Source: Megasphaera sp. NM10 (GTDB taxonomy: Bacteria; Bacillota; Negativicutes; Veillonellales; Megasphaeraceae). From it: a DNA stretch of 47,729 nucleotides. The position numbers and the translations under genes were made by a program. The notes under the pieces are model-generated. The model saw nothing but the letters and a program-made list of their open reading frames with translations. It ran no database searches and was not told where the DNA came from. The stretch spans positions 1-47,729 of the forward strand of contig NZ_APHY01000030.1 in the NCBI RefSeq assembly GCF_000417505.1, written 5' to 3'. Of the stretch, positions 1-47,729 are shown one piece after another; positions within the stretch are counted from its first letter, which is position 1; every line of letters starts with the position of its first letter.

Positions 1-534
1 TCAGTCTTTCGTCCACATCCGGTACCCTACGGGAACCGCCAGATAACGGATAAGCGGAGCTTTTCCTTCATGCTGGTTCAGGACAGGGACACTCAGTGTC
101 AAACTGACGAAGCAATGACCATTTACGTAAGGCTTGCCTGTATGGCAGGCATGGTCATGCAACAGAGAAACAGCATCGAACTTCTTGCCGAATTTCGGTA
201 CCGTCGTATCATCGACACTGAGAAAGACCGGTTCATTCTGTAAGGCCGCCGGAATCAGGCTGCAAGCCAATTCCGCTGTTTGCAGGCGGAGAGAACGGCT
301 CGTCACCGTTTCGTTCTGAAGCGCCCGGTAATAACTATTTAAGCAGCGATGCGTCACCTGGGACAAGAAATTCCGATGAAGAAAGCGAAGAGACGGGAAG
401 GCCTGCAAGGCTACCTGAGCGATGACCAACCAGGTCAGTAGGAATCGCGTTGGCCGTGTCGCCGTAGAAAAATATGTAGAAAAGAAACGAAACAGGCTAC
501 CAATAATCGAATTTTCGAGGTATAATGAAATCAT
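1..534 (-). CDS. DDE-type transposase, 5' portion (177 aa)
   Basis: The reading frame starts at an ATG (532-534) preceded by AAAGGAG and ends at a stop codon lying exactly on the window edge. The protein carries a VDDTTVPKFGKK segment at about residues 105-116 that fits the first aspartate of a DDE transposase, followed by HDHA and NGHCFVSL, as in IS4/IS701-like enzymes. Such transposases are normally 350-450 residues, so 177 residues is only the N-terminal half. The remaining DDE acidic residues are not in this frame. Either the gene is truncated or frameshifted, or the rest lies outside the window in another frame. The IS family cannot be fixed from this fragment. It lies downstream of, and in the same direction as, the radical SAM accessory operon. 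Confidence 0.75.
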   Translation of the reverse strand: MISLYLENSIIGSLFRFFSTYFSTATRPTRFLLTWLVIAQVALQAFPSLRFLHRNFLSQVTHRCLNSYYRALQNETVTSRSLRLQTAELACSLIPAALQNEPVFLSVDDTTVPKFGKKFDAVSLLHDHACHTGKPYVNGHCFVSLTLSVPVLNQHEGKAPLIRYLAVPVGYRMWTKD

Positions 535-600
535 CGCGTAACTCCTTTGGAATGATGTTTTTGAGCAGATTCATTATACTTCAAAGTGTGGTTACGCGAT
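533..600. repeat. 10-bp inverted repeat flanking the transposase 5' leader
   Basis: ATCGCGTAAC at 533-542 and GTTACGCGAT at 591-600 are perfect inverted copies 48 bases apart, enclosing the leader of the transposase gene. The inner copy overlaps the start codon and spacer behind the ribosome binding site. This could be a regulatory operator or hairpin, or the outer copy could mark one end of the insertion sequence. The other end is not visible, so neither reading is proven. Confidence 0.4.
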
Positions 601-719
601 ATTTATTTGTTCAAAAAGTTGTAAACTGCTGATTATTAGTTCAGTATAGCAGAAAACAAGGAAACTTCCAAAAGAATTGATGTAATATGGAATTTTGAAT
701 ATACGAATACATAGTAGTA

Positions 720-1247
720 TTATTTAAAACGTAAAATCTGATATTTCAATCCATTAAACCATACGATATCGTTCGCATGGGCCTGACTGCAAACATTTGC
801 AAATGTCGTAGGCGTTCTTGTTCCCGGCTTTTCTAAATAAAAAGTTTTTTGAATATTCTCACCGTTATTGTGAATTTCTAAAACAACCACGGCCTTACAA
901 GCTCCCCAATGTTTCTTAATGCCTGACGGGTGCTTCTGCTGTCCTTTCTTATTCTTCTTATGACTGCTATGGCTTCCTACGGACATATTCGCCATTTCCT
1001 TTTGAATCATCATTTGTTTCTGTATTTTATAGTCCTTTTCAGAAATAGGTTTCCCATATTCGTAATATCCGCATTGGCCAGGCCTGCATCTGACAGAAAA
1101 ATCCGGAGCTACTATATTACAGCAACATTTTTTATCCATATCATAAAATTTACATGTTTCTTTTCTACGTCCTGGAGTATACATATTAGGCTCATATTCA
1201 ACATGCCAATTTCCTTCCAGCCTTCCCTTAGGATGCCGATTACTCAT
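720..1247 (-). CDS. Cys-rich protein of unknown family (175 aa)
   Basis: I do not recognise this protein. It starts at an ATG with AGGAG eight bases upstream and lies only 6 bases after the Sel1-repeat gene, so it is the third gene of that operon. The N-terminal third is cysteine rich: C32, C41, C42, C43, C54 and C59, with a CRPGQCGYYEYGKP segment, an arrangement that could bind zinc or an iron-sulfur cluster. Residues about 70-105 are polar and Lys/Gln/Met rich, probably a linker. Residues about 112-175 look like a compact beta-rich domain ending in DIVWFNGLKYQILRFK. There is no signal peptide or membrane segment. Its position beside a radical SAM gene makes it a candidate substrate or partner, which is inference only. 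The AT-rich codon use differs from the GC-rich core genes and suggests transfer. Confidence 0.7.
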   Translation of the reverse strand: MSNRHPKGRLEGNWHVEYEPNMYTPGRRKETCKFYDMDKKCCCNIVAPDFSVRCRPGQCGYYEYGKPISEKDYKIQKQMMIQKEMANMSVGSHSSHKKNKKGQQKHPSGIKKHWGACKAVVVLEIHNNGENIQKTFYLEKPGTRTPTTFANVCSQAHANDIVWFNGLKYQILRFK

Positions 1248-1253
1248 AAAATA

Positions 1254-2639
1254 TCACTCCTCTTCTTTATACAATTTCATCAGATGAAATTTTTGATCCG
1301 CATATTTTTTGGGGTAAAGAAGTAAAAATTTTTTTATTGCCTGTTGTGACACATGTATTTTGTATAATCGAACGGACCTTGAGGATGCATACTCTCTCAG
1401 TGTTTCTAAATCGGCTTCCGTCAGGCCTGGAAGCAGTGGTGCATTTTCCAGTGACAGATAGTAGTATAAATCACTATCTACATAGATATAGTACTGCTTT
1501 AAGATGTTTGTGATATGTTCAGGCAATATTGTAAAATCGATATCGCCACAAAAGTTTGTAAGTAAGTCGACATACTGCTCACTTGGGGTAAGTGATTTTA
1601 GTTTCACTGGCTTAACGGTCACATCTGGCTCATGGGAAATAAGCTTGAAAAATGGATACGTACAGTCTGGTTGTTTCTGGGCCAATTTCGTTAGTTTGCG
1701 GAGCGCTTTTTCACAAGCCGGACAGGTACCGGAACAGGGCGTTTTCTGAGGGCAGTCTGGTTCGCTCCAGGAAATGTGGTTGGCAGCGGCAAATCGAGCC
1801 CGTAGTGCTCGTAATGTACGGCAGATATCCTTACCATCGGAACGTACTGGCTGTTTCTGGATACTCTTTTTTGTGTAAATTGTTTCTTCGAAACTCGCTG
1901 GGTCAAATACATCTATAATACCCATTGTTGCATATGTTTCAGTACTTGCTTCGTGGTATTTCTTTTTATAGATAGCGGCCATGTGGAGATTCACCGGTAC
2001 AGCAATCCCTTCGCTATAGCATCGGCTTAGGGCAGCAAATGCCAGACATTGTCCGGCATCAGCGGCCTTCATATACCAACGGAAAGCGGCTTTTTCATCT
2101 TGTTCGACGGACAGCCCCCGTTCGAGACAAACTCCCCAAACGAAGGAATAGTAAACATCATCACTTAATGCCTTCTGCTTTATAAACTGAATGACAGGAA
2201 GAGTGGCATCCATGCCGGCAGTGTAGCGTTTCAGAAATTCCCGTGCAAACGGCTGTACCTCTTGCCGATACGACCGTTTAAAAGCTTTCTTAAACCAGTA
2301 TATGCTGCCAGGGCAGTTCCGGATTCCCTTCTCAATCCAGCCCGCCTGGGCCAGATATAATCCGAGGATAAGTGGATCTGCATCATCATAATCGTAATAA
2401 GATGAATTCCATGACTCAAGTTTCCAATAGTAGTGATAGTGTTTTATTTGATTCACCAGATAATGACAATGCTGATTTCCTGCTTGAGCGGCTCTCTTAA
2501 AATAGAAACAGGCTCTTTTTAAATCCGGAATACACCCTAAGCCTAAAAAATAGGCATACCCTTTTTGAATCCAGTTTTGTATAGCACTATTTTGAATATT
2601 GGAAAAGTTTTTTAACTCATATGGATGGGCATCTTTCAT
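1254..2639 (-). CDS. Sel1-repeat protein with CX5CX3CX2C motif (461 aa)
   Basis: This is a cytoplasmic helical-repeat protein. Residues about 27-62 and 167-214 match Sel1-like (TPR-related) repeats; the clearest stretch is AAFRWYMKAADAGQ followed by ALSRCYSEGI. A second part, residues about 272-320, has an arginine-rich helix and four cysteines at 296, 302, 306 and 309 around GTCPACE. From memory, similar GTCPxCE modules occur next to small radical SAM proteins in gut bacteria; this was not searched. The C-terminal 130 residues are not recognised. The ATG start overlaps the stop of the upstream radical SAM gene by 4 bases (ATGA), so the two are translationally coupled. Sel1 repeats usually mediate protein contacts, so it may be a scaffold or substrate of the radical SAM enzyme. 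The gene is AT rich compared with the core genome around it. Confidence 0.75.
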   Translation of the reverse strand: MKDAHPYELKNFSNIQNSAIQNWIQKGYAYFLGLGCIPDLKRACFYFKRAAQAGNQHCHYLVNQIKHYHYYWKLESWNSSYYDYDDADPLILGLYLAQAGWIEKGIRNCPGSIYWFKKAFKRSYRQEVQPFAREFLKRYTAGMDATLPVIQFIKQKALSDDVYYSFVWGVCLERGLSVEQDEKAAFRWYMKAADAGQCLAFAALSRCYSEGIAVPVNLHMAAIYKKKYHEASTETYATMGIIDVFDPASFEETIYTKKSIQKQPVRSDGKDICRTLRALRARFAAANHISWSEPDCPQKTPCSGTCPACEKALRKLTKLAQKQPDCTYPFFKLISHEPDVTVKPVKLKSLTPSEQYVDLLTNFCGDIDFTILPEHITNILKQYYIYVDSDLYYYLSLENAPLLPGLTEADLETLREYASSRSVRLYKIHVSQQAIKKFLLLYPKKYADQKFHLMKLYKEEE

Positions 2640-3280
2640 TCTGTCGTCCCCTCCCTCTTTTCTGGTGGCTTCCGATAGGAAAAAACTTCAATATGCTTTA
2701 CATAGGGTTGGAGCCTGCGGACGCTTTTCTGGATATCGCGATTTGTATTATATCCCGGGATACGGGGAACCCGGACCCATATAGAATCCTGCCCATAGGG
2801 AGCATGTTGTACAAGATACATCAGATTGTTCCACATAAGGTCCATCTGCCCATGAGTATACCGGTAATAAACATCAGGATTCAAATCTTTGATGTCGATG
2901 ATCCACAATGAAATATAAGGCAGCAATTCCTGTACGTTCTTTATGGATGCCTGCAATGATGTCTCGATACGGAGAGGGATATCTGGCAGTGTTTTTTGAC
3001 TATACAAAGCACATTCTTTGACAAAATACTCTTGGCCCAGCGGCTCACCACCGCCGAAGACGATGCCCCCACCTGTCATACGCATATACAGCTCATCCCG
3101 TCTGACAAAATCAATCAGTTCACGAGCACTATAATCAGGCCACTGACTACGATCAGTATGACAAATAGGATTCGGACAATACTGACAATTTAAGGGACAG
3201 CCGGAAAAACCAATGAGGGTGGATATACCAGGGCCATCTGTTGCCATCCTGAACCGTGAAATGGAGAAAATACCTGACAT
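2636..3280 (-). CDS. Small radical SAM protein, NrdG/PFL-activase-like (214 aa)
   Basis: The N-terminus reads DGPGISTLIGFSGCPLNCQYC, the classic CX3CX2C site (C28, C32, C35) for the SAM-binding 4Fe-4S cluster. GGGIVFGGGEPLGQ follows, the GGE motif that contacts SAM. DGPG, and a later RIETSLQAS segment, place it near glycyl-radical-enzyme activases, but at 214 residues it lacks the extra two-cluster ferredoxin insert and no glycyl radical enzyme is adjacent. The ATG at 3278-3280 has AGGAGGT seven bases upstream; an earlier in-frame ATG at 3298 has no proper site. It leads the three-gene operon behind a strong promoter. A role in modifying one of the two downstream proteins, or making a peptide radical, is inference. 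Confidence 0.85.
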   Translation of the reverse strand: MSGIFSISRFRMATDGPGISTLIGFSGCPLNCQYCPNPICHTDRSQWPDYSARELIDFVRRDELYMRMTGGGIVFGGGEPLGQEYFVKECALYSQKTLPDIPLRIETSLQASIKNVQELLPYISLWIIDIKDLNPDVYYRYTHGQMDLMWNNLMYLVQHAPYGQDSIWVRVPRIPGYNTNRDIQKSVRRLQPYVKHIEVFSYRKPPEKREGTTE

Positions 3281-3388
3281 CTGTCTACCTCCTGTCATTC
3301 ATTGTCAATCTGCTAGGCGGACCTTCTTCCTTGGGAACGAAGGAGACGCTATATTTTTATGTTAATCCGGGTTACTCTAACTATGAGT

Positions 3389-3417
3389 ATTATAGCATGA
3401 ACGATTTTGTATAGCAA
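3389..3417 (-). promoter_or_regulatory. Sigma-70-type promoter of the radical SAM operon
   Basis: On the minus strand TTGCTA (3412-3417) is followed after 17 bases by a perfect TATAAT (3389-3394). Transcription would start near 3382, leaving a leader of about 100 bases before the start codon at 3280. Confidence 0.75.
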
Positions 3418-3486
3418 AAATGGAGTATCTAGGACGGTGCCAACATATTATGGGAATTTCTTGAATAAGAAAAAGGTCTTTGAAAC

Positions 3487-3516
3487 TTGACAATAATCCA
3501 TAGTCCATGCTATAAT
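3487..3516 (+). promoter_or_regulatory. Consensus promoter of tRNA-Ala
   Basis: TTGACA (3487-3492) and TATAAT (3511-3516) are both perfect, 18 bases apart, 21 bases before the mature tRNA 5' end. Confidence 0.85.
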
Positions 3517-3536
3517 GTTTTCCGTACCAGACACAT

Positions 3537-3612
<76 letters not shown>

Positions 3613-3624
3613 TAAAGAATCTGA

Positions 3625-3660
3625 TAACCACGCGGTTTATGAGCCGCGTGGTTATTTTTT
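3625..3660 (+). terminator. Intrinsic terminator of tRNA-Ala
   Basis: An 11-bp perfect stem (TAACCACGCGG / CCGCGTGGTTA) with an 8-base loop is followed by a run of six T. Confidence 0.9.
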
Positions 3661-3703
3661 ATTACATGAAAAATCGAAGAAGGTTAGCACTAGGGTTAGC
3701 AAT

Positions 3704-3746
3704 AAAAAAAACGACAGTAACCAGCAACAGGAACTGTCGTTTTTTT
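3704..3746. terminator. Bidirectional A/T-flanked hairpin terminator
   Basis: ACGACAGT (3711-3718) pairs with ACTGTCGT (3733-3740) and is flanked by runs of eight A and seven T. It can stop transcripts in both directions; on the minus strand it would end the flavodoxin transcript. Confidence 0.75.
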
Positions 3747-3762
3747 ATTCATTCTTTAAGGA

Positions 3763-3808
3763 AAAGGGACCGCGCATGGCAGCAAAAGTGCTATGCGACG
3801 GTCCCTTT
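3763..3808. terminator. Long hairpin downstream of the flavodoxin gene
   Basis: AAAGGGACCG (3763-3772) pairs with CGGTCCCTTT (3799-3808), and an inner GCGCATGGC/GCTATGCG extends the stem. The GCATG/ATGCGAC core is shared with other hairpins in the window. The T run on the minus strand is short, so termination strength is uncertain. Confidence 0.55.
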
Positions 3809-3849
3809 GCATCTGACTATGTTACCGGAGTGGGATTCTGGTAAACGAA

Positions 3850-4305
3850 TCAGGCAACCTTATCTGTTTGGGTACGGTAATAGGTGTTTTCGGCAAAGTC
3901 TTTGACCGATTCTACGTCGATCAATTCGTTTTCTCCCAACGGTGTCTTAGCCATGGCTTCGGCCACGTAATTGACGTGGGTCCCGGCGACCCATACGCCG
4001 CTGGGCAGGAGTTCGACGGCGCTGCGCAGGTTCTTCGAGATGTCGTCGGAGAAGAGGTCGCGGTGCATGATGGCAAAGAGGGCGACTTTTCCGGCTTTGA
4101 GCCGCGGCAGGACGGCTTGGGAGACGTTATCTAATTTCAGGTTCAGGAACCAGACGCCGGCAAAGACGATATCGTAATCGTCAAAGTTTTCCGGGGCTTG
4201 TTCCATGGGCAGGAAGTCCGTATCTTTCGGCAGGACCGAACGGATGGCTTCGGCTAATTTTTTGACTCTACCTGTCTGTGAGGAATACAATACCAGTGCT
4301 TTCAT
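3850..4305 (-). CDS. Flavodoxin-family protein (151 aa)
   Basis: A short single-domain flavodoxin that would bind FMN and carry electrons in the cytoplasm. The N-terminal KALVLYSSQTGRVKKLAEAI matches the flavodoxin strand-phosphate-loop signature, with SSQTG at residues 8-12. YDIVFAGVWF and ALFAIMHRD fit the isoalloxazine-binding loops. I start it at the ATG at 4303-4305, with AGGAG 10 bases upstream; a GTG at 4312-4314 sits almost on the binding site and is unlikely. A second flavodoxin of very similar layout lies at 43072-43521, and both share an LRSAVELL segment. The redox partner is unknown. It follows the pyruvate kinase gene in the same direction, with a palindrome between them. Confidence 0.85.
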   Translation of the reverse strand: MKALVLYSSQTGRVKKLAEAIRSVLPKDTDFLPMEQAPENFDDYDIVFAGVWFLNLKLDNVSQAVLPRLKAGKVALFAIMHRDLFSDDISKNLRSAVELLPSGVWVAGTHVNYVAEAMAKTPLGENELIDVESVKDFAENTYYRTQTDKVA

Positions 4306-4383
4306 AGTTTCCACGCTCCTTTCACATGGATGAGCATCCCTTTTCTCTCTGGCTTTACTATATCATAGAAAATAGCGGAAAAC

Positions 4384-4399
4384 TGTTGTATTTACAACA
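4384..4399. promoter_or_regulatory. Perfect 7-2-7 palindrome upstream of the flavodoxin gene
   Basis: TGTTGTATTTACAACA is a 7-bp inverted repeat with a 2-base centre, about 80 bases upstream of the flavodoxin start and just past the pyruvate kinase stop. It is a candidate operator. The cognate regulator cannot be named. Confidence 0.35.
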
Positions 4400-4401
4400 C
4401 C

Positions 4402-5916
4402 TCACAGTTCTTCAAAGACGTGTTCGGCAATATGAAGGGCCCGCAGCTGGGATGTTTTTTTTGTATTGGTGCTGTTCCATGCGCTGGAGGATGTTGGTCA
4501 GGACGGTGACAGCTTCGACGATGTACGGGCCTTTATTGAGCATGACACATTCAGCCGTTCGCCCATGGCGGCGTCGGTGATTTCCGCCCGTGACGGCAGG
4601 CCCGTCTTGACCAGGTTTTCCAGGACTTGTGTGGCCCAGATGACGGGGATATGCGCCGCTTCGCAGACCCACATGATTTCTTCCTGGAGCTCAGCCAGGC
4701 GCCGATATCCGACTTCGACGGCCAGGTCACCGCGGGCGATCATGATGCCCAAGGGCTGACGGGATGCAGCCTGGATGATGATGTCCGGCAAGTTGTCTAC
4801 GGCTTCTTTATTTTCGATTTTGGCGACCAGGGCCAGGTGGTGGAACGATTTGCCGCAGCGTTTCTTCAATTCTTTCTGCAAGAGGGCTACGTCGGCTGCG
4901 GACTTCACGAAGGAATAGCCGATGGCATCGGCATGTTGGACGACGAAGTCCAGGTCTTCTTTGTCCTTTTCCGTCAAAGGCGACAGGTTCATCGGCGTCT
5001 GCGGGAAGTTCAGGCTCTTCTGGTTCTTAATTTTCCCGCCTTTCGGCTTGGTGTAGGTAATCTTCAGGTAGGCCCCCTTTTCGGTCAGGCTTTCGACGAC
5101 GGCCCGGATTTTCCCATCGTCGATGAGGACGGGCTGGCCGCTCTGAAGGTTTTCAAAGACTTCCGGGATGCTGCACGACAAGACGATATTTCCCGTATAA
5201 TCTGAAGGATACGATGAAATGGCGCCGGATACGAGGAAGACTTGTTCTCCCGGCATGACCTTGGCTTCGCCATAGCGCAGCAGGACTGAGGCAATGCGGA
5301 CTTTCGGACCGGCCAGGTCCATGTAGACTTTGCAGTGATGCCCCGTTTCGGCTTCGGCCTGGCGGATGTAGGAAATCATGGCATCCCAGACTTCGCGGGA
5401 ATCGTGGGCGCAGTTGATGCGGGCGCAGTCCATGCCGGCGGCGACGAGGTTGCGGATCAGGGTCCCGCCATCTTCGGCGGCTTCTGTCGGCAGGGTCACC
5501 ATGATACGCGTCCCCGTCTTGGCCGTACCAAAAATCCGCCCTGTGTTATAGGCCAGGAGCGTATCACCGTAGAAGAAGCGCTTTGTCTGGGGATAAGGGA
5601 TGAGTTTATCTGCCGGTTCATGGCAAATCCGGCCGAGGGAGGCCATGACGGCATCCAGATTGGTAATCGCCCGAGCTTCGCCGCGTCCCAGGGAGGACAG
5701 GCCCAAGGGCAGGAGGGAGCGCTGGATTTTCCGCAGGTCATGGCAGCGCAGAGCTAAGTAAAAGGCCATATTCCAGGCGCTATAAACGAAGCGTGTCCGC
5801 TGTATCTGCGGCAGCCAGTGCTGGAATAAGGCGTCGCCCCGGGAAAGGACGTCGCGCCGGAGCTGGCAGAGGACGTCGTAGAGTTCGTTCGTCGATGTAT
5901 ATATTTCCTGTTCCAA
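4402..5916 (-). CDS. pyk: Atypical pyruvate kinase, two compensating frameshifts in this sequence
   Basis: Converts phosphoenolpyruvate and ADP to pyruvate and ATP. After a roughly 130-residue N-terminal extension comes a kinase barrel: GMDCARINCAHD (substrate arginine), VYMDLAGPKVR, LVAKIENKEAV (catalytic lysine), MIARGDLAVEVG and PVIWATQVLENLVKTGLPSRAEITDAAMGER. The C-terminal allosteric domain of ordinary pyruvate kinases is absent. The frame breaks after GER near 4557: adding one G gives AECVMLNKGPYIVEAVTVL. It breaks again in an A8 run at 4455-4462: removing one A gives QLRALHIAEHVFEEL and a stop at 4402. Uncorrected, the frame ends at 4498. I prefer a TTG start at 5914-5916, with GAGGTG six bases upstream, because the promoter start point lies near 5950, beyond the earlier ATG (5949). 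Confidence 0.8.
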
Positions 5917-5956
5917 TGTAATCACCTCAATATCATGAATTTTCTTCATATCTATT

Positions 5957-5985
5957 ATTATATTCCCGACATGTGGCTTTCTCAA
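5957..5985 (-). promoter_or_regulatory. Promoter of the pyruvate kinase gene
   Basis: Minus-strand TTGAGA (5980-5985), a 17-base spacer and TATAAT (5957-5962). The predicted start point near 5950 rules out the upstream TTG at 5985 and makes the ATG at 5949 effectively leaderless. This supports the TTG at 5916 with its ribosome binding site at 5923-5928. Confidence 0.75.
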
Positions 5986-6116
5986 TGCTTTCTGTTTTGT
6001 TTTACAGCGATTTTATAGATATATTTTTTACATATGGATAATCTATGATATATATATTTTTCTAATCATAAAATTCATGATATACTGGCTTTTGTTTCTA
6101 CGAAAGGAGTCTTACT

Positions 6117-6659
6117 ATGGAATGGATTACGACGACGGATATTCACATCCTCTTTGGGCTGCACCGCCTGGCCGGGCCGCACATGGATGCTTTCATCACT
6201 TACTTCACGACGGTGATCAATACGCTTTGGCTCTGGGCCATCCTAGCGGCCGCCGGTCTTTGGAAACGGCGGAGCCGCTGGGTCACGCTTACCATCATCG
6301 TCGCCGTCATCCTGGCCATCCTCGTCGGCGATGTGGCCATCAAGCACTTCGTCATGCGTATCCGGCCGTATCTGGTCATCCCCGGTGCGCCGACGCTGGA
6401 TACGCTGAAGTACCCGATCAGCTACTCTTTTCCGTCAGGCCATTCGTTCTTCTTCTTTGCCGGGGCCACGGTCTTATTCCGGTCCTGTCGGCGCCCGGGC
6501 ATAGCGGCCTACGGCCTGGCCTGTGTCGTCGCCTTTTCCCGTATGTACCTGTTCATGCATTTCCCCAGCGACGTCCTGACCGGTGCCGTCCTGGGTATTA
6601 TCATCGGAAATATTGCCTGGCAGATATGCGGGTATGCCAAAAAGCGGCTGTCTTATTAA
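6117..6659 (+). CDS. PAP2-family membrane phosphatase (180 aa)
   Basis: An integral membrane phosphatase with the three PAP2 motifs in order: KHFVMRIRP (KX6RP, about residues 75-83), SFPSGHS (about 104-110) and SRMYLFMHFPSD (SRX5HX3D, about 140-151). Five or six hydrophobic segments surround them. Family members dephosphorylate lipid phosphates, most often undecaprenyl diphosphate in bacteria; a lipid A phosphatase role is also possible here, and the sequence does not separate them. Translation starts at an ATG with AAAGGAG nine bases upstream. It is one of only two protein genes on the plus strand, and its stop codon lies inside the terminator hairpin. It is transcribed alone, divergently from pyruvate kinase. 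Confidence 0.87.
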   Translation: MEWITTTDIHILFGLHRLAGPHMDAFITYFTTVINTLWLWAILAAAGLWKRRSRWVTLTIIVAVILAILVGDVAIKHFVMRIRPYLVIPGAPTLDTLKYPISYSFPSGHSFFFFAGATVLFRSCRRPGIAAYGLACVVAFSRMYLFMHFPSDVLTGAVLGIIIGNIAWQICGYAKKRLSY

Positions 6660-6673
6660 GACAGCCGCTTTTT
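6639..6673. terminator. Intrinsic terminator overlapping the PAP2 stop codon
   Basis: AAAAAGCGGCTGTC (6639-6652) pairs perfectly with GACAGCCGCTTTTT (6660-6673) around a TTATTAA loop that contains the stop codon. It is symmetric and works on both strands. Confidence 0.85.
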
Positions 6674-6680
6674 GAGTATT

Positions 6681-6767
6681 AAGTTTGTAGTTTTTAGTTT
6701 GCCGCAAATGGTAAAAAATTTAAAACCATCTTCTACAAACTACAAACCCGGTACTACAAACTATAAG
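6681..6767. repeat. Heptamer-period inverted array, copy A
   Basis: Left arm: AAGTTTG, TAGTTTT, TAGTTTG in 7-base register (6681-6701). Centre: AAATTTA-AAACCAT (6716-6729) plus 3 bases. Right arm: CTACAAA, CTACAAA, CCCGGTA, CTACAAA, CTATAAG (6733-6767). The arms are inverted copies and can pair. Same layout as the copies at 9132-9218 and 22975-23068. It sits between two terminator hairpins at convergent gene ends. Confidence 0.75.
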
Positions 6768-6773
6768 ACAAAA

Positions 6774-6819
6774 GGGACCACGCATGATGGCAGAGAAACC
6801 TTCGTGCGTGGTCTTTTTT
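6774..6819. terminator. Bidirectional terminator between the PAP2 and HAD genes
   Basis: GACCACGCA (6776-6784) pairs with TGCGTGGTC (6805-6813), followed by six T. The loop-proximal GCATGA and TTCGTGCG belong to the shared TGTCGCATGA-type hairpin family. It ends the HAD transcript on the minus strand and backs up the PAP2 terminator. Confidence 0.75.
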
Positions 6820-6822
6820 CAA

Positions 6823-7620
6823 TTAAGCTTTTGCTTTTTTCGGCACTAAATCACCGATCCGGTCCAGGATATAATGGGGCTGGTAAGAGAACTGCTGGAT
6901 ATTTTCCCGATTAGAGACACCGCTCATGACCAAGACTGTTTCCATACCTGATTCTACCCCACCGATGATGTCCGTATCCATCCGGTCGCCAATCATGACG
7001 GCTTCTTCGGAATGGACGCCCAGCTTTTTCAAGCCAGTGCGCATCATTAATGGATTCGGCTTGCCGATGAAGTAAGCTTTCTTCCCCGTAGCCAGTTCAA
7101 TCGGTGCAATCAAGGCCCGGCAGGCCGGGATAACGCCCCGGTCACTAGGACTGGTCATATCGCCATTGGTGCCAATAAGCTTGGCCCCTTTGTTGATCAG
7201 CTCGGTTGCCTTGATGATCATTTCATAATTATAGCCTGTCGTTTCGCCGACGACTACGTATTCCGGATTGACATCATTGAAAGGAATACCAACTTCATAC
7301 AGAGCATTGATCAGGCCATGGGCTCCGATGATGTAAGCCGAACAGCCTGGAGCCTGGGTTTTCAGGAAATGAGCCGTCGCCAGGGCGCTCGTATAAAAAT
7401 GACTTTCCTCGACATCCAGTCCCATAGACTGAAGCTTTTTGCGAAGTTCCAGCGGGGTCCGTTCACTAGAATTGGTAAGGAACAGAAACTGCTTCTTTTC
7501 TTTCTGGAGCCAGTTCACAAAATCCTTTACCCCCGGAATCAAGGTGCTGCCTTGGTAGATAACACCGTCCATATCACTGATAAAACCTTTTTTAGAACGT
7601 ATAATGTTCAAATCCCTCAT
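6823..7620 (-). CDS. HAD-IIA (NagD-like) sugar/nucleotide phosphatase
   Basis: A 265-residue cytoplasmic phosphatase of the HAD superfamily, subclass IIA. The nucleophile motif FISDMDGVIYQG lies at about residues 13-24. FLFLTNSSERTP (motif II) follows near 47, GKPNPLMM (motif III lysine) near 191 and MIGDRMDTDIIGG (motif IV) near 215. The cap domain between motifs II and III is the NagD/AraL type. Relatives act on small sugar phosphates or nucleotides, and the substrate is not predictable from sequence. It starts at an ATG with AGGGGG upstream, 28 bases after the acyl-CoA dehydrogenase stop in the same direction, so the two are probably co-transcribed. A terminator follows its stop codon directly. 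Confidence 0.88.
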   Translation of the reverse strand: MRDLNIIRSKKGFISDMDGVIYQGSTLIPGVKDFVNWLQKEKKQFLFLTNSSERTPLELRKKLQSMGLDVEESHFYTSALATAHFLKTQAPGCSAYIIGAHGLINALYEVGIPFNDVNPEYVVVGETTGYNYEMIIKATELINKGAKLIGTNGDMTSPSDRGVIPACRALIAPIELATGKKAYFIGKPNPLMMRTGLKKLGVHSEEAVMIGDRMDTDIIGGVESGMETVLVMSGVSNRENIQQFSYQPHYILDRIGDLVPKKAKA

Positions 7621-7648
7621 GAATTGGTTCCCCCTTCATTGATGAGTG

Positions 7649-8809
7649 TTATTTATTCGCCACGAAGCCGGCAATGACCATGCGCTGAACTTCGTTGGTG
7701 CCTTCGTAAATCTGCATGATCTTGGCATCGCGGACGAGTTTTTCTACCGGATATTCCCGGCTGTAACCGAAGCCGCCAAGGATCTGAACAGCTTCCAATG
7801 CGACCTGGACGGCCATGTCACCGGCAAAGCATTTGGCAATGGCAGCTTCGCGGGTATAGTTCCGTTTCGGTACGGCATAGTAGGTGTTGAGGAAGTTGAT
7901 GATTGCCGCACGGGCGACTTCGGTCTTCATGTCCATGTCAGCCAGTTTAAAGGCGATGACTTCGTGCTTGATAATCGGTTTGCCGAAGGTGACGCGTTGT
8001 TTGGCGTATTTGACCGATTCGTCAATAGCCCGCTGGGCAATGCCGACGGCCAGGGATGCGACCATAGGCCGGGCCAGGTCCAGGGTCTGCATGGCATAGA
8101 TGAAGCCCTTCCCTTCCTGACCGATGAGGTGGTCAGCCGGGATATGGACGTCCTGGAAAATGACTTCCGTCGTGTTGGACAGGCGGATGCCCATCTTATC
8201 TTCTTCCTTGCCGACAGAAACGCCTGGGCGGTCCCGTTCGACGATGAAAGCCGAAATGCCTTTGACGCCCTTTGTCTTGTCGGTAATGGCAAAGACCGTG
8301 TAGACCGAAGCGACGCCGCCGTTGGTGATGAAGCATTTCGTGCCGTTCAATACGTATTCATCGCCCTGTTTGACAGCGACTGTCGTCCCGGCTGCCGCAT
8401 CGGAGCCGGCATTGGCTTCGGTCAGGCAGAAAGCGCAGAAACCGCTGCCCTTTTCACCGGTCAGGTATTCGGCATAGAGCTTCTTCTGGGCATCCGTGCC
8501 GTGCTGGAGTACCGGTTTCAGGCCCAGGCCGGAAGCGGCAATAGCCGTAGCGACACCGGCGTCGACTTTTGCCAGTTCTTCATAGACAGCGGCAACGGTA
8601 TAATAATCCTGGCCCAGGCCGCCGTATTCTTCCGGGATTTCCAGGCCGCAGAAGCCCATGTCGACGGCTTCCTGATAGATGTCCAGTAACTTCTGGCCCG
8701 GTTCCTTAGCCTGATCCAATTCATGAACAAAAGGAGCGACTTTCTTTTCAGCAAAATCTTTAGCCAAATTGACCAGGTCCTGCTGGTCTTTCTTTAAAAT
8801 GTAACCCAT
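7649..8809 (-). CDS. Acyl-CoA dehydrogenase (short-chain type, 386 aa)
   Basis: FAD-dependent enzyme oxidising (or, with electron-transfer flavoprotein, reducing) a short acyl-CoA. The full three-domain fold is present: the N-terminal helical domain, FCAFCLTEANAGSDAAAG and KCFITNGG for FAD and substrate binding, and the C-terminal KLVRDAKIMQIYEGTNEVQR with the probable catalytic base E369. The length is typical of butyryl- or acryloyl-CoA dehydrogenases. The start is the ATG at 8807-8809 with AGGAGG nine bases upstream; a longer in-frame start at 8878 has no support. Such enzymes serve the butyrate/acrylate pathways of lactate fermenters, but no etfAB or other beta-oxidation genes are adjacent, so substrate and direction remain open. 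Confidence 0.88.
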   Translation of the reverse strand: MGYILKKDQQDLVNLAKDFAEKKVAPFVHELDQAKEPGQKLLDIYQEAVDMGFCGLEIPEEYGGLGQDYYTVAAVYEELAKVDAGVATAIAASGLGLKPVLQHGTDAQKKLYAEYLTGEKGSGFCAFCLTEANAGSDAAAGTTVAVKQGDEYVLNGTKCFITNGGVASVYTVFAITDKTKGVKGISAFIVERDRPGVSVGKEEDKMGIRLSNTTEVIFQDVHIPADHLIGQEGKGFIYAMQTLDLARPMVASLAVGIAQRAIDESVKYAKQRVTFGKPIIKHEVIAFKLADMDMKTEVARAAIINFLNTYYAVPKRNYTREAAIAKCFAGDMAVQVALEAVQILGGFGYSREYPVEKLVRDAKIMQIYEGTNEVQRMVIAGFVANK

Positions 8810-8913
8810 GATGAAAACCTCCTCTGACAGAAAATAAGCGGATGACAAACGGATATATACTATACTATTTATCATCATTCTATCAGAAATGGCCGAAAAA
8901 GCAACCGTGAGAA

Positions 8914-8948
8914 GTGGTTAGTGGTTAGTGGTTAGTGGCTAGTGGTTA
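8914..8948. repeat. Tandem heptanucleotide array (GTGGTTA x5)
   Basis: Five contiguous 7-base units, four GTGGTTA and one GTGGCTA. It resembles a single arm of the inverted heptamer arrays found at other intergenic sites. Confidence 0.85.
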
Positions 8949-8955
8949 GCATTTC

Positions 8956-9069
8956 GTAGTGGCCGTCCCAAAGGGCGGCCCGCTTCAGGATATGTGTGAT
9001 TTTTCCCAACTAGTCTGTCAGAAGAATCATCCAAATTCCGGAACGGGCTCCCCACGTGCGAGCCCCTAC
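8956..9069. repeat. MITE-like element 1, ends GTAGtGGC...GCCCCTAC
   Basis: A 114-base unit with inverted ends: GTAGTGGCCGTCCC at the left and GAGCCCCTAC at the right. Each end is itself a small palindrome (CCGTCCCAAAGGGCGG; GGGCTCCCCACGTGCGAGCCC). Related elements lie at 42880-43024 and 45406-45521. Confidence 0.65.
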
Positions 9070-9075
9070 AATGAC

Positions 9076-9125
9076 AAAAAAGGGGCTGTCGCACGAAGAT
9101 TATGTCATCATGCGCAGTCCCTTTT
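9076..9125. terminator. Degenerate terminator-family hairpin
   Basis: AAAAAGGGGCTGTCGCA and TGCGCAGTCCCTTTT form an imperfect stem. It carries the TGTCGCACGAAG core seen in several other hairpins here. No gene end is adjacent, so it may be a relic. Confidence 0.5.
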
Positions 9126-9131
9126 ACTCTA

Positions 9132-9218
9132 CAGTTTGTAGCACAGAGTTTGTCGTTTGCAGAAAAAGCCCTTAAATTTAAAGCCATCCGCTAACAACTA
9201 ACTGCTAGCTACTGACAA
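9132..9218. repeat. Heptamer-period inverted array, copy B
   Basis: Left arm: CAGTTTG, TAGCACA, GAGTTTG, TCGTTTG, CAGAAAA. Centre: AAATTTA-AAGCCAT (9174-9187) and 3 bases. Right arm: CTAACAA, CTAACTG, CTAGCTA, CTGACAA (9191-9218). All stay in 7-base register except for the 3-base step. Confidence 0.75.
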
Positions 9219-9220
9219 CA

Positions 9221-9257
9221 AAAAGGATTTGTCGCATAACGACAAACCCTTTTTTTG
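9221..9257 (-). terminator. Intrinsic terminator of tRNA-Pro
   Basis: GGATTTGTCG and CGACAAACCC pair around CATAA; the minus-strand transcript ends in a T run. The TTGTCGCAT core is shared with the other terminators in the window. Confidence 0.8.
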
Positions 9258-9260
9258 TCT

Positions 9261-9337
9261 TGGTCGGAACGGCGAGATTTGAACTCGCGACCTCTTCCAC
9301 CCCAAGGAAGCGCGCTACCAAGCTGCGCCACGTCCCG
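9261..9337 (-). tRNA. tRNA-Pro (anticodon GGG)
   Basis: Read on the minus strand, acceptor CGGGACG (9337-9331) pairs with CGTTCCG, then discriminator A and an encoded CCA. The anticodon arm CTTCC-TTGGGGT-GGAAG gives anticodon GGG for proline. The T loop is GTTCAAATC. It is a single-gene unit with its own promoter and terminator. Confidence 0.96.
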
Positions 9338-9348
9338 TCGACTTTTCT

Positions 9349-9377
9349 ATTTTAACTGATTCGACAGGACTTGTCAA
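9349..9377 (-). promoter_or_regulatory. Promoter of tRNA-Pro
   Basis: Perfect TTGACA (9372-9377), 17-base spacer, TAAAAT (9349-9354), 11 bases before the mature tRNA 5' end. Confidence 0.85.
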
Positions 9378-9381
9378 TAGT

Positions 9382-10731
9382 CTATTTGTTATCTCTTTTA
9401 CGGAAAAACGGCAGGGCTACTTCTGGGAACAGGGTATAGCTCAAAACGTCTTCCGGGCTGGCATCGGGGAATCCTTCGTCAGCCAGGGCTTTCTTCGATT
9501 TTTCCAGTTCCGGTTCCAAGTCGTCGGCCGGGCGGTGGGTGATGACCGGTTCGTCGCCGATGCACATCTTGCGGAACTTTTCATCGATCTTACCGGGGAC
9601 GCGGCCGTATTTCCCGCGGACGATGTCGCGGACTTCGTTGGTGACGATCTTATAGCGGCCATAGAGGACGTTGAGGGCTGCTGCCGAGCCGGTGATCTGG
9701 CTGGTCGGCGTAACCAGCGGCGGATAGCCGAGGTCGCGGCGGACGTTGGGCATTTCGGCCAGGACTTCGTCGAAGCGGTCTTCGGCGCCCTGGGCTTTTA
9801 GCTGGTTATAGAGGTTGGTCAGCATGCCGCCGGGAATCTGATATTTGCGGACAGCCGGATTGATCTGGCTGGGCATGGTCAATTTGAATTCGTCTTCCAG
9901 TTCTTTGCGGACATGCTTGAAGTGGTCGACGATGGACCACAGGCGGTCGACGTCGATGTCCGTATCATAGATGCTGTGCTGCAGAGCCATGACCATCGAT
10001 TCCGTCGCCGGCTGGCTGGTGATTTCGCCGAATGGCGACAAGGCCGTGTCGATGATGTCGACACCGCCTTCGATGGCCTTCATATAGGTCATTTCACCGA
10101 GGCCGCACGTACAGTGCGTGTGCAGTTCAATAGGCACGGACAAGTGCTTCTTGAGCATGCGGATCAGGTTGTATGCGTCATACGGTGACAGCAGGCCGGA
10201 CATATCCTTGATGCAGATGGAGTCGACGCCCATGTCCTGCAGTTCCTTGGCGACCTTGGTGAACGATTCCATCGTATGGATAGGGCTGATGGTATAGACC
10301 AGGGCGCCCTGGACGTGGACGGACTTCGTGTCTTTCGCCGCCTTGATGGACGATTCCAGGTTGCGCGGGTCGTTGAGGGCGTCGAAGACGCGGATGATGT
10401 CGATACCGTTATCGACGGCGCGGTTGACGAATTCGTAGACGACGTCGTCGGCATAATGGCGGTATCCTAAGATATTCTGGCCGCGGAACAACATCTGCAA
10501 GGGCGTCTTCTTGACGTGCTTCTTGATGGTCCGCAGGCGTTCCCACGGGTCTTCGTCGAGGAAGCGCATACACGTATCAAAGGTAGCGCCGCCCCAACAT
10601 TCCAGGGCATTATAGCCGACTTCATCCATCGCTTCCAGGACCGGCAGCATCTGGCGCAGGCGCATACGCGTGGCCGCAATGGACTGGTGGCCGTCGCGAA
10701 GGACCGTTTCTGTGATTTTTACTCTTGCCAT
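9382..10731 (-). CDS. Biotin-dependent carboxyltransferase subunit (PycB/OadA/5S type), no biotin domain
   Basis: A 449-residue carboxyltransferase of the transcarboxylase-5S family, which moves CO2 between carboxybiotin and pyruvate/oxaloacetate. ETVLRDGHQSIAATRMR at residues 8-24 supplies a metal-binding aspartate, DSICIKDMSGL the lysine that becomes carbamylated, and PIELHTHCTCGLG the metal-binding histidines. The C-terminal region has the post-barrel helices, then ends without the biotinyl domain (AMKM) that OadA and PycB usually carry. It must therefore work with a separate carrier protein that is not in this window. ATG start with GGAGG upstream. It follows the Elp3-like gene with a 65-base gap. 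Pyruvate carboxylase, oxaloacetate decarboxylase and transcarboxylase roles cannot be separated. Confidence 0.85.
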   Translation of the reverse strand: MARVKITETVLRDGHQSIAATRMRLRQMLPVLEAMDEVGYNALECWGGATFDTCMRFLDEDPWERLRTIKKHVKKTPLQMLFRGQNILGYRHYADDVVYEFVNRAVDNGIDIIRVFDALNDPRNLESSIKAAKDTKSVHVQGALVYTISPIHTMESFTKVAKELQDMGVDSICIKDMSGLLSPYDAYNLIRMLKKHLSVPIELHTHCTCGLGEMTYMKAIEGGVDIIDTALSPFGEITSQPATESMVMALQHSIYDTDIDVDRLWSIVDHFKHVRKELEDEFKLTMPSQINPAVRKYQIPGGMLTNLYNQLKAQGAEDRFDEVLAEMPNVRRDLGYPPLVTPTSQITGSAAALNVLYGRYKIVTNEVRDIVRGKYGRVPGKIDEKFRKMCIGDEPVITHRPADDLEPELEKSKKALADEGFPDASPEDVLSYTLFPEVALPFFRKRDNK

Positions 10732-10796
10732 TCTATTTCCTCCAATGTTGTATTTATCTTCAAAGGTTGGATGCGAAAATCATGCGTATCATCTTA

Positions 10797-11852
10797 TTAT
10801 ATCATAGTAGGCCCGGTTTTGCTATTCACATCGAGGTCATACACAGTCCGGCCCTGGCAGACACGGATATGACCAAGGGGTACCTCATCCTGATGCCAGA
10901 TCAGGTGCTGAGGCAGGCTCCAGCGGGCCGTCTTGACGGTAACGTTGCGATAGCCCCGGACGCGGGACGTATCGCGCCGGTTATAGCCGATGGTGATTGC
11001 CGGTTCATCGGGCAGGCTGCGGAGGAAGGACAGGAGCTGCCGACCATAGCGGCGAGTATCGACTAATTCGCCCATAGCCGGCGTGTAGGCCCCGGCCAGG
11101 ACCTGCGTGTCGTCGTCGAGGTCTTCCGTGGCTTGCAGGCCCGTCCGGATGCAATTTATGCCCTGTTCCAGGAAGTGCTGCTTCATGTAGGCCGCCCGGA
11201 CGACGCCTTCATGGATGGTCAAGGGCTGGTAGCGGCCGGCCCGCCAGCTGGCAGCCAGGTCCGTCCCGGCGAGGACGGCGACGGGATAGATACGGGCCAG
11301 GTCCGGCTGGAGCTGGCAGATAGCCGCCGTGGTCCGGACCAGGCTCGGCCAGTCTTCACCGGGCAGGCCGGGCATGAGCTGATGGCCGACGGTGAAGCCG
11401 TACTGCCGCAGGAGAGCCGTCGCCGCCACGACATCCCCTGACGTATGGCCCCGCCGGGCCTGCTCGAGGACGGTATCGTCCATGGACTGGACGCCCAGTT
11501 CGACGCAGGTCATGCCGTACTGCTGCAGGCGCTGCAATATCTCCGGCGTAATGCAGTCCGGCCGGGTCGAACAGCGGATGGCGTCAATCGTACCGGCCTC
11601 CAAGGCTTCGTAAGCCGGCTGCAGAAGGCCTTCCTGTACCTCCCCGGGCATGGCCGTGAAACTGCCGCCGTAGAAAGCCACTTCCCAGTGGCGCGGCGTC
11701 CGGGCCGACGCCGTATAGGACGCAATGAGACGACGCACCTCATCGGGCGACGGCAGGCCCTGATGTCCCGTAATCTGCCACTGATTACAGAAGACACAGC
11801 GGTGGGGACAGCCGATATGGGGAATGAAAATAGGGATGATAGACGTTTGCAT
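10797..11852 (-). CDS. Elp3-like radical SAM protein (351 aa)
   Basis: Starts FIPHIGCPHRCVFCNQ, a CX3CX2C radical SAM cluster site (C15, C19, C22), followed by AFYGGSFTAMP (the GGE-equivalent) and CVELGVQSMDD. This is the Elp3/COG1243 subgroup, but without the acetyltransferase domain of true Elp3. Its role is unknown. In other Firmicutes a relative sits immediately downstream of rnc and upstream of smc, and here too it follows rnc, though separated by a terminator and a repeat. ATG start with GGGAGG upstream. The stop lies 65 bases before the carboxyltransferase start. A link to RNA or tRNA modification is plausible by family, not shown here. Confidence 0.82.
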   Translation of the reverse strand: MQTSIIPIFIPHIGCPHRCVFCNQWQITGHQGLPSPDEVRRLIASYTASARTPRHWEVAFYGGSFTAMPGEVQEGLLQPAYEALEAGTIDAIRCSTRPDCITPEILQRLQQYGMTCVELGVQSMDDTVLEQARRGHTSGDVVAATALLRQYGFTVGHQLMPGLPGEDWPSLVRTTAAICQLQPDLARIYPVAVLAGTDLAASWRAGRYQPLTIHEGVVRAAYMKQHFLEQGINCIRTGLQATEDLDDDTQVLAGAYTPAMGELVDTRRYGRQLLSFLRSLPDEPAITIGYNRRDTSRVRGYRNVTVKTARWSLPQHLIWHQDEVPLGHIRVCQGRTVYDLDVNSKTGPTMI

Positions 11853-11870
11853 GATGCCTCCCGTGGAATG

Positions 11871-11902
11871 AAAAAAGGCTTGTCGTATGACGACAAGCCT
11901 TT
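11871..11902 (-). terminator. Intrinsic terminator of the fab-rnc operon
   Basis: AAAGGCTTGTCG and CGACAAGCCTTT form a perfect 12-bp stem around TATGA; the minus-strand transcript ends in six T. Same TTGTCGTATGA core as the other family members. Confidence 0.85.
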
Positions 11903-11908
11903 CAAGGT

Positions 11909-11974
11909 GTTAGCGGCTAGGGGTTAGGGGTTAGCCAAACCAGACACTAACTACTAACGGCTAACGGCTAACTG
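11909..11974. repeat. Heptamer-period inverted array, GTTAGNN / CTAACNN type
   Basis: Left arm: GTTAGCG, GCTAGGG, GTTAGGG, GTTAGCC (11909-11936). After a 10-base centre the right arm is CTAACTA, CTAACGG, CTAACGG, CTAACTG (11947-11974). The arms are reverse complements and could form one long hairpin. It sits between the rnc stop and its terminator. Confidence 0.85.
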
Positions 11975-11975
11975 C

Positions 11976-12692
11976 TCAAAAACCTTCGCCTTTCAAATCC
12001 ATGAGCGCTGTATGGGCTGCATGTTGTTCGGCGTCTTTTTTTGTTTTTCCCGATCCTTCGCCCAGGACTTTGCCGTTGACTTTGACTTCCATGTAGAAGG
12101 TCTTGTCGTGGTCCGGTCCTTCGCTGCGGCACAGTTCGTATTCGATGTGCTGCGGGCCCTTTTGCTGGACGTATTCCTGGAAGAGGGTCTTATAGTCTTT
12201 TTCATAATGGCCGCTCTTGACCAGGTCCAGGTAGCCCTTGAGCTGGTGAAGAATGAATTTACGGGCTTCTTCATAGGAACTGTCAATATAAATCGCACCG
12301 ACGACGGCTTCAAAGGCGTCGGCCATGATGCTCGGCCGCGTGCGTCCTCCCGTAGCCAGTTCCCCCTTGCCCAGGAGGATATAGTCCCCCATGTGGAACT
12401 TGGCACAGACCGAAGCCAGCGGCGTTTCGCTGACGACACTGGCCCGGGCCTTGGACAGTTCCCCTTCGGGCATGTTGGGATAATGAAGGAACAGATATTC
12501 ACCTACGACCAGGTCCAGGATGGCATCGCCCAAAAATTCCAGGCGTTCGTTGTAATAGCCGTGGCTAGCCTTGTTTTCATTGGCATAGGATGAATGGGTC
12601 AGGGCCTGATCCAAAATGAGGAGATTGTGGAATTCCTTGAGGCCCAGGACCTGTATAAATTGTTCTAACTGTTGTTTTCGTTCGGTATCCAT
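11976..12692 (-). CDS. rnc: Ribonuclease III
   Basis: Double-strand-specific endoribonuclease that matures rRNA precursors. The signature NERLEFLGDAILDLVVGEYL covers residues about 48-67 and holds the metal-binding glutamate and aspartate residues. A second acidic cluster, MADAFEAVVGAIYID, follows near 125. Residues about 160-235 are the dsRNA-binding domain with KTKKDAEQHAAHTAL. At 238 residues it is full length. It is the last gene of the FAS II operon, 17 bases after fabF, an arrangement seen in many Firmicutes (acpP-rnc linkage). The stop is followed directly by an inverted heptamer array and a terminator. Confidence 0.96.
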   Translation of the reverse strand: MDTERKQQLEQFIQVLGLKEFHNLLILDQALTHSSYANENKASHGYYNERLEFLGDAILDLVVGEYLFLHYPNMPEGELSKARASVVSETPLASVCAKFHMGDYILLGKGELATGGRTRPSIMADAFEAVVGAIYIDSSYEEARKFILHQLKGYLDLVKSGHYEKDYKTLFQEYVQQKGPQHIEYELCRSEGPDHDKTFYMEVKVNGKVLGEGSGKTKKDAEQHAAHTALMDLKGEGF

Positions 12693-12709
12693 CAGGTCAG
12701 TCTTCTTTA

Positions 12710-13963
12710 TTATTCAGCGTACTTCTTGAAGAGCAGGGTTGCATTATGGCCGCCGAAACCGAAGGAGTTGGAAATGGCGACGTTGACGTCAGCTTCTACG
12801 GCTTTATTGGGTACATAATTGAGGCCCAGTTCTTTCAATTCGTCTTCCGGTTCGACGAGGTTGATCGTCGGATGGACCTTGCCCGTTTCGATGGTCATGG
12901 CGCAGGCAATGGCTTCGACAGCGCCGGCAGCGCCGAGGAGATGGCCGGTCATGGATTTCGTCGAGCTGATGAGCATGTCTTTGGCATGGTCGCCGAAGAC
13001 GCGGGCAATGGCCTTCGATTCGTTGAGGTCGTTGAGGTGCGTCGACGTACCGTGAGCATTGACGTAATCGACGTCTTCCGGCTGGAGGCCGGCATCTTTG
13101 ACGGCCAGAGCCATGCATTTGGACTGCTGGATGCCTTCCGGAGCCGGAGCCGTGATGTGATAAGCGTCGGCATTGCTGCCATAACCGCCGATTTCACAGT
13201 AAATGTGAGCGCCGCGTTTCTTAGCATGTTCCAGTTCTTCCAGGAAGACGACGCCGGCGCCTTCACCCATGACGAAACCATCGCGGTCTTTATCGAAGGG
13301 GCGCGATGCATGAGCCGGGTCATCGTTGCGCGTGCTCAAAGCTTTCATAGCAGCAAAGCCAGCTACGGCACCGGGAGATACAGCGGCTTCGGTACCACCG
13401 GCAACAGCGGCGTCGAGTTCGCCGCGCTGGATCATGCGGTAAGCAGCGCCGATGGAGTTCGTGCCTGTGGCACAAGCCGTGACGACGCTGGCACAATGGC
13501 CCTGGAGGCCGAAGAAGATGGATACCTGGCCCGATGCCATGTTGGCAATCATCTTCGGTACGACGAAGGGGTTGACGCGGGACGGACCTTTCGCGAACAA
13601 GCCTTTGTACAAGTTGTGGAGCGTTTCCATACCGCCAATGCCCGTACCGATGATGGTGCCGATGCGGTCGCGGTCTTCTTCATCCAGATTGATTTTGGAA
13701 TCGTCAAGAGCCAGTTTGGCAGCAGCTACGGAGAACTGCGTGGACGGGTCCATATGGCGGGCTTCTTTACGGTCGATGCCGTAGTCAGCGGGGTTAAAAT
13801 CTTTGACTTCGCCGGCAATGCGGGCAGCATATTCGGTTGCGTCAAAGTGGGTAATGGGGCCGATGCCGTTTTCGCCGTTGAGCAGGGCATTCCAGAAAGC
13901 ATCTTTACCGATGCCAACAGGAGAAATGACACCTAACCCTGTAATTACTACGCGTTTTTCCAA
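12710..13963 (-). CDS. fabF: 3-oxoacyl-[ACP] synthase II
   Basis: Condenses malonyl-ACP with acyl-ACP in the elongation cycle. Catalytic cysteine C164 lies in VVTACATGTNS, and the two histidines lie in VNAHGTSTHLND and SMTGHLLGAAG, the Cys-His-His triad of KAS II. The last residues, GGHNATLLFKKY, are the usual KAS end. I place the start at TTG (13961-13963) because GAGGTG lies six bases upstream; the GTG three codons earlier overlaps that site. The protein then begins MEKRVVITGLG. It sits between fabK and rnc in the operon and should also provide acyl chains of the lengths needed by LpxA and LpxL. Confidence 0.95.
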   Translation of the reverse strand: MEKRVVITGLGVISPVGIGKDAFWNALLNGENGIGPITHFDATEYAARIAGEVKDFNPADYGIDRKEARHMDPSTQFSVAAAKLALDDSKINLDEEDRDRIGTIIGTGIGGMETLHNLYKGLFAKGPSRVNPFVVPKMIANMASGQVSIFFGLQGHCASVVTACATGTNSIGAAYRMIQRGELDAAVAGGTEAAVSPGAVAGFAAMKALSTRNDDPAHASRPFDKDRDGFVMGEGAGVVFLEELEHAKKRGAHIYCEIGGYGSNADAYHITAPAPEGIQQSKCMALAVKDAGLQPEDVDYVNAHGTSTHLNDLNESKAIARVFGDHAKDMLISSTKSMTGHLLGAAGAVEAIACAMTIETGKVHPTINLVEPEDELKELGLNYVPNKAVEADVNVAISNSFGFGGHNATLLFKKYAE

Positions 13964-13996
13964 AGTTTTCACCTCATTATAAAAAGTAACGTACTA

Positions 13997-14968
13997 TCAG
14001 TCGGGAATGGCTTCCATTTCCCGTTTGATGTTGGCAAATATATCCTTGACCGGCAGAATGTCGTGGATTTCCATCATGCGCCTGCCGGAAAATACCAGAC
14101 CTGTTTCGACATCACCCTGCTGAGCCCGCGTCAATGCCCGGATGATGCAGTATTTATGACTGCACTTCTTGAGACACTGGTCACATGTTTCCGGCTTCGG
14201 TGCCGTCCCCAGGAGGATCCGTTCGGAGAAAGGCGTGCGGATAGCCTGGCCGGGAAGGCCGACAGGACTGTGTATGAGGATGAAGTCTTCCGGTTTATTG
14301 GCCCGGAGATAGACTTTCTTCAATTCTTCAGAACCATTCGATTCAACGCTGGCAGCAAAGCGGCTGCCCATCTGGACGCCATTGGCGCCGAGGCGGAGCA
14401 TTTCCGCAATGTCTTCACCATGCAGTACCCCGCCGGCACCGATAACAGGGATGTCAACGGCAGCGCGGACTTCCGGCACGATGAGGCGGCTCGAACGGTT
14501 GGTCCCCAAATGCCCGCCTGCTTCAGCTCCTTCGACGACGACGGCCGAAGCACCCAGGGATTGGGATATTTTAGCTAGTTTGGCAGAAGACACAATAGGG
14601 ACAATAGGCGTGCCCGATGCTTTGCCCCAGGCGAACATGTCCCGGGAAAAGCCTGCGCCTGCCACAACCAGATCGATTCCTTCTTCAATAGCAGTAGTCA
14701 CGATGCCCTTGAATTCACGGGCTGCAACCATTACGTTTATACCTATGATTCCATGAGGAGACAATTTTCTGGCTAACTTAATTTCATATCGCAATTCGTC
14801 AAAAGGCATGCCAGATGCCGCAATAAGGCCGATACCGCCTTCATTGGCCACGGCTGCAGCCAGCCGGGCTGTGGACAAACGGATGGCCATGCCGCCCTGA
14901 ATGATTGGCACCTTTGCTACGAGCTTACCTATTCTTAATTCTGGCAGCTTCACTCTGTTTTCCTCCAT
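13997..14968 (-). CDS. fabK: Enoyl-[ACP] reductase II (FabK-like) with extra Cys cluster
   Basis: FMN-dependent TIM-barrel enzyme of the nitronate monooxygenase/FabK family. IIQGGMAIRLSTARLAAAVANEGG opens the barrel (residues 22-45), VVEGAEAGGHLG holds the active-site histidine H153, and PVIGAGGVLHGEDIAEML plus GVQMGSRF bind FMN phosphate. Its place between acpP and fabF, with no other enoyl reductase in the operon, supports the FabK role. Unlike the well-known FabK it has four cysteines near the C-terminus (C262, C265, C269, C274) in CX2CX3CX4C spacing, suggesting a bound metal or Fe-S cluster. At 323 residues it is close to the normal FabK length. A plain nitronate monooxygenase is possible but less likely. 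Confidence 0.85.
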   Translation of the reverse strand: MEENRVKLPELRIGKLVAKVPIIQGGMAIRLSTARLAAAVANEGGIGLIAASGMPFDELRYEIKLARKLSPHGIIGINVMVAAREFKGIVTTAIEEGIDLVVAGAGFSRDMFAWGKASGTPIVPIVSSAKLAKISQSLGASAVVVEGAEAGGHLGTNRSSRLIVPEVRAAVDIPVIGAGGVLHGEDIAEMLRLGANGVQMGSRFAASVESNGSEELKKVYLRANKPEDFILIHSPVGLPGQAIRTPFSERILLGTAPKPETCDQCLKKCSHKYCIIRALTRAQQGDVETGLVFSGRRMMEIHDILPVKDIFANIKREMEAIPD

Positions 14969-15029
14969 TCAAGATACCGGGAGGGGAAGACATGCAACAT
15001 GCCTCCCCCTTCGGGCTCTTATTGCGTAC

Positions 15030-15275
15030 TTACGCTTTCTTTTCCTTTTCAATGTAATCAACTGTATCCTTGACAGTTTTGATTTTTTCAGCCACATCAT
15101 CAGGGATTTCGATATTGAATTCTTCTTCGAAAGCCATGATAAGTTCAACAATGTCCAAGGAATCAGCGCCTAAATCATCGATGTAAGCAGCGTCCATTTT
15201 GACTTCTTTTTCGTCAACGCCTAACTGTTCAACAACAATGCTCTTAACTTTTTCAAAAGTATCCTGTTCGCTCAT
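15030..15275 (-). CDS. acpP: Acyl carrier protein
   Basis: An 81-residue acidic helical carrier. [16 protein letters not shown] contains the phosphopantetheine attachment serine S39. I choose the ATG at 15273-15275 because GGGGG lies nine bases upstream; the ATG two codons earlier is too close to it. It carries the growing acyl chain through the Fab enzymes and donates hydroxyacyl groups to LpxA. It lies between fabG and fabK, as in many Firmicutes FAS operons. Confidence 0.96.
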
Positions 15276-15313
15276 GTCCATTCACCCCCTTTCAGTGGAG
15301 TATGCTTTTTGTA

Positions 15314-16057
15314 TTACATTACCATGCCGCCGTCTACGTTGAGGGTCTGGCCGGTAATATAGCTGGCATCGTCCGATGCCAGGAACAAGACGGCCTTGGC
15401 CACTTCTTCCGGCTGGGCGACGCGGCCCATGGGAATGGTCTTGACCATGGCATCGACGGCGTCTTCACCGAGGACAGCCGTCATATCCGTGGCGATGCAT
15501 CCCGGTGCTACGGCATTGCAGCGGATATTGCGCGAAGCCAGTTCTTTGGCTACGGACTTGGTGAAGCCAATGAGGCCGGCTTTGGCAGCGGCGTAATTGG
15601 CCTGGCCGGCATTGCCCGTTTCGCCAACGACAGACGTAATGTTGATGATCGAACCACTGCGCTGTTTCATCATCAGCCGCGATACGGCCTTGGTGCAGTG
15701 GAACGCCCCATTGAGGTTGGTATTGAGGACGGCCTGCCAGTCTTCTTCTTTCATGATCATGAGCAGTCCGTCGCGGGTGATGCCCGCATTATTGACTAAG
15801 ATATCGACGCGGCCCAGTTCTTTCTTGACGGCCTTCACCATGTCGGCTACAGCTTTTTCATCAGAGACATCGCACTGGATGACCATAGCCTGAGCGCCTT
15901 TTTCTTCGATGGCCTGCTTCGTTTCTTCAGCAGCTTTCGTATTGCCAGCATAAATGATGGCGACGCTGGCACCGGCTTCAGCCAGGGCGATGGCTACGGC
16001 GCGGCCGATGCCGCGGGAGCCGCCGGTGACGATAGCAGTTTTCCCTGTTAAGTGCAT
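15314..16057 (-). CDS. fabG: 3-oxoacyl-[ACP] reductase
   Basis: NADPH-dependent short-chain dehydrogenase that reduces 3-oxoacyl-ACP. TGGSRGIG at residues 11-18 binds the cofactor, NNAG follows at 89-92, and the catalytic S142, Y155 and K159 lie in TSVVGETG and YAAAK. The start is the ATG at 16055-16057 with AGGAGG upstream; a longer frame from 16084 would run into fabD. It starts within two bases of the fabD stop, indicating coupling. At 247 residues the length is normal. Confidence 0.96.
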   Translation of the reverse strand: MHLTGKTAIVTGGSRGIGRAVAIALAEAGASVAIIYAGNTKAAEETKQAIEEKGAQAMVIQCDVSDEKAVADMVKAVKKELGRVDILVNNAGITRDGLLMIMKEEDWQAVLNTNLNGAFHCTKAVSRLMMKQRSGSIINITSVVGETGNAGQANYAAAKAGLIGFTKSVAKELASRNIRCNAVAPGCIATDMTAVLGEDAVDAMVKTIPMGRVAQPEEVAKAVLFLASDDASYITGQTLNVDGGMVM

Positions 16058-16058
16058 T

Positions 16059-17003
16059 TTATCGAACCTCCTGGAAAAATTCAAGCGTTTTCTGTAAGGA
16101 AGGAATATCTTCTACATTTTCGCTGTGGATTTTGCGGTCGATTTTACGGTTAAAACCGCAAAGGGTCTTGCCCGGGCCGACTTCGACGAAGGTTTTGGCA
16201 CCGAAAGCCTGCATGGTCTTGGTACAGTCGATCCAGAGGACCGGGCTGGCAGCCTGTTTGACCAGGTTGGCCTTGATATCGGCAGCCGATGTTTCGATCT
16301 GGCCGTTGACATTGGCTACGACGGGGATCTTGGCATCGGAAATGGTGATGTCATCGAGCACTTCGGCCAACCGTTTGGCAGCCGGTTCCATGAGCGTGCT
16401 GTGGAAAGGAGCACTGACGTGAAGGAGGATAGCCCGTTTGGCACCGGCTTCCTTCATGGCAGCGGCAGCTTCTTCGACGGCTTTGGTACTGCCGGCGATG
16501 ACGATCTGGCCGGGGCAGTTGAAGTTGACGGCCTGGACCGTGCCGCCCTGAGCCGAAATCTGAGCACAGATGTCTTTGATCTTATCTTCAGCCAGGCCGA
16601 GGATAGCGGCCATGCCGCCTTCACCGAGGGGTACAGCTTCCTGCATGAACTGGCCGCGGAGGCGGACCGTGCGGACGGCGTCAGCAAAGGTCAGGGCGCC
16701 GGCAGCGACGAGGGCCGAATATTCGCCGAGACTGTGGCCGGCAGCGATGTCCGGTGTCAGTCCTTCCTGGGCGAGGACGCGGCAGCAGGCCGTGCTGGCC
16801 GTCAGGATAGCCGGCTGTGTATTATAGGTCTTCATGAGTTCTTCATCGGGACCTTCAAAGCAGAGCTTGGTCAGGGAGAAACCCAAAGCGTCGTCGGCTT
16901 CTTCAAAAAGCTGTTTGACAACGGGATATGCGTCGTATAAATCCTTGACCATCCCAACTTTCTGAGCACCCTGGCCGGGAAAAACAAATGCCTTTTTCAT
17001 CAT
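16059..17003 (-). CDS. fabD: Malonyl-CoA:ACP transacylase
   Basis: Transfers malonyl from CoA to ACP. FVFPGQGAQKVGM opens the protein, GHSLG holds the nucleophile S91, and HVSAPFHSTLM provides the catalytic H201. NTQPAIL and the Q in FPGQG form the oxyanion site. At 314 residues it is full length. Two ATGs lie in tandem at the start, both served by GAGGTG upstream. Between fabH (24-base gap) and fabG. Confidence 0.96.
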   Translation of the reverse strand: MMKKAFVFPGQGAQKVGMVKDLYDAYPVVKQLFEEADDALGFSLTKLCFEGPDEELMKTYNTQPAILTASTACCRVLAQEGLTPDIAAGHSLGEYSALVAAGALTFADAVRTVRLRGQFMQEAVPLGEGGMAAILGLAEDKIKDICAQISAQGGTVQAVNFNCPGQIVIAGSTKAVEEAAAAMKEAGAKRAILLHVSAPFHSTLMEPAAKRLAEVLDDITISDAKIPVVANVNGQIETSAADIKANLVKQAASPVLWIDCTKTMQAFGAKTFVEVGPGKTLCGFNRKIDRKIHSENVEDIPSLQKTLEFFQEVR

Positions 17004-17026
17004 CAGTCACACCTCTCGTAAAAAAA

Positions 17027-18022
17027 TCAATACCATTTCATAACTAAGCTGGCCCAGGTCAGGCCGGCGCCGAAGCCATCCAGGCAGACGATATCACCGC
17101 GGTGGATCATCCCTGCTTTGATGGCTTCATCTAAAGCCAGGGGAATGGAAGCCCCCGACGTGTTGGCGTATTTCTCGATGTTGACGAATACTTTTTCCAT
17201 CGGAACGTGGAGCCGTTTGGCGGCGGACTGGATGATGCGGATATTAGCCTGATGCGGTACGAGGACATCGATGTCTTCCTTCGTCAGGCCCGACCGCTTG
17301 AGGGCTAATTCTGCGGCATGGGGCATGGCTTTGACGGCGAATTTATAGACTTCCTTGCCGTCCATCTTGGCATAGGCCATGCCGTTTTCGCGCAGGGCAT
17401 CGGTCGGCGGCATTTCGACACCGCTGGCCGGAATCGTCAGGAAATCACCGCCCGTTCCGTCAGCTCCCATAGCCCCGCCGAGGATGCCGTAGCCTTCCGG
17501 TACGGGGCCGATGACAGCGGCACCGGCGCCATCGCCGAAGAGTACACACGACGAGCGGTCCTTCCAGTTGACGACGCGGGTCAGGATTTCCGCACCAATG
17601 ACCAGAACATATTTATACATCTTATTTTCGATGAATTGGGAAGCAATGATCGAACCGTAGGCAAAGCCCGAGCAGGCCGCTTCCAAATCAAAGGCAGCGG
17701 CATTGACCGCATGGAGGTTGGCCTGTACTTTGCAGGCCGTCGACGGCAAGGCCCGGTCCGGCGTCAAGGTGCAGACGATGATCAAATTCAGGTCTTCCGC
17801 TTTGATGCCGGCGTTCTTCAAGGCTTCTTCGGCGGCTTTGGTAGCCAGGTCCGACGTCGTGACGCCTTCTGGCGCAACGTGGCGGGCGCCGATGCCTGTA
17901 CGGCTGCGGATCCATTCATCGGATGTATCCATCATTTTTTCTAAATCTTTATTCGTCCATACCTGATCAGGTACACAGTGACCTGTACCAAGAATCCCAG
18001 CGGGATTAGCTTTCACTATCAT
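17027..18022 (-). CDS. fabH: 3-oxoacyl-[ACP] synthase III
   Basis: Starts fatty-acid synthesis by joining an acyl-CoA primer to malonyl-ACP. The triad is C117 (EAACSGFAYG), H257 (PHQANIRI) and N287 (KYANTSGAS). RTGIGARH near residue 41 belongs to the CoA site. At 331 residues it is normal length. Its start overlaps the end of plsX by 17 bases, so the two are tightly coupled. Primer preference (acetyl or branched) cannot be read from the sequence with confidence. Confidence 0.96.
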   Translation of the reverse strand: MIVKANPAGILGTGHCVPDQVWTNKDLEKMMDTSDEWIRSRTGIGARHVAPEGVTTSDLATKAAEEALKNAGIKAEDLNLIIVCTLTPDRALPSTACKVQANLHAVNAAAFDLEAACSGFAYGSIIASQFIENKMYKYVLVIGAEILTRVVNWKDRSSCVLFGDGAGAAVIGPVPEGYGILGGAMGADGTGGDFLTIPASGVEMPPTDALRENGMAYAKMDGKEVYKFAVKAMPHAAELALKRSGLTKEDIDVLVPHQANIRIIQSAAKRLHVPMEKVFVNIEKYANTSGASIPLALDEAIKAGMIHRGDIVCLDGFGAGLTWASLVMKWY

Positions 18023-19031
18023 ACTGTTCTACCTCTTCTTCCTCTATACTTTTACGAATATGGCCGACGACGTCCTGTTCGGCGATTTCACCGGCAACGC
18101 GGACGGCGTTCTTGATGGCCTTGGCTTTCGAACTGCCATGACAGATAATAAAGCTGCCATCGACACCGAGCAGCGGCGCACCGCCGTATTCGGTGAAATC
18201 CAGTCGTTTCTTCAGCGATTTCAAGGCCGGGTAGACCGCTAAGGCCCCCAGTTTAGTGATGAAGCCGCTCTGTTTGATCGTATCTCTGACGAGGCGGATG
18301 ATGAACATGGCCATGCCTTCGCCAAATTTCAAGATGACATTGCCGACGAAGCCGTCACAGACGACGACATCGACCGTGCCTTTCGGTATATCTCTCCCTT
18401 CTACGTTACCATAGAAAGAGATAGTTTTCAAATTTTCCAGCATCGGATACGTCTTCTGGCAGAGCTCATTGCCCTTCGACGCTTCCTCGCCGATGTTCAG
18501 CAGGCCGACCGTCGGTTTTTCGACGCCCAGGATGTATTTTGCATAGTGGTATCCCATGATGGCCCCTTCGACGAGGTGTTTCGGCTTGCTGTTGGCATTA
18601 GCCCCGGAATCGAGGAGCACCGTGATCCCCTTCTTCGACGGGATAGGCGTCGCAATGCAGGGCCGTTCGATGCCTTTGATGCGTCCCAGCCCAAAGAGAG
18701 CCGCCGTCACAGCGGCGCCAGTGCTGCCAGCGGCGACGACAGCATCACAGAGGCCGTCTTTGACCAGCCGCGTCGCTACGACGATGGATGCGTCTTTCTT
18801 GCGGCGGATGGCCTGAGCCGGATGTTCGCCCATTTCGATGACTTCGCTGGCGTGTACGATGGACAGGCGGTCGCTTTCTTTGGCGCCATATTTGCTCAGT
18901 ACGCCGCGTATTTTCTTTTCGTCACCTACCAGGACGACATCAAAATCATATGCTTTGACGGCCTCTACGGCACCGAGGACGATTTCTTCGGGTGCGTAAT
19001 CACCGCCCATAGCATCTACAGCTATTTTCAT
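18006..19031 (-). CDS. plsX: Phosphate acyltransferase PlsX
   Basis: Makes acyl-phosphate from acyl-ACP for PlsY in phospholipid synthesis. It starts IAVDAMGGDYAPEEIVLGAV, the PlsX N-terminal signature. LLDSGANANSKPKHL and VCDGFVGNVILKFGEG are further conserved blocks. At 341 residues it is full length. It lies directly after fapR and overlaps fabH by 17 bases. plsX is a classic FapR target in Firmicutes. Confidence 0.96.
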   Translation of the reverse strand: MKIAVDAMGGDYAPEEIVLGAVEAVKAYDFDVVLVGDEKKIRGVLSKYGAKESDRLSIVHASEVIEMGEHPAQAIRRKKDASIVVATRLVKDGLCDAVVAAGSTGAAVTAALFGLGRIKGIERPCIATPIPSKKGITVLLDSGANANSKPKHLVEGAIMGYHYAKYILGVEKPTVGLLNIGEEASKGNELCQKTYPMLENLKTISFYGNVEGRDIPKGTVDVVVCDGFVGNVILKFGEGMAMFIIRLVRDTIKQSGFITKLGALAVYPALKSLKKRLDFTEYGGAPLLGVDGSFIICHGSSKAKAIKNAVRVAGEIAEQDVVGHIRKSIEEEEVEQYDSES

Positions 19032-19046
19032 TCTATTACCGCTCCA

Positions 19047-19589
19047 TTATTCCAAAGATTCTATGATAAATTTTGCCCGGAATACTTCTTTCCGCATCTT
19101 CCGGATCGTGACCCATACGTAGTATTTCTGGTCGCGCTGGCGCATGACTTCGGCCTTGGCGATCAGTTTATCGCCTACAGTGACGGGCTGTTTATATTTA
19201 ATATTGGCTACGGCTGTAATGCAGACAGGAAGATTCAATACCGTCCGCGCCAGGGAACTGGCCTGGGCATATAGGCACTGGGAACGCACGATGTGTGCTT
19301 CGTCGACCATATCGTCTGTTGCCGTCATGATTGAAATGGCATTCTTGCCGATGATGCAGTCCACGAGCTCCCCGACGACAGGGGCGTTACGCAGTTTCGG
19401 CTGCGCCGCTTCTGCCTTCTGGCGGATGCGGATACGCATTTCGGGGATTCCCAAGGCCATGCGGTCCAAGCGGATAGTAGCCACGCTGACGGAAAATTCT
19501 TCAGCCAATTCTTCGTCGTTTATAAAAGGATTTTCTTCAATCCGCTTCTTTAATAAAGCATGTCGCTTATCTCTCGCTATACGAACCAT
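19047..19589 (-). CDS. fapR: FapR, malonyl-CoA-sensing repressor of lipid synthesis
   Basis: Residues about 12-55 form a helix-turn-helix (ELAEEFSVSVATIRLDRMALGIPEMR) and residues about 68-180 a hot-dog-fold domain, which binds malonyl-CoA in Bacillus FapR. The start is the ATG at 19587-19589 with AAGGGTG upstream; the longer frame from TTG 19616 would begin inside the operator. The gene leads the plsX-fab-rnc operon and has a FapR-type palindrome between its promoter and start codon, so it should repress itself and the whole operon until malonyl-CoA rises. Confidence 0.93.
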   Translation of the reverse strand: MVRIARDKRHALLKKRIEENPFINDEELAEEFSVSVATIRLDRMALGIPEMRIRIRQKAEAAQPKLRNAPVVGELVDCIIGKNAISIMTATDDMVDEAHIVRSQCLYAQASSLARTVLNLPVCITAVANIKYKQPVTVGDKLIAKAEVMRQRDQKYYVWVTIRKMRKEVFRAKFIIESLE

Positions 19590-19606
19590 TTCATTCACCC
19601 TTGAAA

Positions 19607-19623
19607 TTATTACCAAGTACTAA
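19607..19623. promoter_or_regulatory. FapR operator
   Basis: On the minus strand the 17-mer TTAGTACTTGGTAATAA is an inverted repeat (TTAGTAC / GTAATAA, one mismatch). It closely matches the Bacillus FapR site, as I recall it, built on TTAGTACC. It lies about 12-28 bases downstream of the predicted transcription start, a roadblock or overlap position suited to repression. Confidence 0.85.
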
Positions 19624-19641
19624 CAGCACATACAACTAGAG

Positions 19642-19670
19642 ATTATATAATGTTTTGGCAAATTTGGCAA
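19642..19670 (-). promoter_or_regulatory. Promoter of the fapR-fab operon
   Basis: TTGCCA (19665-19670), 17-base spacer, TATAAT (19642-19647). The start point near 19635 is just upstream of the FapR operator. Confidence 0.8.
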
Positions 19671-19681
19671 GGAAAACAAAA

Positions 19682-19730
19682 AAGTATGCTTTCATTCCAT
19701 TCATCTCATTGAATTGCCGAAAGCATACTT
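19682..19730 (-). terminator. Intrinsic terminator of the PC4-like gene
   Basis: AAGTATGCTTTC (19682-19693) and GAAAGCATACTT (19719-19730) form a perfect 12-bp stem; the minus-strand transcript continues into a T-rich tract. Confidence 0.85.
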
Positions 19731-19739
19731 AATCACTCC

Positions 19740-19970
19740 TTAGTATTTATCGAAATCCATTTCGTTCAATACATCACGCAGTTTTTCCAGTTCTTCCTTG
19801 GTCATGGTAATACCTTTGGTCATGGCCTGATAATCCGGATCCCACGAGCGGAGGTCGAATTTCGGTGCCCGATTATTCCAGCTGATGTACGTCAGTTCTT
19901 TGCGCCAGCCGTCTTTATTTTCCGACAAAGTGCCGCAAATGTCTTCGATATTGAAATTTAACTGTGCCAT
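19740..19970 (-). CDS. PC4/YdbC-like ssDNA-binding protein (76 aa)
   Basis: A small single-domain protein of the PC4 (transcriptional coactivator p15) family. NKDGWRKELTYISWNNRAPKFDLRSWDPD (from about residue 18) matches the family core: two strands with conserved Trp residues, the WN.RxPKyDiR block and a DPDY..M.KGITMTKEE tail. The Lactococcus YdbC relative forms a dimer that binds single-stranded DNA; that role is taken from the family. ATG start with GGGAGG upstream. It is a one-gene transcript with its own promoter and terminator, and an inverted repeat overlaps its -35 region. Confidence 0.87.
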   Translation of the reverse strand: MAQLNFNIEDICGTLSENKDGWRKELTYISWNNRAPKFDLRSWDPDYQAMTKGITMTKEELEKLRDVLNEMDFDKY

Positions 19971-19984
19971 TGTATACCTCCCAA

Positions 19985-20000
19985 TAGGTGTTCTATCACC
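19985..20000. promoter_or_regulatory. Short stem-loop in the PC4-like gene leader
   Basis: AGGTG and CACCT pair around a 6-base loop directly upstream of the ribosome binding site. It may modulate translation but is too short to assign. Confidence 0.3.
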
Positions 20001-20046
20001 TGTGTTGTCATTTTTTCAGGTTAACGCTATAACCCAATTATTTTAT

Positions 20047-20074
20047 ATAATAGCAAATATGAGCTGTATGTCAA
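20047..20074 (-). promoter_or_regulatory. Promoter of the PC4-like gene
   Basis: Perfect TTGACA (20069-20074), 16-base spacer, TATTAT (20047-20052). The transcript leader is about 70 bases. Confidence 0.7.
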
Positions 20075-20080
20075 TACAGC
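20063..20080. promoter_or_regulatory. Perfect palindrome over the -35, SOS-box-like
   Basis: GCTGTAT-GTCA-ATACAGC is a 7-bp perfect inverted repeat covering the -35 hexamer. Its CTGT-N8-ACAG form equals the E. coli LexA box core. Firmicutes LexA normally uses a different GAAC/GTTC site, so the assignment is tentative, but the position is right for a repressor. Confidence 0.45.
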
Positions 20081-20115
20081 AGATTCGCCAATTATGTCAA
20101 GCTTTTTTTGACTTT

Positions 20116-20952
20116 TTATCCATGCATTTTATGCCGCTTGAAGAGGCCGCCATGTGCTTCACTGATATCGAAGACCGATACGAAAGCGTTGGGGTCGACG
20201 CCGGTGATGGCATCGCGTATCTTGGTGATCTCCAGGCGCGACACGACGCAGTAGAGGATCATCGTCTTTTCCCGCTTGTAAGCGCCTTCGCCGTTGATGA
20301 GGGTCACGGCGCGGCCCATATCCCTGGTCAGGCAGTCGGCCACTTCGTCGTGCTTGCCCGTAACGATGAGCATCCCCTTCATTTCATCGAGGCCGTTGGT
20401 GACGACGTCGATCATCTTATAGGCGATGAAGTATGCCACCAGGGAATACATGGCGCTGTCCCAGGAAAAGACAAAGCCCGAACTGCCCAGGATGAAGAGG
20501 TTGAAGAACATGATCGTCTCGCCGACGGAAAAAGGCGTGCGCCTGTCGGCGATGATGGCCAGGACTTCCGTCCCGTCCAGGGAACCGCCCCAGCGGATGA
20601 TGAGGCCCACGCCGAGGCCGATGATGATGCCGCCGTAAATGGTCGACAAGAAAGGATCCGACGTGACCCGTTCGTAATGGATGAACGTGCTCCACCCGGA
20701 CAGGCAGAGGATGGAAAAGAGCGAAGATATGGTGAAAAAGGCACCTATCTTCTTATAGCCAAAGATAAAGAAAGGAATGTTCAGGATGATGATGAACACA
20801 CTGAAACTGATGCCTGTCACCTGCGCTGCCATGAGGGCAATGCCGACGACGCCGCCGTCGATAACGTGGTTCGGGACCAGGAAGACGTCCAGGCCGATGG
20901 TGTAGATGAGAGCGCCAAGGGCCAGGCCCAGGGCACGCAAGATGTATTTCAT
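20116..20952 (-). CDS. YitT-family membrane protein (DUF161/DUF2179)
   Basis: A 278-residue inner-membrane protein with five or six hydrophobic segments in residues 1-190 (YITT-type GLALGALIYTIGLDVFLVPN and GGxIIGLGVGLIIRWGGSLDG motifs). A soluble DUF2179 domain covers about residues 200-278. The GTDG/GSLDGTE motif in the membrane part is typical of the family. Function is unknown; some relatives are linked to transport. Its ATG overlaps the frame-corrected stop of the yqgF-like gene (ATGA), indicating co-transcription. Confidence 0.87.
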   Translation of the reverse strand: MKYILRALGLALGALIYTIGLDVFLVPNHVIDGGVVGIALMAAQVTGISFSVFIIILNIPFFIFGYKKIGAFFTISSLFSILCLSGWSTFIHYERVTSDPFLSTIYGGIIIGLGVGLIIRWGGSLDGTEVLAIIADRRTPFSVGETIMFFNLFILGSSGFVFSWDSAMYSLVAYFIAYKMIDVVTNGLDEMKGMLIVTGKHDEVADCLTRDMGRAVTLINGEGAYKREKTMILYCVVSRLEITKIRDAITGVDPNAFVSVFDISEAHGGLFKRHKMHG

Positions 20953-21367
20953 ATTTTTTCTCCTCGTTGTTTCGCTAAATAACGGTGGCCGATGATCCAG
21001 GCGACGAAGTCATCGACCGGTTCTGGCGGATATTGGAAGGACAGTGGCACGAAACGGCGCCAGCCTTGCGCGGGGTATATTTAAAATAGAGCTTGCGCCC
21101 TTCGACAGTGGTGAATTTTTCATCTGTCAGGGAAAAAGTGATATCCCCGTGGTTCCTGGCGATCCACTGCTCGACCAGGGGCTGCAGCTTTTTATGATTG
21201 GTCCCATCGCCCATGACGATATGGGAAAAAGGATAGTTTTCATAAATGTGACTCAAATAGTCGCCCAGTTCCGGCGTCGGCACGATGGCCTTCGTGACCA
21301 GACTGCCGTCATCGGCGACGACAGCAGTCCCCGTCTTTTCCGAACCAGGGTCAATGGCAAAGATCAA
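20949..21367 (-). CDS. YqgF/RuvX-like RNase H-fold nuclease, frameshifted in this sequence
   Basis: IFAIDPGSEKTGTAVV at the N-terminus and IVMGDGTNHKKLQPLVEQW fit the YqgF/RuvC-like RNase H fold, whose members mature 16S rRNA or cut Holliday junctions. The start is TTG at 21365-21367 with AGGAGG seven bases upstream. As given, the frame runs out after YTPRKAGAVSCH and stops at 20975. Adding one G in the GG of the AAGGCTGG stretch (about 21052) yields GWRRFVPLSFQYPPEPVDDF and on to a stop at 20949. That stop overlaps the yitT ATG by four bases, strong support for the corrected frame. Corrected length is about 139 residues. A sequence error is more likely than a dead gene. Confidence 0.8.
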
Positions 21368-21423
21368 TGTATCTCCTCCTAGGAATGAGGCTGCCACATT
21401 CAGACAGCCTCATTTTGAGTTTT

Positions 21424-21493
21424 AAGTTTGCAGTTTGTAGTTTGCAGTAATTATAAAACTATTTGCTACAAACTCTATACTACAAACTATAAA
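21424..21493. repeat. Heptamer-period inverted array, copy C
   Basis: Ten consecutive 7-base units in perfect register: AAGTTTG, CAGTTTG, TAGTTTG, CAGTAAT, TATAAAA, CTATTTG, CTACAAA, CTCTATA, CTACAAA, CTATAAA. The first and last units are inverted copies. It lacks the AAATTTA-AACCAT centre of copies A, B and D. Confidence 0.75.
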
Positions 21494-21542
21494 GAGAAAG
21501 GGACTTTTCATGATGACAGAAGCCTTCATGTAACAGCTCCCA

Positions 21543-22802
21543 TCATTCGTCGGCTTCTACGCGGATGTCGATCTGCAAGGGGCCGGCCGTGTAGGTATCG
21601 GCTTCGGTGACGGCCTTGAGGACGATATCGGCGCCGCTGTGGTTCTTTATCTTGTTGATGGTCTCGAACATTTCGACTGCCGTCAGGGCCCCGACATTGC
21701 CGGTCAGCGGGTCCGGCAGGAGGCCTTTGGCCTGGGTCTGCTGATTGACGTTATGGAGGAAACGCATGACCTGCAGTTCGGCATTGCCCGACAATTCCTG
21801 GGCTGTCAGCCGTTCTTCGTAGACGACGTCGCCGCGGTGATAGATGAGGTTGTTGTCATACATTTCGACGTGGACCAGGGCCGGTTCGCCGAGCATGATG
21901 TTGCCGGCGGCGATGATGCGGAGCAGTTTCTGCGACTTCCCGGCTTTCTGCAGGGCGTCGACAGTAGCGTTGAATTCGTCTGGCGCAATATAGAGGAGGA
22001 CCGTATTTTCATCGCGGACGCCGAGATGACGGCAGATCATGGTATTGGTCTGGCTCATGGCCCGGCTCAGTTCTTCCCGCGTCTGGGCCTGGCTCAGGCC
22101 GCCGTTGAGGACGTTACTGGACAGGACTTCGCCGACGCGGAAGACGACCGTCCCTTCGCGGATATTGGTCATCGTTTCATTGAGCAGCTTGATGTGCTTG
22201 TCGAGGACGTCGATGGTGCCCATCATCTTCTGCTTCGTTTCTTCCAGCATAGCTACGTCTTGACGGGCCTTTTCACTATCGGCCAGGGCCGAGTCGCGCT
22301 GCTTCTTGGCTTCGTCCATGGCAACCTGGATGACCGTCAGTTGGCGGGCCTTGTCGTCGCGGGCGGCCTGGGCCTGCTGCAGGTCCAGCTGAGTCGTCCG
22401 GATTTCTTCATTCTTGCCGTCCAGCTGTTCCTGCTGTTTCTTCAGGAGTTCTTTATTGGAGGCGATGAGCTCGTTCTTATCGTCCAGTTCCTTGCCCAGG
22501 TCCTTGGCCTGCTGCAGCAGTTCATCCCGCTGGGCTTCGAGCTGGGCCTTCTGCATCTGCAGCTGGTGCATACCGAACAAGGCGATGCGGACATTTTCCG
22601 ACAAGATAGACATGACGCCTAAAGTGATGACGGCAATGCTGATCCCCGTCAGGATGGTAACCAGGATGGACGTATACTTCGGCCGCAAACCGAATAATTT
22701 AATTTTCCGTTTCCCTACACGGGAGCCGATCTTATCGCCGAGATAGGCAATGATCCCGCCCATAACAGACAAGACGATCAGCATGACCCATCCATATTCC
22801 AT
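21543..22802 (-). CDS. DUF3084 membrane-anchored coiled-coil protein (419 aa)
   Basis: Two hydrophobic segments at about residues 5-20 and 45-67 (YGWVMLIVLSVMGGIIAYLGD; VTILTGISIAVITLGVMS) anchor the protein. RVGKRKIKLFGLRPKYTS lies between them, a typical DUF3084 block. Residues about 78-215 are a long Gln/Lys/Glu-rich coiled coil. The C-terminal 190 residues are a mixed domain with VVFRVGEVLSSNVLNGG and YHRGDVVYEERL. Function unknown. The gene follows the LPS export genes in the same direction but has its own promoter, and the lptG terminator separates them. An envelope role is suggested by context only. Confidence 0.87.
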   Translation of the reverse strand: MEYGWVMLIVLSVMGGIIAYLGDKIGSRVGKRKIKLFGLRPKYTSILVTILTGISIAVITLGVMSILSENVRIALFGMHQLQMQKAQLEAQRDELLQQAKDLGKELDDKNELIASNKELLKKQQEQLDGKNEEIRTTQLDLQQAQAARDDKARQLTVIQVAMDEAKKQRDSALADSEKARQDVAMLEETKQKMMGTIDVLDKHIKLLNETMTNIREGTVVFRVGEVLSSNVLNGGLSQAQTREELSRAMSQTNTMICRHLGVRDENTVLLYIAPDEFNATVDALQKAGKSQKLLRIIAAGNIMLGEPALVHVEMYDNNLIYHRGDVVYEERLTAQELSGNAELQVMRFLHNVNQQTQAKGLLPDPLTGNVGALTAVEMFETINKIKNHSGADIVLKAVTEADTYTAGPLQIDIRVEADE

Positions 22803-22838
22803 AAGACACCACCTTTGCTCATTCCTTTATATCATTAT

Positions 22839-22868
22839 ATTATAGCCCATAACTACCGTGTACTGCAA
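22839..22868 (-). promoter_or_regulatory. Promoter of the DUF3084 gene
   Basis: TTGCAG (22863-22868), 18-base spacer, TATAAT (22839-22844). The -35 lies at the edge of repeat-derived sequence. A second TATAAT overlaps at 22834-22839. Confidence 0.6.
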
Positions 22869-22880
22869 GGGCCGTCCTGC

Positions 22881-22908
22881 CCTAGTCGTTAGCAGCTGGC
22901 TGTTAGCC
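22881..22908. repeat. Heptamer array remnant
   Basis: GTTAGCA, GCTGGCT, GTTAGCC in 7-base register, preceded by CCTAGTC. It looks like one surviving arm of a GTTAGNN-type array. Confidence 0.5.
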
Positions 22909-22919
22909 CCCAGCCTCTT

Positions 22920-22967
22920 AAAAGGGGCTGTCGCACGAGGGTTTCTACCATTATGCGAGGCCCCTTT
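22920..22967. terminator. Terminator-family hairpin upstream of the DUF3084 promoter
   Basis: AAAGGGGC and GCCCCTTT form the stem base; the loop side starts TGTCGCACGAGG, as in the hairpin at 9076-9125. It could back up the lptG terminator. Confidence 0.5.
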
Positions 22968-22974
22968 CGCTTTA

Positions 22975-23068
22975 TAGTTTGTAGCACAGAGTTTGTAGTT
23001 TGCAGTAGATGGCTTTAAATTTAGAACCATTCGCTAAAAACTACAAACTGCAAACTTAATACTCAAAA
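22975..23068. repeat. Heptamer-period inverted array, copy D
   Basis: Left arm: TAGTTTG, TAGCACA, GAGTTTG, TAGTTTG, CAGTAGA. Centre: AAATTTA-GAACCAT (23017-23030) plus 3 bases. Right arm: CTAAAAA, CTACAAA, CTGCAAA, CTTAATA, CTCAAAA. Same architecture and phase step as copies A and B; it abuts the lptG terminator. Confidence 0.75.
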
Positions 23069-23097
23069 GGCGCTGCCTTCATGCGACAGCGCCTTTT
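23065..23097 (-). terminator. Intrinsic terminator of the LPS operon after lptG
   Basis: AAAAGGCGCTG (23065-23075) and CAGCGCCTTTT (23087-23097) form a perfect 11-bp stem, with loop CCTTCATGCGA, the shared core motif. It begins three bases after the lptG stop. Confidence 0.9.
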
Positions 23098-23100
23098 CCC

Positions 23101-24189
23101 TCATTTCGATTTTTTGTAGACTAAGATGACGCCGGCGACGCCACAGATGATGTCCGGCAGGAAGGCGGCGAGGTAGGCCGGTATCTTGCCGCCATTGCCC
23201 AGGGCGTTGCCCAGGGTCATGATGGAATAGTAAATAAAGATAACGACGACACTGATGCCAAAGCCGATGGACGAACTGCCGCGCTGTTTCTGCATCCCCA
23301 GGGGCGCGCCGACGATGGCGCAGACCAGGCTGGCCAGAGGCAGGGCGAAGCGGTTGTACATTTCGACTTTCATCTTATTGGTGTTGACGGAATTCTGGTC
23401 CAAGAGTTTAATCTGTTCCCGCAGTTCGCGGATGGTCAGTTCATCCGGTTTCTTCTGGGATGCATTGATCTTATTCGGCTTCTGCGTAATCGGCAGGGCC
23501 TGGTTCTGGAACTTCAGGGACCGCGTCGTCTGTTCATTGGCCGATACGTCATAGATCATGCCTTCGTGCATGACCCATTTCTGGCCGTTCCAGTCGGCCC
23601 GGTCAGCCTGTTCGACGCGCATGAGCGTATCATTTTCAAATTCCTGGACGGTAATATCCTTGAGCTGCTTCGTGTTGGCGTCGTACTGACGGGCATACAT
23701 GAGGCTGGATATATCGGAGCCCTTGGTGTTCTTGATGATGATATGGTCCTGCGTCGTCGGCGCGACATTGTGCTTTATTTCTTCATTGATGATCGTGTTA
23801 TAGGCGTTGTTGGCCTTGGGCACGACGTATTCGTTGAAGGCCGTCGCCCCGATGGAAATGAAGAAAGCGGCAATGAAAATCGGCATGGCCAGGCGGATGA
23901 AGTTCTGTCCGCCAGCCCGCATGACGATCATTTCACTGGAACTGGAAAGGCGGCCAAAGGCCATGAGCGACCCTAAGAGGACGGACATGGGAAAGGTGAC
24001 GACGATGATCGACGGCATGGCCAGGACGAAGACGCGGAAGGCAGCCCAGGCCGAAGCCCCGTACTGGTTGATGAGGTTGGCAATACGGTAGAGCGTACCC
24101 GTCCCGACGAAGACTGCTGTAAAGGCACAGACGCCGAATAAAAAGGGGCCAATAAATTCTTTTAGTATATATTTATCTAATATTCGCAT
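23101..24189 (-). CDS. lptG: LPS export ABC permease, LptF/LptG family
   Basis: A 362-residue YjgP/YjgQ permease with three N-terminal membrane segments (about residues 10-120), a periplasmic beta-jellyroll (about 130-265) and three C-terminal segments (about 275-360). RILDKYILKEFIGPF is the family start. With LptB it extracts lipopolysaccharide from the inner membrane and passes it to LptC and LptA. Only one permease gene is present, whereas E. coli has lptF and lptG, so it may form a homodimer or have a distant partner. Last gene of the LPS operon, 13 bases after lptB. Confidence 0.9.
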   Translation of the reverse strand: MRILDKYILKEFIGPFLFGVCAFTAVFVGTGTLYRIANLINQYGASAWAAFRVFVLAMPSIIVVTFPMSVLLGSLMAFGRLSSSSEMIVMRAGGQNFIRLAMPIFIAAFFISIGATAFNEYVVPKANNAYNTIINEEIKHNVAPTTQDHIIIKNTKGSDISSLMYARQYDANTKQLKDITVQEFENDTLMRVEQADRADWNGQKWVMHEGMIYDVSANEQTTRSLKFQNQALPITQKPNKINASQKKPDELTIRELREQIKLLDQNSVNTNKMKVEMYNRFALPLASLVCAIVGAPLGMQKQRGSSSIGFGISVVVIFIYYSIMTLGNALGNGGKIPAYLAAFLPDIICGVAGVILVYKKSK

Positions 24190-24202
24190 TCCATACTCCC
24201 TG

Positions 24203-24922
24203 TTACATCCTGAATTCTTCGCCTAAGTAGAATTTCTTGGCTACCGGGTCATTGGCAATCATTTCCGGACTGCCTTCGAGGAGGATCTTCCCTTCACTCA
24301 AGATATAGGCTTTGTCGACGATGCTCAGCGTTTCCCGGACGTTGTGGTCGGTAATGAGGACGCCCATGCCGCGCCGTTTCAAATGGCTGATGATGCCCTG
24401 GATGTCGTTGACGGCCAGGGGGTCGATGCCGGCAAAAGGTTCATCGAGGAGGATAAAGGCCGGGTCCATGACCAGACAGCGGGCGATTTCCACGCGGCGC
24501 CGTTCGCCGCCGGACAGCTGGATACCCAGGCGGTCGCGGAGCTGGGTGATGGAAAATTCTTCCATCAGGGCTTCCACTTTTTCATGCTGCTCCTTCTTGC
24601 TGAGCTTCGTCGTCTCCAGCATGGCCAGGAGGTTGTCTTCGACGGTGAGCTTGCGGAAAATCGACGCTTCCTGAGGCAGATAGCCGATGCCATAGGCCGC
24701 CCGCTTGTGAATGGGCAGGTTGGTGATGTCCTTGCCATCAATGGTTATCTTCCCTGACGTCGGCCGTTCGATGCCGACGATCATGTAGAAAGTCGTCGTC
24801 TTGCCGGCGCCATTCGGTCCCAGGAGACCGACGATCTGGCCCTGGTCGACGCGGATACTGACGCCGTTGACGGCATTTCGTTCTTTATACGCTTTTACGA
24901 GATCTTCAGTCTGAATAAACAT
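24203..24922 (-). CDS. lptB: LPS export ATP-binding protein
   Basis: A 239-residue ABC ATPase. Walker A GPNGAGKTTTFYM (about residues 36-48), Q-loop YLPQEASIFRKL, signature LSGGERRRVEIAR (about 141), Walker B FILLDEPFAGID and H-loop ITDHNVRETLSI are all intact. EASIFRKLTVEDN is typical of LptB. It powers LPS extraction together with LptG. It lies between lptA and lptG. Confidence 0.95.
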   Translation of the reverse strand: MFIQTEDLVKAYKERNAVNGVSIRVDQGQIVGLLGPNGAGKTTTFYMIVGIERPTSGKITIDGKDITNLPIHKRAAYGIGYLPQEASIFRKLTVEDNLLAMLETTKLSKKEQHEKVEALMEEFSITQLRDRLGIQLSGGERRRVEIARCLVMDPAFILLDEPFAGIDPLAVNDIQGIISHLKRRGMGVLITDHNVRETLSIVDKAYILSEGKILLEGSPEMIANDPVAKKFYLGEEFRM

Positions 24923-24937
24923 AGATACCCCTTACGA

Positions 24938-25682
24938 TTACGGATTACTGCCCGGTACGATGACGATAGTCGATCGGCTGCGGGTCTGGACGGAATTATC
25001 GGCCAGGCGGATATCGACATTGTCGCCGTTGAGAGAATTGCCGTTCTGAGTGGCATTGACATTCCCCGTCAAGTGGATGACGCCGTCATTCTGCCCCGGC
25101 GTCTGGGTGTAGACGGCCTGATTGGCATAGGCGATGAGGTTTTCCGCCGGCGATTCGATATGGACGTTGCCCGTACCGATGGCCTTTATCTGCTTGAACC
25201 AGGCGTCGATGTGATCGGCCCACATCTGCGAACCCTGGGCTTCAAGATAGCCGTTGCCCGTGACGATGCCGTAATCCTGGTCGAGATAGTATTCGACTTT
25301 GTCGCCATTGACCTTCTTGTCGCCGTAGACGCCGCGGACGCTGCCTGTAGCGACGACGTAATTCTTGTTGGTCGAATGGACCTTATCGGCGTTGAGCTGC
25401 ATGTCCGGCTGCTGGACCGATACGTTGCCTTCCATGTCTGCTTCGGCGGTCTTCAAGTTATAGACGGCCTTGTTGCCGGTCATCGTAGCCTGGTCGCGGA
25501 CGATGACGACGTTGCCCGTCGCCGTAGCGACCTGGGTCTTACCGTTATATTCCAGCGTGTCTGCCGTGACGGATACGGCCGGGTTGCCGTCATTATCCGC
25601 CGCCAGGGCGCCGGCAGCCGGCAGGATCATGGCCCCCATCGAGAGCGGCAGCTGCCAGTTTCTTTCCAAGTAAATCCATCAT
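24938..25682 (-). CDS. lptA: LptA/OstA-like periplasmic LPS-transport protein, likely frameshift in signal peptide
   Basis: An OstA-domain protein of repeating beta strands (SVTADTLEYNGKTQVATATGNVVIV and similar units across residues 30-240) that bridges LPS through the periplasm. The open frame begins at a weak TTG (25667-25669). The better start is ATG ATG at 25677-25682, with GGGAG seven bases upstream and just two bases after the lptC stop. That frame reads MMDLLGKKLAAAAL and then breaks; removing one G from the G5 run (minus strand, about 25632-25636) joins it to GAMILPAAGALA, giving a normal signal peptide with cleavage near ALA-AD. I therefore suspect a homopolymer error. Without correction the N-terminus is a poor export signal. 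Confidence 0.82.
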
Positions 25683-25684
25683 AG

Positions 25685-26239
25685 TTATTCTCCCTTTGTC
25701 ACCTGCGCATGGCCGGTCAGCGTCACCTTGGTCAGGCTGCTGTCCGTTTCAAAAGCATCGGCTTTGAGCGACGTCTTGTCATGGCGGTCCATGACGACCT
25801 TGCCGCCTTTGATCATACGCGTATCCATATTATAATACACACTGCCGTCGGTCTGCAACGTATCACCCTTATCGGTTTCTGCTTTGACAGGCGGCTTGAT
25901 TTCGATGGTCCGCTTCTGGCGGTCGACGATGCCCTTGTCCGACGTAATGGTCATCTGCGTTCCATCTTCGGCGACGACCAGGGCCTTGGGGTTGGTGAAA
26001 TACATGATCTGCGTGTCCGGGTCGATCTGGATCTTATCGGCTGTCAAGCGCCAGACGAGCTGGCCGTCTTTCTTTTCTTCCAGCTCCGTCCCTTCGAATT
26101 CGACGAGCTTATCCGGGCTGACCATGGGGTCTTCCGTCTTCTGGGGATGCATGAAACTATAGAGCATGACGGCAAAGCCGATGACGGCGATGACGGCAAT
26201 GATGGAGATTTTATTCTTTTTCAGCTTTTCGGCTATCAT
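25685..26239 (-). CDS. lptC: LPS export protein LptC
   Basis: A 184-residue bitopic protein: one membrane helix at about residues 10-28 (KISIIAVIAVIGFAVMLYS), then a periplasmic OstA-like beta fold (LTADKIQIDPDTQIMYFTNPKA, MTITSDKGIVD). It links the LptBG transporter to LptA. The ATG has GGAGG eight bases upstream and overlaps the end of the acyltransferase gene by 29 bases. At 184 residues it is about normal length. Confidence 0.88.
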   Translation of the reverse strand: MIAEKLKKNKISIIAVIAVIGFAVMLYSFMHPQKTEDPMVSPDKLVEFEGTELEEKKDGQLVWRLTADKIQIDPDTQIMYFTNPKALVVAEDGTQMTITSDKGIVDRQKRTIEIKPPVKAETDKGDTLQTDGSVYYNMDTRMIKGGKVVMDRHDKTSLKADAFETDSSLTKVTLTGHAQVTKGE

Positions 26240-27149
26240 CGGTATGCGCCTCCGGTTTCTGCTGCAGTGCTATGATTTCTTCCGGTTCTGTACTCCAGCG
26301 ATGCTGGAACCACAGCCATTCTGTCGGGTGTTCCTTGATGAAATTCTCCGTGACGACGGCCATCTTGCGGGTCATGCAGGCAATGTCTTCGTCCTTGTTG
26401 CCTGTGTCTTCGAAATGCATGATTTCACCGATCATCAAATGGGTATGATGATTTTCGTCGTGGACCGGGAAAATCGGCACGATAGGTGAATGGAACTTCT
26501 GGGCGAACATAGCCGGTCCTTTCGGCGTCGAGCTCATCTTGCCCAAAAAAGGCTGAGGCACGCCGTGGAAGCCGCCGTCCTGGTCGGCCAGGAAACCCAG
26601 GAGTTTCTTGCGCTTCAAGGCACGGGCAGCGATGATCATTTCATTGCCGCCGCGGGCGAAGACTTCCAGTCCCATGTTCTCACGGTTTTCGTTGAGCAGG
26701 CGCGTTACGGCGTCGTTGGCCTGGTTCTTGACGATCGTCGTCGCCGGATAGCCGTAGATGGCCAGGGCGCCGAGCCATTCCCAGTTGCCCATGTGGGCTG
26801 TGAGGACGATGACGCCTTTGCCTTCCTTCATGGCTTCGTCCAGGCGTTCCGGATGGTCCAATGTCACATAGTCCCGGATATTCTCCGGATTGAGATTGGG
26901 CGTATAGAGGATTTCCATGAGCGACTGGCCGAGATTGCGGAAGACGTCGGTCATGATGCGTTCCGCTTCTTCACGGCTGCACTCCATGCCGCGCTGTATC
27001 TGGAAAATACCGCGTTCGCGCTGCTTCTTCATCAGTTTTCCTACGAAAGGGCCTAGTTTGCGACCCAAGGAAATGATAACCGGATAGGGCAGATGACAGA
27101 GAATCTTGCCGAATCCGCGTGCAGCATGATACTGCCATTCCTTACTCAC
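26211..27149 (-). CDS. lpxL: Lipid A biosynthesis acyltransferase (LpxL/HtrB family)
   Basis: Adds a secondary acyl chain to Kdo-lipid A at the inner membrane. The HX4E catalytic motif HMGNWE lies at about residues 118-123 and FLADQDGGFHGVPQPFLGK follows as the family's second block; FHSPIVPIFP and WLWFQHRW complete it. At 312 residues it is full length. There is a hydrophobic N-terminal region but no clear cleavable signal. It lies between kdsC and lptC. Only one late acyltransferase is found in the window, so the acylation pattern is probably simpler than in E. coli, or a second gene is elsewhere. Confidence 0.9.
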   Translation of the reverse strand: MSKEWQYHAARGFGKILCHLPYPVIISLGRKLGPFVGKLMKKQRERGIFQIQRGMECSREEAERIMTDVFRNLGQSLMEILYTPNLNPENIRDYVTLDHPERLDEAMKEGKGVIVLTAHMGNWEWLGALAIYGYPATTIVKNQANDAVTRLLNENRENMGLEVFARGGNEMIIAARALKRKKLLGFLADQDGGFHGVPQPFLGKMSSTPKGPAMFAQKFHSPIVPIFPVHDENHHTHLMIGEIMHFEDTGNKDEDIACMTRKMAVVTENFIKEHPTEWLWFQHRWSTEPEEIIALQQKPEAHTDDSRKAEKE

Positions 27150-27167
27150 AATACAGACTCTCCTTTC

Positions 27168-27704
27168 TTATTGGCGCAACGTAAAGGTCGCGTCGCCAAA
27201 GTACTGGCGCAGGACCTTATCCCAGACATGCTGGCTCTTCAAGATATATTCGGCGAATTCCCGCAAGGCCCCGTGGCCGCCGGGATAGGCCGATACGAAA
27301 GCGGCCGACCGACGGGCTTCTTCGCAGGCATCGAGGGGCGCTGCGCCGAAACCGGCATTGGCAATGAGTTCGACGTCGTTCAGGTCGTCACCCATGTAGG
27401 CCACTTCGTCGAGGGACAGGCCGATTTCACTGCACAACTGCTGCATGGCCAAAAGCTTGCGCGAGCAGTCCTGGAGGACGTAGTCGATATGCAGATCCTT
27501 CGCCCGCTGCTCGACCATGGGTGAGCGGCGGCCTGTGACCAGGGCCGTCTGGATGCCGGCGGCCCGGATCAGGGAAATGCCCATGCCGTCGCGGGCAGAA
27601 AAGCCTTTCATGGCATCGCCCGACGGGCTGTAGTAAATGATGCCGTCCGTCATGACGCCGTCGACGTCGAGGGCCAGCATCTTGATATGTGTCAAAAAGC
27701 TCAT
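27168..27704 (-). CDS. kdsC: 3-deoxy-D-manno-octulosonate 8-phosphate phosphatase
   Basis: Removes phosphate from Kdo-8-phosphate. It is a capless HAD protein of 178 residues: LALDVDGVMTDGIIYYS at about 11-27 carries the nucleophile DVD, ALVTGRRSPMVEQRAKDL motif II, and YMGDDLNDVELI motif IV. Its start touches the kdsD stop (one-base overlap), and kdsA and kdsB lie just upstream, completing the Kdo pathway in one operon. Confidence 0.94.
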   Translation of the reverse strand: MSFLTHIKMLALDVDGVMTDGIIYYSPSGDAMKGFSARDGMGISLIRAAGIQTALVTGRRSPMVEQRAKDLHIDYVLQDCSRKLLAMQQLCSEIGLSLDEVAYMGDDLNDVELIANAGFGAAPLDACEEARRSAAFVSAYPGGHGALREFAEYILKSQHVWDKVLRQYFGDATFTLRQ

Positions 27705-28678
27705 CAGACCACTCCCTGCCGCAGCAAATCGGTAATATGGATCATGCCGACGACTTTGTCATCCTTGTCGACGACAGGCAGGACCGTAATCGGACGGGGC
27801 TGGTTCTTTTCCATGATGTGCAGGGCTTCCGTAGCCAGCTTATGGTTGGCAATGACCCGCGGGTTCTTGGTCATCATGGCGTCGACAGGCCACTGGAGGA
27901 AGTTGGACCCTGTTTCCAGGCCGCGGCGGACGTCGCCGTCGGTGACCAGGCCGACGAGTTTGCCGTCTTCATTGACAACGGATACGGCACCCAGGCCCTT
28001 TTCGGTCATGAGGAACAGGGCATCCTGGACGATGCTGTCTTCGCTGACGACCGGGTTGTCCTGGCCTTTATGCATGACATCGTCGACAGTGAGCAGGAGT
28101 TTCTTGCCCAGGGCTCCGCCGGGATGGAAGATGCCGAACTGTTTCTTGGTGAAATGGTGCTGCGTCAAGAGGACGACAGCCAGGGCATCGCCTAAGGCCA
28201 GAGCCGCCGTCGTACTCGTCGTCGGCGCCAGGCCCAGGGGGCAGGCTTCTTTTTCGACCGATGCGTCGAGGATGATATCGGCATGTTTGGCCAAGGTCGA
28301 ATTGTGATTGCCGACGACGGTGATGAGTTTGGCACCGATGCGCTTGAGCGACGGCAGGATATTGAGTATTTCCACCGTTTCCCCACTGTTCGAGAAGGCC
28401 AGGACGACATCGTCTGCCGTGACCATGCCCAAATCGCCGTGGATGGCTTCTGCCGGATGGAGGAAAATGGACGGCGTCCCCGTACTGGACAAGGTTGCCG
28501 ATACTTTGCGGGCAATGTGGCCGGATTTCCCCATGCCCGTGACGATGACCCGGCCTTTCGATTTCATAATCATGTTGACAGCATTGACGAAGTTCTGGTT
28601 GAGCGTAGGGATCAACTTTTCAATGCCTTGTGCTTCCTGATGGAGCACGTCTTTTGCTTCTTCTAAAATATCCATCAT
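27704..28678 (-). CDS. kdsD: Arabinose-5-phosphate isomerase
   Basis: Interconverts ribulose-5-phosphate and arabinose-5-phosphate, the first Kdo step. Residues about 35-175 form the SIS domain (VIVTGMGKSGHIARKVSATLSSTGTPSIFLHP, GDLGMV, LAFSNSGETVEI); two CBS domains follow at about 205-324. At 324 residues it is full length. It starts 12 bases after kdsA. Confidence 0.94.
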   Translation of the reverse strand: MMDILEEAKDVLHQEAQGIEKLIPTLNQNFVNAVNMIMKSKGRVIVTGMGKSGHIARKVSATLSSTGTPSIFLHPAEAIHGDLGMVTADDVVLAFSNSGETVEILNILPSLKRIGAKLITVVGNHNSTLAKHADIILDASVEKEACPLGLAPTTSTTAALALGDALAVVLLTQHHFTKKQFGIFHPGGALGKKLLLTVDDVMHKGQDNPVVSEDSIVQDALFLMTEKGLGAVSVVNEDGKLVGLVTDGDVRRGLETGSNFLQWPVDAMMTKNPRVIANHKLATEALHIMEKNQPRPITVLPVVDKDDKVVGMIHITDLLRQGVV

Positions 28679-28690
28679 GGTCTCGTCTCC

Positions 28691-29536
28691 TTACCTGTCC
28701 GTGCTTACGCTTTTCTGTGCGATTTCGTTGATAGCCATCATATCGCGGAGGACATCTTCGACCTGCGATAAGTAGAGCATATTCGGCCCGTCGCTGAGGG
28801 CTTCTGCCGGGTTATCGTGTACTTCCATGAAGACGCCGTCGATACCGGCACCGGCAGCGGCTCGTGCCAGGTTGCCGACGAACTGGCGCTGGCCTGCCGA
28901 TTTCGTACCGGCACCGCCCGGCAGCTGGACGCTGTGGGTGGCATCAAAGACGACGGGATAGCCGAAGCTGCGCATAATCGGGAAGGAACGCATGTCGACG
29001 ACGAGGTTGTGATAGCCCAGACTGATGCCCCGTTCGGTGAGCATGATATTTTCATTGCCAGCGTGTTCGATCTTGGCGACGACATTCTTCATGTCTTCCG
29101 GGGCCAGGAACTGACCCTTCTTGACGTTGACACATTTCCCCGTAGCCGCAGCAGCTTCTAGCAAATCGGTCTGACGGCAGAGGAAGGCCGGAATCTGGAT
29201 GACGTCCAGGACTTCAGCAGCCGCTTCGGCCTGGCAGGTTTCGTGGATATCGCTGACGACGGGAACCTGGAGTTCCTTCTTGATGTCAGCCAGGATGCGC
29301 AGGCCTTCTTTCAGGCCCGGTCCACGGTAGGACGTGTAAGACGAGCGGTTCGCCTTATCGAAAGAGGCTTTGAAGATATACGTCAGGCCCAGTTTTTCAC
29401 AGATAGCCTTCATGGTCTTGCCAATAGCCAGGGTCCGTTCGGGATCCTCGATGACACACGGGCCGGCCATGACGAAAAGTTTGCCATCGCCGCCGACAGT
29501 CTGGCTGCCAACCTGAATTCGTTTCACTTTTTCCAT
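28691..29536 (-). CDS. kdsA: 3-deoxy-8-phosphooctulonate synthase
   Basis: Condenses phosphoenolpyruvate with arabinose-5-phosphate. [19 protein letters not shown] (from about residue 21), [33 protein letters not shown] and [15 protein letters not shown] are all present, and the C-terminal [14 protein letters not shown] holds metal and substrate contacts. At 281 residues it is full length. It starts 3 bases after the frame-corrected kdsB stop, with AAAGGGG upstream. Confidence 0.95.
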
Positions 29537-29539
29537 AGT

Positions 29540-30287
29540 CTATTCCCCTTTATGAGCAGATTCGGCAAAATAACGGCGGATGTGTTCCAGGTCATCCGGC
29601 GTATCGATGCCGATGAATTGGTGATGAGTCTTTATCACTTTTATCTTATAACCATTTTCGAGAACCCGCAACTGTTCCAGGGACTCGACTTTTTCTGCCG
29701 GCGTTTGTTCCATGGCCGCGTACTGCAGGAGAAAATCGCGGCGATAGGCGTAGATACCGATATGCTTATACGGCTGGATGCCCCTTCTTCAAAGGAATGG
29801 CGCGGATACGGATGAGGGAACGCGAGAAATACATGGCTTCATCCTTTTGGTTGAGGACGACTTTGACGGCGCTCGGGTCATCGTATTCGTCTTCCTGCAA
29901 AGGTGCAGCGACCGTCGCCATGGTCAGGTCCGGTTCTGCTTCAAAGGCCCGGCACAAGTCGTCGATGACGTCCGGTGCGATGAGCGGTTCGTCGCCCTGG
30001 ACGTTGACGATGACGTCAGCATCGGGAAAATGGCCGACGGCTTCAGCCAAACGGTCCGTGCCATTGGCGTGGTCTTCGCGGGTCATGACGGCATGGCCGC
30101 CGAAGGTGACGACCGTATCATAGACTTTCGGGTTATCTACGGCGACGACGACAGCCGTCAGTTTCGAGGCCTTGGCAGCCTGTTCATAGACACGCTGTAC
30201 CATCGGTTTGCCGGCAATATCGCACAGCGGCTTGCCCGGCAGGCGCGTCGATGCATAGCGCGATGGGATGATGCATACAAAGTTCAT
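29540..30287 (-). CDS. kdsB: CMP-Kdo synthetase, frameshifted in this sequence
   Basis: Activates Kdo with CTP for Waa[25 protein letters not shown] is the nucleotidyltransferase signature, and [26 protein letters not shown] and [22 protein letters not shown] follow. The open frame stops at 29766 after KKGHPAV, about 75 residues short of the family length. Removing one G from the GGGG at about 29782-29785 gives [37 protein letters not shown] and [17 protein letters not shown], ending at 29540. This restores a complete protein of about 248 residues. The gene is needed for LPS, so an error in the sequence is more likely than real loss. It overlaps lpxK by 4 bases (ATGA). Confidence 0.87.
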
Positions 30288-31429
30288 AGTTTATCCTCCA
30301 ATACTGCTTGCAAAATCGTATCTATCTGGTCCTGCCCTGCTGTGAATTCAATAGTAATGCTCAAGACGTACAGCGGCAGGTCGTATTCCTTGATCAGCGG
30401 CGCCGGCAGTTTGACGGCGTCCTTTTCCGTCGTCACCAAAAGGCAGCCCGTTTCGGCGGCCCTGGCGGCCATGTGGCGGATATCGTCGCGGCTGTAATGG
30501 TGATGGTCTTCATAGCGGAGAGAGCCGGCGACGGTGAAGCCCGCATCGGCCAGGGTCCGTTCAAAGGAAGCCGGGTTTCCTAGGGCCGATATGGCCAGGA
30601 CGGACTGGCCGTCAGGCTGTAAGGCCCCGGAGCCATGGCCCTTTCCGTCATGCCAGGCGGCAAAGGCCAGGCACGAAGACGGCTTGTGGATGGCCATGGC
30701 CACCGGCGCGGCCGGGTTGTACTGGCGCAGCTTGGCGGCGATGGCTTCGGCCCGGTCCTGCGTAATCTGGTCGCCCTTAGTGATGATGAAGGCATCGGCC
30801 CGGCCGAGCTGCTCCATGGGCTCCCGCAGGATGCCCCGCGGCAGGACATGGCCGTTGCCGAAGGGATTGGTCCCGTCGACGAGGACGATGTCCAGGTCAC
30901 GGTACAGCTGCCAGTGCTGAAAGCCGTCGTCGAGGATGAGGACCTGTGTACCGAAGCGTTCGACGGCCAGGCGGCCGCCGAGGGCCCGCTTGCGGCCGAC
31001 CAGGACGGGGATGCCAGGCAGGCTGCGGGCCATGAGGCAGGCTTCATCGCCGCCTTCTTCGGCCGATAGCAGGACGCGCTGTCCATCGGACATGACGGCA
31101 GCGCCGCCATCTTCGCGCTGAGAGCGGTAGCCCCGGTTGAGCAGGGCCACGCGCCAGCCCTGGGATTGCAGGCGCCGGGCCAGCATGCACGCCATCGGCG
31201 TCTTGCCCGTCCCGCCGACAGTGATGTTGCCCAGGCTGATGACGACGGCCGGCGCGTGTTCCTGCCGTTCCGGATGGTCGGCGATGGCGTGATACTTGAC
31301 CAGGACGCCCTTGCGGTAGAGCCAGGCGGCACCGCGCAGCAGGGCCAGGGCCGGCCAGTCCCAGCAGTGATGGGCGCCGCTTCCGGTCAAATAATGGAAA
31401 TAGGCGGCAGCCCAGTTTCGCAAAGCCAT
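30284..31429 (-). CDS. lpxK: Tetraacyldisaccharide 4'-kinase
   Basis: Phosphorylates lipid A disaccharide at the 4' position. SLGNITVGGTGKTPMACMLARRL (from about residue 65) is the LpxK-type Walker A, preceded by a hydrophobic amphipathic N-terminus that binds the membrane. ILDDGFQHWQLYRDLDIVLVDGTNPFG carries the conserved DDGFQH block. GNPASFERTL and YEDHHHYSRDDI follow. At 381 residues it is normal length. It overlaps kdsB by 4 bases and follows waaA by 4. Confidence 0.94.
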   Translation of the reverse strand: MALRNWAAAYFHYLTGSGAHHCWDWPALALLRGAAWLYRKGVLVKYHAIADHPERQEHAPAVVISLGNITVGGTGKTPMACMLARRLQSQGWRVALLNRGYRSQREDGGAAVMSDGQRVLLSAEEGGDEACLMARSLPGIPVLVGRKRALGGRLAVERFGTQVLILDDGFQHWQLYRDLDIVLVDGTNPFGNGHVLPRGILREPMEQLGRADAFIITKGDQITQDRAEAIAAKLRQYNPAAPVAMAIHKPSSCLAFAAWHDGKGHGSGALQPDGQSVLAISALGNPASFERTLADAGFTVAGSLRYEDHHHYSRDDIRHMAARAAETGCLLVTTEKDAVKLPAPLIKEYDLPLYVLSITIEFTAGQDQIDTILQAVLEDKL

Positions 31430-31433
31430 GGGC

Positions 31434-32780
31434 TCACCTCCCGCCGTGGACGTCGTCCAGCATCTTCTGCAGCTGTTCCAGGTTCTTGCGCGTAGCCCCC
31501 TGGTTTTCCTGGACGACTTCGATGCAGCTGCGCTTCATGGCTTCGGCCCGGTCGGGATGGATGAGGATATCCAGGCAGGTGTCGATGAATTCCTTTTCAT
31601 TCTTGACCATGACGCAGGCGCCGCGGCTGCTGAGGAGATCGAAGATTTCGACGAAGTTGAACATATTGGGACCGACGACGATGGGCTTGCCATGAGCTGC
31701 CGGTTCCAGGATATTATGGCCGCCGATATGGGCCAGGCTGCCGCCGACGAAGATGAGGTCGCCCAGGCTGTAGACGCGCCCCAGTTCGCCGATGGTATCG
31801 AGGATGACGCCGTCGTATTCGGACCGGATCGGTTTCCCGGCCTTCATATCGCTACGCTTGACCATAGTGACGCCGTGCTTGATGCCTTCGTCGATGATGA
31901 GATCGGCCTGATAGATATAGCGCGGGGCGATGATCAATTTGGCTTCCGGGAAATGGTCCCGTATCTTGACGAAGGCCTTGTAGACCGAGCCGTTCTCCCC
32001 TTTGTGGGTACTGCCGGCGATCATGATGGGATACGTCCCTTCGGCAAAGTCCAGTTCGTGGAGGAAGCGCTTCTTTTCGGCTTCCGTGACGATGCCATAG
32101 GTCTGGTCGTACTTGGTGTTGCCCGTGACGATGACCTTGTTGGGATCGGCGCCGATGTCGATGATATACTGGGCGTCGATGCGGCTCTGCATGCAGAACA
32201 TGCGTATCGTCGACAAGACGCGGCGCGTAAAGAAGGTAATCATGCGGTAACGGACAGCACTGCGCTGGCTGATGCGGCCGTTCATCATCATGACCGGAAT
32301 ATGCTTATCTGCGGCGATGCGCAGGAAATTCGGCCAGATTTCCGTTTCTACCAGGACGATGGCCTGGGGATTGACGATGGTCAGGATGCGGTTGGTCAGA
32401 TACGGCAGGTCCAGCGGGAAATAGAGGATCCCGTCGGCGCCCTTGATGATCTGATGGGCCATGTGGAAGCCCGTCGCCGTGACGACAGAGACGATGATGA
32501 CTTCGTCGGGATGGGTCTTGCGCATTTCCCGGACAATCGGGCTGGCCGCGACGATTTCCCCGACCGACGCGGCATGGACCCAGATGGCATGGCGATTGGA
32601 TATTTTATCTTTTAATTCTTCCGGCAAGAAGCCGATGCTCTGTTTGATGCGCTGATAAAATCCTTCTTCCCTGATGAGCCGGTAAATGAGCATGGGAATG
32701 AGCGTAGCCCAATAGATGAGGAGCAGGATATTATACAGCCAGTACATGGGGTGCGATTTTAGATTCTTCATCACAATCAA
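31434..32780 (-). CDS. waaA: Kdo transferase (3-deoxy-D-manno-octulosonic acid transferase)
   Basis: Glycosyltransferase that adds Kdo to lipid IVA. An N-terminal membrane anchor (YNILLLIYWATLIPMLIYRL, about residues 15-34) precedes a two-domain GT-B fold. WVHAASVGEIVAASPIVREM carries the catalytic glutamate of the family, and VLVETEIWPNFLRIA and GHNILEPAAHGKPIVVGPN are further conserved blocks. At 448 residues it is full length. Its start overlaps the msbA stop by 4 bases. Whether it adds one or two Kdo residues cannot be told. Confidence 0.94.
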   Translation of the reverse strand: MIVMKNLKSHPMYWLYNILLLIYWATLIPMLIYRLIREEGFYQRIKQSIGFLPEELKDKISNRHAIWVHAASVGEIVAASPIVREMRKTHPDEVIIVSVVTATGFHMAHQIIKGADGILYFPLDLPYLTNRILTIVNPQAIVLVETEIWPNFLRIAADKHIPVMMMNGRISQRSAVRYRMITFFTRRVLSTIRMFCMQSRIDAQYIIDIGADPNKVIVTGNTKYDQTYGIVTEAEKKRFLHELDFAEGTYPIMIAGSTHKGENGSVYKAFVKIRDHFPEAKLIIAPRYIYQADLIIDEGIKHGVTMVKRSDMKAGKPIRSEYDGVILDTIGELGRVYSLGDLIFVGGSLAHIGGHNILEPAAHGKPIVVGPNMFNFVEIFDLLSSRGACVMVKNEKEFIDTCLDILIHPDRAEAMKRSCIEVVQENQGATRKNLEQLQKMLDDVHGGR

Positions 32781-34543
32781 CCTTCTGACGCTGTTTCTTC
32801 CGTAGTATCGTTGAACTGTACGGCATAGAGATGGGCATAGAGGCCGTCTTTTGCCAGTAGTTCATCATGGGTCCCCTCTTCGACGATGCGGCCGTGGTCG
32901 ATGACGACGATGTTGTCGGCATTGCGGACCGTGCTCAGGCGGTGGGCGATGACGACGGCCGTGCGGCCTTCCATGAGGCGGTCCAGGGCAGCCTGGACGA
33001 TCTTTTCGCTTTCCGTATCGAGAGCCGACGTCGCTTCATCGAGGATGAGGATGCGCGGGTTCTTGAGGATGGCCCGGGCAATGGCGATGCGCTGGCGCTG
33101 GCCGCCGGACAGGGAGCTGCCGCGGTCGCCGACGAGGGCTTCGTAGCCGCCGGGCAGTTCCCGGATGAAGTCATGGGCATTGGCGGCTTTGGCAGCGGCG
33201 ACGACTTCTTCGTCCGTCGCATCGAGGTGGCCGTAGAGGATGTTCTCCCGGACCGTAGCGTTGAAAAGCATCGTTTCCTGCGGGACCAGGCCGATCTGCT
33301 GGCGCAGGGACGAGAAGGTGACGTCGCGGACGTCAATGCCATCGATGGTCAGACTGCCGCCCGTGACATCGTAGAAACGGGGCAGCAAGTTGGCGACCGT
33401 CGATTTGCCGGCACCGCTGGGGCCGACGAGGGCGACGACTTCGCCAGGGGCGACTTTCAAATTGAAATCGGTAAGGGCCGGGTGGTCTTTGTCATAGGCA
33501 AAGGAGACATGGTTGAATTCGACTTCCCCTTTGACCGGCGGCAAGACGATGGCGTCCGGCTTTTCCTTGACATCCGGTTCGGTGTCGATTGTTTCAAAGA
33601 CGCGGTCGGCAGCGGCCAGGGATTTCTGGATATCGCCGTAGATTTCACTGATTCGGCGGACCGGGTTGGCCAGGTTGATGGAGTAGATGAGGAAGGCGAT
33701 GAGGGCGCCGGCCGTCATTTCGCCGTCGATGACGCTCATGCCGCCGTACCAGATGATGCCCGTGACAGCGATGGCTGCGAAGAACTGGATGAACGGCGTC
33801 AGCAGGGCCGTCAGTTTGGTCGTCGTCATGAGAGCCCAGAAGTTGCGGTCGTTCTGGACCATGAAGCGGCGGATTTCAAAGTCCTCCCGGTTGAAGGAGC
33901 GGATGATGCGGATCCCCGAAATAGCCTCTTCCAAAAGCGACGTAATGTCAGCCATCTTGCCCTGGACGTCGTGGCCGGCCCGGCGCAGGCGGGAGCCGAA
34001 GAAGTTGATCGTAAAGACGACGAGGGGGACGATGACCAAGGTCAACAGGGTCAGCTTCCAGTAGAGGAAGAGCATGGACCCCAGGGAGCCGACGAGGATG
34101 ACCGCTTCCTGGACGAAGGAAATGAGGTTGCCTGCAATGGCCGTCTGCAAAGCCGTGACGTCATTGGTCAGGTTGCTCATGATATTGCCCGTCTTGTGCT
34201 TGTCGAAGTACGACAGGGACAGGGTCTGCAAGTGACGATACAGGGTTTCGCGGATATCGTTGACGATTTTCTGGCCAACGAAACTCATGAGGTATTTCTG
34301 GCCGAAATAGAAGAACCCGCGGAGCAGGAAGAGGACCAGGATACCGATGACGATGAGGTTCAGCGTGTAGATATCCTTATTGGCCAGGACCTTATCGATG
34401 ACGTCCTTGATGAGCCACGGGACGACGACGTCGCTCGCCCCGGACAGGGCCATACAGATGACGGCGACGACGAGGCGCATCTTGTACGGCTTGATGAACA
34501 TTAATAATCTCTTATAACTTTGCCAACTATTGTATTGCTTCAT
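32777..34543 (-). CDS. msbA: Lipid A flippase, ABC transporter MsbA
   Basis: A 588-residue half transporter that flips lipid A-core across the inner membrane. Six transmembrane helices in residues about 15-315 are followed by an ATPase domain with Walker A GPSGAGKSTVANLLP, signature LSGGQRQRIAIARAI, Walker B ILILDEATSALD and H-loop IAHRLST. The start is ATG at 34541-34543 with AGAGGTG upstream; an ATG seven codons earlier lies within lpxB without a site. It lies between lpxB and waaA, which supports the MsbA role over a generic exporter. Confidence 0.92.
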   Translation of the reverse strand: MKQYNSWQSYKRLLMFIKPYKMRLVVAVICMALSGASDVVVPWLIKDVIDKVLANKDIYTLNLIVIGILVLFLLRGFFYFGQKYLMSFVGQKIVNDIRETLYRHLQTLSLSYFDKHKTGNIMSNLTNDVTALQTAIAGNLISFVQEAVILVGSLGSMLFLYWKLTLLTLVIVPLVVFTINFFGSRLRRAGHDVQGKMADITSLLEEAISGIRIIRSFNREDFEIRRFMVQNDRNFWALMTTTKLTALLTPFIQFFAAIAVTGIIWYGGMSVIDGEMTAGALIAFLIYSINLANPVRRISEIYGDIQKSLAAADRVFETIDTEPDVKEKPDAIVLPPVKGEVEFNHVSFAYDKDHPALTDFNLKVAPGEVVALVGPSGAGKSTVANLLPRFYDVTGGSLTIDGIDVRDVTFSSLRQQIGLVPQETMLFNATVRENILYGHLDATDEEVVAAAKAANAHDFIRELPGGYEALVGDRGSSLSGGQRQRIAIARAILKNPRILILDEATSALDTESEKIVQAALDRLMEGRTAVVIAHRLSTVRNADNIVVIDHGRIVEEGTHDELLAKDGLYAHLYAVQFNDTTEETASEG

Positions 34544-35681
34544 GGGCACCTCTTTCTCTTGCAAAATCTAAGATAGCCTGGGCCGTCCGCTGGACAGCGC
34601 CGGGTTCCCCCATCGTGCGGCGGACGGCCGCCAGGGATTTGTGCAATGCTTCACGGTGCACTTTATCGGTGATCATAGGCACCATGGCGGCAGCGATGTT
34701 TTCCGGCGTCACCTCATCCTGCCACAATTCAGGGATGACCCGATGGCCCATGATGATGTTCGGCAGGCCGATGCTGTCGATATGGACCAGGACTTTCGAT
34801 AACCAGTAAGTCAGGCGGTTGACGCGGTACACCAGGAGCGTCGGCAGGCCCATGAGGGCCGTTTCCAGCGTCGCCGTCCCCGAAGCCGCGATGGCTGCCG
34901 TACTGAGATTCATCATATCGTATACTTTTTCTTCACCGACCGTGACGGCGACGCCTGAAGCCCGGATGATCTCATCGAGGAGGCCTTCGTCGATAGTCGA
35001 CGCCTTGGGCAGGATGAACTGGACGTCCCCTGCCTCTTTGCGGATGAGCTTGGCCGCTTCCAGCATACACGGCAGGAGGCCGCGTACTTCCTGGACCCGG
35101 CTGCCCGGCATGAGGAGGACCGTCTTCTTCCGTTCGTCCAGTCCGAAATGAGCACAGGCCTCGCGGCGGCTCATGGTCGCATGGACCGTATCGACCAGGG
35201 GATGGCCGGCATAGATGACATTCGTCCCCATGTCTTCATACATCTTGGCTTCAAAGGGAAAGAGGGAAATGGCCAGATCCGTATACTTGGCAATGGTCTT
35301 GCCGCGGCTCTTGTGCCAGGCCCAGATGGTCGGCAGGATATAATAGACGACGGGGATGCCCGCCGCTTTGGCCACCTTGATGAGGCGCATGTTGAAGCCC
35401 GGATAGTCGATGCAGACCAGGACATCGGGCTTTTCTTTACGCATCGTATCGACGAGGAAGTCGCGGAGGCGGAAGAAAAAGGGAATCTTGCGGATGATTT
35501 CCCCGACGCCGATGACGCCTAAGTTCTTGATGTCATAGACGATGTCGACGCCGGCCGCTGCCATTTCCTTGCCGCCCATACCGAGCAGTTCGATCTGCGG
35601 ATCCAGTTCGCGCAGGGACCGGGCCAAATTGGCCCCGTGCAGGTCGCCCGACGCCTCACCGGCAGAAAACATGATTTTCAT
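34527..35681 (-). CDS. lpxB: Lipid-A-disaccharide synthase
   Basis: Joins UDP-diacylglucosamine and lipid X. The start MFSAGEASGDLHGANLARSLREL is the LpxB signature. YPGFNMRLIKVAKAAGIPVVYYILPTIWAWHKSR and LLMPGSRVQEVRGLLPCMLEAA are further conserved blocks, and ASGTATLETALMGLPTLLVYRV is the nucleotide-sugar site. At 384 residues it is full length. It follows lpxI by 8 bases and overlaps msbA. Confidence 0.95.
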   Translation of the reverse strand: MKIMFSAGEASGDLHGANLARSLRELDPQIELLGMGGKEMAAAGVDIVYDIKNLGVIGVGEIIRKIPFFFRLRDFLVDTMRKEKPDVLVCIDYPGFNMRLIKVAKAAGIPVVYYILPTIWAWHKSRGKTIAKYTDLAISLFPFEAKMYEDMGTNVIYAGHPLVDTVHATMSRREACAHFGLDERKKTVLLMPGSRVQEVRGLLPCMLEAAKLIRKEAGDVQFILPKASTIDEGLLDEIIRASGVAVTVGEEKVYDMMNLSTAAIAASGTATLETALMGLPTLLVYRVNRLTYWLSKVLVHIDSIGLPNIIMGHRVIPELWQDEVTPENIAAAMVPMITDKVHREALHKSLAAVRRTMGEPGAVQRTAQAILDFARERGAHEAIQ

Positions 35682-35689
35682 AGGCTCTC

Positions 35690-36505
35690 CTAAAAATTCT
35701 TATCGACAGCACAGATACAGATATCGTGGCGGTTGGCCAGGTCCAGGACTTCGTCCTGTTCGACGAAGAGCGTCCGGCCGGCTTCCATGGCCAGGACATT
35801 GCAATGGCTTTCAATCATGGACAAGATGGTCTGCTTGCCCACGGCAGGCACGTCGAAACGCGGGTCCTGGTTGGGCTTGGCCACTTTGACGACGACGGAT
35901 TTTTCCCGTCCCAGGGCGCCGCCGCGGCGGATGCAAGCGTCGGTCCCTTCGATGGCTTCGACAGCCATGACGGCCTTGTGCTTGACGACGACAGTCTGGC
36001 CGATGTCCATGCCGCCCATGGCCTTGGCCGTGACGAAACCGAAGCGGATATCGTCTTCTTCCGACGCCGTCGGTTTACGGCGCGACAAGACACCGCAAGA
36101 CGGCATGAGGGGTTTCAGGTACAGTGTCTGGTCGACGACTTCCAGGCCATCTTTGGCCAGTTCTTCGACGATGGCCAGCATGATCGTATCGTCCTTGCGG
36201 TTGCGCAGTTTCGCCAGCAGCTTGATAGCCCGCCAGTCAGGGAACTTCAAGCCTTTGAAGAGGATTTCCTTAGTGACCTTGCCAATCATGGTCACTTTGG
36301 CGACGCCATTCTTCTTGAGGGTCTTGATGACCTTATCCAGTTTGGCGACGTTGATTTCATAATAAGCATCTGCTTCGGCAGCCAGTTCCGGTTCGACATC
36401 ACTGACGACGGCGATGACGACGACTTCGTGACCCAGCTGTTTGGCAGCGCGCATAAATTCTACAGGCAGTTTGCCGACACCGGCAAGCAATCCTACTTTT
36501 TCCAT
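35690..36505 (-). CDS. lpxI: UDP-2,3-diacylglucosamine pyrophosphatase LpxI
   Basis: Cleaves UDP-2,3-diacylglucosamine to lipid X; LpxI replaces LpxH in many non-enteric bacteria. It begins VGLLAGVGKLPVEFMRAAK and carries FGFVTAKAMGGMDIGQTVVVK, VEAIEGTDACIRRGG, and KVAKPNQDPRFDVPAVG, the conserved blocks of the DUF1009/LpxI domain. The start is ATG at 36503-36505, eight bases after AAGGA; an ATG three codons earlier lies on the binding site. It is the first gene after an internal promoter and leads a long operon. Confidence 0.93.
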   Translation of the reverse strand: MEKVGLLAGVGKLPVEFMRAAKQLGHEVVVIAVVSDVEPELAAEADAYYEINVAKLDKVIKTLKKNGVAKVTMIGKVTKEILFKGLKFPDWRAIKLLAKLRNRKDDTIMLAIVEELAKDGLEVVDQTLYLKPLMPSCGVLSRRKPTASEEDDIRFGFVTAKAMGGMDIGQTVVVKHKAVMAVEAIEGTDACIRRGGALGREKSVVVKVAKPNQDPRFDVPAVGKQTILSMIESHCNVLAMEAGRTLFVEQDEVLDLANRHDICICAVDKNF

Positions 36506-36546
36506 AGCAATCATCCTTATTCATAAAGAGAAATATTCATCTTTAT

Positions 36547-36576
36547 ATTATAACAAAAAAACAGGCCCCCTGTCAG
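36547..36576 (-). promoter_or_regulatory. Internal promoter of lpxI and the downstream LPS genes
   Basis: CTGACA (36571-36576), 18-base spacer, TATAAT (36547-36552), directly after the lpxA terminator. This splits the LPS block into two transcripts. Confidence 0.7.
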
Positions 36577-36577
36577 C

Positions 36578-36613
36578 AAAAAAAGGGGCCATCGCAGACG
36601 CGAACCCCTTTTT
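36578..36613 (-). terminator. Intrinsic terminator between lpxA and lpxI
   Basis: AAAAAGGGG and CCCCTTTTT pair across a 16-base loop containing ATCGCAGACGCGA. The minus-strand transcript ends in a seven-T run. It starts about 17 bases after the lpxA stop. Confidence 0.7.
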
Positions 36614-36629
36614 AGCCAATAGCGGCTGC

Positions 36630-37442
36630 CTAATCTTTCGTCCCTCTGCAGATACCGCGGTCGGCATTGCGGAGGAAGCGGAGGAAATGTTCTACTTCTT
36701 CATAGCTGTCCAGTTCCTGTTCCATTTCGGCAATGGCCTGGCGCAGGTTCAGGCCGGAACGGTACAGGATGCGGAAAGCCTTCTTCAGTTCCCGGCGTAC
36801 TTCTTCCGAAATCCCGGCCCGTGAAAGGCCGACACTGTTCAGCCCGATGCAGCGGGCCGGCTGACCGTCGGCGATGACGAAGGGCGGAATATCCTGGACG
36901 ACTTTTGCCAGGCCGCCGATCATGCTGTTGCGGCCGATCTTAACGAACTGATGGACGCCGGCGATGCCGCCGATGACGACGCGGTCTTCGACGGTGACGT
37001 GGCCGGCCAGGCCGGCGCAGTTGCTCATGATGACGTGATTGCCGACGACGCAGTTATGAGCTACATGAGTGCAGGCCTGGAAGAGGCAGTCGTTGCCGAT
37101 GCGCGTTTCTTCGCCTTCACCGGTGGCCGTACTGACGGTGACGAATTCCCGGAACACCGAGCGGTCGCCGATGATCAGGTAGCTCTTTTCACCGTGATAT
37201 TTCAAATCCTGTGGTTCCGAACCGATGGAACAGCTCGGGAAAAACCGGCAGTCCTTACCGATCGTGGTCCAGCCGTCGATGGTAACGTGGGCCATGATTT
37301 CCGTACCATCGCCAATGGTAACGTGGGGCCCGATAACGGCATACGGCCCGATTTTGACACCGGCACCGATTTTTGCCTGCGGGTCTATAATAGCCGTCGG
37401 ATGTATCATGCTCTGAGGCATGTTATTCGTTTCCTCGGTCAT
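36630..37442 (-). CDS. lpxA: UDP-N-acetylglucosamine acyltransferase
   Basis: First enzyme of lipid A synthesis. The left-handed beta-helix is evident from hexapeptide repeats starting at IHPTAIIDPQAKIGAGVKIGPYAVIGPHVTIGDG. HVAHNCVVGNHVIMSNCAGLAGHVTVED holds the catalytic histidine, and IGGIAGVHQFVKIG and QDIPPFVIADGQPARCIGLN complete the LpxA pattern; a helical C-terminal tail follows. Start at ATG 37440-37442 with AGGAG eight bases upstream. A terminator follows the stop codon. Confidence 0.95.
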   Translation of the reverse strand: MTEETNNMPQSMIHPTAIIDPQAKIGAGVKIGPYAVIGPHVTIGDGTEIMAHVTIDGWTTIGKDCRFFPSCSIGSEPQDLKYHGEKSYLIIGDRSVFREFVTVSTATGEGEETRIGNDCLFQACTHVAHNCVVGNHVIMSNCAGLAGHVTVEDRVVIGGIAGVHQFVKIGRNSMIGGLAKVVQDIPPFVIADGQPARCIGLNSVGLSRAGISEEVRRELKKAFRILYRSGLNLRQAIAEMEQELDSYEEVEHFLRFLRNADRGICRGTKD

Positions 37443-37647
37443 TAAAGTCACTCCTCGCTTCCCTGCCTGAGCGGCAGGCGCTTATTTTCAACCTAAATCA
37501 CATATTATATACACTCGCAGAATACCAGTCCGGTTTTGCCGGGCAAAATCAGGCCTTTTCCCGCTATATTCCTCTGTATACTCGCAAATACGCCCATTTA
37601 GGCCGTTATTTAACATGCAGTAAAGATTTTTTTAAATTTTTCTTAAC
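37443..37647 (-). other. Long fabZ-lpxA spacer with hairpin
   Basis: A 205-base AT-rich spacer within the lpxC-fabZ-lpxA direction. It contains a TATAAT on the minus strand (plus 37504-37509) without a convincing -35, and a GC stem GCCTGAGCGGCAGGC (37467-37481) close to the lpxA ribosome binding site. A secondary promoter or leader control for lpxA is possible; no gene is seen. Confidence 0.4.
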
Positions 37648-38094
37648 TTATTTTTTCGTGTTCTGACCCGGCATGAGGGCAAAGAGGTATTCCCCTTCGG
37701 CACAGAGCGTGTCGCCGACGTGACACTGGGCCTTGACCTTGCCCATGCGGCCTTTGATCTTTTCGATGTCAGCCCGCATGACCAGCTGGTCGCCAGGGAT
37801 GACGGGATGGCGGAAGCGCAGTTTGTCGATGCCTGTAAAGAACGGGATGAGGCCGCGGTTTTCTTCCGGATAGAGCAGGGCTACGCCGCCGACCTGGGCC
37901 ATGGCTTCGGCGATGAGGACGCCGGGCATGACCGGTTTTCCCGGGAAATGGCCCTGGAAAAATTGTTCATCGAAGGTCGCATTCTTGATGCCGATGGCAT
38001 ATTTCATCGGTTCAAGTTCGATGATGCGGTCTACGAGCAGCATGGGATAGCGATGCGGCAAAATTTCCATAATATCAGTTACTTCCAAAGTCAT
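37648..38094 (-). CDS. fabZ: 3-hydroxyacyl-[ACP] dehydratase
   Basis: Hot-dog-fold dehydratase of the elongation cycle. [22 protein letters not shown] holds the active-site H49 and E63, and [14 protein letters not shown] is the usual start. At 148 residues it is normal length. Placed between lpxC and lpxA rather than with the other fab genes, it links FAS II to lipid A synthesis, because FabZ and LpxA compete for hydroxyacyl-ACP. Confidence 0.96.
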
Positions 38095-38111
38095 GAGAAT
38101 TCCTCCTTAAA

Positions 38112-38945
38112 TCACTGCATTTCTTCAAATATTTTATGGGTCAGCAGGTTGTTCAGTTTATGGCTCGATTTGACGGCGATGATGTGCCCTCGGACAGGAC
38201 GGCCGAGCAGGGACAGGTCGCCGATGATATCGAGGACCTTATGACGGACCAGTTCGTCGTCACAGCGGGGAACGGACAGGCACGACGTCTTATCGTAGAC
38301 GACGACGTTTTCGATGGTACCCCCTTTGCCGAGGCCTAATTCCTTGAGCATTTCCAATTCTTCCGTAAAGGCGATGGTGCGGGCAAAGGAAATGTCGCGG
38401 ACATACGATTCCTTGGTAATCGTCGTGTCCAGGAACTGCACGCCCAGCATGGGGTGCGGGTTGATCGAAGTGAAGGTGATGCGGAAGCCATCATAGGGCA
38501 CGATGGCGATGAATTTATCGTCCTCCTGGACGAGATGCTGTTTTTGGACGGCCAGCAGGCGGCGCGGTGCGTCCAGGTCACGGATTCCCGCTTCTTCGAT
38601 GAGCTTGACAAAAGTCAGGCTGCTTCCGTCGGCGACGGGCGGTTCGACCGAATCCATTTCGACGAAGCAGTTATCCACTTCCATGCCGCTCAAGGCGGAC
38701 AGCAGATGTTCTACTGTGAAGACCTTGGCTTCCCCGTTTTCCAACGTCGTCGCCCGCATTGTATTGGTTACATTCGTGAGATGGGCTTGTACAGACGGTC
38801 TGCCGGGCAAATCCGTCCGGATAAAGACGATGCCTGTATCAGCCGGAGCCGGGCGCAATACCATATGAACTTCATTCGCAGCATGCAGGCCGATGCCGTT
38901 ATATGAAACGTCATGAGCCAGCGTCGTTTGTACTACTATTGACAT
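38112..38945 (-). CDS. lpxC: UDP-3-O-acyl-N-acetylglucosamine deacetylase
   Basis: Zinc enzyme that commits the pathway to lipid A. Zinc ligands H80 (FTVEHLLSAL), H235 and D239 (RHKVLDIIGDL) and catalytic H262 (SSHKLNN) are present. At 277 residues it is slightly shorter than in E. coli but complete. ATG start with AAAGGAGG upstream. First gene of the lpxC-fabZ-lpxA transcript, 17 bases before fabZ. Confidence 0.95.
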   Translation of the reverse strand: MSIVVQTTLAHDVSYNGIGLHAANEVHMVLRPAPADTGIVFIRTDLPGRPSVQAHLTNVTNTMRATTLENGEAKVFTVEHLLSALSGMEVDNCFVEMDSVEPPVADGSSLTFVKLIEEAGIRDLDAPRRLLAVQKQHLVQEDDKFIAIVPYDGFRITFTSINPHPMLGVQFLDTTITKESYVRDISFARTIAFTEELEMLKELGLGKGGTIENVVVYDKTSCLSVPRCDDELVRHKVLDIIGDLSLLGRPVRGHIIAVKSSHKLNNLLTHKIFEEMQ

Positions 38946-39001
38946 AGGCAGGCCCCTCCTTTCCTGTTACGAGTAAGATTTAATTTTTTCTATACTTTTT
39001 T

Positions 39002-39031
39002 ATTATACCTTATTTATAGGGTGTATGACAA
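39002..39031 (-). promoter_or_regulatory. Promoter of lpxC-fabZ-lpxA
   Basis: TTGTCA (39026-39031), 18-base spacer, TATAAT (39002-39007), giving a leader of about 50 bases. Confidence 0.75.
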
Positions 39032-39103
39032 GGGTGTTGTTCGTGGTTTCGGCCTGCGGCCTAGTGGTCCGTGGTTCGCGGCCCACCTAATTCCTTGCAA
39101 ATG

Positions 39104-39134
39104 AAAAAGAGCCGCCCCAGGGGACAGCTCCTTT
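39104..39134 (-). terminator. Intrinsic terminator of argGH
   Basis: On the minus strand GGAGCTGTCCCC pairs with GGGGCGGCTCT (two G-U pairs), followed by a T run, starting about 15 bases after the argH stop. Confidence 0.75.
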
Positions 39135-39149
39135 TCGTTCAATCGCTTT

Positions 39150-40583
39150 TTACTTCAATAGTTCATAGACAGAGGCGACGACGTCGTTCCAGGTTTCAAT
39201 CTGGGCCTGTTCCCCATCCATGGCGGCTTTGCCGGCTTTACACTGGCGGGCCACGGACTGAGGCGACGTGCCGTTATACGTGTTACGCTGCTTGACGCAG
39301 GTTTCGATATCCAAGTAGTGATGGATGTCTTCTGCGAAGAGCGGGCTCATGGCCTGCAATTCCTGCAGCGATAACTGCTGTAATACCTTGCCCTGTTCGA
39401 TGCAGTAGTGGACGGCCTTGCCGACGACGGCATGGGCTTCCCGGAAAGGAAGGCCTTTCTTGGCCAGGTAGTCGGCCATATCCGTCGCATTGGAAAAGTC
39501 GCTTTCCAGCACTTCCCGCATATGTTTGCCATTGACGGTCATCTTGTCGATCATGGCCGCATAGATGGTCAGGGCGAATTTCAAATTATCGATGGCATCG
39601 AAGACACCTTCTTTATCTTCCTGCATGTCCTTGTCGTAGGCCATAGGGATGCCCTTCATCATGGTCAGGACGCCCATGAGGTGGCCGTAGAACCGGCCCG
39701 TCTTGCCGCGGACGAGTTCGCAGATGTCGGGATTCTTCTTCTGGGGCATGATGGACGAGCCCGTGCAGTGGGAATCGTCGAGTTCGATGAACTTGAATTC
39801 CGAACTGGACCAGAGGATGAATTCTTCCGACAAGCGGCTGAGGTGCATCATCAGGACGGCTGCGAATTCCAGGAAGGCGATGATGTAGTCCCGGTCGCTG
39901 ACGGCATCGAGACTGTTGTCGTAAATCTTGCCGAAATGCAGGGTCTTGGCGACGAAAGGCTGGTCGAGGGGATACGTCGTGCCAGCCAGGGCACCGGCAC
40001 CGAGGGGCATGATATCGGCCATGTCCCAGGCGTATTTCAAGTGGATGAAGTCACGGGACAGCATGGAGAAATAGGCCATGAGGTGGTGGCTGAAGAGGAT
40101 CGGCTGGGCCCGCTGGAGGTGGGTATAGCCCGGCATGATGACGTCGCTGTACTTTTCTGCAGCCTTGACCAGCGATTCCTGGAGCTTGACCAGGAGCTTG
40201 GCGACGGCGGCGATTTCGCGGCGGACATACATGTGCGTATCCAAGGCGACCTGATCGTTGCGGCTGCGGCCGGTATGCAGGCGCTTGCCGGCTTCGCCGA
40301 TGGCATCGGTCAGTCGTTTTTCGATGTTCATGTGGATGTCTTCCAGCTCGACGGAGAAATCGAAGTTCCCGTCTTCGATCTGCTGGAAAATAGCCTTCAA
40401 GCCCTTGACGATGGCGTCTTTGTCTTCCTGGGAGATGATGCCCTGTTTGGCCAGCATCGTCGCATGGGCAATGCTGCCGCAGATATCTTCAGCATACATG
40501 CGGCAATCGAACTGGATGGACGCATTGAATTCTTCTACACTTTTATCCGTGGCCTTGGTAAAACGGCCGCCCCATAACTTCAT
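39150..40583 (-). CDS. argH: Argininosuccinate lyase
   Basis: Splits argininosuccinate into arginine and fumarate. GGRFTKATDKSVEEFNASI opens the protein, RLHTGRSRNDQVALD and HLQRAQPILFSHHL are substrate blocks, and the superfamily signature GSSIMPQKKNPD lies near residue 278. At 477 residues it is slightly longer than the E. coli enzyme. It follows argG by 12 bases, forming the usual argGH pair. Confidence 0.96.
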   Translation of the reverse strand: MKLWGGRFTKATDKSVEEFNASIQFDCRMYAEDICGSIAHATMLAKQGIISQEDKDAIVKGLKAIFQQIEDGNFDFSVELEDIHMNIEKRLTDAIGEAGKRLHTGRSRNDQVALDTHMYVRREIAAVAKLLVKLQESLVKAAEKYSDVIMPGYTHLQRAQPILFSHHLMAYFSMLSRDFIHLKYAWDMADIMPLGAGALAGTTYPLDQPFVAKTLHFGKIYDNSLDAVSDRDYIIAFLEFAAVLMMHLSRLSEEFILWSSSEFKFIELDDSHCTGSSIMPQKKNPDICELVRGKTGRFYGHLMGVLTMMKGIPMAYDKDMQEDKEGVFDAIDNLKFALTIYAAMIDKMTVNGKHMREVLESDFSNATDMADYLAKKGLPFREAHAVVGKAVHYCIEQGKVLQQLSLQELQAMSPLFAEDIHHYLDIETCVKQRNTYNGTSPQSVARQCKAGKAAMDGEQAQIETWNDVVASVYELLK

Positions 40584-40595
40584 ACGAATCGCTCC

Positions 40596-41840
40596 TTATT
40601 TACCCTGTTTTTCTACGTGCTGTTTCATGAGGGCCCGCATCTTGAGCGGCAGGCCGAAGAGGTTAATGAAGCCTTCGGCATCGGTCTGGTCATATACGTC
40701 GTCTTCGCCGAAGGTGACGAATTCTTCGTTGTACAAGGAGTACGGCGATGTAGAACCAGCGCTGATGATGTTGCCCTTATAGAGTTTCAATGTAACCTGG
40801 CCGGTAACGGTCTTCTGCGTTTCATCGACGAAAGCCGACAGGGCTTCGCGGAGCGGCGAGAACCATTTGCCGTCATAGACGAGTTCGGCAAATTTGTTGG
40901 CCACATTTTCTTTATAGTGATACGTGTCGCGGTCGAGGCAGAGGTATTCCAATTCTCTGTGAGCATACATGATGATGGCACCGCCCGGGTTTTCATAGAT
41001 GCCACGGCTCTTCATGCCGACCAGCCGGTTTTCGACGATATCGACGATGCCGACGCCGTTGCGGGCACCGATTTCATTGAGGGCCGTAATGAGTTCGACA
41101 GCACCCAGTTTCTGACCGTTGACGGCAACAGGGACGCCCTGTTCAAAGTCGATCTTGACGTATTCCGGAGCATCCGGAGCCTGTTCCGGCGTCTTGGTGA
41201 CCATGTAGACCATGTCTTTCGGGGCATTGGCCGGGTTTTCCAGGTCGTCCCCTTCATGGCTCAGGTGCCAGATGTTCCAGTCCATGCTGTAGGGATAGGG
41301 ATTTTCTTCGGACTGATAGTCGATGGGGACGTTGTGGGCTTCAGCGTATTTCAGTTCGTCTTCACGGGATTTGAGGTCCCACATCCGCCAGGGAGCGATG
41401 AGGGTCATTTCCGGAGCCAGGGCTTTGACGGTCAATTCAAAGCGGACCTGGTCGTTGCCCTTGCCTGTAGCGCCGTGAGCGATGGCATCGGCGCCTTCTT
41501 TCTTGGCGACTTCGACGAGTTTCTTGGAAATAAGGGGCCGAGCGAAGGACGTGCCCAAGAGGTATTTGCCTTCATAGACAGCACCGGCTTTGACCGTCGG
41601 CCAAACGTACTGTTCCATGAATTCTTTTTTGATGTCCATGACATAGACTTTGGAAGCGCCCGAAGCATAGGCTTTCTTTTCAATGGCTTCAAAGTCGTCC
41701 GGCTGGCCGACGTCGGCGCAGGCAGCGATGACTTCGGCGCCAGGATAGTTTTCCTTCAGCCAGGGAATGATGACCGACGTATCGAGGCCGCCGGAATAAG
41801 CCAGGACAATTTTTTTAATATCTTTTTTCGTGTTACTCAT
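40596..41840 (-). CDS. argG: Argininosuccinate synthase
   Basis: Condenses citrulline and aspartate using [23 protein letters not shown] is the ATP-loop signature, and [15 protein letters not shown] and [19 protein letters not shown] are further conserved blocks. The start is ATG at 41838-41840 with GAGGAGG upstream; an open frame reaching 41984 runs through the promoter and is not coding. Protein length 414 residues. It has a strong promoter whose -35 is covered by a palindrome, as expected for arginine repression. Confidence 0.96.
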
Positions 41841-41907
41841 GATGATTTCCTCCTCTATCTGATGAACCAAAGCGATTGATTTGTGTTTGTTTCTGTCTAC
41901 GTTTGAT

Positions 41908-41936
41908 AGTATACACCCAGTTGAAATATTATGCAA
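41908..41936 (-). promoter_or_regulatory. Promoter of argGH
   Basis: TTGCAT (41931-41936), 17-base spacer, TATACT (41908-41913), with a leader of about 60 bases to argG. Confidence 0.75.
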
Positions 41937-41949
41937 GTATTTTGCATAA
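41929..41949. promoter_or_regulatory. Palindrome over the argG -35, candidate ArgR box
   Basis: TTATGCA-N7-TGCATAA is a perfect 7-bp inverted repeat across the -35 hexamer. An overlapping TTGCA-N9-TGCAA (41942-41960) adds a second AT-rich half-site pair. Arrangement and place fit tandem ARG boxes, though the half-sites are TGCA rather than the usual TGAAT. Confidence 0.5.
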
Positions 41950-42038
41950 AAAATTTGCAAACTTTTTTTTAACAGGCCTGTCAATTCCCTCGCCCTGCAA
42001 AGTATAGTATAATAAAAGTGTTTAGTAGGAGGAATTCA

Positions 42039-42833
42039 ATGAAACTAAAATACATCGCCATCTTTGCCCTGGCCTTTGCCATCTGTGCCGGCTGGAACCT
42101 GCTCTTCGACGCGCCGAAAACGGCCAAGCCTGCCGTCGAGACGGCGGCCAAGCTCCAAGAAGAAAAGGAACCGCAGGGAAGCTGGCCGGCACCGCTGCGG
42201 CCGCTGGAAATCCGGATCTATCCGTACCTGCACTTCCACGAAGCTATGGACAACAAGATCAAGAAAATCCCCGTCTACGTAGCCATCAACGCCATTTCCA
42301 AGCCCATGCAGCATGCCGTCGTCGCCACGGAAGACCGCCGCTTCTACGACCACGGTGCCATCGACCCGATCGGCATCATCCGGGCCGTCCTGGTCAACAT
42401 CGAATCCGGTGAGACCGTCGAAGGCGGCAGCACCATCAGCCAGCAGGTCGTCAAGAATGTCTTCCTTTCCCAGGACCGGACCATGGCCCGCAAGGCCCAG
42501 GAATTCGTCATGGCCTTCTTGCTGGAACATTACTACAGCAAAGATGAAATCCTGGAAATCTATTTGAATACAGCCTATTTCGGCGCCAACGCCACGGGCA
42601 TCGACGACGCGGCCCGGACGTATTTCACGACGACGCCGGAAAAACTGGACCTGGCCCAGGCATCCATGCTGGCCGGCCTGGTACAGGCGCCGACCTACTA
42701 TAATCCCCTGAAAAATTACGACGCCGCCAAAGCCCGGCAGAAAACAGTCCTGACCTTGATGGCAGAACAAGGCTATATCAGCCCGGAACAAGGCGCAGAA
42801 GCTTATAAAAAAGAGATTCTCGAACGAAAGTAG
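42039..42833 (+). CDS. mtgA: Monofunctional peptidoglycan glycosyltransferase (GT51)
   Basis: Polymerises lipid II into glycan strands. An N-terminal membrane anchor (YIAIFALAFAICAGWNLLF, residues 5-23) precedes a GT51 domain: ATEDRRFYDHGAIDP with catalytic E98, GGSTISQQVVKNVFLS, then RKAQEFVMAFLLEHYYSKDEILEIYLNTAYFG and AGLVQAPTYYNP. No transpeptidase domain follows, so at 264 residues it is a stand-alone enzyme. Start ATG 42039 has AGGAGG upstream; the earlier ATG at 42018 lies within the probable promoter region. It is transcribed divergently from argG. The symbol mtgA is given by function rather than by close identity. Confidence 0.9.
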   Translation: MKLKYIAIFALAFAICAGWNLLFDAPKTAKPAVETAAKLQEEKEPQGSWPAPLRPLEIRIYPYLHFHEAMDNKIKKIPVYVAINAISKPMQHAVVATEDRRFYDHGAIDPIGIIRAVLVNIESGETVEGGSTISQQVVKNVFLSQDRTMARKAQEFVMAFLLEHYYSKDEILEIYLNTAYFGANATGIDDAARTYFTTTPEKLDLAQASMLAGLVQAPTYYNPLKNYDAAKARQKTVLTLMAEQGYISPEQGAEAYKKEILERK

Positions 42834-42879
42834 CTGCTATCAGGCGGGACGCCCTCGTAACGAGCATCCGCCGTCTGTA

Positions 42880-43024
42880 GTAGGGGCCGTCCCAAAGGGC
42901 GGCCCGCTGTGAGATTCAGATACAGGCCATTTAGGATGATGGCAAGCTTTTTTACCGCGAGTCATTCGTCATGGTAAGGGAATGCACATAATTCAAGGCG
43001 GGACGCCCTATGGGCGTCCCCTAC
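42880..43024. repeat. MITE-like element 2, ends GTAGGGG...CCCCTAC
   Basis: A 145-base unit beginning GTAGGGGCCGTCCC and ending GGGCGTCCCCTAC, so its ends are inverted copies. The first 30 bases are almost the same as those of element 1, including CCCAAAGGGCGGCCCGC. It fills most of the space between the transglycosylase and the flavodoxin gene. A further partial palindrome, GGCGGGACGCCC, precedes it at 42843-42854. Confidence 0.7.
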
Positions 43025-43029
43025 AGCAT

Positions 43030-43064
43030 AAAAAAGGCGCTGTCTTCATGCGACAGCGCCTTTT
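43030..43064. terminator. Terminator of flavodoxin 2, works both ways
   Basis: AAAAGGCGCTGTC and GACAGCGCCTTTT form a perfect 13-bp stem around TTCATGC, flanked by A and T runs. Nearly the same as the lptG terminator. Confidence 0.9.
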
Positions 43065-43071
43065 CTGCAGC

Positions 43072-43521
43072 TTACTGGCCTTTGAGGCGGCTCAGTGTAT
43101 CCTGGGCAAAGGCCTTGGCCCGGTCCAGGTGCAGGTCTTCCCCCGCTTCCGGCCGATGCATGTACTTGTCCTTGTCCGTCCAGGCGACGTACGTCCCTAT
43201 GACGCCGCTGTCAGGCTCGAGGAGCTCTACGGCACTGCGCAGGTGCTTGGAGGCCTGATCCGAATAGGGATCGTCGTAGAGCGTGGCAAAGACGGCGACG
43301 TGGTCGTTGCCGATTTTCTTCAACGCTTCCTGCCCTTTAGGGTCCGCCTGGTTCTCGTCGATCCAAAAACCGGCAAAGACGCAGTCATACGATGAAAAGT
43401 CATCGGGCATGTCGTCGACACTGACGCAGGGCGTCCCCTGCGGAAGGCCTGCGGCGATGGCATGTGCAATTTGTTCAATACGTCCGGTCTGAGAAGAATA
43501 CACAACAATGGCGTTCATCAT
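43072..43521 (-). CDS. Flavodoxin-family protein (149 aa)
   Basis: A second short flavodoxin, similar in plan to the one at 3850-4305: AIVVYSSQTGRIEQIAHAIA carries the FMN phosphate loop, and SSYDCVFAGFWIDENQADP and VAVFATLYDDPYSDQASKHLRSAVELL follow. Both share the LRSAVELL segment and a late GTYV/GTHV segment, so they are probably paralogues. Likely role is cytoplasmic electron transfer, with an unknown partner. Two tandem ATGs at the start are served by AGGAG. It forms a one-gene transcript with a promoter at 43571-43600 and a strong terminator. Confidence 0.84.
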   Translation of the reverse strand: MMNAIVVYSSQTGRIEQIAHAIAAGLPQGTPCVSVDDMPDDFSSYDCVFAGFWIDENQADPKGQEALKKIGNDHVAVFATLYDDPYSDQASKHLRSAVELLEPDSGVIGTYVAWTDKDKYMHRPEAGEDLHLDRAKAFAQDTLSRLKGQ

Positions 43522-43560
43522 AACATCTCCTTTTTATATTTTGATACTAATTATCGTTTT

Positions 43561-43600
43561 ATGTACTACTAGTATAACATAAAAAGGCTGCCATTGTCCA
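43561..43600 (-). promoter_or_regulatory. Promoter of flavodoxin 2 with an imperfect palindrome
   Basis: TGGACA (43595-43600), 18-base spacer, TATACT (43571-43576). A 20-base imperfect palindrome (43561-43580, centre ACTAGT) overlaps the -10 and is a candidate operator. Confidence 0.5.
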
Positions 43601-43660
43601 ATAGTTAATTTATAATTTTAAGCTGTTTCTTTATAGTTTAAAGTAATACGTTTAAGTAAA

Positions 43661-43705
43661 CCTCTCAGACCGCCTTCGGCGGCCAGCTCCCCTATCAGGG
43701 GAGCC
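43661..43705. repeat. Composite palindromic repeat (CCTCTCAGAC...GGGGAGCC)
   Basis: Two abutting hairpins: ACCGCCTTCGGCGG, then GGCCAGCTCCCCTATCAGGGGAGCC. As far as I recall, similar CTCTCAG...CAGCTCCCC repeats are scattered through gut Firmicutes genomes. It may also serve as the terminator region of the D-lactate dehydrogenase gene. Confidence 0.55.
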
Positions 43706-43729
43706 TTTCGTTCTGTCGCATGATAACGT

Positions 43730-43756
43730 AAACGGGCGCCCCACGTGGGCGCCCCT
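43730..43756. repeat. Solo end of a GTAGGGG-type element
   Basis: GGGCGCCCCACGTGGGCGCCCCTAC-like palindrome ending in CCCCTAC, matching the right ends of the MITE-like elements. No left end is found nearby. Confidence 0.5.
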
Positions 43757-43771
43757 ACAACTTAAACTTAT

Positions 43772-45172
43772 TTAGTTTTCTTCGATGACTTTCCCCGGGT
43801 TGAGGATCCATTTCGGGTCGACGGCGCGTTTGATGGTCTTCATGAGGTCCAATTCGGCCGGATCCGTATATTCTTCCATGTATTTCAGGCGCTTCAAGCC
43901 GATGCCGTGTTCACCGGACAGGCGGCCGCCCAAGCCGTAGACGTATTTATACGCTTTGGTCCGGAATTCCTTCAGCTGTTTTTCCCAGTCTTCGTCGCTC
44001 ATATCGCATTTGAGGATCTGGAAATGGAGGTTGCCGTCACCGGCGTGGGCCAGGCAGAAGACGCGGAAATCGTAGTTCTTGCTTTCCTTGACCAGGGTCT
44101 GGATGCAGTCGGCGATTTTCGTGACCGGAACGACCAAGTCTTCCGACGTGGCGACTTTCGAGAAGACGCGCGTGCTTTCCAGGCAGTTGCGGCGGACTTT
44201 CCAGACGCGGTCGTCGGCTTCGACGATGTCCGTAGCCCCACATTCTTCACAGACAGCGGCCAATTTTTCCATTTTATCGTCCAATTCGTCTTCATTGAAG
44301 GTTTCGATGGAAATGATATCATAACAGCCATCTTCGTAGTGAGGCAGTTTCAAGTCGCTGTAATCGCTGGCGCTGCGGACGAAGTTGTTATCCATGAATT
44401 CGACAGATGTCGGGTTGAGGCCGGCTTTAATCAGTTTCGGTACCAGAGCCGTCGCCTTGGCCAGGTCCGTGAAGACGGCCAGGACGTCGAGTTTATACGG
44501 CGGCAAGGGAACGAGCTTCAACGTTGCCTTGGTGATGATGCCCAAGGTTCCTTCGGAACCGATGATAAGCTGGTCCAGGCAGAAGCCGGTTGAGCATTTC
44601 TTTAAAGTAGCGCCGAGGTTGACGATCTTGCCCGTCGGCAGGACGGCTTCAATGGAGTAGACCTGGTGGCGCGTCGTGCCATAGCGGACGGCTTTGTTGC
44701 CGCCGGCGTTGGTAGCCAAGTTGCCGCCGATGAGGCAGCTGTCGGAGCTGCACGGGTCACCGGCGTAGAGCAGGCCCTTTTTGCGGGCTGCATTCTGGAT
44801 GTCGATAGTGCGGACACCGGCTTCGACGGTCATATACATGCCATCTTCGTTCAATTCGATGATGTGGTTCATCCGTTCCATGAGCAGGACGATGCCTTTA
44901 TAAGCCGGAACGGCGCCGCAGCTGACGCTGGTGCCGGCACTGCGCGGCGTGACCGGGACGTCGAAGCGGTTGGCGATCTTCATGATTTCCGAAACTTCCT
45001 GGGTATTAGCCGGCAGGACGACGACTTCCGGTGTCTTCCAGAAGGACGGTGCCAGGCTTTCATCGGATTTATAGATGTCCAGGACATCGGCATCGGTCTT
45101 TACATATTTATCACCGACGACGGCTTTCAAAGCGTCGATGACTTCAGCTGTAACCGGATTATATTCTTTCAT
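43772..45172 (-). CDS. FAD-linked D-lactate/glycolate dehydrogenase (GlcD family)
   Basis: A 466-residue FAD oxidoreductase of the VAO family. The FAD-binding domain covers residues about 45-225 (TPRSAGTSVSCGAVP, GDPCSSDSCLIGGNLATNAGGNKAVRYGTTRHQV, GSEGTLGIITKATLKL). The C-terminal substrate domain includes FCLAHAGDGNLHFQIL and LSGEHGIGLKR with the metal/substrate histidines, ending in ILNPGKV. Members oxidise D-lactate, glycolate or 2-hydroxyglutarate. The larA racemase gene directly upstream favours D-lactate. No etfAB genes are adjacent. ATG start with AAGGGG upstream and its own candidate promoter. Confidence 0.88.
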   Translation of the reverse strand: MKEYNPVTAEVIDALKAVVGDKYVKTDADVLDIYKSDESLAPSFWKTPEVVVLPANTQEVSEIMKIANRFDVPVTPRSAGTSVSCGAVPAYKGIVLLMERMNHIIELNEDGMYMTVEAGVRTIDIQNAARKKGLLYAGDPCSSDSCLIGGNLATNAGGNKAVRYGTTRHQVYSIEAVLPTGKIVNLGATLKKCSTGFCLDQLIIGSEGTLGIITKATLKLVPLPPYKLDVLAVFTDLAKATALVPKLIKAGLNPTSVEFMDNNFVRSASDYSDLKLPHYEDGCYDIISIETFNEDELDDKMEKLAAVCEECGATDIVEADDRVWKVRRNCLESTRVFSKVATSEDLVVPVTKIADCIQTLVKESKNYDFRVFCLAHAGDGNLHFQILKCDMSDEDWEKQLKEFRTKAYKYVYGLGGRLSGEHGIGLKRLKYMEEYTDPAELDLMKTIKRAVDPKWILNPGKVIEEN

Positions 45173-45251
45173 TGTAAGAACCCCTTTACTTTTTAATGAA
45201 AAATGGAACCATCATTTCACTTATTGCAACTATTTCTCGTGAATTATGAAT

Positions 45252-45280
45252 ATTATAGTACACAAGGTGCCATTTGTCTT
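45252..45280 (-). promoter_or_regulatory. Promoter of D-lactate dehydrogenase
   Basis: AAGACA (45275-45280), 17-base spacer, TATAAT (45252-45257), with a leader of about 70 bases. Confidence 0.55.
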
Positions 45281-45369
45281 GGAAATTGTAAAAAAAAGAT
45301 ATACAGTTTAGTCATTTTAATACATGCACAAACGTAATAAATATGGTAAAACGTATAACCGTAGAGCAT

Positions 45370-45403
45370 AAAAGGCACTGTCACATGAAGACAGTGCCTT
45401 TTT
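45370..45403. terminator. Terminator downstream of larA
   Basis: AAAAGGCACTGTC and GACAGTGCCTTTT form a perfect 13-bp stem around ACATGAA. Same family as the hairpins at 43030 and 23065. Confidence 0.85.
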
Positions 45404-45405
45404 CC

Positions 45406-45521
45406 GTAGGGGTCGCCTAAAAGGCGACCCGCTGTGAATCGTGGGTATGAGCATTTGGGTATATGCTACGAACCACGAACACGATCGTCCCACAAGCGTG
45501 CCGAACAGGACAAGCCCCTAC
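45406..45521. repeat. MITE-like element 3, overlaps the larA stop codon
   Basis: A 116-base unit starting GTAGGGGTCGCC and ending GCCCCTAC at 45514-45521. Read on the minus strand its end GTAGGGGC supplies the TAG (45518-45520) that stops larA. The interior holds inverted TCGTGGGT/ACCACGA-like segments. Confidence 0.65.
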
Positions 45522-46807
45522 TGCCGAACGGGGAAAGTGGCGGCGGCGTGGCCCATGACAGTGACTTTGTAGTCTTCCGGCAGATCGGCCTGCGCTTTTT
45601 CCCAGGCTTCTTCCAGGGTTGCTGCCGGGATGAGGCCACTGTGACGGATGATGTCGAAGTTTTCCGGCCGCGTGACGACGTATACCGCCTTCATGGAGCG
45701 GAAAATGCAGTGCGACTTGAAGGCGACGAAGGCGGGAATGGAAAAGTCTGCCCGCAAGTCCCTTTCAAAGGCTTCCATGTCGCTGCGGAAGAACCAGTCC
45801 GTAAAGATGGCCGGTTCTTTGATATCCGGGCAGTCCAGGGTCAGGATCATCGTGCCGCCCGGCTTGGTGGCGAAGACGGCGTTCATGGGCGCCTTCATGC
45901 TCTGGTAGAGGTTCATGTCCTTGGGATAGCCGCCGGCCGATGCGATGGTAATATCCGCCAGTTCCTGGATGGGAACGCTGGCGATGTGCAGCAAGTCGTC
46001 ACAGCCTTTTTTCCAGGCATCGTACCAATGGCCGCCGACGACTTCATAGAGATCGCCGTCTGCAGAAAAGACGGTGTTGACCAGAAAACAGGGATTGAGC
46101 AGGGCTGCGGCCTGTTTCATATCGTCGTGGAGGGGATTGTCTTCCAACAGACTCGTTTCGCATCGGGGATTGCAGCCGCCGCCAAAGGTATCGGTCAAGG
46201 CCATGGCGTGGTTGCGCATGATCGTTTCATAGCTGGCAACGCCGGGCAGGACGGCTTTGCGGCCGCCGCCAAAACCGGCCATGGGATGGAAGGATACGGC
46301 GCCGGTCAAGATGACTTTATCGGCCTGGACGACGTGCGAGTCGAGATAGACGTCATTGCCATGCGTCGTCGTCCCGATTTTGGTCAGCTGCGACGCATCG
46401 CGGCAGTCATGGCTGACGACTTTGACGCGCTTGACCATGTCTTCGCCGCAGACGATGACGTCTTCTTCCGGCCTATGGGCCCGGTGCGTCCCCTGGGCCG
46501 TGACGACGGTAATCTGTTCGTCCCGGACGCCGGCCTGGTTCAATTCATCGACGATGACCGGCAGCATCTGTGCCGTATGGACCAGACGGGTAATGTCACT
46601 GACGATGATAGCTACCGTATCGCCGGCCTGGACGACGTCTTTGAGCGGTGCGCTGCCGATAGGGTGGCGCAGAGCCTGTCGGATGGCTTCCTGTTCATCG
46701 GCTACGGCATCGACGGGATTGCCGTGCAGGTCATACAATACGTGTGCTTCATCGAGCGAAACGGTCTGTGTACCCTTCCCAAAGGGAAGAGAAAAAGTCT
46801 TCATCAT
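45518..46807 (-). CDS. larA: Nickel-dependent lactate racemase (LarA family)
   Basis: Interconverts L- and D-lactate or a similar 2-hydroxyacid using a nickel-pincer nucleotide. IIVSDITRLV, VTAQGTHRAHRPEE with the ligand histidine, and SFHPMAGFGGGRKAVLPGVASYE with the conserved lysine match LarA. At 429 residues it is typical. The larB/C/E cofactor genes are not in the window. It is the third gene of gntR - small membrane protein - larA. The two tandem ATGs have GAGGGG upstream. Its stop codon is the end of a MITE-like repeat, so the native C-terminus may have been altered. Some LarA relatives act on other hydroxyacids. Confidence 0.9.
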   Translation of the reverse strand: MMKTFSLPFGKGTQTVSLDEAHVLYDLHGNPVDAVADEQEAIRQALRHPIGSAPLKDVVQAGDTVAIIVSDITRLVHTAQMLPVIVDELNQAGVRDEQITVVTAQGTHRAHRPEEDVIVCGEDMVKRVKVVSHDCRDASQLTKIGTTTHGNDVYLDSHVVQADKVILTGAVSFHPMAGFGGGRKAVLPGVASYETIMRNHAMALTDTFGGGCNPRCETSLLEDNPLHDDMKQAAALLNPCFLVNTVFSADGDLYEVVGGHWYDAWKKGCDDLLHIASVPIQELADITIASAGGYPKDMNLYQSMKAPMNAVFATKPGGTMILTLDCPDIKEPAIFTDWFFRSDMEAFERDLRADFSIPAFVAFKSHCIFRSMKAVYVVTRPENFDIIRHSGLIPAATLEEAWEKAQADLPEDYKVTVMGHAAATFPVRQ

Positions 46808-46839
46808 AAAAAATACCCCTCTTTAATATAAATATAGTT

Positions 46840-47001
46840 TTAGAACAAGTTCCAGCGTCCCATGTACAAGGCGACCAGGGAGCGGATAAACAGACAGACG
46901 AACAAGATGTAGGTCAGGATATACAAAAAGTTTTCAAAGTCATCCATATGTTCCGACTTCTCGTGGACATGGCGGAAATGGTTCAAGAGAAAATGTCCCA
47001 T
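46840..47001 (-). CDS. Small membrane protein, 53 aa, unknown
   Basis: Not a known family to me. The frame starts at ATG 46999-47001 and stops at 46840. It reads MGHFLLNHFRHVHEKSEHMD, then a hydrophobic helix at about residues 25-46 (FLYILTYILFVCLFIRSLVA), and ends YMGRWNLF. The N-terminal part is rich in histidine (positions 3, 8, 11, 13, 18). It lies 20 bases after the gntR stop and 32 bases before larA, in the same direction, so it belongs to this operon. The binding site is weak (GGAAG about 10 bases upstream). The His-rich face next to a nickel enzyme gene is suggestive but unproven. Confidence 0.6.
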   Translation of the reverse strand: MGHFLLNHFRHVHEKSEHMDDFENFLYILTYILFVCLFIRSLVALYMGRWNLF

Positions 47002-47021
47002 CCGATGGTCGCTTCCTTTCC

Positions 47022-47729
47022 TTATTCTCCGCCGTGCGGAAATAATTCATGAACGCGCCGGGCCGACTCTTCGTCTTTGCTGATGCCCTTGAGCAGGGTC
47101 CGTTCGGAATTTTCCATGTGCTTCTTGGCGACTTTGCGGGCCATGGCACTGTTGTGATCGGCAATGTTTTCCACCATCTGCCGATGTTCTTCCCACGTCG
47201 CTGCCAGGCGGCCGGGATAGTGCATGGAAATGGAGCGGAAGCGCAGCATCTGTTCGCGCAGATTATTGAGTATATCGACGAGGCGCTGGTTCCGGCTGGC
47301 ATGATAGAGGACGTCATGGAAACGGACGTCGGCATCGACGATCTTATCGAATTCGTCGTTGTCGATATATTCGTTGATTTCGACGAGGATCCGTTCCAGG
47401 TATTCCAGTTCGTCCGGCGTGATCCGTTCAGCTGCCAGGCCGGCTGCCAGTTCTTCCAGGGCGCTGCGGATCTCGAAGACCTGGGCGATATCCTTCAAGG
47501 AAATATCGGCGACATACGTCCCGCGCCGGGGAACCATGACAACGAAGCCTTCCAGTTCCAATTTGCGGATGGCTTCGCGGATCGGCGTCCGGCTGACGCC
47601 GAGTTCATCGGCCAGCTGGATTTCCATGAGCCGTTCCCCCGGTTTGAGTACGCCGTCCTTGATGGCCTGGCGCAGGGTTTCGCTGACGACTTCGCGCAGC
47701 GGCTTATAAGCATCTAATTTAATCGACGA
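47022..47729 (-). CDS. GntR/FCD-family regulator, 5' end cut by window edge
   Basis: The visible 235 residues hold an N-terminal winged helix-turn-helix of the GntR type (KPLREVVSETLRQAIKDGVL, then LADELGVSRTPIREAIRKLE) and an FCD ligand domain at about residues 90-220, with metal-binding positions in DADVRFHDVLYHAS, HRQMV and DHNSAMARK. The frame is open to the window end, and an internal ATG at 47627 is not the true start because the HTH begins before it. It leads the operon with the 53-residue protein and larA, so it probably regulates lactate use, as LldR does in other bacteria; the effector is not certain. Confidence 0.9.
   Translation of the reverse strand, partial: SSIKLDAYKPLREVVSETLRQAIKDGVLKPGERLMEIQLADELGVSRTPIREAIRKLELEGFVVMVPRRGTYVADISLKDIAQVFEIRSALEELAAGLAAERITPDELEYLERILVEINEYIDNDEFDKIVDADVRFHDVLYHASRNQRLVDILNNLREQMLRFRSISMHYPGRLAATWEEHRQMVENIADHNSAMARKVAKKHMENSERTLLKGISKDEESARRVHELFPHGGE

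Follow-up and report, generated by a model that had tools for sequence, protein, structure and literature searches.

Near one end of the window (the whole 47,729-nucleotide stretch of Megasphaera sp. NM10 DNA that was analysed, which is an entire contig), a small radical SAM (rSAM) gene is followed by genes for a Sel1-repeat protein and a Cys-rich protein. The question raised by this arrangement is what such an enzyme acts upon when its operon encodes no glycyl radical enzyme, an absence already noted in the sequence-only reading of this DNA. That reading had proposed an undescribed modification system carried on accessory DNA, with one or both of the downstream proteins as substrate or scaffold. 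The proposal is supported here for the rSAM enzyme and the Sel1 protein, which exemplify a gene pair found in two phyla and sparse in the class, and is not supported for the Cys-rich protein.

Operon layout and the Cys-rich third gene

All three open reading frames are present on the minus strand between positions 3298 and 720, a strand that had earlier been left unstated. The confirmed rSAM gene (3298..2636, minus; 220 aa) shares an ATGA overlap with the Sel1-repeat protein gene (2639..1254, minus; 461 aa), and the Cys-rich protein gene (1247..720, minus; 175 aa) follows as third in the operon after a gap of 6 bases. The promoter-like site TTGCTA-17-TATAAT (3389..3417, minus), located 5' of the rSAM gene and recognised by consensus match alone, agrees with the consensus at 10 of 12 positions and carries TG before the second hexamer. 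A scan of positions 1-4000 returned 15 such sites, where shuffled sequences gave 9.4 (sd 2.9), so a promoter previously described as good is better termed suggestive. The AT richness of the operon was borne out, with four 1-kb bins over positions 1-4000 at 0.397-0.446 GC and the bins beyond at 0.488-0.625, with one exception of 0.456. The neighbouring transposase is an IS701-family fragment (1..534, minus; E 3.6e-45, NCBIfam) at the contig end, which lies outside the system and is a mark of mobile DNA adjoining the operon.

The Cys-rich protein was assigned to no family in Pfam, NCBIfam, PHROGs or PADLOC at useful E-values (best E 0.074), and a plasmid search with it gave no match. A search of 61 genomes of the order found the gene in two, one being that of the window itself; the other copy is frameshifted with no detectable rSAM or Sel1 gene within the 14 kb examined. 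Against the open reading frames of 80 related loci its best match (E 0.0099) was to a 68-aa frame on the opposite strand. The Cys-rich gene is outside the conserved pair, and its membership of the system is not supported. Separation of the three genes in relatives, named at the outset as an observation that would speak against a joint system, was found for this gene and not for the rSAM and tagged-protein pair. It was also considered whether the location of the Cys-rich gene close to tRNA-Ala in genome G016 reflects common descent, and the idea was dropped, the tRNA being inverted relative to the gene.

An activase-type enzyme and its tagged partner

The window rSAM (Pfam Radical_SAM, E 2.8e-10) carries the CX3CX2C cluster motif of the pyruvate formate-lyase (PFL) activase type as CPLNCQYC, and its best NCBIfam families are glycyl-radical-enzyme activases, with 123.9 bits to TIGR02494 (below the 174.35 cut-off) and 96.2 bits to TIGR02493 (below 231.75). 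Its NrdG score is 22.8 bits against a cut-off of 126.1, and its clade is separate from eight glycyl-activase/NrdG-like comparison rows (97/97). Its distinctness from housekeeping NrdG, on which the earlier proposal depended, is further seen in the same genome, where a separate NrdG adjoins NrdD (168.4 and 395.5 bits, both above cut-offs) on contig C56 and not on the operon contig. All 81 rSAM rows retain GGE and the three cluster cysteines, partly by selection, the scan patterns having covered these stretches. D21 and N43 of the window enzyme, each likewise kept in 81 of 81 rows, align with Asp16 and Asn38 of the PFL-activating enzyme, which anchor the substrate glycine according to PMC9326890. 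These equivalents may be general to activases and hence speak for kinship more than for substrate. The 220-aa chain has no Pfam match to a SPASM/twitch domain. In a PADLOC defence search the rSAM matched only pVip at E 0.03 and the other two proteins matched nothing, and a viral scan with the single window rSAM protein gave one stretch matching a pattern, with no relative confirmed.

The window Sel1 protein (Pfam Sel1, E 1.8e-14, best-scoring stretch aa 27-55) holds a Sel1-repeat region (1954..2185, minus; aa ~152-228) that matches many Sel1-type proteins of the order. Overlooked in the earlier reading was a further domain of this protein at aa ~267-326 (1662..1841, minus; DGKDICRTLRALRARFAAANHISWSEPDCPQKTPCSGTCPACE...), delimited by tag-profile match and alignment. 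This GTCP tag, as we term it, is a domain of about 60 aa with five cysteines in the pattern GKxxC...C...G.C.GTCPxC, and the window copy scores 78.5 bits with the tag profile and 80.7 bits in the genome search, being itself one row in both profiles. Over 93 domains the near-invariant residues are C15 (92), G46 (92), C48 (92), C51 (91), C38 (90) and C44 (88). The tag of genome G023 (L039) is without C51 and those of L051 and L062 are without C38, so that exceptions to the cysteine set do occur.

Of the 80 loci retained for their closeness to the window rSAM, which come from Bacteroidota and Bacillota, 71 have a tag-bearing frame no more than 467 bases from the rSAM match; the tag was not seen at the other nine, and in four of these nine genomes it was found nowhere. 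The tag is present in 5 of 300 Negativicutes genomes, with a family rSAM adjoining in all five, and in 5 of 41 Bacteroidaceae genomes, near the rSAM in four; all four rSAM rows with E < 1e-80 in those 41 genomes have a tag nearby. Genome G327 carries the tag and no family rSAM that reaches the threshold applied. Carriers include Bacteroides faecis, B. xylanisolvens, Prevotella corporis, a Butyrivibrio and a Selenomonas strain. No description of the tag or of the pair was found by title or abstract opening in the open-access literature, and print beyond that may differ; the enzyme/tag pair is a widespread gut-bacterial system, apparently unnamed so far.

The cargo joined to the tag differs between loci, the 81 proteins including TonB_C (34), CarboxypepD_reg (11), serpin (3), tubulin/FtsZ (2) and Sel1 (1) types together with lipoprotein-like proteins. 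No RiPP-exporter- or leader-peptidase-named family stood among the best 25 of 33 families matched by 37 Bacillota neighbour proteins. By a simple hydropathy rule, 64 of 91 tagged frames have a hydrophobic segment C-terminal to the tag, 49 of them with a lipobox-like end. The tag precedes such a signal-peptide-like segment in many Bacteroidota and usually follows the cargo in Bacillota, and the window, where the tag is internal and the rSAM gene comes first, differs from the other Bacillota seen.

Enzyme and tag are also found as one chain, in the order rSAM-tag at L085, L093, L100 and L114 and cargo-tag-rSAM at L058. At the three rSAM-tag loci whose next gene is visible (L085, L093 and L100) its product is a peptide without the tag, 74, 92 and 71 aa long, respectively, with three Gly motifs each. 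The three loci form one clade (100/99), and the arrangement therefore counts as a single event. Inspection by eye showed no comparable peptide next to the six tag-less rSAMs away from locus ends. The 280-aa L100 fusion was modelled confidently (mean pLDDT 93.5, pTM 0.91) with a PFL-activase fold, at Z 24.2 to the enzyme-peptide complex 3cb8, the compared chain being that of L100 and not the window protein.

A candidate glycine in the linker

The first motif search was run on wide segments (69 after filtering) and recovered a TonB P-x-FPGG block and a YFDF block of Bacillota cargo, and not the glycine motif. On later narrowing to linkers, with L008 and the rSAM-tag fusions excluded from both runs, the motif (L/T)-x-G-(D/E/M)-(V/I) was obtained with a de novo score of 154.6 against 79.3-85.2 in 8 natural-protein control sets, and motif discovery placed a site in 49 of 57 linker segments. 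CarboxypepD_reg domains hold a look-alike of this motif, and the loci of that type (L048, L077, L099, L102, L108 and L118) were removed for the final run, from which these figures come. In the model of the relative L063, the stretch 206-257 that joins the folded cargo to the folded tag has pLDDT < 50, and this linker is predicted to be disordered.

In the window, the candidate target motif TMGIID with Gly240 (1911..1928, minus), proposed from the de novo search and the spacing to the tag, lies 28 residues N-terminal of it; on its own it is only weakly set apart from random natural segments (p 0.032 and 0.05). Among 19 tagged rows outside motif training, some of them overlapping fragments of the same genes, five had p < 0.05 where one was expected, which is far from all, and the motif score was below 5 in 3 of 13 other Bacillota partner loci with a tag anchor. 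In TonB contexts, 16 of 27 tagged proteins and 1 of 23 untagged ones have a glycine at a distance of 7-10 residues ahead of the FPGG-type block (p 4.9e-5, by a position rule set post hoc). With the matrix, six Gly motifs from the peptides of L093 and L100 score -5.2 to 3.7, their likeness to the linker motif being one seen by eye. LEGNWH in the Cys-rich protein was considered as a second target site and dropped at a matrix score of -5.24.

Proposed tag-directed modification and its alternatives

Glycyl-radical-enzyme activases abstract hydrogen from a backbone glycine of their partner. The reading that we somewhat favour is that the operon encodes a tag-directed radical modification system, in which a cargo protein with the GTCP tag would take the place of the glycyl radical enzyme and the chemistry is putative. 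The tag would dock on the enzyme barrel; co-location, fusions and one confident model of a natural fusion are observed, and from these we infer direct binding in trans. Docking would then present the flexible linker with (L/T)-x-G-(D/E/M/I)-(V/I)-x to the active site, where the C-alpha hydrogen of the motif glycine would be abstracted, as kinship and the conserved anchoring residues suggest. The reaction may end in a radical, in cleavage, or in a cross-link whose partner could be a cysteine of the tag. Where the tag stands ahead of a signal-like segment, as in many Bacteroidota, it would be removed on export and thus have the role of a leader. The window's cargo would be the Sel1-repeat protein, with the tag described above and Gly240 as the candidate glycine.

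The near-invariant cysteines of the tag also suit a detached auxiliary iron-sulfur domain, SPASM/twitch-like, which would carry electrons or bind substrate and, by its attachment to cargo, select that cargo. Auxiliary domains of rSAM enzymes sit C-terminal to the barrel, as the tag does in four fused enzymes. With no useful match of the tag profile to a solved structure among PDB sequences (best E 0.49) and incomplete cysteine sets in three tags, we regard this as somewhat unlikely; it overlaps the favoured reading, in which the role of the cysteines is left free. The tag might instead be the substrate itself, its Gly or Cys being modified (for example by a thioether, or a radical at the near-invariant C-x-G-T-C glycine) and the linker motif secondary, as its standing as the most conserved element would allow. 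Against this, a tag placed before a hydrophobic segment would be cut off on export, and a tag fused to the enzyme where a separate tag-less peptide adjoins fits a docking part better than a product, which makes it unlikely that the tag is what the enzyme modifies.

That the rSAM binds tagged proteins as a sensor or scaffold and regulates their location or export, leaving the linker unmodified, would agree with a cargo that includes seemingly export-destined and FtsZ-type proteins. It is judged very unlikely given the cluster cysteines and GGE, whose retention (in part a product of how the rows were selected) would be needless for a pure scaffold. That the rSAM activates a glycyl radical enzyme from another locus and sits in this operon by chance is exceedingly improbable, even with activases as the nearest named families, for the enzyme stands in a clade of its own and it is the tag protein that has remained its neighbour in two phyla. 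Moreover, besides the NrdG/NrdD pair, a second activase of the genome (TIGR02494, 245.2 bits, above cut-off) adjoins a glycyl radical enzyme on another contig (best match hydroxyproline dehydratase at 600.3/1100 bits, the sequence ending with the locus). Both glycyl radical enzymes found thus have their own adjoining activase, the two pairs having come from the rSAM search and others possibly existing.

Compared with known systems, the proposed tag-directed system shares with PFL activating enzyme and other activases (TIGR02493, TIGR02494) the fold, seen in a related fusion, CX3CX2C, GGE and the glycine-anchoring residues. It differs in scores below the curated cut-offs, its separate clade, an operon without a glycyl radical enzyme to pair with, the tag protein as usual neighbour, and DGPGIS in the alignment for the DGPGIR of the PFL enzyme. 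With spliceotides and ranthipeptides it has in common a recognition part, a short target motif and an rSAM enzyme; according to PMC11002830 the spliceotide target is Xaa-Tyr-Gly and PlpX is SPASM-containing and acts with the RRE protein PlpY, whereas here the enzyme is an activase-type barrel of ~205-220 aa, the recognition part is a five-cysteine tag on cargo or enzyme, and the cargo is often a large folded protein. DAG-RiPPs, as a preprint (PMC12636315) describes them, are MNIO-modified lipoproteins whose substrates are peptides and proteins > 30 kDa, some with a lipoprotein signal, and the authors expect lipidated RiPPs to be mostly leader-independent. Modification of both proteins and peptides and a lipoprotein signal on some substrates would be shared with the tag system, but the DAG-RiPP enzyme is a non-heme iron one with C-terminal motif recognition, and the tag system would have a leader-like tag ahead of the signal segment. 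As judged from sequence, a conserved recognition region with variable cargo and a conserved short motif, as in RiPPs, is found across the family, with the motif weak in the window protein alone.

Overall, an operon of unclear purpose now yields a testable hypothesis of enzyme, tag and target motif. More broadly and more tentatively, a portable five-cysteine tag of gut Bacteroidota and Bacillota could deliver arbitrary proteins (TonB-type energy transducers, lipoproteins, serpins, FtsZ-like and Sel1 proteins) to an enzyme of the glycyl-activase type for conversion of a glycine in the linker to a radical. The L100 enzyme-tag fusion and its 71-aa peptide form a small natural test pair. If true, a transferable tag steering radical chemistry to a chosen glycine would be a useful tool, and the genes of tagged TonB-type and lipoprotein-like proteins would gain a context. 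Glycyl radical enzymes would then no longer be the sole setting of glycyl-radical chemistry, for which the tag would serve as a genetically transferable address, and an undescribed family of radical SAM protein modification would exist across many gut genera, cultured organisms included.

Architecture of the operon and standing of its third gene

The sequence-only reading had described a tight three-gene operon, richer in AT than its neighbours and beside a transposase, and proposed it as a possible undescribed modification system on accessory DNA. Its description is borne out by the ORF coordinates: the gene of the 220-aa radical SAM enzyme (rSAM; 3298..2636, minus strand) comes first, shares an ATGA overlap with the gene of the Sel1-repeat protein (2639..1254, minus), and is followed, after a further 6-base gap, by the gene of the 175-aa Cys-rich protein (1247..720, minus). 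Binned GC content is 0.397-0.446 over positions 1-4000 and 0.488-0.625 beyond (one exception at 0.456), and an IS701 transposase fragment stands at the contig end; the window itself is one contig (C30) of a draft genome of 2.6 Mb. Elsewhere in the window, at 10797-11852 (minus), lies another radical SAM gene, whose product has a Radical_SAM_C domain.

The core of the proposal holds for the rSAM and Sel1 pair, whereas the Cys-rich gene falls outside it and is most readily taken for a local accessory or passenger. A search of 61 genomes of the order found, apart from the window's own copy, one homologue of its product; it is frameshifted, and neither an rSAM nor a Sel1 gene was detected in the 14 kb examined there. 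This homologue (L040:8902-9510) lies near tRNA-Ala in a genome of the same genus (G016), in which no relative of the window rSAM (family rSAM) was found at E 1e-32.

A five-cysteine tag paired with the radical SAM enzyme

Searched against its order, the window Sel1 protein gave one match at residues 260-330, outside the Sel1 repeats, in genome G023, where a 109-aa protein with this segment is encoded directly upstream of an rSAM homologue. Two phage-filed contigs found via the rSAM, both Bacteroidota-like as judged by TonB-type genes, also carry the segment, here termed the tag, in the gene or genes adjoining the enzyme. Across 93 domains, including those of the window, L007, L008 and L039, its consensus is GKxxCxxLKxxRxxxAxxNxI...C...GxCxGTCPxC(E/D)xE, with G11, C15, R22, A26 and I31 present in 92, L18 in 93, N29 in 91, C38 in 90, C44 and T47 in 88, G46 and C48 in 92 and C51 in 91. 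No listed NCBIfam or Pfam family models the tag segment in the tagged proteins scanned, and the best match of its profile to PDB sequences had an E of 0.49.

Named genomes scanned with an alignment of four rSAMs yielded at least 465 confirmed relatives; the analysis went on with the best 80, an uneven sample nearest to the window enzyme. A profile of the segment found the tag in 71 of these 80 loci, with the nearest tag ORF no more than 467 bases away from the rSAM match; in L095 and L106 it lies on the opposite strand, and 12 loci hold more than one tag ORF. Separation of the three genes in relatives, which the sequence-only reading would have taken as a refutation, is seen for the Cys-rich gene but not for the pair of enzyme and tagged protein. 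The profile found no tag in L054, L057, L091, L092, L101, L107, L113, L117 and L120; in L092, L107 and L117 no more than 113 bases separate the start of the rSAM from the edge of the locus, the preceding gene being out of view. In five of these nine genomes tag proteins are encoded elsewhere, and the other four yield none at E 1e-4. The L057 genome, Prevotella conceptionensis (G301), holds six clustered tagged genes at C3:210005-213706.

Two more even samples give a similar count each. Among 300 Negativicutes genomes the tag occurs in five, the window's own included, each time adjoining a family rSAM. Six rSAM rows there exceed 150 bits, and five of them have the tag; the match of the sixth (G164) is confined to positions 2-152 of 199, and a transposase-like ORF was noted by eye nearby. 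Five of 41 Bacteroidaceae genomes, counting G313, chosen as centre of the sample, carry the tag, with a gap between the matched stretches of tag and rSAM of about 25 bases in three and about 515 in one; the remaining genome, G327, has no family rSAM at E 1e-32. Its tagged protein (L187:1443-2618, minus) resembles the L096 cargo and has two glycine motifs, LGDVAP and TEGMPVPPP.

Relation of the enzyme to glycyl-radical-enzyme activases

The window rSAM matches Pfam Radical_SAM, and its best NCBIfam matches are glycyl-radical-enzyme activases, yet it falls under every curated cut-off shown. Identity with housekeeping NrdG is contradicted by a score of 22.8 bits and by the genome's own NrdG/NrdD pair, which, like a second activase/glycyl-radical-enzyme pair, lies on another contig. 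In a maximum-likelihood tree (94 rows, midpoint root, a very long-branched NrdG outgroup row, bootstrap unsettled) a 97/97 split separates 86 family rSAMs, including the window's, which groups with that of G023, from the eight remaining activase-like rows.

The tag is found at the C-terminus of the rSAM itself in L085, L093, L100 and L114, and in L058 a single ORF comprises cargo, tag and rSAM. The L100 fusion gives a confident model (pLDDT 93.5, pTM 0.91), suggesting a tag packed against the barrel; among solved structures this model comes closest to PFL-activating enzyme in complex with a peptide (3cb8; Z 24.2, 202 residues, rmsd 2.4). According to PMC9326890, the substrate glycine of that enzyme interacts with Asp16 and Asn38, and in printed alignments window D21 and N43 fall at these positions. 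Both residues are kept in all 81 family rows and lie outside the scan patterns used to collect the relatives, though such residues may be conserved in activases at large too.

The fusion genes of L085, L093 and L100 are each followed by a gene for a tag-less peptide, of 74, 92 and 71 aa respectively, in which a Gly motif occurs three times (in L100, for instance, FIEGILPP, PLEGLIEE and GLIGDIDLPEDD). These loci form one clade and therefore count as one event; the six motifs scored (L093, L100) reach only -5.2 to 3.7 with the linker motif matrix, and the L114 locus stops two bases past its fusion gene, leaving the following gene out of view. By eye, no comparable peptide adjoins the six tag-less rSAMs away from locus ends. 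The layout of the fused loci is the one to be expected were the tag to serve for docking and the glycine stretch as substrate.

Tagged cargo and the linker glycine

Cargo proteins are varied. Pfam assigns TonB_C to 34 of 81 tagged proteins (the window's and 80 of 87 partner ORFs, leaving out the five rSAM fusions, L050:7815-7985 and L077:5817-5945), CarboxypepD_reg to 11, serpin to three, tubulin/FtsZ to two, and Sel1, HIRAN, DUF6273 and PEGA to one each. We read L081:4401-5831, L087:6537-8036 and L097:6582-8048, with N-terminal tags and linkers rich in MG/LG-P motifs, as the three serpin members. The tag is usually C-terminal in Bacillota, and N-terminal, followed by a hydrophobic segment, in most Bacteroidota partners; by a simple rule rather than SignalP, 64 of 91 tagged ORFs have such a segment and 49 a lipobox-like end, while others finish, by eye, in AxA-like sites.

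FtsZ-type proteins with a C-terminal tag adjoin the rSAM in Selenomonas-type genomes (L122:1438-2844, minus; L061; L062); TIGR00065 matches L122 at 2.9e-85 and L121, identical to L061, at 2.4e-42, both under cut-off. The common Bacillota cargo, to which Pfam assigns no family, was modelled from L063 (mean pLDDT 73.9, pTM 0.61), with residues 1-205 folded, 206-257 below pLDDT 50 and the tag folded again. It is probably a diverged tubulin-type protein, since the best 50 Foldseek matches shown are all FtsZ or CetZ entries (top E 1.5e-5, TM 0.41). This Lachnospiraceae/Oscillospiraceae family occurs in L051, L058-L060, L063, L067, L069, L071-L073, L083 and L088, frequently beginning M(R/K)(I/L)VITDTGxIWN. 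Among 37 neighbour proteins at Bacillota loci (L051, L062, L063 and others) are three RlaP-type nucleotidyltransferases, two ADP-ribosylglycohydrolases and one macro domain.

A recurring linker glycine, first spotted by eye, was recovered de novo from 64 non-redundant linkers (73 before filtering) as (L/T)-(E/M/L/Q)-G-(D/E/M)-(V/I)-x, scoring 165.4 where five shuffles gave 75.2-82.6; 57 of the 64 linkers carry a site. With loci whose cargo domain starts with a motif look-alike taken out (57 linkers, 64 before filtering), it scored 154.6 against 79.3-85.2 in eight natural-protein segment sets, and 49 linkers carry a site; wider segments, used in a previous run, had yielded domain blocks and no glycine motif. 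Among distinct TonB contexts, the FPGG-type block is preceded at 7-10 residues by a Gly in 16 of the 27 that are tagged and in 1 of the 23 that are not (Fisher p 4.9e-5, the position rule having been picked after inspecting contexts). Of the 19 tagged rows kept out of motif training, some being overlapping fragments of one gene, 5 reach p <0.05. Among the 14 Bacillota partners scored, 13 of which have a tag anchor, ten reach at least 5, at Gly-to-tag distances of 26 in five, 23-32 in four and 44 in one; three of the 13 anchored score below 5. The window distance is 28. A random 70-aa natural segment reaches the window's score with probability 0.05, or 0.018 if the distance must also fall within 23-44, so the window's case rests on family evidence and not on its own score.

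Overall, the analysis shows the pair, the tag, the variety of its cargo, the glycine motif and the fusions, whereas docking of tagged cargo on the rSAM in trans, the linker glycine as the enzyme's target and any product are inferred. The rSAM and tag pair constitutes a specific system, undescribed as far as the open-access literature shows.
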